NCBI GenBank assembly: GCA_021803345.1
Contig: JAJZLS010000018.1
Span: 1-40,205 of the forward strand
DNA length: 40,205 nucleotides
Direction: 5' to 3'
Origin: Actinomycetes bacterium
GTDB lineage: Bacteria > Actinomycetota > Acidimicrobiia > Acidimicrobiales > Acidimicrobiaceae
Positions within the stretch are counted from its first letter, which is position 1. Every line of letters begins with the position of its first letter. Positions 1 to 40,205 of the stretch are shown here, in pieces. The position numbers and the translations under genes are program-made. Below the pieces are notes generated by a model. The model was not told the origin of the DNA, made no database searches, and saw only the letters and a list, made by a program, of their open reading frames with translations.

Positions 1-380
1 TTCATCTAGGGTTTTAAGGCCATTTAATTAAAAGATTTCGTGCCGGTGTGCAAACTTACTGGATTTACCTAAGCAATTTGTATGCAAACTGGTGTGAGAA
101 ATTGATTTATCTATTACTGATTCTTGATAAATGTAATCGTCAGTGGATGGCGTGAGAAAGAATTGCCCTGGTTTTCCTAACTGGAGGGAATTCCCGATAT
201 TTAGGAGAAATTATTTCGATTTCTGCAATAATTAACCAAGTTTTCCCTGATAGTTTGAACCGGGGAAGAGTTTTCGGGTGATACGTGGTTCAGAGTTTAT
301 AAGCGACGAGGGATGGGAAAGCGAAGTTTCTTCTCTAGTTTCCACGCGTTCCGATGGTTTTGATAGGGAGATTACTGATT
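1..380. other. Intergenic stretch before the GH32-like gene
   Basis: No open reading frame with codon structure, tRNA or convincing repeat is seen in the first 380 bases on either strand. The stretch is AT-rich and probably holds the promoter of the glycosidase gene, but I cannot point to clear -35/-10 boxes. The only useful signal is a GGGAG at 366-370, ten bases before the preferred GTG start of the next gene. Confidence 0.4.
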
Positions 381-1394
381 GTGCTGCAGCTAGAAGATAC
401 TTGGACTTGGGATTTTTGGATCGCCGATACCGGTAAAGAATATCATATATATTTTCTCAGGGCATCGAAGGTATTTCACTCCCCTGACGGTAGGCACGAT
501 ATAGTCAGAAATCCAGATGATCGCCACATTGGGACTTCTGTGGGTCATGCAGTATCGACAGACTTATTCAACTGGACAGTTTGTGAAGATATAATGCACC
601 CGTCGCCGGAGGGTTCTCCAAGTAGTTTTGATGACATGTCGCATTGGACTGGTTCAGTGCTAAAAGGACCCGACGAGCTGTGGTACATGTTTTATACCGG
701 GATTTGCAAGGATGAAGGTGGGCTGATACAGCGAATTGGTTTGAAGACCTCTTCCGATCTCTACACTTGGGACAGCAGACCCGATTTTAACGTCATCAGT
801 GCAGATCCCCGCCTTTATGAGAAGCTCGGTGAATCGACCTGGCCAAACGAGACCTGGAGAGATCCTTGGGTATTCCCAGACCCCGACGGGCATGGCTGGC
901 ACATGTACATAACTGCCAGGTCGAAAGACGGCGTAGTTGATGATAGAGGCGTGGTGGGCCACGCAGTTTCCAATGACTTGATGGATTGGGAAATTCAACC
1001 CGCACTTAGTAGTGCTGGTGGAGGATTTGGGGATCTGGAAGTTACTCAGATAAACGTTGTTAACGGTAGACCGGTATTGCTTTTTTCATGCCTTCGGCGA
1101 GAGTTTTCTGCAGTGCGGAAGGCTGCAGGGGAAAAGGGCGGCGGAGAAGGTGGCGTTTGGGCGGTTCCGGCGGAATCGGTGGTTGCGCAGTTTGATATAA
1201 TGAATGCTCAGCTGCTCACGAATCACGAGCTGTATGCGGGGCGGCTAATCCAAGACAGAAATTCACAGTGGCTATTACTTGCTTTTGCAAATGACGACGA
1301 TGATGGTAACTTTGTAGGCCACCTGGCCGATCCTTACTCGGTAAACTGGCAGCAGGATGGCACTCTATCAATTAAGCCAATGGTTGCGCCTTAG
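381..1394 (+). CDS. GH32/GH68-like five-bladed beta-propeller glycoside hydrolase
   Basis: This is a probable sucrose/fructan-type glycosidase of the GH32/GH43/GH68 superfamily, 337 aa from the GTG at 381. The start reads VLQLEDTWTWDFW, matching the usual N-terminus of these actinobacterial proteins, and D11 in WDFW sits where the nucleophile aspartate lies. RDPWVF at 160-165 is the RDP transition-state motif, and GDLEV with E220 is a candidate acid/base. The repeated pattern 'GHAVS(T/N)DL..W' at two places fits successive propeller blades. There is no signal peptide, so it is probably cytoplasmic. An ATG at 354 would add nine residues but has no ribosome site, whereas GGGAG precedes 381. It stands alone, with its own promoter presumed upstream and hrcA 160 bp downstream under separate control. 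The substrate cannot be told from sequence; the family assignment is fairly firm. Confidence 0.8.
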   Translation: MLQLEDTWTWDFWIADTGKEYHIYFLRASKVFHSPDGRHDIVRNPDDRHIGTSVGHAVSTDLFNWTVCEDIMHPSPEGSPSSFDDMSHWTGSVLKGPDELWYMFYTGICKDEGGLIQRIGLKTSSDLYTWDSRPDFNVISADPRLYEKLGESTWPNETWRDPWVFPDPDGHGWHMYITARSKDGVVDDRGVVGHAVSNDLMDWEIQPALSSAGGGFGDLEVTQINVVNGRPVLLFSCLRREFSAVRKAAGEKGGGEGGVWAVPAESVVAQFDIMNAQLLTNHELYAGRLIQDRNSQWLLLAFANDDDDGNFVGHLADPYSVNWQQDGTLSIKPMVAP

Positions 1395-1472
1395 TTATGC
1401 TGGTCATAGGTGGACTTGTCTGAGGTTGGAAGGCTAGTCATATTGAGACTTTGCCGTTCGGATCTTATCTCC

Positions 1473-1500
1473 TTGTGATTAATTGTGTATTTCGTATTCG
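1473..1500 (+). promoter_or_regulatory. Possible promoter of hrcA-dnaJ
   Basis: TTGTGA at 1473-1478 and TATTCG at 1495-1500 are separated by 16 bases and lie directly before the CIRCE operator, which is where a HrcA-repressed promoter is expected. The -10 match is weak, so this rests mainly on position. Confidence 0.3.
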
Positions 1501-1527
1501 TTAGCACTCACTAGAATAGAGTGCTAT
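1501..1527 (+). promoter_or_regulatory. CIRCE operator (HrcA-binding inverted repeat)
   Basis: TTAGCACTC, nine bases, then GAGTGCTAT. This is the classical CIRCE element (TTAGCACTC-N9-GAGTGCTAA) with only the last base changed. It lies 28 bases before hrcA, so the HrcA made by this operon should repress its own synthesis together with dnaJ, relieved on heat or misfolding stress. Confidence 0.95.
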
Positions 1528-1554
1528 AAGTGATTTGTAGAAAAGGGCGGATAT

Positions 1555-2571
1555 ATGTCAGGTTCTATGGATGACAGAAAAGCCGCTATTTTGAGAGCGG
1601 TAGTTGATGAGTACGTGCAACTTGCAGAACCCGTTGGTTCTACTCACATATCCCGTCTGTCTGGGATAAATGTTTCATCTGCGACTATTCGAAATGAAAT
1701 GAACTACCTGGAGCAGGAAGGGTACCTGATCCAGCCTCACACGAGCGCGGGGAGAATTCCAACTGACAAGGGTTACAGATATTACGTAGATACTTTTGTC
1801 AAAGATGCCAATAATTCAGATATGCCAGAGATTCAGAGTATTGAGGAATTTTTTACTAAAGCCCACGGTGCATTGGCTGAGATGTTCAGTGATACGTCTC
1901 GTTTGCTAACCAACCTGACAAACTATGCTGCAGTGGTCACGGGTCCGGATCCGGAGACAGTAAGAATAAGGTCGGTCCAGCTGGTTTCATTAGGTCCCAA
2001 AAGAATTCTTCTACTAATGGTCGACTCCAAAGGCGTGGTAAGCAAGAAATCTTTGGAGGTTCAGCAGGAAATCGATGAACTGGAATTAGAAAAGGTGTCT
2101 AATTTCTTGACCAGGAATTTGAGAGGGAGTGTTGTGGGATCTTTGTCCGACCTTCCATTAGTGGAGAATCCTCAACTTGATAATCTATGTGAGCTTGCAT
2201 TTTCAATGCTCAAGGAGTTCAAGTCTGAAAACAGCGAGGTATACATAGAGGGAGCTTCCAAGGTGGCAAACGCATTTGATGCGGTTGACACGGTTAGAAA
2301 AGTTTTAGCAACTTTGGAACAACACTTTTTGGTAGTAACTTTAATTCGCGATGTTTTAGCCAGAGGAAGAAACGTTGGTATTGGGACTGAGCTTGGAATT
2401 CCTCCATTGGCTGAGTGTTCGGTTGTGGTATCACCCTATATTGTCGAAGGTGAGCAGGTAGGCTCTATAGGGTTAGTTGGACCAACTCGAATGAACTACC
2501 CCAAAGTGTTGGCTGCGGTTAATCTTGTAAGTACGGGTTTAGGCAAGAGATTGAGTGAGGGCAGAGGTTAG
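1555..2571 (+). CDS. hrcA: Heat-inducible transcription repressor HrcA
   Basis: 338-aa repressor of class I heat-shock genes; it binds CIRCE elements as a dimer and its activity depends on GroE in characterised bacteria. The N-terminal winged helix is visible (residues about 5-70: AAILRAVVDEYVQ, then TIRNEMNYLEQEGYL and HTSAGRIPTDKGYRYYVD), followed by the GAF-like dimerisation domain and a C-terminal segment with SVVVSPY and the IGLVGPTRMNYPKV motif typical of HrcA. Length is normal. AAAGGGCGG precedes the ATG. A CIRCE element sits just upstream, so it is autoregulated. Its stop overlaps the dnaJ start by one base (TAGTG), indicating a translationally coupled hrcA-dnaJ pair. Confidence 0.97.
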   Translation: MSGSMDDRKAAILRAVVDEYVQLAEPVGSTHISRLSGINVSSATIRNEMNYLEQEGYLIQPHTSAGRIPTDKGYRYYVDTFVKDANNSDMPEIQSIEEFFTKAHGALAEMFSDTSRLLTNLTNYAAVVTGPDPETVRIRSVQLVSLGPKRILLLMVDSKGVVSKKSLEVQQEIDELELEKVSNFLTRNLRGSVVGSLSDLPLVENPQLDNLCELAFSMLKEFKSENSEVYIEGASKVANAFDAVDTVRKVLATLEQHFLVVTLIRDVLARGRNVGIGTELGIPPLAECSVVVSPYIVEGEQVGSIGLVGPTRMNYPKVLAAVNLVSTGLGKRLSEGRG

Positions 2572-3689
2572 TGCCGAAAGATTATTACAGCCTTTTAGGT
2601 ATATCCAGGAATGCATCCGACGATGAAATTAAAAAGGCTTATCGTCGTCTGGCCCGTGAACTGCACCCCGACGCGAATGGTGGCGACAAAGAGTTAGAAA
2701 ACAGGTTTAAGGAAATTACCACAGCTTACGAAACTCTTCGAGACCCAGAAAAAAGACGAATTTACGATGCCTATGGGGAAGATGGCCTAAGAGGCGGGAT
2801 GGGAGACACAGGCCCATTTGGCTCCGGTATGGGTGATATATTCGAAACTTTCTTTGGCTCGGCCTTTGGAGGTGGATTTTCTAATCAAAGGACTGGTCCC
2901 CAGAGAGGTGCGGATACCGAGGTATTTGTAGATCTCGCATTTACTGAAGCGGTGTTTGGTGTCCAGAAAGAGGTCAGTGTACGCTTACCGGTGACCTGTG
3001 GAACGTGTTCAGGATCCGGTGCCAAACCAGGTACAACTTCGAGTACCTGCCCTGTTTGCAATGGGGCAGGTCAGGTTCGCAGGGTTGCCCAGTCTATCTT
3101 GGGCAGAATGGTCACAACTGCACCATGCGATCGTTGCCGGGGAGAGGGAACTGTCATAACTACTCCGTGTCCTGATTGTAGAGGCGAAGGACGGCGGACG
3201 GAGGAGCGAAATTACTCAGTTGAGATTCCTGCTGGAGTGGATCACGGTTCGACACTTCGACTTGCAGGCCGTGGCCCAGCTGGACCAAGAGGAGGCCGTC
3301 CAGGAGATCTTTACGTTCAAATTCGGGTTAAGCCCCATCCTCGATTTACAAGGGATGGCAATGACCTGCACTGCGAGTTACATTTGGCGCTTACTCAGGC
3401 TGTTTTAGGCGCAGCGCTAAAATTTGAGACTTTAGATGGGGTGGAAGACCTGGTCATACCCCAAGGGACTCAGCCTGGAACTCAGTTTAGGCTGCGATCC
3501 CGTGGTGTCCCTGATGTCAGGGGTGGCAACAAGAGGGGCGATTTGATAGTGACTGTGGTGGTAGAGATTCCTACTCATCTCGATGGAGAGCAGGAGGATC
3601 TATTTAGGAAGATAGCTGAATTACGGGGCGAAGACGTAAGCGATCGTGATCACGGCATTTTTTCCAAGATAAAGTCGGCATTTAAATAA
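2571..3689 (+). CDS. dnaJ: Chaperone protein DnaJ (type I Hsp40)
   Basis: 372-aa co-chaperone that delivers unfolded clients to DnaK and stimulates its ATPase. All type I parts are present: J domain with H32-P33-D34, a Gly/Phe-rich linker about 70-107, four zinc repeats (CGTCSGSG at C143/C146, CPVCNGAG at C160/C163, CDRCRGEG at C186/C189, CPDCRGEG at C200/C203), and the C-terminal substrate domains. The start is GTG, sharing a base with the hrcA stop, so it is co-transcribed under CIRCE control. dnaK and grpE are not in this window; this hrcA-linked dnaJ is probably the second DnaJ that many actinobacteria carry beside a dnaK-grpE-dnaJ locus. Confidence 0.97.
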   Translation: MPKDYYSLLGISRNASDDEIKKAYRRLARELHPDANGGDKELENRFKEITTAYETLRDPEKRRIYDAYGEDGLRGGMGDTGPFGSGMGDIFETFFGSAFGGGFSNQRTGPQRGADTEVFVDLAFTEAVFGVQKEVSVRLPVTCGTCSGSGAKPGTTSSTCPVCNGAGQVRRVAQSILGRMVTTAPCDRCRGEGTVITTPCPDCRGEGRRTEERNYSVEIPAGVDHGSTLRLAGRGPAGPRGGRPGDLYVQIRVKPHPRFTRDGNDLHCELHLALTQAVLGAALKFETLDGVEDLVIPQGTQPGTQFRLRSRGVPDVRGGNKRGDLIVTVVVEIPTHLDGEQEDLFRKIAELRGEDVSDRDHGIFSKIKSAFK

Positions 3690-3693
3690 TTCT

Positions 3694-4434
3694 GTGCATA
3701 AGGATTTCAACCGGCCGATGCTACCTCAAGCAGGAATTGCCCATGTATTGATCGAGGATCTGGAGTCGCCAGAGGTCGGCTTAGATGATCAGTACCACCT
3801 GGGAGTCGTCCGCAGGCTTAAAAGCGGAGATCTTATAACTCTCGGTGATGGGAAAGGACGATGGCGTCAAGCAACCTTAAGTATCGTGGCTCAAGGGAGA
3901 AGGTTCAAGGGGATTGTCCTTAGCAATTTAGGTGAAATTTTTACTGAACCGCGACTTTCGCCAAGAATCGTGATTGCACTAACGGTACCTGCGCTAGATC
4001 GCGCAAGCTGGGCAGTACAGAAAATGACGGAACTTGGAGTGGACGAAATCCACTTTTTACATTCAAATTATTCATCTACCCGGAGTGAGGGTCTGGACGT
4101 ATCGGGCAAAGAGTTTCAGAAGCTGGCGAGGGTGATGCGAGAAGCAGCTATGCAATCGCGCGCTGCATATTTGCCCGAATTATTTCCGATTGTAAGTTTC
4201 CGGGATTTTGTGCAGAATCACTCGGAGTGTATATTATGCACATATGGGGCTGCTGATGTTCCAGACCCTGATTTTCCGGTTATTATCGGGCCAGAAGGGG
4301 GATTTTCTGATGAAGAGCTGGAAATGGTTCCGAAACATGCATCTCTCTCAGGAAATATATTGAGATCGGAGACCGCAGCGGTAGCAGCTTCTGCATATTT
4401 GACAATGAAACGTTTTACATCCTCTAATCTCTGA
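3694..4434 (+). CDS. rsmE: 16S rRNA m3U1498 methyltransferase RsmE
   Basis: 246-aa SPOUT-family methyltransferase that puts N3-methyl on U1498 of 16S rRNA using SAM. The trefoil-knot SAM site is clear near the C-terminus: IIGPEGGFSDEEL followed by ILRSETAAVAA, both hallmarks of RsmE. The N-terminal PUA-like domain contains HLGVVRRLKSGDLITLGDG. Length is normal. It starts with GTG four bases after dnaJ, in the hrcA-dnaJ-rsmE order that is common in bacteria, so it is probably the last gene of the heat-shock transcript. Confidence 0.93.
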   Translation: MHKDFNRPMLPQAGIAHVLIEDLESPEVGLDDQYHLGVVRRLKSGDLITLGDGKGRWRQATLSIVAQGRRFKGIVLSNLGEIFTEPRLSPRIVIALTVPALDRASWAVQKMTELGVDEIHFLHSNYSSTRSEGLDVSGKEFQKLARVMREAAMQSRAAYLPELFPIVSFRDFVQNHSECILCTYGAADVPDPDFPVIIGPEGGFSDEELEMVPKHASLSGNILRSETAAVAASAYLTMKRFTSSNL

Positions 4435-4519
4435 GTGGGAATTTATTGCCGCCGTAATGACACTGTAAGTGATGGAATAAAATAAACAGATTGACTTTAT
4501 GTGGTTACCGACTAGAAAT

Positions 4520-5113
4520 ATGGCTGTGGACGAAGATCAAATATCAGAAGGTTATGCACGCAAGGTGGGCTCCAGACTTCGTTCTGTCAGGAAGCAGATG
4601 CACCTATCATTGCATGCAGTTGAAGCTGCTTCACGCCAAGAATTTAAGGCAAGTGTCTTGGGCGCCTATGAACGCGGAGAGCGGTCTATTTCAGTTCCCC
4701 GGCTTCAAAGACTCGCCGAACTCTACGATGTTCCAGTCGATCAGTTGCTGCCTAAGGATACCGCACCTAAGGCGTTGATAGTGCCCTTGAGAAATGTTTT
4801 CCCCACAATAAAGGAAGGGGAAGAGAGGGTTGAGTCATTTACGGTCAACGGAGTAGATGAGAGAAAAACTCAGGTGGCAGACCCGGGTATAAAGGTTACC
4901 GTTGATTTAGTGAAATTGAACCTTTTGGAAGGTCCGGAGAAGGAGATTCTGAGGCGGTATCTTTCCATGATCCAGGTTCAGAGGCAGGATTTTAACGGGC
5001 GCATGATCACCATTAGACATGAGGATCTAAAAGTTATAGCGTGTCTGTTCGAGCTCACTGTGGAAGAGATGGTTCGAAGGCTCGAAGAATTAGATTTACG
5101 GATTGTCAATTAG
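4520..5113 (+). CDS. bldD: BldD-like DNA-binding regulator with c-di-GMP signature
   Basis: Helix-turn-helix regulator of the BldD family, which in Streptomyces represses development genes when dimerised by cyclic di-GMP. Residues about 12-80 form an XRE-type HTH (KVGSRLRSVRKQMHLSLHAVE, with GAYERGERSISVPRLQRLAELY close to BldD). The C-terminal domain carries RQD-X8-RHED, the counterpart of the BldD signature RGD-X8-RQDD, with both arginines and both aspartates kept. About 40 extra residues separate the two domains compared with Streptomyces. The start is uncertain: ATG at 4520 (197 aa) or in-frame ATG at 4499; neither has a ribosome site, and a TTGACT (4491-4496) plus TAGAAA (4513-4518) could make a short-leader or leaderless transcript. 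hemW follows after 56 bp. Confidence 0.85.
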   Translation: MAVDEDQISEGYARKVGSRLRSVRKQMHLSLHAVEAASRQEFKASVLGAYERGERSISVPRLQRLAELYDVPVDQLLPKDTAPKALIVPLRNVFPTIKEGEERVESFTVNGVDERKTQVADPGIKVTVDLVKLNLLEGPEKEILRRYLSMIQVQRQDFNGRMITIRHEDLKVIACLFELTVEEMVRRLEELDLRIVN

Positions 5114-5169
5114 GCTGATTTCGAGGCTTCGTGATCGCATCGATACGATAGAGGTCTAGGGTTAATTTC

Positions 5170-6306
5170 ATGTCCAGTCGCTTTGGGCTTTACGTTCATG
5201 TTCCCTTTTGTTCAAAACGGTGCGATTATTGCGCCTTTGCTACTTGGACCGATGCCGAGCAATCGTATCGCAGGTATTTTCAATCTGTACTCAAGGAGTA
5301 CAGACACCGTAAAGATATGAGTGATCTTGCCGCGGCGACATCGCTGTATTTTGGTGGCGGAACCCCGTCGTTGGTGCCGCCTGAATATTTGGGAATGCTG
5401 ATCGATAATCTGGAAGTTGAAGAAGATGCAGAGATCACCGTTGAGTGCAATCCGGAATCAACAACCCTAAAGAAACTTGCAGCTTATAAAAGTTTTGGGG
5501 TGAACAGGATCTCGTTCGGTCTTCAGAGCATGTCGTCAGATACTTTGCGAACACTTGGAAGAGATCACGATTCGGGCCAGATATTTAAAGCCATCGATTC
5601 ATTAGGGGAAGCAGGTTTTGAGGATTATTCAGTTGATCTTATATATGGAGCATCCGGAGAAAGTCTCAAAACTTTAGAGGATTCAATTAATACGGTTATG
5701 AATTTTCCACTACCTCCGACTCACATTTCTGCATATGCTCTTACTGTTGAACAGGGAACCCCTCTTTCTAAAGATTTGACTAGATATCCGGATGAGGATA
5801 TTCAGGCTGATGCCTACGATCTGATTGACCAGATGCTTGAGAGTTTCGGATTTAAGTGGTACGAGATTTCAAATTGGGCGAAGCAAGGTAGGCATTCCAG
5901 ACATAATTGGAACTACTGGATGCAAGGGGAGTATCTTGGGTTAGGTTGCTCTGCTCACTCACATTTGAAGTTCAATCGCACCTGGAATATATTCAACTAC
6001 CAGCGTTATATGGATGCGGTGAGTACATCTACGCTGGCGATAGCGGGAAGTCGGCAAACTATGCCCGCTGACAGAATTTTAGAGGGTCTGGAGTTGCTTG
6101 TCAGAACCAGGCTTGGAGTGCCAGCCGACTCTTTTACAAGTACCGTAGATATCGGGCATCTCTTAGGTAGCGAACAAGACACCCTTCGCCTTACCCGGGA
6201 GGGTAGGCGGCTCGCAAATCAGGTTAGCATCAGACTTGATCCGTCATTGATCGATTCGTCGAGGATTACTAGCTTGCAAAGCCGAGATCCCTGGTCTAAT
6301 ATTTGA
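5170..6306 (+). CDS. hemW: Radical SAM protein HemW (coproporphyrinogen-III-oxidase-like)
   Basis: 378-aa radical SAM enzyme of the HemN/HemW family. The 4Fe-4S motif C14-x3-C18-x2-C21 in VPFCSKRCDYCAF is intact, followed by the SAM-contact GGGTPS and a HemW-type C-terminal domain. The C-x3-C-x2-C motif without the extra cysteine of HemN, and the length near 380 aa, favour HemW, a heme chaperone, over true coproporphyrinogen dehydrogenase HemN. HemW lies near hrcA-dnaJ in many Gram-positive genomes, which agrees with the context. It ends about 215 bp before the convergent Ehr operon. Confidence 0.92.
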   Translation: MSSRFGLYVHVPFCSKRCDYCAFATWTDAEQSYRRYFQSVLKEYRHRKDMSDLAAATSLYFGGGTPSLVPPEYLGMLIDNLEVEEDAEITVECNPESTTLKKLAAYKSFGVNRISFGLQSMSSDTLRTLGRDHDSGQIFKAIDSLGEAGFEDYSVDLIYGASGESLKTLEDSINTVMNFPLPPTHISAYALTVEQGTPLSKDLTRYPDEDIQADAYDLIDQMLESFGFKWYEISNWAKQGRHSRHNWNYWMQGEYLGLGCSAHSHLKFNRTWNIFNYQRYMDAVSTSTLAIAGSRQTMPADRILEGLELLVRTRLGVPADSFTSTVDIGHLLGSEQDTLRLTREGRRLANQVSIRLDPSLIDSSRITSLQSRDPWSNI

Positions 6307-6473
6307 AATTCCCAGACGACCAGAAGCCCGGGATAACAATGGAAAAACCGGGAGACTTTTTAGGGCGGTCTATTTTGATTCATGAGTAGGGTAATCGGTA
6401 TCTGTAACTATGGCCGGTGCCTCATCTTTACAGTCAACGCCATAGGCAGCTGTGAAAAAGAGCTGGTTTTCGA

Positions 6474-6496
6474 CTTAGTGTGATTCTTTCACTAAG
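6474..6496. terminator. Inverted repeat between convergent genes, possible terminator
   Basis: CTTAGTG at 6474-6480 and CACTAAG at 6490-6496 form a perfect 7-bp stem with a nine-base loop in the gap between hemW (+) and the Ehr operon (-). It is 24 bases past the operon's last stop codon. No clean T-run follows on either strand, so an intrinsic terminator is only likely by position. Confidence 0.4.
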
Positions 6497-6520
6497 ACGG
6501 CTGCAATCAAGAGTGCGACG

Positions 6521-8521
6521 TCAAACAGATATTGCTATCACGAGAATGACTAGAAGCATCAATCCGATGTAAAGAAGGTACAGATTCATAGAACCCATTT
6601 GTATGACAGATGCTTTTTTTGCCAACCATTTGACTATCTTTACAGCTGGAGAAAATATGAGCGGTCCAAATATTGGTGCTTCAGAGTATTCAAAATTTAT
6701 CTGTTTTACAAAGTATCCTTTTGAGTTCCCGTTTGACTGAGCTACTGTAGTTGGCCTGTAGATGAAACTGTAGAACTGCCTTAGTGCGTTGGAAAATACG
6801 AGTGCAGTTGTGTTGCTCCGGGTGGGAACCTTTTCAAGCCCGTGAGCCCAAAGTGGTACTTTCCGGTACTTGTTTAGACCGCTTTTGCGCAACCAAATGA
6901 GCCCGAGTGGGATAAGGGCCAGTAGTCCTCCTGTGACAGCAAGAAGGAGTGGGGAAATGAATGCAAAGCTTGACGACAAGGGTACCAGAAGAACACCGTT
7001 TACCATGTCCTGAACCGCTTTAGGATATGGTGGCCAGTCAGATAGCTTGAGTAGTTTAATCCACCAAATCATGCCTAAAGAGTAAATAAGTGCGAACATG
7101 CCAAGGCCAAGCACAACATGGGGCCTAATGCTTTCAACTTTTTGCAGTTGACCAGGCAATATTTTTGGATTCGCTCTGGGTTTTCCAAGGAGACCAACTC
7201 CAATCAGTTTCACCATCGTTGCCAATGACACGGCAGCAGTCAGAGCGATTCCTGCCCCTCCTAACGCCAAGGCGACTTTACCGACGTTGTTTGTAATCTG
7301 AAAGCTGTGGAATACAGTCTGGAAAATATACCACTCTGTAACAAATCCTGCCATCGGTGGTAAAGCGGATAGGCTAATACCGGAAAGAATGGCACCAAGT
7401 CCAAGGCTCCAGGGAGCCTGCGAAAGAGCGTCATGTTGGGTAATTTCGTAAGTGCCGGCATTGTGGTGGATGTGATCGGCGGTAACCATTAGCGAGCCTT
7501 TGGCAAGCGAGTGTCCTCCTAGATGCAAAAGCCCGACTATGAAGGCCATGGTGGCGAGCTCGTTTAGACCAGCCGAGCGAAATATCAGGGACGTTCCGAG
7601 AGCGGCTACAGCCAGGCCAGCATTTTCAGCAGTTGAAAAGGAGAGGAGTTTCCTCCAGTCGCTCTGCTGAAATCCGTAAAGTATGCTAAGTATTGCGGAA
7701 ATCACGCCCAAAGCGACTAAAAGGATCCCAAATTCGATCGGGGCCTTTGATTTTGGCATCCACTTCAAAACTGATCTTGCAAGGGCAAACCAGGTGACGT
7801 TCAACACTATTCCCGAGAGTATTGCCCCTGATGCTCCGCGTCCACTTGAGTATGCAGCAGGGTACCATTCGTAAAATGGGAGTATGCCCAGCTTGGCACC
7901 AAATCCAATAATAAACAGCACTCCAATACCCACGCTTGCGGGGGTGGAGAAGCTCACCCAGGAGGAAGCAAATGAACTAAAGCTGGGATTGGTTGCTCCC
8001 AGGAATAGGATCCCAAGAAATAGTGCAATGCTTCCAACTTCAAGGAGTGAGAGCATAAACAGGTTGGAGGTTCCTGCCTCAAGCCTACTTGTTCTATTGT
8101 CGCTCATAAGGAGATATGCGCCACCGAGACTCATAATTTCCCAGGCTATTAAAAAAGATATCCCATCTCCAAGGCAGGCAACACCGATAGCTCCCAATAT
8201 GGTTATCGAAGCAGCCGCAAACCATTGATTATCATGCTGACGATTTTGAACTGTAATACCTGCGAGCAGGGCTGGTATCAATCCGAACAGCATGAGCCAA
8301 GCCGCCGATGGGTTAATGCGGAACTGGATTTCCCCTCCGGCGCTCAGCAGCAAGTCGAACTGGCTGGTTCCGGATGGAAGACTTGACCCGGTACCAAAAA
8401 TAAGAACAATAATTCCTAAAAGAAAAAAACTTTTAGATAAATGCGATGGTTTGGGCAAAAATGCACAAGGGATTGAAGCAACCAGCAGGCAACACCCTAT
8501 GAGTACCAGGTCATTACTCAT
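6521..8521 (-). CDS. HyfB/NuoL-like antiporter-type membrane subunit of Ehr-like complex
   Basis: 666-aa polytopic membrane protein of the Mrp-antiporter/NuoL family, closest in layout to HyfB/HycC of hydrogenase-4 and formate hydrogenlyase. The ion-translocation residues can be followed: E128 in FLIAWEIMSLGG (TM5), K210 in GFGAKLGILPFYEWYP (TM7) and the H333/H337/K341 group in LHLGGHSLAKGSLM. About 14-16 hydrophobic segments run through it, with a long cytoplasmic loop near 540-590 and a last helix at the C-terminus. It should form one proton or sodium channel of the membrane arm. The ATG overlaps the stop of the ferredoxin/NuoB gene by eight bases, so it is translated with it; it is the last gene of the operon. 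Only two antiporter-like subunits are present, with no HyfD. Confidence 0.88.
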   Translation of the reverse strand: MSNDLVLIGCCLLVASIPCAFLPKPSHLSKSFFLLGIIVLIFGTGSSLPSGTSQFDLLLSAGGEIQFRINPSAAWLMLFGLIPALLAGITVQNRQHDNQWFAAASITILGAIGVACLGDGISFLIAWEIMSLGGAYLLMSDNRTSRLEAGTSNLFMLSLLEVGSIALFLGILFLGATNPSFSSFASSWVSFSTPASVGIGVLFIIGFGAKLGILPFYEWYPAAYSSGRGASGAILSGIVLNVTWFALARSVLKWMPKSKAPIEFGILLVALGVISAILSILYGFQQSDWRKLLSFSTAENAGLAVAALGTSLIFRSAGLNELATMAFIVGLLHLGGHSLAKGSLMVTADHIHHNAGTYEITQHDALSQAPWSLGLGAILSGISLSALPPMAGFVTEWYIFQTVFHSFQITNNVGKVALALGGAGIALTAAVSLATMVKLIGVGLLGKPRANPKILPGQLQKVESIRPHVVLGLGMFALIYSLGMIWWIKLLKLSDWPPYPKAVQDMVNGVLLVPLSSSFAFISPLLLAVTGGLLALIPLGLIWLRKSGLNKYRKVPLWAHGLEKVPTRSNTTALVFSNALRQFYSFIYRPTTVAQSNGNSKGYFVKQINFEYSEAPIFGPLIFSPAVKIVKWLAKKASVIQMGSMNLYLLYIGLMLLVILVIAISV

Positions 8522-9323
8522 AGTTGCCGTCCTTTAGCTTCTGCTCGACACGCTCAGTGAGAAGTAGGAGTGCAAAGATGAACGAGGCTGGCGAAGGGGG
8601 GCAGCCCGGAAGATAGACGTCCACCGGGAGGAACGGGTCAGCTCCGTTGCCGGCGGCATATCCAAAATCGAAAGGTGCTCCTGAAATCGAACAGGTTCCT
8701 CCAGCTATAACGAATTTAGGATTCGGCATAGCTTGATAAGTTCTTTGTAATGGCCCTATCATTTGCGGTACAACTGTTCCGGTAACTAAAAGAACGTCTG
8801 CGAATCTTGGGGAAGGTGTGAAGAAGATTCCCAACCGATGAAGGTTGTAGTAAGGATTGGTGGTAGCCGCCAGCTCTGACTCACACCCGTTGCATGATCC
8901 AGCATCGATATGGCGTACGTGTAAGCTTCCTTTAAAGTGTTTTTCGATCTTCGATCTCAGCCTGTCGGCAGCTTCAGTGACAGGCTGCTGGCTGCGTATC
9001 AGGTCATTTCGATTTTTTGCCGCGAACATAAAATCTGCAGAGTTTTGTAAAGCGTCAGTTGGACATGTTTCAATGCAAATCTGGCAATTTATGCATTTCC
9101 CGAAGTCGAGTTGAACGTTTGAAGCAATATCTTCGCTACGGTTGGTTGACAGCGCGGCGGTAGGACATATGTCTATGCATGCCTGGCAGGATGTTTCGCA
9201 TCGGCTGGGATCGAATTTTGGAAATCCACGCATTCTTTCCTGGCCATTATCCAAATCGTCTGGATATGGCCAATCTGTAGTGGCTTTGCCTGCCGCAATT
9301 CCTTTAAGCGTCCAGTTTCTCAT
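8514..9323 (-). CDS. Fused HyfH-HyfI: ferredoxin plus NuoB-like iron-sulfur subunit
   Basis: 269-aa electron-transfer subunit joining two proteins that are separate in E. coli hydrogenase-4. Residues about 38-92 hold two 4Fe-4S sites: C42-x3-C46-x2-C49-x3-C53-P (an extra residue in the first spacing) and C77-x2-C80-x2-C83-x3-C87-P. Residues about 135-260 are the NuoB/small-subunit domain with C144-x2-C147 in GSCNGCE, C211 in GGTCSISG and C241 in LPGCPPSP, so the proximal N2-type cluster is fully conserved. It should pass electrons from the two ferredoxin clusters to the site facing the large subunit. The ATG is six bases after the large-subunit stop. Confidence 0.9.
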   Translation of the reverse strand: MRNWTLKGIAAGKATTDWPYPDDLDNGQERMRGFPKFDPSRCETSCQACIDICPTAALSTNRSEDIASNVQLDFGKCINCQICIETCPTDALQNSADFMFAAKNRNDLIRSQQPVTEAADRLRSKIEKHFKGSLHVRHIDAGSCNGCESELAATTNPYYNLHRLGIFFTPSPRFADVLLVTGTVVPQMIGPLQRTYQAMPNPKFVIAGGTCSISGAPFDFGYAAGNGADPFLPVDVYLPGCPPSPASFIFALLLLTERVEQKLKDGNYE

Positions 9324-9329
9324 TTTGAT

Positions 9330-10811
9330 CTACCTGTCTGCTCCTGCAATAGTGAGGCCAAAGCTTGCTTCATTTATTGCGTAATCCATCATGTTGGTTG
9401 AGTGAACCGTTAGTGGGAATACTTTCCAGTTTGAGAAGGAAGCCGATTTGATTTTGACTCTTTCAAGTAATCCATCTCGAATCCTTATGGCGTAAAAGCA
9501 GGATCCTCGGGGTCCTTCAGACCATCCCAATCCATCGACAGTTCCCGGCGGGACCGGTATGTTATCGAGTTTCGTTGGTCCGGGCTGAATCAGTGATAAA
9601 GCCTGTTCGATAATTGTGAATGCATTAAACAGGGCTGATTTGCGGACCTCTGCCCGTGCCAGTGCATCTCCTGATGAACGCGTTGTCACGTCAATTTGTA
9701 TGTTTTGATAGCCAGAGTATGGGTGATTTACCCTCAGATCTCGTGCTATAGCGGAGGCACTGGCCACCGGACCAGTTGCTCCAAATTCAAAGGCCAGGTT
9801 TTGAGATAAGATCCCGGTACCAATCAACCTGTCAAGATGGCTCTGGGTGTCCGAAAGAGCTTCCAAATAGTCTTCGGCTTTTCTCCGAAGCGGTGGAAGA
9901 AGCGTGGAAAGTTCTTCAACTGCAAGATCTCGCCTCAATCCACCAACCGCAAGAACGTTTCGGAGCAGCCGATTTCCGGTTATCTTGCAGTTGATTTGTT
10001 TGGCTTCTTCCTCAAGTAAGGCACCGAACGCTTCTCCTACTTTCAAAGTTGTTGTTTTGCATAGGTTGGCAAAGAAGTGAAAATTGTTATAAATCCGCTC
10101 CAGCTCAGACAGGATTATCCTTATGAGTTGTGCTCTGGTGGGTATTTCAAGTTGAAAGGCATTTTCGATTGCAGCGCAATAGGCTACTGCATGCGAAACA
10201 GAACCAACCCCAGATACTCGTTCTGCCAGAACGAGTCCCTTGGTTAGCGACGACCCAGTCAGGCCGGATTCGATCCCTCGGTGTTTGTAGAACAATCTAG
10301 GGGTGTAGTGAAGGATCTGTTCGCCAATATAGGCAAAATGGAATTCTCCGGATTCTAAAATGTCTCCTCTAACGGGTCCCCAAAACAGATCCTGGACTTG
10401 ATCCTCGATCACTTCAGGCAATTTCGGCTGGGTTGGAGTCCCGAAAAGCTCAGGAACTTGTGTTTGTGAAGGATTGAACGGACCTATCGAGAGTGACATA
10501 CCTTCCAGCAGCACCAGGGGAAATGGTTCTGGATTTCCCTCAAACTCAATTTCTGAAAGATCCATGATTTCCCTTTCATACCAGTTCAACAGCGGTGCAA
10601 CTTCTGAAAGAGACGGAAGTCTGGTGTGATTTCGCAGAACTAGTTCGGTGAACGCCAAGTTGCTGCCCTGGTCGACCAGGTATACCACCTCCGGGATGTT
10701 CTCCGAGTACCTAAGGTATGCCATAATGAATCTTCCGCCAGTGTTATTGATGGTGCTGGCAAGTTCAATTAGCTGATCTGGCTCTGTCACTTGACGAGTT
10801 AGTGGTTCCAT
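9330..10811 (-). CDS. HyfG/NuoCD-like large subunit without Ni-Fe cysteines (Ehr type)
   Basis: 493-aa fusion of a NuoC-like domain (about 1-110, with NWYEREIMDL) and a NuoD/HycE-like large subunit (about 140-493, with KHRGIE and ITGNRLLRNVLAVGGL). In a real [NiFe] hydrogenase four cysteines bind the metal. Here the first pair site, normally RxCGxC, reads RVSGVG (S200, G203), and the C-terminal pair, normally PCxxC, reads LTIAG (T487, G490). All four ligands are therefore gone and the protein ends at ADR, like NuoD, with no peptide for a maturation protease to remove. It cannot be a Ni-Fe enzyme as known; it matches what are called energy-converting hydrogenase-related (Ehr) complexes. The start is the ATG whose first base is the last base of the preceding TGA; a longer upstream reading frame overlaps the previous gene and is not used. 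Confidence 0.88.
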   Translation of the reverse strand: MEPLTRQVTEPDQLIELASTINNTGGRFIMAYLRYSENIPEVVYLVDQGSNLAFTELVLRNHTRLPSLSEVAPLLNWYEREIMDLSEIEFEGNPEPFPLVLLEGMSLSIGPFNPSQTQVPELFGTPTQPKLPEVIEDQVQDLFWGPVRGDILESGEFHFAYIGEQILHYTPRLFYKHRGIESGLTGSSLTKGLVLAERVSGVGSVSHAVAYCAAIENAFQLEIPTRAQLIRIILSELERIYNNFHFFANLCKTTTLKVGEAFGALLEEEAKQINCKITGNRLLRNVLAVGGLRRDLAVEELSTLLPPLRRKAEDYLEALSDTQSHLDRLIGTGILSQNLAFEFGATGPVASASAIARDLRVNHPYSGYQNIQIDVTTRSSGDALARAEVRKSALFNAFTIIEQALSLIQPGPTKLDNIPVPPGTVDGLGWSEGPRGSCFYAIRIRDGLLERVKIKSASFSNWKVFPLTVHSTNMMDYAINEASFGLTIAGADR

Positions 10812-12265
10812 CAGAGTCCTCTTCCGGCTCGAATAAAGAATTGCATCAGTCCCGTAGGCCACCAGATCCCAAATACAAAAAGAGCTATCAGCGCAAGCCA
10901 CATTGGCGATACCAGCCAAGCGTTCATCTTTAGGGTTGGAACCGTATCTGGGTTTGGCTCATATCCGAAATACATCGACCTAAAGTGATTTAGAAATCCG
11001 ATAAAGATAACTATTAGCGCTATTACCACAATCCAAAGTGCCCAGGTGTTTGAGCTGATGATGCCTGCCCTGAAAATTGACATTTCGCTCTGGAACAGGC
11101 CGAAGGGTGGGGCTCCGGTTATGGCTATGGCCCCCAGTAACCACGCGGCTCCTGTGGCGGGATAGCTGCTAAGGACTCTTCGAATCGAGCCTATTTCTTT
11201 GGACGCATACCCTCGCATCATATTGCCGGCTCCAAAGAACATCAGAGACTTGTTAATTGAGTGATTGAACATTTGGTAGAGAGCCCCCGCTATGCCGAGG
11301 GTACCACCGAATCCGAAACCTATGGTGATGATGGCGATGTGTTCGATGCTCGAGTAGGCCATGAGTCTTTTTATTCCTCTTTGCCTTACTATGAACAGCG
11401 CTGCGATGATCAGCGAGAAAATTCCTATCACAATCATTGCCAGATGTGCTGGTCCGGAAGCTTTGGTCCCGTTTAGGATGGCCAGGAATCTTACAATTCC
11501 GAGTAAAGCGGTATTGAGCAATGCTCCTGAGAGCATGGCTGATACTGGGGCCGGGCCCTCACTATGCGCATCGGGCAACCATGTATGCATTGGTGCCAAA
11601 CCAGCCTTAGTGCCAAACCCTATAAGTACCAGAAGAAAAGCCAGAAGCAAAAAAGAGGGGGGAATGCGATTTGCAACCTGGTGCAGCGAGCTCCAGGTCA
11701 TCTGATAAACCGGTCCTAGGTGAAAAGTCCCGCCCCAGTAAAATAAAACTATTCCTAAAAGCGATAGAGAAAGCCCGGCGGAAACCACTATCAGGTATTT
11801 CCAGGCTGCTTCGATGCTTTCCGGCTCCCTTTCAATTCCAACTAAAAAAGCACTAATAATAGTGGTCAGGTCAATCGCAATCCAATAAAGTCCTGGATTG
11901 TTCATGAATGGTGCCACCAGCATTGACAGTGCAAAGCCTTCCATAAGCATGTAAAACCTACGGGTATGGCTGGGACTTAGCTTCAGTAAAGGTATATAGC
12001 CCACTGAATAAATTGAAGCCAAGAGATATACCGTGCTAACGCAGAAGGTCACCCAGTTGCCAAACGAGGAGATTATTAGATACCCATGTAGGAGATTTGA
12101 TTGCTCATTCGACGTGGATATAAGCAAAATCAGTGAGCAGGCAAAGACTCCCAGCGCTGCGGCAAGGTTTATGTAGTCGCTTCGTAACTTCCAAGGGGAC
12201 GGGAGGTTTATAACAATTGCGATAGCTGGTATAAGCCACAAAATCAGGATCAGGGTCATATTCAA
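10811..12265 (-). CDS. HyfF/NuoN-like antiporter-type membrane subunit
   Basis: 484-aa membrane protein of the NuoM/NuoN/HyfF antiporter family with about 14 hydrophobic segments. K220 in GFGTKAGLAPMHTWLPDAH is the TM7 lysine, and FNHSINKSLMFF is the TM8 region with its conserved His and Lys. At the TM5 position where these subunits keep a glutamate, this protein has aspartate (D132, in WIAIDLTTI), a conservative but uncommon change. It should form the second ion channel of the membrane arm. The start ATG overlaps the HyfE-like stop by four bases and its stop overlaps the next gene by one, so the genes are tightly coupled. Confidence 0.88.
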   Translation of the reverse strand: MNMTLILILWLIPAIAIVINLPSPWKLRSDYINLAAALGVFACSLILLISTSNEQSNLLHGYLIISSFGNWVTFCVSTVYLLASIYSVGYIPLLKLSPSHTRRFYMLMEGFALSMLVAPFMNNPGLYWIAIDLTTIISAFLVGIEREPESIEAAWKYLIVVSAGLSLSLLGIVLFYWGGTFHLGPVYQMTWSSLHQVANRIPPSFLLLAFLLVLIGFGTKAGLAPMHTWLPDAHSEGPAPVSAMLSGALLNTALLGIVRFLAILNGTKASGPAHLAMIVIGIFSLIIAALFIVRQRGIKRLMAYSSIEHIAIITIGFGFGGTLGIAGALYQMFNHSINKSLMFFGAGNMMRGYASKEIGSIRRVLSSYPATGAAWLLGAIAITGAPPFGLFQSEMSIFRAGIISSNTWALWIVVIALIVIFIGFLNHFRSMYFGYEPNPDTVPTLKMNAWLVSPMWLALIALFVFGIWWPTGLMQFFIRAGRGL

Positions 12266-12942
12266 CCAACCAGTTTCTGCAGTTGTTGAGAGGATGTAGT
12301 TCCGGCGTGCGTTTTCAAATAGCGGACCAAAAGGCCAAAAGTCATAACGATTATTAACAAATCAAATAGAATCACCAGTTCAAGGAGGAAAGGCAGGCCC
12401 GGAACCAAGATTTGTGATCCAAGGAAAATTCCATTTTCTATTACCAACAGACCGAGAATATGACTGATTGCTTCGGATCTGACGATCATTAGTAGGAAAC
12501 CGATCAGTTTAAGCCCGAACATGGCGGTAAGTGCTACAAGCGCGATCTTGTTTGTAACACCCAGTTTGGTGCCAAGAGAGTTGCTGACCGCGAAAGCTAC
12601 CACTATAAGCAGTCCTCCGACGACCATTCCAGATGCTGGCCGGAACAGAGGAGTGAACTCCCGTTCTATGTCGAGCCGTCGGGCTAAACGCATCAGTAGA
12701 AGTGGAAGGATTGTGCCCCGAAAAAGGGCTGTGAGAATTGCAATAAGGTAAAGCTCTTTATAGTTTCCGTAATAAGCTACTGCGCCAGACAAAATAGCTA
12801 TTACCCAGGATTCTCCAGCAAAAGCTAGTATGTGATTTTTGAGCCAATGAGATCCCAGCATTGCAAAAGAGAGAACCAATGCAATTGCAATCAGAGTTGT
12901 GACAATAGAAGCGGCGATGGAGCTGGCGTGAATAATGAACAC
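12262..12942 (-). CDS. HyfE-like small membrane subunit
   Basis: 226-aa protein made of about six or seven hydrophobic helices with few charged residues, matching HyfE of hydrogenase-4 in size and in its place between the HyfC-like and HyfF-like genes. HyfE carries NuoK-like helices, and the glutamate in LLVIENGIFLG resembles the conserved NuoK glutamate. It lies 24 bases after the NuoH-like gene and overlaps the next gene by ATGA. Identification rests on hydropathy, the VIENG motif and gene order, not on strong motif identity. Confidence 0.8.
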   Translation of the reverse strand: MFIIHASSIAASIVTTLIAIALVLSFAMLGSHWLKNHILAFAGESWVIAILSGAVAYYGNYKELYLIAILTALFRGTILPLLLMRLARRLDIEREFTPLFRPASGMVVGGLLIVVAFAVSNSLGTKLGVTNKIALVALTAMFGLKLIGFLLMIVRSEAISHILGLLVIENGIFLGSQILVPGLPFLLELVILFDLLIIVMTFGLLVRYLKTHAGTTSSQQLQKLVG

Positions 12943-12966
12943 TCGGGTTTCCTTAGGTTCGGCGGG

Positions 12967-13911
12967 TCATAGCTGATTTGCGATCAGGGCAACAATGGCA
13001 AACAAAAACGATAGGGCCAGTGGTTCTTGATAGCGATAGAACCGAAGGCGTGACTGAATTGTATCGATGACGATCATGATCAGGGCAACCCCCGCATACT
13101 TGGCAATGATCCAAATCAAAGCCAGGCCCATTGAGGCCAAACTTCCGGTGGTGGATAGACCCCAGGGAATGAAGAATACATTTAGGAAGATCGTATACAG
13201 GATGAATTGTTTCATCCAGCTGGCCCACTTGAGAACCGCCAGTAAAGGCCCTGAATATTCCAGAATTCGGGCTTCGTCGATCATGTAGATCTCGAAGTGT
13301 ATCGAGGAATGAATTGGTAGTCGATCAGTTTCAACGGTGAGTAGGATCAAAAAGCCCAACACCAGGAATAGATGGGCAGGACTGAGGTAGACGGACATAC
13401 TTCGGACCAGGACATGATTTGCGACAAATGGAAGCATCGAATGATCCAAGAAGGTGATGCCAACGAAAACCAATATAAGCGTGGGCTCTGCCAAAATGGT
13501 TAACATTACTGCCCTTGACGATCCAAGTCCTCCAAATGGTTGTCCACTGTCGAGGCCAGCAAGAAGGATCGCAAAGCTTCCCAGTGTGAGGATTAGTCCT
13601 CCGCCCAGGATGTCACCCATATTTGACAGGGGAAGTGGGTAATTGGTCAATACCGGTATAAGTATCGGAACTATCAACATCGAAGTAAACGCGATTACCG
13701 GCGCAGCCCAGAATACCCAAGAAACGGTATCCGCTACCACCAGCTCTTTTTTCAACAATTTTCGGATATCACGATAAGGCTGGAAGACGGAAGGACCTTT
13801 GCATCCCTGCACTCGCTCTTCCATTTTTAAGATGAAGCCCTGGAGTAGTGGTGATCCGGCCAGAACAGTCAAAACCTGGGCGATCTGGAGCAGAACTGGG
13901 CTGATGGTCAA
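12967..13911 (-). CDS. HyfC/NuoH-like membrane subunit
   Basis: 314-aa membrane protein of the NuoH/HycD/HyfC family that links the peripheral arm to the ion-pumping arm. Visible signatures are the cytoplasmic loop KGPSVFQPYRDIRKLLKKE after TM1 and ETDRLPIH followed by HFEIYMIDEARILEYSGP, the loop that contacts the large subunit in formate hydrogenlyase-type complexes. About eight helices. The start is TTG at 13911 preceded by a strong GGAGG four bases away; no ATG or GTG lies near. It is the first gene of the six-gene operon, so the promoter is in the gap shared with the DUF190 gene. Confidence 0.87.
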   Translation of the reverse strand: MTISPVLLQIAQVLTVLAGSPLLQGFILKMEERVQGCKGPSVFQPYRDIRKLLKKELVVADTVSWVFWAAPVIAFTSMLIVPILIPVLTNYPLPLSNMGDILGGGLILTLGSFAILLAGLDSGQPFGGLGSSRAVMLTILAEPTLILVFVGITFLDHSMLPFVANHVLVRSMSVYLSPAHLFLVLGFLILLTVETDRLPIHSSIHFEIYMIDEARILEYSGPLLAVLKWASWMKQFILYTIFLNVFFIPWGLSTTGSLASMGLALIWIIAKYAGVALIMIVIDTIQSRLRFYRYQEPLALSFLFAIVALIANQL

Positions 13912-14296
13912 TTATCCTCCTTTGGTGTGCACACTTGTTGCAAGCAAAACCAAATAGGAGTCATTAGCTCAAGCTGAGCAGTTATAGTGGTGAACCCCAT
14001 CACCAGTCCAATTCTTAAAAAGTCAGGCTAACAGATTTGGTTTACGGGGTCAACTATTGCCTTCAACTAAAACTTCACACTTTTGAATTACCGCTGGTAA
14101 AGGGTCTTATGTATGAGCTAATTGCCGCCAGTCCATCTTTTCGCATACGTTTCAGTTGCCTTCTTGAGAGGCCATAACCGGGTAGCGCTACAGTTAATTG
14201 CGAATTTCCTTGCGAAATTTGTAAATAATAGATTTGGGACTATTTAAGTGCTTTACTCGTGGTTAAGCAGAAATTTAATGTTGGCCAAAAGAGGGC
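13912..14296. other. Divergent regulatory gap between Ehr-like operon and DUF190 gene
   Basis: 385 bases without a gene. Besides the promoter candidate it holds several small dyads on the operon side: TGTGCACA at 13926-13933, CTTG-TTG-CAAG just after, and GCTCA-AGC-TGAGC at 13967-13979. All lie in or beside the expected leader of the operon mRNA. On the DUF190 side TTGTAA (14219-14224) and TATTTA (14241-14246) are 16 bases apart and could be its promoter. Nothing else is recognised in 14060-14210. Confidence 0.4.
13981..14011 (-). promoter_or_regulatory. Candidate operon promoter with internal palindrome (MerR-like layout)
   Basis: Read on the minus strand, TTGGAC (14011-14006) and TATAAC (13986-13981) are 19 bases apart, and the gap is filled by TGGTGA-N6-TCACCA (13988-14005). 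A 19-base spacer with the dyad inside it is how MerR-family regulators control promoters. The start point would be near 13974, giving a leader of about 63 bases. A competing promoter with normal 17-base spacing is TTGACC (14053-14048) with TAGCCT (14030-14025). Confidence 0.45.
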
Positions 14297-14614
14297 ATGA
14301 TGCGGGAGCTGACAATCGCCAGGATTTATGTGCTTGAGGGAGAGAGAAAAGATCATCACGCAATTGTAGATGAGATATTTACTCGTTTACATGACGAACA
14401 TAAGATCAAAGGTGTAACGCAGTTCCGTGCAGTTTCTGGATTTGGAGCTCATGGGAAGATTCACAGTGCCAGAGATCTCATCTACATGAATGGACATCTT
14501 CCCACGGTAATAGAGTTTTTTGATACCGAGGAAGTCGTGCAAGAGTCGTTAGCTTGGATAAGAGAACTGGTTGAAGAGAGCAAGATTGTCACTTGGAAAG
14601 TAAATGTGGGTTAG
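14297..14614 (+). CDS. DUF190 family PII-like protein
   Basis: 105-aa protein of the DUF190 family, which has the ferredoxin-like fold of PII signalling proteins and is thought to sense small ligands. The family pattern is visible: an N-terminal strand ARIYVLEGERKDHH, GVTQFRAVSGFGAHGKIHSA, then LPTVIEFFDTEE and a closing VTWKVNV strand. DUF190 genes often sit next to transport or membrane genes they are believed to regulate. Here it is divergent from the Ehr-like operon and shares its regulatory gap. Two adjacent ATGs (14297, 14300) follow GAGGG; the second has the better spacing. The ligand is unknown. Confidence 0.82.
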   Translation: MMRELTIARIYVLEGERKDHHAIVDEIFTRLHDEHKIKGVTQFRAVSGFGAHGKIHSARDLIYMNGHLPTVIEFFDTEEVVQESLAWIRELVEESKIVTWKVNVG

Positions 14615-14716
14615 CGGTTGGTAAAGCGTGAATCCAAGGCGTCCGGTTATTATGTGAGCTTGCCACAGCTGCCGAAGCACCTTCGTTTGAACACAACCAA
14701 ACGGCGAGGCCAGAAG

Positions 14717-14736
14717 CCCCGTCCGTAAGGGCGGGG
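14717..14736 (+). mobile_element. IS200/IS605-like right-end hairpin, probable relic
   Basis: CCCCGTCC-GTAA-GGGCGGGG is an 8-bp stem with a four-base loop, preceded by AGAAG and followed by AGGTTCAC. This 'GAAGCCCC..hairpin..GGGGAGGTTCA' arrangement is typical of the right ends of IS200/IS605-family elements, just past tnpB. The frame reading into it ends RRGQKPRP-stop, similar to many TnpB tails. No transposase gene or left end is visible here, so this would be a scar or an isolated end. A chance GC-rich hairpin or a terminator for the DUF190 gene is the alternative. Confidence 0.5.
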
Positions 14737-14811
14737 AGGTTCACCTTTATGGTTTTTCAAATATGAGTGTTTCCAAATCCTGTATTGTCCGCCTTAGGTA
14801 CAGGGAGACCC

Positions 14812-15063
14812 ATGGAATCGGGTGACGGTAAAATACAGCGTGAAGCAGTAAATGTTGTATTTAGGCTTCTGGAAGCCCTCCAGAGAGGAGACGCATTACT
14901 AGTCAGTGAATTGCTCTCTCGACTCAGGAACCTGGATCAGGCAAATGTTTATTTTGACTTTGGGGAGCTCGTCGAGGCGATACTCAAAGATGGAATTACT
15001 GACAAATCACTGGACCGGGTTCGTTCACACTTTGAGGGGACCCCATTTGAGTCATTCTTTTAG
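14812..15063 (+). CDS. Small hypothetical protein
   Basis: 83-aa product from an ATG with AGGGAGA four bases upstream; a GTG at 14767 would add 15 residues without a better ribosome site. It is acidic and helical in appearance (VNVVFRLLEALQRGD, LVSELLSRLRNLDQ, FGELVEAILKDG), with no signal peptide, membrane segment or metal motif. I do not recognise the family. It is followed 37 bases later by a strong terminator stem and precedes the convergent satP-acs genes. The regular amphipathic helices and ribosome site suggest a real gene, but function cannot be inferred. Confidence 0.55.
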   Translation: MESGDGKIQREAVNVVFRLLEALQRGDALLVSELLSRLRNLDQANVYFDFGELVEAILKDGITDKSLDRVRSHFEGTPFESFF

Positions 15064-15100
15064 AGACCGTGTCCCGAAGGAAGAACCTACGGTGCGAATA

Positions 15101-15140
15101 AAAATGGCACTCCCAACCCGCAGGCTGAAAGTGCCATTTT
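15101..15140. terminator. Bidirectional intrinsic terminator
   Basis: AAAATGGCACT (15101-15111) and AGTGCCATTTT (15130-15140) form a perfect 11-bp stem with an 18-base loop. The stem ends in T-runs on both strands, so it can stop transcription of the small (+) gene and of satP (-), which converge on it. Confidence 0.85.
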
Positions 15141-15156
15141 AGTGATCAAGGCTGTT

Positions 15157-15741
15157 CTACTCTTTTTTGGGGAACATTGGAAATACATCTTTATTGAACA
15201 CGCTGTTGGAAACTAGAGCAAGTACTCCGTACCATGCAATTAATGCGGTAAGGATACCTACGTAGCCACCAATCTTGCCGATGCTTGCATTTGAGGCGTA
15301 TGTTCCAATTGTCAGTAGGAGGAAGGTGATGAAAAGTACAATAAAAAGTACCTTGATCACTCCGTTTAAGCCAAATGCCGCAATCATCATAATTCCTGTA
15401 AAGATTGTCCAGGCTAGGAGGAACAGTCCTGTAGCTTGATATGCAGTTGCTGCCGGAAGGCCGCCAGCTATTGAGTGGACATAGAACCAAAAAGCTAACC
15501 AGAACGCACCGTATGATGTGAATGCAACCGCACCAAAGGTGTTTCCACGTCGGAATTCCCACATTCCAGCGAGTAACTGTGCAATTCCCCCATAGAAAAT
15601 TGCAAGTGGGAATACAACTGGTAACAATTTGGCATCTACCAAATTAGCATTGAAAATGCTAAGCACAAAGGTCGTCATTCCAAAGCCTGCTAGACCAAGC
15701 GGAGCTGGGTCTGCAATGACGACTGGAGCATTATCCGCCAT
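15157..15741 (-). CDS. satP: Acetate/succinate transporter, GPR1/FUN34/YaaH family
   Basis: 194-aa inner-membrane carrier with six hydrophobic helices. The N-terminal family motif (N/D)PAPLGL..FGMTT is present as ADPAPLGLAGFGMTTF at 10-25, followed by the conserved FYGGIAQLLAGMWEFRRGNTFGA region split over TM2 and its loop. E. coli SatP and yeast Ady2 move acetate or succinate with protons. It lies 164 bp downstream of acs on the same strand, which strongly supports acetate as substrate: uptake followed by activation to acetyl-CoA. AAAGGA precedes the ATG. Transcription ends at the strong terminator just past its stop. Confidence 0.9.
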   Translation of the reverse strand: MADNAPVVIADPAPLGLAGFGMTTFVLSIFNANLVDAKLLPVVFPLAIFYGGIAQLLAGMWEFRRGNTFGAVAFTSYGAFWLAFWFYVHSIAGGLPAATAYQATGLFLLAWTIFTGIMMIAAFGLNGVIKVLFIVLFITFLLLTIGTYASNASIGKIGGYVGILTALIAWYGVLALVSNSVFNKDVFPMFPKKE

Positions 15742-15798
15742 ATTGATTCCTTTCTTTTTCAGCTTACTGAAAAAGTCTTATTAATGCTTTTGTTTTCC

Positions 15799-15892
15799 GC
15801 TGGATAGCCGATCCATCCAGCATCTTTGCGCCAATGCGCGCTCGGGTAAAACCTTTGCTCGATTGATGACACTGCTAAGGGAAGTCAATCGA
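15799..15892. promoter_or_regulatory. Two inverted repeats in the acs-satP spacer
   Basis: GCTGGAT (15799-15805)/ATCCAGC (15815-15821) is a 7-bp stem with a nine-base loop, and TCGATTGA (15859-15866)/TCAATCGA (15885-15892) is a perfect 8-bp repeat with 18 bases between. They sit between the acs stop and the satP start and could weaken read-through, stabilise the acs mRNA or form operators for a satP promoter. Function is not shown by sequence. Confidence 0.35.
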
Positions 15893-15905
15893 TAGATTTT
15901 TCTGA

Positions 15906-17897
15906 CTAGTCCTCTTTGGAGGAAGCCGATTCAGCAGCTCTTGCTGCAATGTCTTTGACAACGTCTGCGTTTGCCAAGGTGGTTACATCTCCGAGTTGCC
16001 TTTGCTCAGAGATGTCTCGAAGCAGTCTTCTCATTATTTTTCCGGACCTGGTTTTTGGCAGCTCATCGGTAAAGACAATGGATGCGGGCCGGGCTATTTT
16101 CCCAATTTTCTCAGCCACGTGCTCGCGAAGTTCGTTTATCAGATCTTCGTTACCTACCACGTGACCTTTCAGGGTAACAAAAGCGGCTATGGCCTGGCCG
16201 GTTATGGGATCGTTTCGGCCTACCACTGCGGCTTCGGCAACGTCAAGATGATCCACGAGAGCAGATTCAACTTCCAAGGTGGATATTCGGTGCCCAGACA
16301 CATTCATTACGTCATCAACTCTTCCGAGTAACCAGTAATAGCCGTCAGTGTCTCTCTTGGCGCCATCGCCTGCAAAATAAATCCACTTATTTTCTTCTGG
16401 CTTAGAGAACCTGGACCAGTAGGTGTCTATGAAACGTTGTGGGTCCTTGAAAACAGTTCGAAGCATTCCCGGCCATGGGTGCGTAAGTACCAGATAGCCC
16501 CCTCCACCCCAGGGCACCGACATGCCTTCTTCGTCGAAGATATCTGCAGATATTCCAGGCAATGGAATCGTTGCTGAGCCCGGCTTGGTTGTTGTTATTC
16601 CAGGTAATGGAGCGATCATTGCATGGCCTGTTTCTGTCTGCCACCATGTGTCAACAATTGGAGTTTTACCTCCGCCAATATTTTGTTGATACCATATCCA
16701 GGCTTCCGGATTTATTGGCTCACCAACTGTCCCAATTACCTTTAGCGAGGACAGATCATGTCGCTTCGGAAATTCAGTTCCCCATTTCATGAAGGTTCGA
16801 ATTGTTGTGGGAGCTGTGTAGATTTGCGTGACTTTGTATTTTTCAACGATGTCCCAAAATCTGTCTTTGTCTGGATAGTTGGGTACGCCCTCGTAAAGCA
16901 CAGAGGTGGTGCAATTGGCCAACGGGCCGTAAACAATATAGGTGTGCCCGGTGACCCATCCGATATCTGCAGTACACCAGTAGACATCATTTTCTTTGAT
17001 ATCAAAGATATTTTTATGCGTGAACGAGGCTCCAAGTAAATAACCAGCAGTGGTGTGAACGATTCCCTTTGGCTTCCCGGTTGTTCCCGAAGTGTAAAGA
17101 ATGTAAAGCATGTCTTCGGAGTCGGTTTCGGTTGCTGGGCGATCCTTTGGCTGATCCTTGATTAAGTCGTGGTAGTAGATGTCGCGTCCTTCTTTCATCT
17201 CTACCTTGGCACCGGTGCGCTTCACTACAACTACCTTCTCAATGGAAGGCGTATCGGCTATTGCCGCATCCGCATAGCTCTTGAGCGCAATTGTTCCACC
17301 GTTTCTACGTGATTCATCGCAGGTAATCAAAACTTTGGCTTCGGCATCTATTATTCGGTCCTTAAGGGCGTCAGAGCTGAATCCACCGAATACAACCGAA
17401 TGGGGGGCACCCAATCTGGCGCATGCCAAAAGGGCTATGGGGAGTTCAATTGTCATACCCATATAGATTGCGACCCGATCCCCTTTAGACACACCTAGTG
17501 ATGCGAGTCCGTTCGCAAACTGACAAACCTCTTCATAAAGTTCTCGGTATGTAACTGTGCGTTCGTCACCTGGTTCCCCGACAAAGTGATATGCGACTTT
17601 GTCTCCATTTTTTTCCAAGTGACGATCCAGACAGCTTTCGGTGACATTAAGTTTGCCATCTACAAACCATTTGGCAAATGGTGGATTGCTCCAGTCGAGG
17701 ACCTGAGTCCACTTTTTTCGCCAGTGAAGGTTCTCTGCCTGAGCCGCCCAAAAAGCTTCGTAGTCTTCGCCGTCTTTGTAGATAGAAGGCGAGTTTATAT
17801 TTGCTTGAGATGTGAACTCATTAGAAGGAGCAAATGTTCTTTGCTCGTTCATTAGAGCTTCAATGGTAACCGACTTATCGCTTCCATCTGTGGCCAT
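15906..17897 (-). CDS. acs: Acetyl-CoA synthetase (AMP-forming)
   Basis: 663-aa enzyme of the ANL superfamily that makes acetyl-CoA from acetate, ATP and CoA through acetyl-AMP. The P-loop-like motif YTSGTTGKPKGIVH, the A5 motif DTWWQTETG and the C-terminal PKTRSGKIMRRLLR are all present; K620 in that last motif is the catalytic lysine that acetylation silences in other Acs proteins. Length is standard for Acs. The ATG has a strong GGGGGATGGAG upstream. satP follows, so the two form an acetate uptake and activation module. A 509-bp gap upstream probably holds its promoter; no acetyltransferase or deacetylase gene is in the window. Confidence 0.97.
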   Translation of the reverse strand: MATDGSDKSVTIEALMNEQRTFAPSNEFTSQANINSPSIYKDGEDYEAFWAAQAENLHWRKKWTQVLDWSNPPFAKWFVDGKLNVTESCLDRHLEKNGDKVAYHFVGEPGDERTVTYRELYEEVCQFANGLASLGVSKGDRVAIYMGMTIELPIALLACARLGAPHSVVFGGFSSDALKDRIIDAEAKVLITCDESRRNGGTIALKSYADAAIADTPSIEKVVVVKRTGAKVEMKEGRDIYYHDLIKDQPKDRPATETDSEDMLYILYTSGTTGKPKGIVHTTAGYLLGASFTHKNIFDIKENDVYWCTADIGWVTGHTYIVYGPLANCTTSVLYEGVPNYPDKDRFWDIVEKYKVTQIYTAPTTIRTFMKWGTEFPKRHDLSSLKVIGTVGEPINPEAWIWYQQNIGGGKTPIVDTWWQTETGHAMIAPLPGITTTKPGSATIPLPGISADIFDEEGMSVPWGGGGYLVLTHPWPGMLRTVFKDPQRFIDTYWSRFSKPEENKWIYFAGDGAKRDTDGYYWLLGRVDDVMNVSGHRISTLEVESALVDHLDVAEAAVVGRNDPITGQAIAAFVTLKGHVVGNEDLINELREHVAEKIGKIARPASIVFTDELPKTRSGKIMRRLLRDISEQRQLGDVTTLANADVVKDIAARAAESASSKED

Positions 17898-18406
17898 ACT
17901 CCATCCCCCTTGGATACGTGTCTCAAACTAAATAAATTGAAATATTGATTTTATGTTACAGCATTAAGTGGTTTAAATTTGGCTCCTGGAAAATATCTAC
18001 CATAAAAGTTCTGTTTGTAAAGAATTTTGTCGAGCTTGGGATGAGATTGTAATCATGAATGCATTTATGGTAGTTGAACTGATATTCATTCAGGAAAAAT
18101 TGTAACGATGTGAGTAACTTTGTGCATGATCGGGCGGCAAGGTGCCGCTGATTCGTGATTGTTTTACGATTTGCCGTCTCTCAATACGCCAATTTGTGAT
18201 ACAGGACTGGCTTTTATGTATCACTTTACGCACAAGATTCGAGACGTAAAGTGAGGTAATAATTGCCAAGTATTTTAATCCGGGCTTATTGATTGAAAAA
18301 TCGTGCCGCTGCTTCTCTATCCTTCTAAGTATTGAGAGCGATCTATTTATTTGGGGTTAGGGCTGATTTATCATAAATACGGATTCTGAGTTTTCGGGAT
18401 TTTCGA
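17898..18406. other. Long regulatory gap upstream of acs
   Basis: 509 bases without a convincing gene between the last pilus gene and acs, both on the minus strand. It contains GCGGCA-AGG-TGCCGC at 18134-18148 and the overlapping repeats described separately at 18196-18254. The 100 bases next to acs are AT-rich with TAACATAAAAT-like -10 candidates but no clear -35. The pilus terminator and the acs promoter should both lie in this gap. Confidence 0.45.
18196..18254. repeat. Two perfect inverted repeats sharing one arm
   Basis: GTGATACA (18196-18203) pairs with TGTATCAC (18217-18224), and TCACTTTACG (18221-18230) pairs with CGTAAAGTGA (18245-18254). The four bases TCAC at 18221-18224 belong to both, so in RNA the two stems cannot be complete at once. 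No T-run follows either stem on the minus strand, which argues against simple terminators. Position: about 300-350 bases before acs and 150-210 bases after the pilus operon. Confidence 0.7.
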
Positions 18407-18880
18407 CTAACAACTAGGTACAGTTGAGGTGGACACGCCTTTGGCAATGGCAGCAGAGCTGGTTGAATAAGTGACTCTATCTGCGCTACCCGGAATCAGC
18501 CTAAATGGAAGTCGTATTGAAACGGTTCCTCGGACGCAATCTGCTGGACCAATGGTAACCACGGTTACGGGCTTTATAAGCCGTGTTTCAGCCGGCAGTG
18601 AATTTTGGAGTTCTGACGAAGCCACCAGATATGCATCAGCAGGGTTTAATTTGATTGATCCGGTTTCATAAAAGCTGCTCTTCGAGACCTGCGTGGTAGC
18701 AGAAGCCGCTGCCATTTCGACTGATTGATCGAGATCAGTAGCTTTTGTCAGGGCGTCGCCCAGGTCAAGTAGAAAACCCATTAGATATACGATCATCAAT
18801 ATCAGCATTGGCGCTAAGAAAATTGCCGATCCGCGTTCTTTTATTTGCTTCTCATAGGAGGAGTGTCTTATCCAATGCAT
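18407..18880 (-). CDS. TadE/TadG-like pseudopilin, third of the cluster
   Basis: 157-aa protein with a short basic N-terminus ending in KERGSAIFLAP, then a hydrophobic helix (LILMIVYLMGFLLDLG) and an extracellular-type domain with S/T-rich sequence, the layout of TadE/TadG minor pilins, where a RG(S/A) before the helix is typical. The start is taken as the ATG at 18880, which overlaps the preceding gene by 13 bases; a longer frame would run far into that gene. Last gene of the tad operon. The helix starts closer to the N-terminus than in full TadG proteins, which also carry a vWA domain that is absent here. Confidence 0.7.
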   Translation of the reverse strand: MHWIRHSSYEKQIKERGSAIFLAPMLILMIVYLMGFLLDLGDALTKATDLDQSVEMAAASATTQVSKSSFYETGSIKLNPADAYLVASSELQNSLPAETRLIKPVTVVTIGPADCVRGTVSIRLPFRLIPGSADRVTYSTSSAAIAKGVSTSTVPSC

Positions 18881-19329
18881 GTTGCGGTTCCCATCAGCCC
18901 TGAGGATAACGGATCTTGTGGCTCGCTTTGGTCGGCGGAGACAGTAATGGCAAATTGATCTATCCAAAGTGGATATATCTGCTTGGATGCCGTTACTTTT
19001 ATTGTTCCGCAACGGCCGGGTGATTCCGACGCGGTAATTTGTGTATTTGATTCCGACAATCCCATGGAGGAAAAAGAAGATTCAAGTTCGGTTTCCGCTA
19101 CAGTTTGTGCAGATCCGAGATAATGATTAAGTACCAGGTCACGTACTGTATTGCGAACTGTTAAATCAAGGCCGTATTTGTACCTTTGGGCGGTGAGGGC
19201 TGCATTTGCAACTGATCCTGTCGTCAACAGTGCAAACACAATAATGAGAAGTACAAAGATGTTTTCTATCATTCCCTGCTGGTCGTGTATTTTTATTTTG
19301 GCGTTTATCCACATTCGATAGTTTTTCAT
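18868..19329 (-). CDS. TadE-like pseudopilin, second of the cluster
   Basis: 153-aa protein with one hydrophobic helix near the N-terminus (about 20-45: IENIFVLLIIVFALLTTGSV) preceded by DQQGM, followed by a soluble domain containing two cysteines. No clear family motif beyond the TadE-like N-terminal anchor and position; it lies between a TadE-like and a TadG-like gene and overlaps the former by four bases. Probably a minor pilin that assembles with the Flp-type fibre outside the membrane. Confidence 0.65.
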   Translation of the reverse strand: MKNYRMWINAKIKIHDQQGMIENIFVLLIIVFALLTTGSVANAALTAQRYKYGLDLTVRNTVRDLVLNHYLGSAQTVAETELESSFSSMGLSESNTQITASESPGRCGTIKVTASKQIYPLWIDQFAITVSADQSEPQDPLSSGLMGTATCIG

Positions 19330-19703
19330 GGTTCAATAATTGAAGTAGCTGTTGAGCTGATTGGATAACTGCCCAGGCCAATGGATGGCCATGGCGAGAG
19401 AGAATAATTTCCCAAGTTGACAATCAAGGTGATCAAATTTCCATGTCGGCTCAGTTGGCAAGTAATCGAGTTTTTGTATTTAGGAAATTCGGTGGAAAGC
19501 TGACCTATTATCTGGTCTATAAATGCTGGATCCTGGTTATGGCTGGCGACTGAAAGCATGCGGACCGAATTGACAGTGTCTGCGCTGAGTCTTTGATCCA
19601 GAATTACCAATTCGGCTATTCTTGACAGACCTATCAGAAGTATCAAGGTGAATATCATGCCCACAATTCCACTTATAACTCCGCTGCCTCTTTCGGTTCG
19701 CAT
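19326..19703 (-). CDS. TadE-like pseudopilin, first of the cluster
   Basis: 125-aa protein beginning MRTERGSGVISGIVGM, the ERGS-type N-terminus before a single hydrophobic helix that marks TadE-family minor pilins. The remaining domain is small and extracellular in character. It starts nine bases after the small pilin-like gene and its stop overlaps the next gene by ATGA. Actinobacterial Tad loci usually end in such a run of two or three TadE-like genes, so the role as a minor pilin is likely. Confidence 0.7.
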   Translation of the reverse strand: MRTERGSGVISGIVGMIFTLILLIGLSRIAELVILDQRLSADTVNSVRMLSVASHNQDPAFIDQIIGQLSTEFPKYKNSITCQLSRHGNLITLIVNLGNYSLSPWPSIGLGSYPISSTATSIIEP

Positions 19704-19712
19704 GCTTCTATT

Positions 19713-19928
19713 TCAGTTCCCCAGTTGAGCTACTTGTGAGTTCACCATGCCGGTTGCGGTGTTCATTGTGCTTCTAAACGCCAGCCACATGGCAACTCCA
19801 AGTGCAGAGAATATAACTACCGCGATGGCAGCGGATACTACGCCCTCACCATTTTCATTATCGCTTTTGGTATGTCTTAAGATCTGTTGCGGCAGGGTAG
19901 TGAGCATATAAATCAAAACAGAGTTCAT
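19713..19928 (-). CDS. Small Flp/Tad pilin-like protein
   Basis: 71-aa protein with one helix (VVSAAIAVVIFSALGVAMWLAF) after ENGEG, at the place where the major Flp pilin gene sits in Tad loci, directly after tadC. GEG before the hydrophobic run resembles a class III prepilin cleavage site. However, the glutamate at position 5 of mature Flp pilins is missing: the residues after GEG are VVSAA. AAAAGGA precedes the ATG. It could be the major pilin of a divergent type or a pilin-like accessory protein. Confidence 0.65.
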   Translation of the reverse strand: MNSVLIYMLTTLPQQILRHTKSDNENGEGVVSAAIAVVIFSALGVAMWLAFRSTMNTATGMVNSQVAQLGN

Positions 19929-19973
19929 TTTGTTCCTTTTTTGGGTTGTAGAAGGTCAGTTGCTGGGGGAATA

Positions 19974-20699
19974 TCACTTGAGGAGCGTTTTTAGGGTGGC
20001 CTCAAGAGGGATTGCAATAAATATCATTCCTGGCAATAAGACTGCAACTGTCACTGGTATCCACACCAGTTGATTGCGCCGCTCGATTTCACTGGTCAGA
20101 AAGAAGCGCTGCTCGGAATTTAACCATTGCAAAAGATTCTCAATGAGTGCCAACATCTCTGAAGTCGTTGTTTTGGTACTCCAGAGATCGGCGAGCCTTT
20201 GTTTTGCCGGCGCTTGAAAATCATCAAGCCATAATTTCGAACTTCTTTCGATATCCATACCTGAGCGGAGGAGGTTTTGGAGGTGTTCGATATCCTGGTT
20301 GCCTACATTGTCGGCTGAAGTCAAGGCTTTTTGAAGAGAATTTCCACCAGTGATTCTAAGCCGGACCTGCTGCAGGAATGGTGTAAGCGCGAAATTGAGC
20401 TGCTGAGTTCGGCGGCGATGGCTGAATTGAGCCGTAGAGCTTTTTACTACCGTGTCAACGAGCCACCCAAGTCCGGCACTGCTGATGGTTATGAGGTCAA
20501 CTGACATCGAAGGAAAGAGAAACTGCACCAGCGCTGCGATAATTAGTGCGAGCGGAATGAGGGTTAGGCGTGTCTTATATTTCCAACTTTCCCGGACGCG
20601 GAAACTGATTGCAGGGTTGTTGGGGAGTTTTACGTCTCGTAAAAGCAATTCGCCGGAGATGGCAAGAATGATGCAGCCGGTAAGAATGAAATCAGTCAT
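19974..20699 (-). CDS. tadC: TadC-like type II/IV secretion platform protein
   Basis: 241-aa inner-membrane platform protein of the T2SSF family, the partner of TadB below the pilus base. Hydrophobic helices at the N-terminus, around residues 50-85 and at the C-terminus frame a cytoplasmic part with ITGGNSLQKAL, the usual glycine-containing T2SSF signature. It overlaps tadB by four bases, so both are made together. Sequence is divergent and the TadC name rests on order plus topology. Confidence 0.8.
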   Translation of the reverse strand: MTDFILTGCIILAISGELLLRDVKLPNNPAISFRVRESWKYKTRLTLIPLALIIAALVQFLFPSMSVDLITISSAGLGWLVDTVVKSSTAQFSHRRRTQQLNFALTPFLQQVRLRITGGNSLQKALTSADNVGNQDIEHLQNLLRSGMDIERSSKLWLDDFQAPAKQRLADLWSTKTTTSEMLALIENLLQWLNSEQRFFLTSEIERRNQLVWIPVTVAVLLPGMIFIAIPLEATLKTLLK

Positions 20700-21607
20700 C
20701 TGAGTTCTTCGTTTTTACTTTCCCGATATTGGAAAGCTGGGTTCTGGATGGCTGGAAATTGCATCAAGCGATTTGAAAGTTGCCAACACATAGCAATGAC
20801 TAATAAAGCGGCAGAGATTTGGATTAGTGAAGTGCTGGTGTAAAATGGCGAGAGCGTGCCGGCAAACGCCACACCTGCCAAGGCCATACCGGCGGGAATC
20901 AGGAGTACAAATAATCTAGCAATTTTGACGCCGGCCAGTTTTGATTCGGCTTCGGAGATAAGGATCTGTTGAGTTTTTAACGCTGCGGCTATATCGGAGA
21001 GTTGGTGCTGTATCTGCGAAGAGGTGGCTCCCTTCGTATTTATGAGCGAGGCGCACACTTGGCTTGTGGTCTGATCGTCTGCATATTTCCAGATTTGCCT
21101 CAGGGAAGATTGGAAGTTCCCGGAAGTCTCAAATTCCCGTTTACCAATATTAAGAAGATCAATTAGAAATGGGAATCCACCGCCAGAAGAGTCGTACATG
21201 ACGTATGGTAAGGCACGCTGGGAGGAGAGCATGGAGCTTCTGAGCTGCTCCAAAAACGTTGGCCAGATACTGCGGAGCTCCCGGTGGCGATTTGTGCTGA
21301 TTTGACGTGATCTGGCCACAGTTATCAGGCAAAGCAAAACTGCCGAGATTAGCGCAGCGATAAGTGGAACGCCGAGAATGGTCATTGTGGTCAGCACAAC
21401 TGCGAACAAAGTTCCAAGGACGGAATGGCTCAAAGGTGTGTATCTGGTTCCATTAATCAGGCCAATCGTCTGTTCTCTGAAATAGCGGAAGAATTTAGTG
21501 GAATCACGGGTAATGGCTCCCGTCCAAGAGGGTGGAGGGGAATTTCGTCTTCTAAGTGTCGGCAATATTAACAGCCATCCAGCACATATCAATGCAGCCT
21601 GTTTCAT
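20696..21607 (-). CDS. tadB: TadB-like type II/IV secretion platform protein
   Basis: 303-aa inner-membrane protein with a T2SSF domain: a hydrophobic pair around 65-95, a cytoplasmic helical bundle containing EQLRSSMLSSQRALPYVMY, and two helices near the C-terminus (IARLFVLLIPAGMALAGVAF and a following one). TadB and TadC form the platform on which the TadA ATPase drives pilin polymerisation. The ATG overlaps the tadA stop by four bases (ATGA). Confidence 0.83.
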   Translation of the reverse strand: MKQAALICAGWLLILPTLRRRNSPPPSWTGAITRDSTKFFRYFREQTIGLINGTRYTPLSHSVLGTLFAVVLTTMTILGVPLIAALISAVLLCLITVARSRQISTNRHRELRSIWPTFLEQLRSSMLSSQRALPYVMYDSSGGGFPFLIDLLNIGKREFETSGNFQSSLRQIWKYADDQTTSQVCASLINTKGATSSQIQHQLSDIAAALKTQQILISEAESKLAGVKIARLFVLLIPAGMALAGVAFAGTLSPFYTSTSLIQISAALLVIAMCWQLSNRLMQFPAIQNPAFQYRESKNEELR

Positions 21608-23016
21608 GGATGACCTGCTAATTCTTTTAGTTGCCTTGGTCTTTCCAGAGATTGTGAAAAACTGGGATCAACGGTAACCGAGCTCATTCTTAAGGGGTTC
21701 CGGCCTGAAAAACGCAGCGTGTCCAGTAGAGGGTCATATGAGAAAATGTCTGTGGTAATGAATCCCGAATCTGAATCCTTCGAGCCTTCTTCGACTGCTG
21801 TTACCTCTTCAACCACAATTCCAGACTCGGTACGTTTGAGCTGAACTACAAGATCTATGGCATCGGCGATGATTTGATTGATCACCCAAAGCGGTATTTC
21901 GTGGTCAAAGGAAAGCTGAATTAACATACGGAGTCGGATCAGAGCATCCTTCGCACTAACAGCATGAAGAGTGGTCATTCCCTGAATTCCAGTCGAAAGG
22001 GATAAAAGCAAAGGCAAACTTTCCTGGTCTCGGACTTCTCCCAGAATGAGGACTTCTGAATTCATCCTGAGACTTGCTTTTACCAGCCTTCTTAGCGAAA
22101 TCTCCTCACGTCCCAACCGGTCTGCCCGAGTATGCAACTGTACTTTGTCTGGCTTCGAGATCCGCACTTCAGGCGTCTCCTCGATGGCTATAACTCTACG
22201 ATCTCCAGGCAGTGCATCAATTAACGAGTTCAGTAATGTGGTCTTTCCACTTCCTGGTGCACCTGAAATGAGGATGGTGGCACCGTTAGACACTGCTCGA
22301 TAGAGAAAATCTCCAGCTTGCTCAGATAAGCTCCCACACTCGACTATTTCTCTGATTGTGGAGAGCGAGTTTTTCGCAAATTTTCTGATTGAAATTGCGT
22401 AGGAGTAATTGTTTGTTAATTCCGGATGGACTATATGCAGTCTTGTGCCATCAGGGAGCTGGGCATCCTGGATACCAAGTGACGGGTCTAGTTGCCTTGT
22501 AGCTCCTATTGATGTTTCAAGCATTCGGGATATCACCCGTTCCAAGTGTTGCACATCATGGAAGTTCTCAGGGCTTTGAAATGGACGATCTCCGTGGCGC
22601 TTACAGAATATCTCTTTCGGACCATTTACTGATATTTCCCAAATGGCGTCGTCCTCCAGCAGCGGTTCAATTGGCCCGTAACCAATCAGGTTTCTGAGCA
22701 CCACTTCAGTAAATTTTGCTTCATCTGCTATAGGCCGCGACGGATGCTGAATATTCCAGTTTTTAATAAGGTTGGATAGCTGATTTTTTGCTGATTTGAC
22801 TGAGGATCTGTTTGTCAGATCAATTTCGCCTTGCCGCAAAAAGTCGACTAATTCGAGTTCAATCGAATGAGCAATGGCATGGTTATCTTCGGTGACGAAT
22901 TCCTCAATAGGTGTCAATCTGGATCCCGAAATATGAAAATCATCTAATCGACGATGACGTGATTCTATCTTCGGGGGAGGCTTTATCACTTTATACAGCT
23001 GCACCTTAGTTGTCAA
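21604..23016 (-). CDS. tadA: TadA/CpaF-type pilus assembly ATPase
   Basis: 470-aa hexameric secretion ATPase of the PulE/VirB11 superfamily that powers Tad pilus assembly. Walker A is GAPGSGKTT at about 252-260, the Walker B region is EVLILGEVRDQE at about 331-342, and the His box MTTLHAVSA follows near 357-365. The N-terminal domain has IGYGPIEPLL and DAIWEISVNG, typical of CpaF. The apparent start is TTG at 23016, but TTGACA there could instead be a promoter -35 box, and in-frame GTGs at 23004 and 22989 are alternatives; no ribosome site decides. First gene of the tad operon. No TadZ or prepilin peptidase gene is nearby. Confidence 0.92.
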   Translation of the reverse strand: MTTKVQLYKVIKPPPKIESRHRRLDDFHISGSRLTPIEEFVTEDNHAIAHSIELELVDFLRQGEIDLTNRSSVKSAKNQLSNLIKNWNIQHPSRPIADEAKFTEVVLRNLIGYGPIEPLLEDDAIWEISVNGPKEIFCKRHGDRPFQSPENFHDVQHLERVISRMLETSIGATRQLDPSLGIQDAQLPDGTRLHIVHPELTNNYSYAISIRKFAKNSLSTIREIVECGSLSEQAGDFLYRAVSNGATILISGAPGSGKTTLLNSLIDALPGDRRVIAIEETPEVRISKPDKVQLHTRADRLGREEISLRRLVKASLRMNSEVLILGEVRDQESLPLLLSLSTGIQGMTTLHAVSAKDALIRLRMLIQLSFDHEIPLWVINQIIADAIDLVVQLKRTESGIVVEEVTAVEEGSKDSDSGFITTDIFSYDPLLDTLRFSGRNPLRMSSVTVDPSFSQSLERPRQLKELAGHP

Positions 23017-23159
23017 GACTTTTTTGCGGGTTCAAATACGCTAGGGTTGTCTATTGGCTACCTCGGCTGAACTGATAGAAATGGATGTCTAATCATTGAG
23101 CCAGCAATAATCGGGTGCCAGTTGTTTTATTTTATATTCGGTATTATTTGCCCGGTCCA

Positions 23160-23177
23160 GTTTGGAAAGTGCCAAAC
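23160..23177. promoter_or_regulatory. Palindrome between divergent tadA and MBL genes
   Basis: GTTTGG-AAAGTG-CCAAAC, six perfect base pairs around a six-base centre, lies in the 239-bp divergent gap. ATGCT-AAA-AGCAT follows at 23185-23197. The first has the size and spacing of a dimeric repressor site; no regulator gene is next to it. Confidence 0.35.
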
Positions 23178-23255
23178 AAATTGCATGCTAAAAGCATTAA
23201 CATTGTTGTGTGAGGCCAAATTGGATGACTTGGGTTCTTAGGCTCATCGTGAAAG

Positions 23256-24185
23256 ATGAGTTCAAAGTTGAAGGTTGGGCAGTTGGTCATGGGTAATCCG
23301 CAAAATCTCAATCCAGTTGATCCGAGGGAAAAATTGGATTTACCAAGCCTGGGAAGTATGCCGCAGATTTCTGGCGTGGGCACCTCAATTGTGCGCATAA
23401 TTGCACCAAATGCTTCTCATATGACCCTGGATGGCACAAACACTTATTTGATTTCGGATCCAATATCTGGATCTGCGGTGATGATTGATCCAGGACCTGA
23501 TTCTGATTCACATTTGAACTCTGTAAGACAGGTGCTGATAGCCCACCAAGTAGAGCTTGTGGGTATTTTGCTTACACATCACCACCTCGACCATAGCGAA
23601 ACCGCTGCCAAGTGGGCAAACCTGTTTGGAGTGGGAGTGAGCGCCAGGCGCGAAAAGCTGGTTCTCGGCCCAGGAAAGTTGCTAGTTGAAGGTGACATAA
23701 TACAACTGGGAAGTCGACACCTGCAGGTCATAGAGACCCCTGGGCATGTAGATGACCACCTTGGCTTCATAATAGATGATGAGTTTTTATTTACTGGAGA
23801 CCATATATTGGGACGATCTACCTCTGTAATCTCCTACCCTGACGGAAATGTAGAGAAGTACCTTGATTCTTTGGCCAAAGTGAAGCAAATTGGGCCTCGC
23901 ACTATCCTTCCCGGACATGGACCAGTGGTGTCAGAGAGCATTTCCACTGAGGTGATTGACTACTACATTGCTCATAGGCTATATCGTATCGAGCAGATAA
24001 TAAGCCAGCTTGAAGCCAATCCGGTAATTGGCAGCGATGATTTGACGCGGTTGATTTACGGAGACGCGCTCCCAGAGCCCCTTTTTCTTCCCGCCATGCA
24101 ATCCACCCGTGCCGCTCTCAAATATTTGCTCGAAATTGGTCAAGTAGAGGCAGACAATCGGGGTCGATATCGACTCAGTGGCTAA
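23256..24185 (+). CDS. MBL-fold metallo-hydrolase (LACTB2-like)
   Basis: 309-aa metallo-beta-lactamase-fold hydrolase. The zinc ligands are visible: THHHLDHSE (the HxHxDH motif), the GHVDDHLG histidine, FTGDHILG and LPGHGP. A C-terminal helical/winged region (IEQIISQLE to ALKYLLEIGQVEADNRGRYRL) is that of the LACTB2/glyoxalase-II-like group. The substrate may be RNA or a thioester; sequence does not decide. The start is uncertain: no ribosome site precedes 23256, and conservation begins only near MTLDGTNTYLI. It lies between two pilus genes on the opposite strand and is probably independent of them. Confidence 0.85.
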   Translation: MSSKLKVGQLVMGNPQNLNPVDPREKLDLPSLGSMPQISGVGTSIVRIIAPNASHMTLDGTNTYLISDPISGSAVMIDPGPDSDSHLNSVRQVLIAHQVELVGILLTHHHLDHSETAAKWANLFGVGVSARREKLVLGPGKLLVEGDIIQLGSRHLQVIETPGHVDDHLGFIIDDEFLFTGDHILGRSTSVISYPDGNVEKYLDSLAKVKQIGPRTILPGHGPVVSESISTEVIDYYIAHRLYRIEQIISQLEANPVIGSDDLTRLIYGDALPEPLFLPAMQSTRAALKYLLEIGQVEADNRGRYRLSG

Positions 24186-24213
24186 TTGAGCTTTGGCCTA
24201 GTCAATTTGATAT

Positions 24214-24933
24214 CTAGGGAATTTTCGAAATATCTAATGAATACACCCCATCGAAGCTTGGCGTATCTGGGCTGGGAACCACAATTGCAGTAATATTTCC
24301 CGTGGTTTCCGCTTGAGCAATCGCCAATTGTTCTACTGGATTTGCCAGTTCTACAAGTACGTTTGCGGATCCCTGGCTTGCTGCAAGGGAACTCGCCGAG
24401 GCCCCGGTAGTTTTGAGCACTTTGATCGCATTTGCCACTACTCTCGACGCGGCTGATTGACCATTTCCGGTGGTGGAAATTATTCGAATGTAAGTCCCTG
24501 GCAAAAGCTGGTTCAGAGGTGCCTGATCAGGTTTGAGTGCCAGGGTCATTTCGGCTTCGGGTTTGGAAGGCGCGCTACGGTTGCCTAGATCTGAGATTTG
24601 CACAAGCTGCCCTTTATGAAGAAAGTGCCTGGTCATTTTGTGGGTGATTTCAGCTTCGGTGGCGAATTCACCCGCCAGCTGAGTATCTGAAGTCGATATT
24701 TTTACGAGCTTTACCTGGCTGGGTGCAATTAATTGGTTTGAATTTACGTCAGTCGTCACCTTATAAGCGTCGATACGATTTTTAAATTCTGAATTTATGA
24801 AGGTGCTTATCGACGCGATGATTGATATTGAAAGCAGAGAGTATCCAATAGCAGCTTTTGAATTGCTCAGGTTTTTTGGTTTGTCGGACAGGTTTGGGTG
24901 TGACTGATTTGGTTTAGCTAATAATTTGAACAC
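24214..24933 (-). CDS. CpaB/RcpC-like SAF-domain pilus protein
   Basis: 239-aa protein with one N-terminal membrane helix (about 28-48, IGYSLLSISIIASISTF) and a periplasmic-type part holding a SAF domain: VTTDVNSNQLIAPSQVKLV, then HKGQLVQISDLG and LPGTYIRIIST. This is the layout of CpaB/RcpC, which modifies or stabilises Tad pilus assembly across the envelope. It is on the same strand as the tad operon but separated from tadA by the MBL gene, so it has its own promoter in the upstream gap. GAGGG lies 15 bases before the GTG start. The assignment is supported by topology and context. Confidence 0.72.
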   Translation of the reverse strand: MFKLLAKPNQSHPNLSDKPKNLSNSKAAIGYSLLSISIIASISTFINSEFKNRIDAYKVTTDVNSNQLIAPSQVKLVKISTSDTQLAGEFATEAEITHKMTRHFLHKGQLVQISDLGNRSAPSKPEAEMTLALKPDQAPLNQLLPGTYIRIISTTGNGQSAASRVVANAIKVLKTTGASASSLAASQGSANVLVELANPVEQLAIAQAETTGNITAIVVPSPDTPSFDGVYSLDISKIP

Positions 24934-25352
24934 AGCAGTCCCTCGTTATCGGTTGTAACGAAATCTTGATAGGGACCGGGCGTCGGTCAAATATATAATT
25001 AACTGGGTTCTAATGCAAATAAAAAGTGAGCTATTTTAGAATCATTCATTTAGATAAGCACGGCAGATTTTCTTTTTTTCTGAGTTATCCATCTTTGATT
25101 TAGGTATCTGTGACCTGCTGAAAGATGCAGTGGCATGGGTCAGAGGTCTAAGGAAATCGCCAAGATTTAGCTTCGGGGAAGGTGTCAACCGGGAATCAAA
25201 TATAAAACAATACTGAGTTTCGACAGTTACTGAGGCTCTGATTTGATCAGAGTAGGTGAGCCACGGGTTGCCGCAGGTAACGTTGCAGTAACCTATGTTG
25301 AAGTAAAATTCAGAAATTTTTATCGCATCTCGGTTAGTTAAGAGAGTATTCT
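24934..25352. other. Gap between the SAF gene and phoH, with structured leader
   Basis: 419 bases without a gene on either strand. The left part is AT-rich and must hold the promoter of the SAF gene. The right part (from about 25236) has repeat structure on the plus strand described in the next entry. No known riboswitch class could be recognised. Confidence 0.4.
25236..25295 (+). ncRNA. Candidate structured leader RNA of the phoH operon
   Basis: CTCTGAT-TTG-ATCAGAG (25236-25252) is a 7-bp hairpin followed at once by TAGGT (25253-25257), which can pair with ACCTA (25291-25295) to enclose a loop with two tandem units of the form GTTGC..GTAAC (25267-25281 and 25282-25292). A possible pairing of GGTTGC (25266-25271) with GTAACC (25288-25293) would compete with it. 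This could be the 5' leader of phoH or a small RNA. No match to a named family is claimed. Confidence 0.3.
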
Positions 25353-25409
25353 ATGGCTATGGCCGCAAAAGAAGGTCTGAAGCGCATTCTGAAAGGCAAC
25401 ACTGTTTGA
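25353..25409 (+). CDS. Tiny upstream ORF overlapping the phoH start
   Basis: An 18-codon reading frame starting ATGGCTATGGCC, preceded by AAGAGAG six bases upstream. It encodes a basic, alanine- and lysine-rich peptide (MAMAAKEG then LKRILKGNTV). Its TGA stop overlaps the TTG start of phoH (TTGA), a layout that would couple phoH translation to it. It could be a leader peptide or chance; no family is recognised. Confidence 0.35.
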   Translation: MAMAAKEGLKRILKGNTV

Positions 25410-26386
25410 CAACATCACAGGTTCAGATATCTGTACCAAATAATTCGCTTATGGTGGGGTTACTTGGCCATCAGGATGAATTACTTCGATTGGTGGAATC
25501 CGAATTCCAGGAAACTGACATCAAGGTCAGAGGCAATGAGATTACCGTAAGTGGTGTCGATGCAGAGCGAGTTGCCCAACTGTTTGAAGAACTGGTTACT
25601 CTGCTTCAACGGGGACAAAAGTTGGACTCGGTTAGCCTGGTTCGCACCATTGATATGGTTCGTTCAGATGAAAAGCCCTCAGAAGTTTTGACCACCGAGT
25701 TGTTGCGTTCCGGAAAGGGGAGAAGCGTCAGACCCAAGACGGCTGGTCAGAAGCACTATAGCGATGCGATAAGCCAAAGTATAATTACATTTGGAATTGG
25801 GCCGGCTGGAACCGGCAAGTCCTATTTAGCAGTAGCGCTGGCGGTGCAGGCACTTCAAGCCAAAAAAGTTAGTCGGATCATCCTGACTCGGCCGGCGGTT
25901 GAAGCCGGAGAGAGGCTCGGTTTTTTGCCGGGCGATCTTATGGCGAAAGTCGATCCCTACTTGCGTCCACTTTATGATGCTCTTCACGACATGATGGATT
26001 CAGAGACGATTTTGAAGTTAATGGAGCGAGGCACTATCGAAGTCGCCCCGCTTGCGTTCATGCGCGGCAGAACTCTGAACAACTCATTTATTATTTTGGA
26101 CGAAGCGCAAAACACTACTCCTGAGCAGATGAAGATGTTTCTAACCAGGATTGGATTTGGGTCCAAAGCGGTGGTCACTGGTGATGTCACACAGATCGAT
26201 CTTCCTGGAGGAAAGTCGGGACTCGTCGGTCTCGAGGAGATCCTTTCTGGAATTGAGGACCTCAGTTTTGTTCGTCTTAGCAAGCGGGATGTGGTTCGCC
26301 ACAAAATTGTCTCTGATATTGTCGCGGCATACGAGAGCGCGGGTACTCGTGAGGAACGTCGATCCAGGATTGGCTCGGCAGGATGA
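25406..26386 (+). CDS. phoH: PhoH-like ATPase
   Basis: 326-aa P-loop ATPase of the PhoH family, usually cytoplasmic and linked by gene order to YbeY and RNA maturation. Walker A is GPAGTGKS at 132-139 and Walker B FIILDEAQN around 228-236; TRPAVEAGERLGFLPGD is the family's conserved stretch between them, and the N-terminal KH-like part reads VELLG-type 'MVGLLGHQDELLRLVE' then VRGNEITVSG. The start is TTG at 25406, which fits the conserved N-terminus and overlaps the stop of the tiny upstream ORF. It heads the phoH-ybeY-corC-era operon. Confidence 0.95.
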   Translation: MTTSQVQISVPNNSLMVGLLGHQDELLRLVESEFQETDIKVRGNEITVSGVDAERVAQLFEELVTLLQRGQKLDSVSLVRTIDMVRSDEKPSEVLTTELLRSGKGRSVRPKTAGQKHYSDAISQSIITFGIGPAGTGKSYLAVALAVQALQAKKVSRIILTRPAVEAGERLGFLPGDLMAKVDPYLRPLYDALHDMMDSETILKLMERGTIEVAPLAFMRGRTLNNSFIILDEAQNTTPEQMKMFLTRIGFGSKAVVTGDVTQIDLPGGKSGLVGLEEILSGIEDLSFVRLSKRDVVRHKIVSDIVAAYESAGTREERRSRIGSAG

Positions 26387-26436
26387 AGCCTTGCCAGCGA
26401 AAATAACTAAAAGGTTTTTGACCGATGGAGTGTTGT

Positions 26437-26979
26437 GTGGGAATTGAAGTATTTGTAGCTAACGAGCAGAATGATTTCCAGATCGACGAGGACTTTTGGT
26501 TAAAATTCGCCCTTGCTGTGTTGGAATCTCAGAGAGTTTCAGGAAATGCGGAACTTTCACTAATGTTTGTCGATAGGTCTGCAATTATGGGCTTGAACGA
26601 AAGGTTCATGGGAAAGGCTGGTCCGACAGATGTGCTCTCATTTCCCATAGAGATTGATCCCACCAATTCTGGAAGGCTGCCTGATTCCGGCAATAATGGG
26701 CCTGGGCCAGCTATATCGGGTTCCCAATCCGTTCCGGTATTGCTTGGTGACGTGGTAATATGCCCTGAAATCGCAAATGAGAACGCACCGGAGCATGCTG
26801 GAAATGATCTCCATGACGGTAGCCTGGAAGATGAAATAGCTTTACTGGTCGTACATGGAATTCTTCATCTTTTTGGCATGGATCATGAACTGAACGACGA
26901 GGCGGTTGTTATGGAGGCAAGGGAGCAGGAGTTGCTCAGGTTGCACTACAAAAATGACTCGCTGCCAGGGGCTATCTGA
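26437..26979 (+). CDS. ybeY: Endoribonuclease YbeY
   Basis: 180-aa zinc-dependent RNase needed for 16S rRNA 3' end maturation and ribosome quality control. The metal motif HGILHLFGMDH (H140, H144, H150) and the upstream GPTDVLSFP and LLGDVVICPEIA segments are conserved. An insert of about 25 residues (glycine- and proline-rich) lies between LSFP and LLGDV. The start chosen is GTG at 26437 because GGAG sits six bases before it; the in-frame ATG at 26425 lacks a ribosome site and would contain that GGAG. It lies between phoH and the CorC-type gene, the standard order. Confidence 0.94.
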   Translation: MGIEVFVANEQNDFQIDEDFWLKFALAVLESQRVSGNAELSLMFVDRSAIMGLNERFMGKAGPTDVLSFPIEIDPTNSGRLPDSGNNGPGPAISGSQSVPVLLGDVVICPEIANENAPEHAGNDLHDGSLEDEIALLVVHGILHLFGMDHELNDEAVVMEAREQELLRLHYKNDSLPGAI

Positions 26980-26985
26980 TTTTAT

Positions 26986-28326
26986 ATGGACGACTTACCT
27001 AAACAGACCTTTGTAATCATGGGGGCGGTCGCCTCAAAGACCGCGACTTTCCATTGGACTGGCTATGACACTCTTGTGATCATTGTGGTCATATTGTTGG
27101 TGGCTTTGGCAGCGCTGCTGGCAGTCGCTGAGACCTCGCTAACTCGTATAACCAGGGTAAAGGCGATAGCGCTTTCAGAGATGAAGGTTAAGCGCGGCTC
27201 AGTTTTGCTGAAGCTGCTTGAGAATCAAAGCGGGTTTTTGAATCCAGTTCTTTTAGTCGCGGTATTTTCCCAGTTAGTGGCTGCAACGTTAGTTGGTGCG
27301 TTGGCGGTAAAGCTTTTTGGACCTGTCGGAGTCGCAATCAGCACTGTGTTTGAAGTCATGATCATTTTCATTCTGGCGGAAGCTATTCCAAAGAATTGGG
27401 CCGTACGCAATCCAGAAAATGCAGCCTTATTTTCAGCGCCGATAGTTCGTGCAATAATCAGATTCCCTTTGGTTAGAATCCTTTCGAAAATCATCTTGGG
27501 ACTGACAAATCTTTTAGTGCGAGGCAAGACTATGCCACTGCTCGGCGCAGTCAGCGAGGAAGAGTTGTTGGCTATGGCGGATGCGGCATTGGAAGAGGAC
27601 GTCATTGAGACTGAAGAACGAGCATTAATTCATTCGATCATTTCATTTGGAGATACCGTGGCAAGAGAAGTTATGGTGCCAAGGACTGATATGGTTGCGG
27701 TGGAGGCTTCCACCAGGGTGGATGAAGTATTGCAGGTAGCCTTGGATGCAGGATACTCCAGGATTCCGGTATTCAAGGAAACTATAGATGATGTGGTGGG
27801 TGTAGTTCTGGCCAAGGATCTGATGCTTGCCGACAGGGAGTCCCGTTCGAATCAGGAGGTGGGGGGGCTGGTAAGGGCTGCTCACTATGTTCCAGAGACC
27901 AAACCAGTTTCGGATTTGCTGCGTGAAATGCAAACAGGGAAGTTCCATATAGCAATCGTTGTTGATGAATACGGGGGTACCTCAGGACTGGTCACCCTGG
28001 AGGATCTGATCGAGGAACTTGTAGGCGAAATAACAGACGAGTTCGATTTAGACGAATTGGAAGTAGAGGAAGTCTCCGACAATGAATTTCTTATAGTTGC
28101 GTCGAAAAGCCTGGACGAGATAAACGAGGAATTGGGTATTCAGCTGCCAGAAGGCGAGTGGGATACAATAGGCGGTCTTTTCTTATCGCTTTTGGGTCAT
28201 CTTCCCGACGAGTCAGAGACTGTTGAACTAGGCATGTACCATTTAACTGCTGAGAAAGTTGCCAATCGGCGAATTGGCTGCATTCGCCTGCTTATTGATC
28301 GCTCAAGAGAATCTGAAGGTAACTAA
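26986..28326 (+). CDS. CNNM/CorC-HlyC-type transporter-associated protein
   Basis: 446-aa protein with an N-terminal DUF21/CNNM membrane domain (about 25-180, four hydrophobic stretches), a tandem CBS pair (about 215-350, with [14 protein letters not shown] and [20 protein letters not shown]) and a C-terminal CorC_HlyC domain (about 360-440). CNNM proteins export or sense magnesium; the CBS pair binds nucleotides such as Mg-ATP. It starts seven bases after ybeY and its stop shares a base with the era start (TAATG). The HlyC label from older annotation does not imply a haemolysin. Confidence 0.92.
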
Positions 28327-29171
28327 TGCCCGGATTTAGATCTGGTTTTGTGACCATTGTCGGCCGCCCCAACGTCGGGAAGTCAACTCTCATAAACGCG
28401 ATAATTGGCGAGAAAGTATCTATTGTTTCAGATAAGCCGAACACCACGCGAAACCAGATACGTGGAATCTTAAATGAAAATCGTGGACAAATAGTCTTTA
28501 TTGATACTCCCGGACTCCACAAACCTAGATCATTGATGGGTCAAAGACTGAATGACTCTGCCGTTTCTGCAATTGATGACGTTGACATTGTGGTTTCAGT
28601 GGTGGATGCATCCGCCGATATTGGCAAAGGCGACACTTACGTTCTAGAAAAGACTCCAAAAGATGCCATTGTGGTGGTGAATAAGATCGACGTCGCATCT
28701 CGTGAAAAGGTGCTTTACCAGCTTGGCTCTGTTTCGCAGTTTGGCAAGTCCAGTTACTTTCCAGTGTCAGCCCAATCAGGAGATGGTGTGGCAGAGCTAG
28801 TAGATGAGTTATTCCGTAGATTACCCGAAGGACCAATGTATTATCCGCCCCAGACATTGACTGACATTTCCGATGCGGAATGGGTAGCTGAACTGGTTAG
28901 AGAACAGCTTTTGGCCATAACCCGGGAGGAACTGCCTCACTCTATCGCATCTAAGGTGACTGAGTGGGAATGGCCAAGGATCAGATGCGAGATATACGTT
29001 GAGCGATCCAGTCAAAAGGGGATTGTTATCGGCAAGGGGGGTAGTGTGCTCAAGCTGGTTGGGTCAGAGGTTAGGGGACAACTACCGACCGGGGCATTTC
29101 TAGAGCTATTTGTCAAAGTAAACCCCAACTGGCAATCTAAAGCGCAGTCGCTGGAAAGATTAGGTTACTGA
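28326..29171 (+). CDS. era: GTPase Era
   Basis: 281-aa GTPase that binds the 16S rRNA 3' end and checks small-subunit maturation. G1 GRPNVGKST at 13-21, G3 DTPGLH, G4 NKID (in VVVNKIDVA) and the C-terminal KH domain with GKGGSVLK are all present. About 15-20 residues shorter than E. coli Era. It shares a base with the preceding stop, so it is translated with the CorC-type gene, and it is functionally linked to YbeY two genes upstream. Confidence 0.96.
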   Translation: MPGFRSGFVTIVGRPNVGKSTLINAIIGEKVSIVSDKPNTTRNQIRGILNENRGQIVFIDTPGLHKPRSLMGQRLNDSAVSAIDDVDIVVSVVDASADIGKGDTYVLEKTPKDAIVVVNKIDVASREKVLYQLGSVSQFGKSSYFPVSAQSGDGVAELVDELFRRLPEGPMYYPPQTLTDISDAEWVAELVREQLLAITREELPHSIASKVTEWEWPRIRCEIYVERSSQKGIVIGKGGSVLKLVGSEVRGQLPTGAFLELFVKVNPNWQSKAQSLERLGY

Positions 29172-29449
29172 GAAGCGATCCCTAGCACCTGCCTTTCATT
29201 TCGGTGTTTTCCAGTTGTCGAGGACTATCTAACCCGGTTTTTAATAATGCTACGTTTCAGCCGGTCCAGCAAAAGGCTGGCATAATGGGAGACGGTTGTG
29301 CAAAGGATCCAACTCGGCGAAAAGTGTGGTGGAAAATAAGAAATTTAGAGCGATTGTCGCATCGGCGCAAGAATTCTCAATTTTTAATAATTTAGTTGCT
29401 AAATTGCATTGTGTTGAATTTACAAAATCAATTTATAGGAGGAGCCGTA
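29172..29449. other. Gap between era and the nitrobindin gene
   Basis: 278 bases. A short frame from 29204 to 29395 has no ribosome site and no family look. CAGCC (29258-29262)/GGCTG (29275-29279) can pair but has no T-run. The AT-rich part from about 29370 probably holds the promoter of the nitrobindin gene, with no clear boxes. Confidence 0.35.
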
Positions 29450-29932
29450 ATGACTTATGAGAAATGTGCTCCAGAGCTGCTGCTGAAAAAGCTAGTCGGT
29501 ACTTGGAAAGGTCTGGGGAACGGTTCCTATCCGGAAATTGGCGAATTTGAATATAGCGAGACAATTGAATTCAAAAATTCCATGAAAGGATTTTTGATTT
29601 ATACCCAGAATACATTGTCGCTTCAAGGATCCGCAATGCATCAGGAGCTTGGGTATCTGAGGGTTGATGAAGTGAGTGATACAATCGAGCTCGTCATAGT
29701 ACAGCCCACTGGTATTGCAGAAGTGTTGGTGGGGAAGGTGATGTCCAATGGGGAAGCTTACCGATTTGACCTCCAATCCACTGCAGTTGTTAAGACTCCT
29801 TCTGCAAAAGAGGTAACCCGAGCTGGCAGATATTTTCATCTAAGCAACGACGAGCTTTCATATCGGTTGTACATGGAAGCAGTGGGGCAAGAGTATCAGT
29901 TACATTTGGAAGCCAGCTTGGTTCGTAGCTAA
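29450..29932 (+). CDS. Nitrobindin-like heme-binding beta-barrel protein
   Basis: 160-aa protein of the nitrobindin (THAP4-like, FABP-type) family, heme proteins that bind NO and can isomerise peroxynitrite. The family signature is at 16-29: GTWKGLGNGSYPEI, followed by FEYSETIEF. The axial histidine is expected near the C-terminus and H153 in YQLHLEASLVR fits. AGGAGG lies seven bases before the ATG, which sets the start; the frame is open further upstream without a ribosome site. It stands between era and uppS, an unusual place, 24 bp before uppS and with its own likely promoter. Confidence 0.85.
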   Translation: MTYEKCAPELLLKKLVGTWKGLGNGSYPEIGEFEYSETIEFKNSMKGFLIYTQNTLSLQGSAMHQELGYLRVDEVSDTIELVIVQPTGIAEVLVGKVMSNGEAYRFDLQSTAVVKTPSAKEVTRAGRYFHLSNDELSYRLYMEAVGQEYQLHLEASLVRS

Positions 29933-29955
29933 GAAAAGGTTGGGATGAGGGATAG

Positions 29956-30699
29956 ATGGTGGATGTCGATGCCAGGTCAATTTTGGCTGAAATAGATCCA
30001 AGGAGGATTCCGGTTCACGTAGGCTGCGTCATGGACGGAAACGGGCGATGGGCGAACAAGCGGGGATTGGCACGCACCCAGGGTCATTCAGCTGGGGAAG
30101 AAGCCCTGATGGACACGATTGACGGTGCTCTTGAGCTTGGAGTCAGGTGGCTCACGGTGTATGCGTTTTCCACCGAGAACTGGAAGCGGCCTCCCGACGA
30201 AGTGCATTTTCTGATGAGATTTAATGAGTCATTGCTTGAGCGGAGGAGGGATGAACTCAACCAGAAGGGAGTCCGCATCAGATTCACCGGTCGGCGGGAC
30301 TGGCGGGTTCCTAGGCGACTTATAAAGAGGATGGATGAGGCTATTGAACTGACTCGAAACAACCGCAGGATGACGCTAACAATTGCATTCAATTATGGAG
30401 GAAGGGCCGAAATAGTTGATGCAGTGGCCTCGATTGTCAAAAGCGGGGTGTCTGCTTCAAAGATCTCTGAGAAAATGATTACTTCGCATATGTACTACCC
30501 GGATATGCCTGATCCGGACTTAGTGATACGAACTTCTGGGGAGTATCGAATCTCCAATTTCCTGCTTTGGGAGTTGGCATATTCGGAGCTGGTATTTTCT
30601 GATGTTTTGTGGCCGGATTTTCGCCGCCAACACCTGTTCGACGCGGTAAAGGAATTTCAGAACCGTGATAGACGCTATGGCGGGCTTGACGCCCCATGA
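29956..30699 (+). CDS. uppS: Isoprenyl transferase (undecaprenyl diphosphate synthase family)
   Basis: 247-aa cis-prenyltransferase that builds long-chain polyprenyl diphosphate for peptidoglycan lipid carriers. The signature VMDGNGRWANKRGL (Asp in MDGNG is the catalytic metal ligand), HSAGEEAL, YAFSTENWKRP, FNYGGRAEIVDA and RTSGEYRISNFLLWELAYSE are all intact. Length is typical. Its stop overlaps the next small gene (ATGA) and follows the era region as in many actinobacteria. Product chain length cannot be told from sequence. Confidence 0.95.
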   Translation: MVDVDARSILAEIDPRRIPVHVGCVMDGNGRWANKRGLARTQGHSAGEEALMDTIDGALELGVRWLTVYAFSTENWKRPPDEVHFLMRFNESLLERRRDELNQKGVRIRFTGRRDWRVPRRLIKRMDEAIELTRNNRRMTLTIAFNYGGRAEIVDAVASIVKSGVSASKISEKMITSHMYYPDMPDPDLVIRTSGEYRISNFLLWELAYSELVFSDVLWPDFRRQHLFDAVKEFQNRDRRYGGLDAP

Positions 30700-30854
30700 C
30701 CGCTACTGGTGCTGCAAAGATTCTTTGGATAATTCTTTTCATTTTTCTGTTAATTACCGCTGTCGCAGGGTTTAGACCATCCTTGGTTCTAATGATATTG
30801 CTGGTTGTCTATATTGTGATTTTTCAACTGGGCGCTAGGATCAGAAAACGGTGA
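30696..30854 (+). CDS. Small two-helix membrane protein between uppS and recO
   Basis: 52-aa frame that overlaps the uppS stop by four bases (ATGA) and whose TGA overlaps the GTG of recO (GTGA), so all three look translationally coupled. It codes for two hydrophobic stretches, ILWIILFIFLLITAVAGF and LVLMILLVVYIVIFQL, joined by RPS, with a basic tail ARIRKR. No family is recognised. The tight double overlap and membrane-protein pattern argue that it is real. Confidence 0.7.
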   Translation: MTATGAAKILWIILFIFLLITAVAGFRPSLVLMILLVVYIVIFQLGARIRKR

Positions 30855-31564
30855 CACTTTACAGGGATTCAGCATTGGTTCTTCGGGGCTGGAAGCTGGG
30901 TGAGTCGGACAGGATTGTCTCAATGCTTGGCGAGAATTCTGGAAAGATAAGAGCTGTAGTTAAAGGTGTGCGTAAAACGAAAAGTAAATTTGGTGCCAGA
31001 CTTGAGCCACTTTCAGTTGTCTCCCTACTTTGTTGGAAAGGTAGGGAGCTGGACGTGGTTTCCCAGGCTGAGACGATTGAAATATTTCGTCTGACTCGTG
31101 AAGATCTGGACCGGTTGTTCAAAGCCAATGTAATTCTTGAACTGATAGAGCAGGTAGCTCAGGAAGAGCATCCTGATCCAGAATTATATCGTTTAGCAAT
31201 CGGAGCACTAAGGGTACTTGATCGCGATAATCCAGCAATGCTTCTAAGTTCATTTATTTGGAAACTGTTAGACCAGCAGGGCTACAGGCCCAATACGGAT
31301 AGGTGTGCTGTATGTGGAAGCACTGATCTGGTGGGATTTGATTCGTCATTGGGTGGCGCTCTCTGTGAAGTTCATTGTGGTGGTAGAAAAGTGTCGACCC
31401 AGGCAGTCAGTGTAATTGCAATGTCGCTTGAGGGCAAGCTTTCGAAGGTATTACAGATAGTTGACCCAGCTCTAATCGCCGAAACTGAAGTAATAGCGTT
31501 GGCGGCAGTTGAAACAATGCTGGATCGGAGGTTGCGAAGTCTTCGAAGCGTGATAGAACAATAG
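30851..31564 (+). CDS. recO: DNA repair protein RecO
   Basis: 237-aa recombination mediator that loads RecA with RecR at gaps. The N-terminal OB fold (LYRDSALVLRGWKLGESDRI, with the ESDRI stretch typical of RecO) is followed by a helical domain and a zinc site C152-x2-C155 ... C172-x3-C176 in CAVCGS and LCEVHCGG. The start is GTG at 30851, overlapping the small membrane gene. It lies in the era-uppS-recO order. Confidence 0.95.
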   Translation: MTLYRDSALVLRGWKLGESDRIVSMLGENSGKIRAVVKGVRKTKSKFGARLEPLSVVSLLCWKGRELDVVSQAETIEIFRLTREDLDRLFKANVILELIEQVAQEEHPDPELYRLAIGALRVLDRDNPAMLLSSFIWKLLDQQGYRPNTDRCAVCGSTDLVGFDSSLGGALCEVHCGGRKVSTQAVSVIAMSLEGKLSKVLQIVDPALIAETEVIALAAVETMLDRRLRSLRSVIEQ

Positions 31565-31633
31565 TTTAAAGGCTGTAGTCACTCCTGTGATTCCCAGTTT
31601 GTCAACAACCTGGATTTCAAACCGAGGAATTCC

Positions 31634-32128
31634 TTGGTGCTGGGTGCCAGAGTGAGAAGATGTCGTCATGAGAAGAGGTACCGAGTGGATGAAGAGCTGG
31701 TAAAGCAGCGGTTAGATCAAGCTCTGGCCAGCTATTCGTTGGAATTTGGAGCTTTCTTTTTGGCGAAATTTCTCGGACTCGAGATTGAATATATTCCTGA
31801 TGCTTGCATAGTTCGCTTTAAAGGAGAACAGTTTGAATCTAATCCCCAGGGAACTGTTCATGGCGGCATAGTTGCTACAGTGATGGATATTTCAATGGGC
31901 CATCTGGTTAATCATCTGAAAGGTCCAGCAACTACGTTGGAAATGAAAGTGCAATATTTGAGGCCGGTTGGTTTTAGGGAGTACCGGGCCATCGGTGAGG
32001 TGGTAAAAATTGGTCGGGAAATATGGTTCTTGAAATCGACCCTCGAAGATCTCGATGGTGAGGTAGCGGCCTTTGCAACTTCGACTTGGAAATTGCTCGC
32101 ACCCCATAGGGGAGGAATTTCTTGCTGA
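31634..32128 (+). CDS. PaaI-type hotdog-fold thioesterase
   Basis: 164-aa hotdog-fold protein of the PaaI/YigI thioesterase type, which hydrolyses acyl-CoA thioesters. The active-site helix is preceded by the motif NPQGTVHGGIVATVMD with the family's HGG..A..MD arrangement, and TLEMKVQYLRPV is the expected central strand. About 40 N-terminal residues precede the core. The start is TTG at 31634 or GTG at 31637; GAGGA upstream (31624-31628) suits the latter slightly better. 69 bp after recO and 64 bp before glyS. Substrate unknown. Confidence 0.82.
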   Translation: MVLGARVRRCRHEKRYRVDEELVKQRLDQALASYSLEFGAFFLAKFLGLEIEYIPDACIVRFKGEQFESNPQGTVHGGIVATVMDISMGHLVNHLKGPATTLEMKVQYLRPVGFREYRAIGEVVKIGREIWFLKSTLEDLDGEVAAFATSTWKLLAPHRGGISC

Positions 32129-32192
32129 AAACTTTCTAAACCTCAACTAGTTGGTAGGCAGGTAATTTGTCTCCTGGTAGTATCGAGCGCAC

Positions 32193-33497
32193 ATGGCTTC
32201 TGATGAATTAATGGAAAAAATTGTAAATCTTTCAAAGCGGAGAGGAATAATATTCCCTTCAGCTGAGATCTATGGTGGGTTCAGGTCGACATATGACTAC
32301 GGCCCCCTGGGCGTTTTGATGCTTAGGAACGTCAAAAATGCCTGGTGGCGGTCAATGGTCCAACTTAGGCATGATGTCGTGGGTCTTGATGCGTCAATTC
32401 TCTCAACTCCAAAAATCTGGGAAGCGTCCGGGCATTTGGCCAACTTTACTGATCCCTTAGTGGACTGCCGGAGTTGCAAGGAGAGATGGCGGGCTGATCA
32501 TATTGATGGAGTGTGTCCTAACTGCGGCTCAACGGATCTCACTGAAGCCAGAGCCTTCAATATGATGTTTAAGACTTTCGTTGGTCCGGTTGAGGATGAA
32601 GCGTCGACTGCATACTTGCGTCCCGAGACTGCGCAGGGGATGTTCATCAACTTTAAGAACATTTTGCAGACGTCCCGAAAGAGGCCGCCATTTGGCATAG
32701 CTCAGGTGGGAAAATCGTTTAGAAATGAGATTACGCCGGGGAATTTCGTCTTTCGAACCAGGGAATTTGAACAGATGGAGATGGAATATTTTGTTCCACC
32801 CACTGAAGCTCCAACCTGGTTTGAATATTGGTACCAGGAGCGACTCAAATGGTACCTGGATCTAGGCATTGAGGATCACATGCTGAGACTCAGACACCAC
32901 GACAAGGAAGAACTTTCGCACTATTCTGCGGGAACAGTGGATATTGAGTTTGACTTTCCATGGGGCTGGGGCGAGTTAGAGGGTATTGCTAATCGAACTG
33001 ATTACGACTTAAAAGCTCACAGCAGCTACTCCGGCGAAAAATTGGAGTATTTCGATCCCAACACTAATTCCTCCTACACGCCTTACGTGATAGAGCCAGC
33101 CGCAGGAGCCACGAGAGCGATGATGGCATTCCTGATAGGGGCTTATTGTGAGGATGAAGTCAATGGCGAGCCGCGAACTGTACTTAAATTACATCCCCGG
33201 ATTGCGCCATACCAAGTTGCGATTCTGCCGCTATCAAAAAAAGAGTCATTGATGAAATTGGCAGACGAGATTTACGCGGATTTGTCGCCGGTTTTTTCAT
33301 GCGATTACGATGACACTCAGTCGATTGGCAAGAGATATCGTCGCCAGGACGAGGTGGGAACTCCAACCTGTGTAACAGTTGATTTTGACTCCCTTGAGGA
33401 TAATGCTGTAACTATTCGGGACAGGGACACAACCGAACAGGTTCGAGTTCCGATTGCAGAATTGCGAGACAATTTAGTCTCTAGACTTGGTTGGTAA
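32193..33497 (+). CDS. glyS: Glycyl-tRNA synthetase, homodimeric class II type
   Basis: 434-aa alpha2-type glycyl-tRNA synthetase (the eukaryote/Gram-positive type, not alpha/beta). Class II motifs are present: YGGFRSTYDYGPLG at the N-terminus, GKSFRNEITPGNFVFRTREFEQMEMEYF for motif 2 (split across the region), and the C-terminal anticodon-binding domain ending in VRVPIAELRDNLVSRLGW. A CxxC pair (CRSCKERW and CPNCGS) forms a zinc-ribbon-like insert. The 64-bp space upstream is too short for a T-box. ATG lacks a clear ribosome site. Confidence 0.96.
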   Translation: MASDELMEKIVNLSKRRGIIFPSAEIYGGFRSTYDYGPLGVLMLRNVKNAWWRSMVQLRHDVVGLDASILSTPKIWEASGHLANFTDPLVDCRSCKERWRADHIDGVCPNCGSTDLTEARAFNMMFKTFVGPVEDEASTAYLRPETAQGMFINFKNILQTSRKRPPFGIAQVGKSFRNEITPGNFVFRTREFEQMEMEYFVPPTEAPTWFEYWYQERLKWYLDLGIEDHMLRLRHHDKEELSHYSAGTVDIEFDFPWGWGELEGIANRTDYDLKAHSSYSGEKLEYFDPNTNSSYTPYVIEPAAGATRAMMAFLIGAYCEDEVNGEPRTVLKLHPRIAPYQVAILPLSKKESLMKLADEIYADLSPVFSCDYDDTQSIGKRYRRQDEVGTPTCVTVDFDSLEDNAVTIRDRDTTEQVRVPIAELRDNLVSRLGW

Positions 33498-33660
33498 GGG
33501 ACCTCACAGAGTCAGTTACTGGTCGGTTTTCAAGTAGTATTAACGGAACCCGACTCTCGCGGTTTCAACAGGATTGTAAAGATACATTAAATTTCTTACC
33601 GACTTCTAGGTGGCGAATTATCCATGGATATATTCTCATCCAAGAATATTAGGAGGATTG

Positions 33661-36291
33661 ATGCAGTACGTATTCGGGTTTGATTATAAGCACCCACGTC
33701 CGCCAATGGAGTTAAAGGATCTTCTTGGTGGAAAGGGTGCAAACTTGGCAGAAATGACGTCTGTGCTCGGTCTTCCGGTGCCATACGGGTTCACCATCAC
33801 AACCGATGCTTGCCGGGAATATCTCGATGGCGGTTGGCCGGGGGAGTTAAGTGGCCAAGTATCTGATGCACTTGCAGTCCTTGAAGGCAAGATGGGCAAA
33901 ACCCTCGGTAACCCAGATGACCCTTTGTTGGTTTCGGTTCGGTCGGGTGCCAAGTTTTCGATGCCAGGCATGATGGATACTGTTCTGAATTTGGGCTTGA
34001 ACGACGAATCGGTTGAGGGCTTGGCTGTTCAAACTAACGATCTCCGGTTTGCTTACGACTCTTATCGGCGATTCATATCAATGTATGGACGAATTGTTCT
34101 GGGAGTTCCAGGGGAAGAGTTTGACAAGCTGTTTGAAGCTGCTAAAGAACTCTCCAGCGCCGACGCGGACGCGGACGTTCCTCCTGAACTGCTTAAATAT
34201 TTGACTGCAGCGTATAAGGATATTGTGCAACGGCACACAGGCAAGCCTTTTCCTCAGGATCCGGCTGCACAGCTCAGGGGAGCCATTGAAGCGGTGTTTA
34301 GCTCGTGGAATGGTCCCCGTGCAATTGCCTACCGAAAGCGCGACGGTATTCCTCACGACCTAGGAACGGCGGTAAATGTCCAGTCTATGGTTTTTGGTAA
34401 CCGGGATGACAAGTCGGGAACAGGTGTAGGGTTCACCCGGGATCCAGGAACTGGAGAGAAGGGTTCTTATGGGGACTTCATGGTCAATGCCCAGGGAGAA
34501 GATGTTGTAGCCGGAGTGCGTAATACCGAGCCACTTTCTGCACTCCAAACGAGATTTCCAAATATTTATAACGAGTTAATGGATATTTTTGAGAGGCTTG
34601 AGAGTCACTATCGGGACATGTGCGACACAGAATTCACCATTGAACAGGGGAAGCTGTGGATGTTGCAAACCCGGGTGGGCAAGAGGACAGGTGTCGCTGC
34701 GTTGCGCATGGCCGTCGACATGACCAATGAGCCTGCTATTGCGTTGACCAAAGAAGAGGCTGTGTTGCGTATCACCGCGGATCACCTAGATTCGGTCTTG
34801 CATCCACAGTTTGCCTCGAAGGATATGACCGTCATAGCCCGGGGGCTGGGAGCTTCGCCTGGGGCTGCGGTAGGAAAGGTCTATTTCACTGCGGATGAGG
34901 CAATCGCTGCTCACGACCGAGGCGAGAAAGTGATTCTGGTAAGGAAAGAGACATCGCCAGAAGATGTCCATGGCATGCTCAGCTCTGAGGGCGTGCTGAC
35001 TTCCCGCGGAGGTCTGGTCAGCCACGCAGCGGTCGTTGCCAGGGGATGGGGAAAGCCGGCTGTGGTAGGGGCTGACGCGATTCGAATCGTCGGCAGGTCG
35101 TTCATAGCAAACGGTATAACGGTGGTCGAAGGCGATGAGATATCGATCGACGGAAGTTCTGGGGATATTGTGCTTGGGGCCGTTGAACTCACGTCAGCGA
35201 CTCCGCCTCCTGAGTTCGAGACCATCCTCAAGTGGGCCGATGAAGTTCGTTTCAATAAGGTTTCGGTCAGGGCCAATGCAGATAATGGGCCAGATGCCAG
35301 AAACGCACGAAGCTTTGGGGCTGAAGGAATAGGGCTTTGTCGGACTGAGCACATGTTCCTGGCTGAAGACCGGTTGCCAATAGTTCGCAAGATGATTTTG
35401 GCTGAGACCAAGGATGACGAGTTAGAAGCCTTAGAAGAGCTTCGAGCTGCGCAGAAGCAGGATTTCGTAGAGATTCTTGAGGCTATGGACGGACTTCCCG
35501 TGACTGTGAGACTCCTGGATCCCCCTTTGCATGAGTTTTTGCCTGATACCTTGGATCTTTCGATCAAAGAAGCTACCGTTGGGTTAACTGGCGAAGAGTC
35601 AAAGTTATTCGCGGCGGCAAAGGTTTGGAAAGAAGTAAACCCCATGTTGGGCACAAGGGGGGTTCGTCTTGGAGTTATAAAGCCCGGACTGTACGCCATG
35701 CAGGTGAAGGCTTTGCTTCAGGCTGCTCAGGAACAGAGCCGAAAGGGCAAACACCCCATAATCGAGATCATGGTTCCTCTCACTGTCACTCGGGAAGAGT
35801 TACTTCTTGCTCGATCCTGGATAGAAGACGCCATCAAGAGTCAGGGAACCGCTTCCGATGGAATCGAGATAAGCATAGGGACAATGATCGAGACGCCTAG
35901 GGCTGCGCTTTGCGCTGATCAAATTGCTGATGGGGCGGATTTCTTTTCATTCGGGACTAACGATCTTACTCAGATGACGTTTGGATTTTCCCGGGATGAC
36001 GTTGAAGGGAAATTAATGGCTACTTACGTAGATCTCGGGCTATTAGCTGGCAATCCGTTCAAGACTGTGGATCCAGATGGAGTAGGTCAATTAGTTCGAA
36101 TTGGAGTGGAGCGCGGGAGGAGCACGAGTCCTGCGCTCAAGATCGGTGTATGTGGTGAACATGGCGGAGATCCGGCATCAATCGAGGTTTTCGTTAACGC
36201 GGGTGTTGATTATGTTTCCTGCTCACCGTTTAGAATCCCTATAGCTCGACTGGCTTCTGCTCAGGCGGTTCTGAAATCTAAAAGCGTTTAG
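33661..36291 (+). CDS. ppdK: Pyruvate, phosphate dikinase
   Basis: 876-aa enzyme that interconverts pyruvate + ATP + Pi with PEP + AMP + PPi. Numbering matches the Clostridium symbiosum enzyme: phosphoryl-carrier H455 in GLVSHAAVVARGWGKPA, and C831 in CGEHGGDPA of the C-terminal PEP/pyruvate domain. The N-terminal ATP-grasp domain starts LLGGKGANLAEM. Start chosen at 33661 because AGGAGG lies four bases before that ATG; the frame continues open to 33610 but without a ribosome site. Own promoter expected in the 163-bp gap after glyS. It lets the cell make PEP from pyruvate, which fits acetate and other C2/C3 growth. Confidence 0.97.
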   Translation: MQYVFGFDYKHPRPPMELKDLLGGKGANLAEMTSVLGLPVPYGFTITTDACREYLDGGWPGELSGQVSDALAVLEGKMGKTLGNPDDPLLVSVRSGAKFSMPGMMDTVLNLGLNDESVEGLAVQTNDLRFAYDSYRRFISMYGRIVLGVPGEEFDKLFEAAKELSSADADADVPPELLKYLTAAYKDIVQRHTGKPFPQDPAAQLRGAIEAVFSSWNGPRAIAYRKRDGIPHDLGTAVNVQSMVFGNRDDKSGTGVGFTRDPGTGEKGSYGDFMVNAQGEDVVAGVRNTEPLSALQTRFPNIYNELMDIFERLESHYRDMCDTEFTIEQGKLWMLQTRVGKRTGVAALRMAVDMTNEPAIALTKEEAVLRITADHLDSVLHPQFASKDMTVIARGLGASPGAAVGKVYFTADEAIAAHDRGEKVILVRKETSPEDVHGMLSSEGVLTSRGGLVSHAAVVARGWGKPAVVGADAIRIVGRSFIANGITVVEGDEISIDGSSGDIVLGAVELTSATPPPEFETILKWADEVRFNKVSVRANADNGPDARNARSFGAEGIGLCRTEHMFLAEDRLPIVRKMILAETKDDELEALEELRAAQKQDFVEILEAMDGLPVTVRLLDPPLHEFLPDTLDLSIKEATVGLTGEESKLFAAAKVWKEVNPMLGTRGVRLGVIKPGLYAMQVKALLQAAQEQSRKGKHPIIEIMVPLTVTREELLLARSWIEDAIKSQGTASDGIEISIGTMIETPRAALCADQIADGADFFSFGTNDLTQMTFGFSRDDVEGKLMATYVDLGLLAGNPFKTVDPDGVGQLVRIGVERGRSTSPALKIGVCGEHGGDPASIEVFVNAGVDYVSCSPFRIPIARLASAQAVLKSKSV

Positions 36292-36395
36292 CCTTAGTGG
36301 TAGCATCGGAAAAGTTATGGCTGAGGTGCAGAGACATCCTGAGTAGGCGACACTGGTCTTGGATCTCTTTTCAGGCTGTAGTCTAAGCTCGTTTT

Positions 36396-36415
36396 CTGTT
36401 ACGATATGGTAACAG
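36396..36415. promoter_or_regulatory. Palindromic operator candidate before the decarboxylase-like gene
   Basis: CTGTTAC-GATATG-GTAACAG, seven perfect pairs around six bases, followed directly by TTATATT (36416-36422), a good -10 candidate; a weak TTTTCT (36392-36397) would be the -35 at 19 bases from TATATT (36417-36422). The size and symmetry fit a TetR- or MerR-type repressor/activator site. It is 174 bases before the GTG at 36589. Confidence 0.45.
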
Positions 36416-36588
36416 TTATATTGTGTCTTGCTACTAAAGGCATGCTGGTGGGAAAGATTTTCATCTAGCGTGTTGGATAGTGGAAATCCGATTGGCCGGA
36501 GCGATTCCTACGGTTTGCCCGTATGGGAAAGTTGGATTGTTGCATAGAAATTCGAAGTCTGGGAGGGGAATCGTTGGGGAGTAACAGA

Positions 36589-37569
36589 GTGAATCTTACC
36601 TTGGCTGTTAGCGACTATGACCATGTACGTGATCTAACAAATGGAATAGTACCTATAGAGGGTGTCGAGCTGAAGGTGCTGACGTTTGATGTAGAAGAGA
36701 TCTTTTACCGATTTCTTAAATTTAGAGAATGGGACATTTCGGAGCTTTCATTTGCAAAATATGTTTCATTAGCTTCTCAGCCTGACTGTGATATCACTGC
36801 ACTTCCGATATTTCCATCCAGAGTATTTCGGCAATCATCGTTCTACGTACGAACCGACGGGCCAACTTCAATTGAGGAGTTGAGAGGTAAGACGGTTGGA
36901 ATCCCAGAATGGGCTCAAACTGCATCAGTCTACTCACGAGGATATTTGACCGAAACGGTGGGAATACCTCTTACCGAGATACAGTGGGTGCAGGCAGGGG
37001 TAAACCAAGCGGGCAGAGTTGAAAAGGTAGCCCTTAGAATCCCTGAGGGAGTGAGGTACAGGTCGGAGCCGACAAAATCGCTCAATGATATGCTTCTGGA
37101 TGGAGAACTGGACGTGGTTATGTCGGCCCATGCTCCTCATTCTTTTGAGGAAGGTGACCAGCGGATCAGGAGAATATTGCCAAATTACCAGCAAGCCGAG
37201 TATCAGTATTGGCAAGACACAAAGATTTTCCCAATCATGCATGTTATTGCGATAAAGAAGTCCGTGCTTGCGGAGAATCCATGGGTCGCGATGAATGTCT
37301 TCAAGGCATTTGAAGAGGCGAAAAGGCGGTCAGTTGAAAGACTTTTTGACGTAACTGCAAGCCGGTTCCCCCTGCCCTGGGCACGGGTATTTGCTGACCA
37401 GATCTCCGAATTATTTGGCAAGGATGGTTATTGGCCGTATGGCGTAGAGCCAAACCGCCCTACCATCAGTGCATTTCTACGTTTTGCGTACGACCAGGGC
37501 GTAACTCATAAGCCCTTGGAAGTTGAAGAGCTTTTCCCCGAGGGAGTCCAAAGCTCATTTAGGGTTTAA
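36589..37569 (+). CDS. 4,5-dihydroxyphthalate decarboxylase-like protein
   Basis: 326-aa protein resembling the 4,5-dihydroxyphthalate decarboxylase/Pht5 family, which shares the two-lobed periplasmic-binding fold. Seen: LTLAVSDYDHVRDLTNG at the start, IEGVELKVLTFDVEEIFYR, WDISELSFAKYVSL, ALPIFPSRVFRQSS and LRGKTVGIPEWAQTA. No signal peptide, so it acts in the cytoplasm as an enzyme rather than a transporter-binding protein. GGGGAG sits seven bases before the GTG at 36589 and the homology begins there; the upstream ATG at 36523 would add 22 unconserved residues. No phthalate pathway genes are nearby, so the substrate is open. Confidence 0.75.
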   Translation: MNLTLAVSDYDHVRDLTNGIVPIEGVELKVLTFDVEEIFYRFLKFREWDISELSFAKYVSLASQPDCDITALPIFPSRVFRQSSFYVRTDGPTSIEELRGKTVGIPEWAQTASVYSRGYLTETVGIPLTEIQWVQAGVNQAGRVEKVALRIPEGVRYRSEPTKSLNDMLLDGELDVVMSAHAPHSFEEGDQRIRRILPNYQQAEYQYWQDTKIFPIMHVIAIKKSVLAENPWVAMNVFKAFEEAKRRSVERLFDVTASRFPLPWARVFADQISELFGKDGYWPYGVEPNRPTISAFLRFAYDQGVTHKPLEVEELFPEGVQSSFRV

Positions 37570-37816
37570 TCCAGGTTCTGGAGTAGGGAAATCGGCAGCC
37601 ATTTCTGTTTGGCAGTCCCAGTCTTTCAGACAACATTAATTTTAGAGTTCAATTGCAACCCAAACGATAGTTGATGTGAGTTCGGATTGTTTATATTGCT
37701 CGGTTCAGGTGGTTGTTGAGCTGCCTCATGGGAACACGCTAGGGCGTAAGGTTTTAGAGTCAATCTTCTAAGCTTTCAGGTGTAGAAAGAAATGCTGAGG
37801 ATAGGGATAGGGACCG

Positions 37817-39697
37817 TTGATTAACGACAAAGACGTGGCATTGGTTTTAGAAAAAACCGATATTTTATCCCTCATAGGTGAGCATGTTTCACTCAAGCGG
37901 GTAGGGCTGCGTTATGTGGGACTTTGTCCGTTTCATTCGGAGAATACCCCTTCGTTCAGCGTGAACGCGGAAGAGGGATTTTATTATTGCTTTGGTTGCC
38001 ATGCTTCCGGCGACTCGATCTCGTTTGTCAGAGATGTTGAACGAATGGACTTTGTGCAAGCAGTTGAATTTCTTGCATCACGCGCAGGTGTAACTCTCAA
38101 TTATGACTCTGAAGAGGGACTTCAGAATTCTTCGAAGCGTTCCGCATTACAGTCAGCGATGGTAAAAGCTGTCGATTTTTATCATGATAACCTTTTACGT
38201 TCGGTCGATGGAAAAGGGGCGAGAGAATATCTGAACTCCAGAGGAATAGGACCTGACCTGTGGCAAAAATTTAGATTGGGTTGGGCTCCGGAACTGCCTC
38301 ACTCGCTTTATGATGCCATCAAGGTAGAAGAGAAGATCTTCGTTGACGCAGGCTTGGGCTATTTAGACCACAACGGGCATCCGGTCGACCAGATGCGGTC
38401 GAGGATAATTTTCCCAATCTTTGACGTTGCAGGGAAGCCGATAGCATTGGGTGCTCGCATACTTCCCTCCGAATATCAAGCTTCGCCTGGGCGAGACGGT
38501 CCGAAATACAAGAACACCCCGGAAACAGCATTATATTCAAAACGAAAAACCCTCTATGGACTAAATCTCGCTAAAGCCAGCATAGTTGCCCAGGGTGAAA
38601 TAATTATTTGCGAAGGATATACTGACGTCATCGCCTTTTTCTGCGCAGGAATGGAGCGGGCAGTTGCTTCATGTGGCACGGCTCTAACAGAAGAGCATTT
38701 TGCCAAAATTAAGAGTTTTTCGAGGCGGATAGTTCTTGCTTTTGATGCCGACGGCGCTGGGGCGAGTGCTACGGATAAATTCTATTCCTGGGAGCGGAAG
38801 CACAATCTGGAAATTTATGTTGCGGATATGCCGAAAGGAATGGATCCCGGCGAATTAGGGCTTAGGGATCCGGAGCGGCTTCGATCGGCTGTGAGTAATG
38901 CAATGCCGTTTATGACCTATAGGCTCAAACGACTTTACGATGGAGCTGATATGACCAGTATCGAAGGCCGTGCACGGCTGGCAGATCAGGCTATCGAGGT
39001 TATTTCGGAACATCCAAATGTACTGGTTAGAAATGATTATTTGATGCAGTTGGCGGATAAGGCACGATTTGAGATCGGGGACCTTCATATAAAGCTAGAG
39101 CAGTCGTTGTACCGCCGAAAGAGTCAAAGCGGCTCTAAATTTGCGGAGGTCTCAGATGGGGACCAAAGTCGTGGTTCAATCGGTCTCAATGTTGGACGAA
39201 GTGATTCTGGTCGAAGTATGTCTGAGGCGCTTGGACTTTCAGATAGACCAGCCCTAGAGGGGTTGAAAATGCTGATTCATAATTTGAATGAATTGAGCGA
39301 ATTTTTCCCTTTGGTACTTTTCACGCACCCAACTCATCGTTCACTGCGTATCGCACTCATGGGTGCTACACAGATTTCCGAGGCAGCCACCAGGGTTGAA
39401 TTAGCCGGTCAAGATGCTAAGGAGCTCTTTATTCGCCTCGCCGTAGATGCTCCTAAGTCGGATCCATTTGATGTCGTTTCAAGGTTGGTTGAGAGGGCGG
39501 TTAACCGTCGACTGGAATTGATGACTCAGCAGGCTAAGTTTCTGGAGACTAATTCTGAACAACTGGTCGAACTGTCTACTGAATTGTCGAAAATTAGACT
39601 TCTTCAAGACAAGCTTCGCTCAGGAGGAAAGGACAAAATTGAATCAACCGGTCAACTTTTGTTCTGGCTGGTAAATACCGAGCATGAGGAACTTTGA
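37817..39697 (+). CDS. dnaG: DNA primase DnaG
   Basis: 626-aa primase that makes RNA primers for replication. Zinc-binding domain C37-x2-H40 ... C58-x2-C61 (CPFH, CFGC), RNAP-like core with TOPRIM motifs EGYTDVIAFF and AFDADGAGASATD, and a C-terminal helical part that would meet DnaB. The start is TTG at 37817 with AGGGA just upstream. Located after ppdK and the decarboxylase-like gene, separated by about 250 bp with its own promoter. tRNA genes follow. Confidence 0.97.
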   Translation: MINDKDVALVLEKTDILSLIGEHVSLKRVGLRYVGLCPFHSENTPSFSVNAEEGFYYCFGCHASGDSISFVRDVERMDFVQAVEFLASRAGVTLNYDSEEGLQNSSKRSALQSAMVKAVDFYHDNLLRSVDGKGAREYLNSRGIGPDLWQKFRLGWAPELPHSLYDAIKVEEKIFVDAGLGYLDHNGHPVDQMRSRIIFPIFDVAGKPIALGARILPSEYQASPGRDGPKYKNTPETALYSKRKTLYGLNLAKASIVAQGEIIICEGYTDVIAFFCAGMERAVASCGTALTEEHFAKIKSFSRRIVLAFDADGAGASATDKFYSWERKHNLEIYVADMPKGMDPGELGLRDPERLRSAVSNAMPFMTYRLKRLYDGADMTSIEGRARLADQAIEVISEHPNVLVRNDYLMQLADKARFEIGDLHIKLEQSLYRRKSQSGSKFAEVSDGDQSRGSIGLNVGRSDSGRSMSEALGLSDRPALEGLKMLIHNLNELSEFFPLVLFTHPTHRSLRIALMGATQISEAATRVELAGQDAKELFIRLAVDAPKSDPFDVVSRLVERAVNRRLELMTQQAKFLETNSEQLVELSTELSKIRLLQDKLRSGGKDKIESTGQLLFWLVNTEHEEL

Positions 39698-39917
39698 TCG
39701 GTCGCTAGAATGAGTTACTTTTGTAAAGCCTGTATAGAGGATTCTTGGATCAACACGGTATTTAACTTTCTCAACAACCCGTACATGAAAATTCATTTTG
39801 TAGGCCTTGAGCTACAGCGCGCACCCTGGTACTGAGTTTGTTGTAGCAGCTATGGGTAAAGCAAATTTAGATATATTTGAAGGGATTGTGGCAATAAATA
39901 AAGTAAATTTGGAAAAC

Positions 39918-39946
39918 CTGACTGAAGGGCTACCATGCTCTATTAG
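39918..39946 (+). promoter_or_regulatory. Candidate promoter of the tRNA pair
   Basis: CTGACT (39918-39923) and TATTAG (39941-39946) are 17 bases apart, placing the start near 39953, about 28 bases before tRNA-Asn. Both boxes are only partial matches. Confidence 0.35.
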
Positions 39947-39980
39947 ATTGAGTTTCGCCTGATTCACTTTTTGGCAGTGT

Positions 39981-40053
39981 TCCGGGGTAGCTCAATTGGC
40001 AGAGCACGCGACTGTTAATCGTGCGGTTGAGAGTTCGAGTCTCTCCCCCGGAG
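39981..40053 (+). tRNA. tRNA-Asn (anticodon GTT)
   Basis: 73-base cloverleaf: acceptor stem TCCGGGG/CCCCGGA, D-arm GCTC..GAGC, anticodon stem CGCGA/TCGTG with loop CTGTTAA (anticodon GTT), T-arm GAGAG/CTCTC with TTCGAGT, discriminator G. CCA is not encoded and must be added. Confidence 0.97.
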
Positions 40054-40106
40054 CTTTGAACCGAGTTAATTAGCTTTATCTATGCTGCCGTCAGGCAAGG
40101 TTCAGT

Positions 40107-40183
<77 letters not shown>

Positions 40184-40205
40184 GGTCAGAGGCCATGATG
40201 ACATG

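Follow-up and report, generated by a model that had tools for sequence, protein, structure and literature searches.

Complexes of the Ehr (energy-converting hydrogenase-related) type consist of subunits similar to those of Hyf and complex I, with a large subunit that lacks Ni-Fe motifs, and their function is reported as unknown in the available text of PMC4378227 and PMC10284858. A redox-coupled translocation of charge, perhaps together with formate dehydrogenase, has been suspected for them (available text of PMC6349859). 'Formate hydrogen lyase' is listed among the targets of fluoride (crcB) riboswitches in the accessible portions of PMC2864571 and PMC11139923. The locus described here joins two open questions, namely the purpose of Ehr and the reason why 'formate hydrogen lyase' commonly follows a fluoride riboswitch. 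For the studied loci there is one answer: the gene is part of an Ehr clade that is metal-free, and the RNA allows its inducer to be predicted.

Six-gene operon and its large subunit

The window, which is the whole stretch of 40,205 nucleotides that was analysed, contains a six-gene operon at 6521-13911 on the minus strand. Inspection of the ORFs showed that all six genes of the HyfC-E-F-G-HI-B complex are present at the place and on the strand given in the first-pass annotation. The features are as follows:

6521..8521, minus strand: HyfB-like antiporter subunit, 666 aa (PF00361, 5.5e-24; NF005086, 7.9e-82, under the model cut-off)
8514..9323, minus strand: HI protein, a fusion of a ferredoxin-like (HyfH/NuoI) and a NuoB/HyfI-like part, 269 aa, 12 conserved cysteines
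9330..10811, minus strand: large subunit, NuoC+NuoD/HyfG-like, without Ni-Fe ligands, 493 aa (PF00346, 2.7e-33; PF00329, 1.4e-10)
10811..12265, minus strand: HyfF-like antiporter subunit, 484 aa (PF00361, 6.2e-50; K220 corresponds to NuoM K234 and E394 to NuoM E407)
12262..12942, minus strand: HyfE-like membrane subunit, 226 aa (NF008556, 9.2e-14, under the model cut-off)
12967..13911, minus strand: HyfC/NuoH-like membrane subunit, 314 aa, TTG start, charged residues conserved (PF00146, 3.7e-31)
14297..14614, plus strand: DUF190 (PF02641) protein, divergent from the operon (PF02641, 6.5e-20)

Membrane and peripheral subunits are homologous to those of hydrogenase 4 and formate hydrogenlyase of E. 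coli (HyfA-J, HycB-I). Unlike in E. coli Hyf/Hyc, Ni-Fe ligands are missing, H and I are fused, the gene order is different, the operon has no HyfD and no HypD was found in the host. Respiratory complex I (NuoB, C, D, H, I, L/M/N) shares the Fe-S wire and the antiporter-like subunits, whereas a NADH module is absent from the operon.

The large subunit (493 aa when read from an internal ATG at 9330-10811, minus strand) shows RVSGVG at 198-203 and LTIAG at 486-490. Its match to PF00374 is confined to residues 178-251. The first-pass annotation had stated that RxCGxC and PCxxC are lost, and alignment to E. coli HycE and HyfG did not restore the metal-site cysteines: all four Ni-Fe ligands are absent, their positions being taken by S200, G203, T487 and G490. 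The C-terminus ADR, with the DR ending of NuoD, was confirmed as well. In contrast to complex I the quinone site is not conserved, as the Tyr of NuoD and the His of THG, which we take to be the quinone-contact residues, align with G201 and L152, respectively. In a tree whose only references were Hyf/Hyc rows and one Ech-like row (no Mbh, no MBS, no further group 4 branches and no published Ehr), the large subunit is placed near but outside the Hyf/Hyc hydrogenases. A match in the PDB was 6u8y_L (3.5e-21), presumably a chain of the membrane-bound sulfane sulfur reductase MBS. Subunit set, absent Ni-Fe motifs and tree position outside the Hyf/Hyc references all fit the earlier assignment to Ehr, and published Ehr complexes have the same Hyf/complex I-like subunits and a large subunit equally devoid of Ni-Fe motifs. 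Judged by its sequence, the complex is of the Ehr type and lacks a Ni-Fe site.

The nearest clade in the tree, class C, comprises ArsR-led Ehr-like operons and has a cysteine-free large subunit too. However, its NuoB-like subunit of about 161-176 aa is too short for an HI fusion. An ArsR-type regulator is present in most class C operons, and neither a fluoride riboswitch nor fluoride-gene neighbours were found there. We take their gene order to be like that of Rv0081-Rv0087.

In the HI protein 12 Fe-S cysteines are 99-100% conserved among 79 orthologues, and they are predicted to ligate three [4Fe-4S] clusters. Alignment of orthologues also showed conservation of the pump Lys/Glu/His residues of HyfB, HyfF and HyfC, with a conservation of 1.00 for HyfB E128, K210, K341 and E396 (71 orthologues). 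The TM5 acid of HyfF is Glu in 44/77 and Asp in 33/77 orthologues (Asp132 in the window copy), while the position of NuoM K265 is Asn in all 77, likewise in E. coli HyfF. The retention of ion-channel residues and of the NuoB-cluster cysteines noted at first reading is thus borne out.

Fluoride riboswitch and its distribution

A control element that had been absent from the first-pass annotation, a fluoride riboswitch, lies before the operon and points to a biological role. The leader contains the following features:

13948..14013, minus strand: fluoride riboswitch aptamer (RF01734, crcB motif), 54.0 bits against a gathering threshold of 34, E 2.3e-12
13957..13961, minus strand: ACUCC, 3' strand of the aptamer pseudoknot and predicted anti-Shine-Dalgarno, pairing with the Shine-Dalgarno in the MFE fold of the leader
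13916..13920, minus strand: GGAGG, Shine-Dalgarno of the first gene, with pairing probabilities taken from leader folding

The aptamer is located 36 nt in front of the first gene, on the same strand; its E-value was 9e-14 in a local scan. The whole host genome has two RF01734 matches, of which the second reaches only 33.8 bits. With the pseudoknot strands free the first four bases of GGAGG are paired with a probability of 0.9-1.0, whereas withholding these strands gives 0.05-0.34 for all five bases. Folding predicts that the leader carries a fluoride-ON platform acting via sequestration of the Shine-Dalgarno. Such sequestration was predicted in just 17/41 scored leaders and was therefore rejected as a universal platform. 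The window leader was also examined for a transcription terminator, and none was found.

Among class A loci having upstream sequence, the riboswitch precedes the operon at the same place in 64 of 69; in the other five none was found at the expected place under the threshold used. We also counted operons of 61 relatives, restricted to those for which the contig extends far enough upstream. At an Rfam E<=0.001 the element was detected in 18/23 A/A'/B operons (A 6/6, A' 7/7, B 5/10) and in 0/16 other Ehr-like operons. The remaining five B operons bear weaker elements at the same position; the locus G017:C108, for which upstream sequence is present, has a weak one. Among 149 Actinomycetota drawn separately, all five treed clade members besides the window have the riboswitch, four at E<=0.001 and one weak at 18.9 bits, and no fluoride riboswitch was found at class C, class E or true Hyf operons of that draw. 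Overall, no such element was detected at true Hyf operons or at those of the class C, three-cysteine and four-cysteine kinds. Riboswitch control tracks one large-subunit clade, A+A'+B. This sets the clade apart from published Ehr, since fluoride is not mentioned in the available text of the Ehr literature.

Neighbouring genes

The flanks of 81 class A loci contain DUF190 in 57, CrcB/Fluc in 49 and enolase in 13 cases. Genes for DUF190, CrcB, MutS-like proteins, enolase and cyclopropane synthase recur, and none of these five was found in the 25 class C/D/E loci. DUF190, CrcB, a MutS-like pair and enolase are candidate companions of the complex. In the window's own family, 12 A/A' loci (window excluded) showed no DUF190, no CrcB and MutS in two. 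Nine class B loci showed DUF190 and MutS in one each. Fluoride-gene flanks characterise proteobacterial loci more than the family of the window. The 'PII-like neighbour' of the first-pass annotation turned out to be the DUF190 protein, and as a companion it proved recurrent (57/81 loci). The acetate/PPDK neighbourhood, which had been offered as a clue, was rejected because it is not common to three or more related loci: acetate genes fall outside the clusters common to at least three of them, and PPDK is situated about 20 kb away from the operon start. Cobalamin genes (CobQ, CobN, ChlI/D) beside class A' operons occur in genus g5 only and are absent at the g6 locus L064; they were therefore taken as local synteny and discarded. 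A scan of 20 cluster representatives, which left out clusters 28 and 30-38 and the antisense ORFs 7, 9, 10 and 14 of the operon, gave no recurrent redox partner or donor gene beyond an SDR (7 loci). In cluster 35 (3 loci) a CydB-like ORF was seen, judged by eye only.

Possible roles of the complex

The complex probably helps cells to survive fluoride, because a fluoride-sensing riboswitch precedes the operon here and in its closest relatives from many bacteria. We see about even chances that it is a fluoride-inducible, Ni-Fe-free relative of hydrogenase 4 serving as an auxiliary redox-driven ion pump. Cytoplasmic fluoride would bind the leader aptamer, and ACUCC, which without the ligand would mask the Shine-Dalgarno of hyfC, would be captured by the pseudoknot; according to the folding, translation of the six-gene message would thereby be switched on. 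A soluble low-potential carrier, possibly ferredoxin-like, would feed electrons to the two-cluster domain of the HI protein, from where they would move on to its NuoB-like cluster, for which ligand conservation argues. Electrons would exit at the interface of HyfC and the large subunit, to an acceptor that would be neither protons at a Ni-Fe site nor quinone at the canonical Tyr/His site. A quinone bound in another manner is our first guess, and only a guess because of G201 and L152 at the NuoD positions. As suggested by the family, the redox reaction would power export of protons or Na+ via HyfC, HyfF and HyfB. Entry of neutral HF and exit of F- through Fluc would amount to a net inward proton leakage, and the extra pump may restore the pH of the cytoplasm and the membrane potential by which F- is driven out.

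That the complex is a functional formate hydrogenlyase or another Ni-Fe hydrogenase, as implied by the label used in the riboswitch literature, has a probability close to nil. The subunit set is Hyf-like and NCBIfam hydrogenase-4 models match operon proteins, though with scores under cut-off; yet all four cysteine ligands are missing and the tree sets the large subunit apart from Hyf/Hyc. Moreover a search for HypD (PF01924), the only Hyp protein covered, found it neither in the host assembly, which is 94.9% complete, nor in nine further genomes of the same genus, and the window proteins scanned include no hyp genes, as stated at first reading. Formate dehydrogenase is absent from the operon and from the recurrent neighbour clusters scanned. 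The hydrogenase reading is already contradicted by these sequence data. Since among the Ehr- and Hyf-like operons compared the riboswitch was found only with the metal-free Ehr clade, the 'formate hydrogen lyase' of the studied loci would not be a formate hydrogenlyase; the published targets with the same riboswitch upstream are very probably these genes too, with a name taken over from annotation. With neither a Ni-Fe site nor a formate dehydrogenase in the operon, a formate-oxidising, fermentative reading (available text of PMC11139923) misfits these loci. A formate dehydrogenase-Ehr complex under fluoride control, in which electrons from formate drive the pump, is extremely improbable, as no such dehydrogenase gene was found in the operon or the recurrent neighbour clusters scanned, although such a complex was proposed for anaerobic Margulisbacteria and Saganbacteria and fdhA and nuoEF-like genes occur in Ehr-bearing genomes (available text of PMC6349859).

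Rather unlikely, too, is a role in redox balance during the fluoride response, with ion pumping secondary: when fluoride blocks enolase and central metabolism stalls, the complex would drain reduced ferredoxin or a similar carrier. The conserved Fe-S wire and the enolase genes at 13/81 loci are consistent with this, as is the description of enolase as a fluoride target and frequently riboswitch-controlled gene in the available text of the review PMC11139923. However, the pump residues of HyfB, HyfC and HyfF are conserved about as well as the Fe-S ligands, and no redox partner recurs beyond the SDR among the clusters scanned. The accessible part of that review ranks Na+/H+ antiporters next after exporters among the riboswitch-associated classes, and antiporter-type subunits are present, but a cation/proton antiporter assembly induced to steady pH under fluoride, its peripheral arm a structural relic, is improbable, as the near-complete conservation of the 12 Fe-S cysteines is unexpected for a relic. 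We attach similarly little probability to a primary fluoride or anion pump, in which the former metal cavity near Arg148, Lys176 and Arg284 binds F-, HF or an anion for electron-driven export. The clade is under riboswitch control, and R148 and R284 are present in 40/40 class A/A'/B rows of the alignment, in place of the His and Tyr of the five true hydrogenase rows. On the other hand, in G161, a basal member of the clade, these positions are occupied by Tyr and Phe, which led us to reject a basic-pocket signature of the whole clade; K176 is shared with four-cysteine class E and some class C rows, the nearness of the residues to the cavity is deduced from alignment, and we know of no precedent for a redox-driven primary fluoride or anion pump. 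That the fluoride-controlled clade is a primary redox-driven fluoride (HF/anion) exporter with three Fe-S clusters and a site lined by Arg148/Lys176/Arg284 is very improbable. If anion export were true, the complex would represent a novel type of ion pump and, beside Fluc and CLC-F, a new way of coping with toxic fluoride.

For the auxiliary ion pump we prefer, a true link to fluoride would provide the first testable role of a complex of unknown function, and the orphan complex gains a predicted inducer, a phenotype to seek and tractable hosts, among them the non-pathogenic clade carriers Acidithiobacillus, Thiomonas and Mesorhizobium composti. In the acidophiles Acidithrix ferrooxidans and Acidithiobacillus ferrianus the sole fluoride riboswitch found precedes the Ehr operon, which makes Ehr the only gene set found behind this element. 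Two fluoride riboswitches were found in A. montserratensis, both before Ehr operons.

Gene content of the operon and residues of the large subunit

The six Hyf-like genes of the window are packed, where the first-pass annotation placed them, into a single compact minus-strand unit, in which adjacent genes share 1 to 8 bases or leave gaps of 6 to 24 bases. A fluoride riboswitch aptamer was detected upstream by Rfam scan (RF01734, E 2.3e-12, 54 bits where the cut-off is 34), with 36 nt between its 3' end and the TTG start of hyfC.

13948-14013, minus strand, fluoride riboswitch aptamer
12967-13911, minus strand, HyfC, TTG start
12262-12942, minus strand, HyfE
10811-12265, minus strand, HyfF
9330-10811, minus strand, large subunit, 493 aa
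8514-9323, minus strand, HI fusion (ferredoxin-like HyfH/NuoI and NuoB/HyfI-like parts in one protein)
6521-8521, minus strand, HyfB

The ion-channel residues and cluster cysteines described earlier as retained are indeed conserved across 71–79 orthologues. The alignments of HyfF, HyfB and HyfC keep the pump residues HyfF K220 (NuoM K234) and E394 (NuoM E407), HyfB E128 (NuoL E144) and K210 (NuoL K229) and HyfC E142 (NuoH E157); in the HI fusion, all 12 Fe-S cysteines are conserved at 99–100%. At the HyfF position matching NuoM E144, the 77 orthologues divide into 44 with Glu and 33 with Asp, and at that matching NuoM K265 all 77 have Asn, as does E. coli HyfF. Alignment of the large subunit with E. 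coli HycE and HyfG places S200, G203, T487 and G490 at the four cysteine positions, so that the loss of the Ni-Fe ligands is borne out. Set against the conserved pump residues and Fe-S cysteines, this points to a lost metal site together with an electron wire and a pump under selection. The feature is real and, by the defining features open to testing, is an Ehr (energy-converting hydrogenase-related) complex.

The Pfam Ni-Fe hydrogenase model covers residues 178–251 only, and the subunit is the single PF00374 match in the host assembly. The host also encodes a separate NuoD; HypD had no match in this assembly (2.65 Mb, 94.9% complete). The positions of the NuoD Tyr and the His of THG, which we take to be the quinone-binding positions, are occupied by G201 and L152. 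As the cysteines, the quinone Tyr and the THG His are all replaced, neither Ni-Fe nor canonical quinone binding would be expected from the sequence. R148 stands in place of His in 40 of 40 rows of classes A, A' and B (see table), and R284 at the hydrogenase Tyr position in the same 40 rows and in 16 of 17 class C rows; the protein of genome G161 deviates at both positions. The former metal cavity may form a basic pocket.

Large-subunit classes in 61 genomes (own genome and 60 relatives)
Class; motif or type; further feature
A; window type; order C-E-F-G-HI-B
A'; RVSGVD; order C-E-F-G-HI-B
B; R.EG..., no terminal DR; order C-E-F-G-HI-B
C; SGDT... / SYAGNDL; ArsR-led in most
D; RVCAAD / CYSCTDR; three of four cysteines
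E; RACMAC / CYACVDR; four cysteines

Class D loci occur in the window's genus (L043, L044, L045, L047, L048, L049, which is incomplete, L051 and L077); the class retains three cysteines, yet HypD was found in 0 of 10 genomes of this genus searched. Six class D loci have a TrkA/K+-channel gene near the operon. In class E (L076 in G056; G178, G146, G167) all four cysteines occur in the unusual motifs RACMAC or RACAAC / CYAC, and in L076 the His following the motif is Asn. The four-cysteine motif could possibly mark another metal site; HypD was not found in G056.

The riboswitch leader

In the whole host genome only one other match was obtained (G000:C37:829-890, 33.8 bits, just below the cut-off), a riboswitch-like element preceding a pair of MutS-domain ATPase genes. 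The host CrcB gene lies on contig C19, which is free of both matches. Baker et al. 2012 is said to be the source for the fluoride riboswitch regulon.

No terminator-like or sigma-70-like sites were found in 13850-14320. In the minimum free energy fold of the leader the 3' pseudoknot strand ACUCC is paired with the Shine-Dalgarno sequence GGAGG. With the pseudoknot strands free, the pairing probability of GGAGG is 0.9–1.0 for the first four bases and 0.11 for the fifth; when both strands are withheld it is 0.05–0.34 for all five. From this pairing in the computed fold, fluoride-ON control of translation is predicted. Of 61 leaders given to a heuristic script, 41 were scorable; such pairing was found at P>0.5 in 17 of the 41, including each of the six scorable actinobacterial leaders (L084, L085, L086, L093, L119, L162). 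Since Shine-Dalgarno pairing is seen in only 17 of 41, other expression platforms must exist elsewhere.

Riboswitch control and the large-subunit clade

Searching 84,980 species genomes with 15 aligned large subunits from classes A, A' and B yielded 252 relatives. The best 80 of 252 were retained, a sample of nearest relatives with near-duplicate MAGs among them, spanning Acidithrix ferrooxidans, many Acidithiobacillus, Thiomonas, Nitrobacter, Mesorhizobium, Dyella, Hephaestia, an acidobacterial MAG and others. A covariance model was built from 14 riboswitches, all first found with Rfam, so that agreement with Rfam is by construction; it gave 133 matches in these 80 loci and the window. Among the best 80 of 252, 11 loci are cut upstream, and in 64 of the remaining 69 a riboswitch lies directly upstream of hyfC on the same strand, 3 of the 64 scoring only 22–28 bits. 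Of the other five, locus L130 has the riboswitch before CrcB and DUF190-like genes, which precede the operon, and in L108 it lies some 3.7 kb upstream of the large subunit, separated by a 97-aa ORF. L145, L153 and L155 have no riboswitch in the expected place; unfiltered scoring of L145 and L153 yields weak look-alikes of 7.9 to 15.6 bits. These resemble fluoride aptamers with a changed yet complementary-looking pseudoknot.

We then compared the classes across operons whose contigs extend far enough upstream, taking an RF01734 match at E<=0.001 at the expected position as presence. The riboswitch is present at 18 of 23 A/A'/B operons (A 6/6, A' 7/7, B 5/10) versus none of the 16 operons of classes C, D and E (Fisher p 1e-6, not a strict probability as the rows are related), and without the upstream limit at 18/25 versus 0/27. 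Weak elements, none significant singly, occupy the right place in the other five class B operons: L070 and L072 (Rfam 21.1 and 20.9 bits) and L066, L067 and L206 (16.3, 12.8 and 14.5 bits with the 14-riboswitch model). By eye, class B aptamers carry an extra short hairpin inserted after the first helix and ahead of the AAACCGC segment (L065, L032, L066, L067, L068, L069, L070, L072, L080), and their Rfam scores are low. The aptamer of the Mycobacterium branderi locus L173 has a similar insert. In two related genomes a shared chromosomal site, flanked by matching gene clusters, holds a class A operon (L053, G006:C126) in one and a class B operon (L032, G004:C1) in the other, as if the operons had been swapped.

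A tree was built with IQ-TREE (quick mode, SH-aLRT as the only support measure) from 351 columns of 72 large subunits. In it A, A' and B form a single clade (support 99) adjoining C (joint support 89), with D and E outside. The window's subunit stands apart from HycE/HyfG (separate, 99), in line with the earlier claim that it is not a true hydrogenase, the hydrogenase references being few (Hyf/Hyc rows and one Ech-like sequence, with none from Mbh, MBS or the remaining group 4 branches and none of the published Ehr proteins). An even, separate draw of 149 Actinomycetota, own genome included, contained a large-subunit match at E<=1e-36 in 16 genomes and RF01734 in 39. When 14 rows of this draw were added to the tree, the window's clade (support 96) gained G165, G186, G154, G161 and G126. 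All of these but G126 carry a riboswitch beside the operon at E<=0.001; in G126 Rfam scores an element of 18.9 bits (E 0.66) at the expected position, which the 14-riboswitch model did not report. G176, of the genus of G186 and G154 and outside the tree, has an adjacent riboswitch too. None was adjacent in this draw in class C (G150, G103), class E type (G178, G146, G167), true Hyf with RICGICG or RVCGICG and PCYSC (G134, G096, G209) or G198, excluded from the tree for an in-frame stop. Membership in the protein clade thus predicted riboswitch control in rows not used for discovery, and a clade of Ehr under predicted fluoride control is newly delimited here.

Flanking genes and proposed role

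Flanking genes were surveyed by BLAST with cluster representatives and identified by Pfam. Of 81 loci, 57 have DUF190 and 49 CrcB; less frequent are MutS-domain genes (16 loci), enolase (13), cyclopropane synthase (11), histidine phosphatase (8) and dynamin-like genes (7), and 63 loci have at least one of these seven types. The same search found none of them in 25 loci of classes C, D and E, whose mean length is smaller (12.7 versus 16.9 kb). Two groups count against this pattern. Nine class B loci have DUF190, MutS and histidine phosphatase once each, and in 12 A/A' loci from the family of the window BLAST gave MutS in 2 and neither DUF190 nor CrcB; the constant feature is therefore the riboswitch and not the flanking genes.

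By whole-genome counts, Acidithrix ferrooxidans and Acidithiobacillus ferrianus each have a single riboswitch, which precedes Ehr; A. montserratensis has two, both ahead of Ehr operons, and a Thiomonas genome two, one of them ahead of Ehr. Mesorhizobium composti has 13, Dyella 14 and Hephaestia 13. The operon also occurs in fluoride-gene islands on two plasmids: in Burkholderia multivorans (L174; MutS, dynamin, pyrophosphatase, DUF190, Ehr, MFS, cfa) the riboswitch immediately precedes hyfC, and in M. branderi (USP, NUDIX, Ehr, enolase, DUF190, MFS) it precedes the NUDIX gene, itself before hyfC.

The riboswitch is the firm part of the mechanism, and the physiological role is inferred. HF would diffuse into the cell and dissociate, and F- would exit via Fluc (CrcB), so that the net sum would be a proton influx. 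A redox-driven pump produced on demand could offset this influx, with the greatest benefit in acid habitats, from which many hosts of the clade appear, by their names, to come. A formate dehydrogenase partner, as proposed for Ehr in other lineages (PMC6349859), is not encoded within the window's Ehr operon. Apart from an SDR in 7 loci, no donor gene recurs beside the operon among the neighbour clusters scanned; a soluble carrier is therefore the probable donor.

In the passages covered, Ehr is described with function unknown (PMC4378227, PMC10284858), redox-coupled charge translocation is suspected (PMC6349859), and Ehr is reported in CPR bacteria, the word fluoride being absent there (PMC7304191). 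Formate hydrogen lyase genes are listed among those downstream of the crcB motif in the excerpts of PMC2864571, and the list is repeated in those of PMC8004769. The text covered of PMC12595759 (E. coli transcriptome under perfluorinated acids) and of PMC5756330 (fluoride riboswitch before CrcB) makes no link with Ehr. Among the titles, abstract starts and passages covered, no open-access paper was found to connect the fluoride riboswitch with Ehr.

Two local arrangements were also observed. In M. composti the 13 riboswitch matches fall within about 27 kb (G065:C3:19052-45584) on the contig carrying its Ehr operon, and in genus g5 (L058, L060, L061, L062, L063) CobQ, CobN and a ChlI/D-like gene follow the class A' operon.
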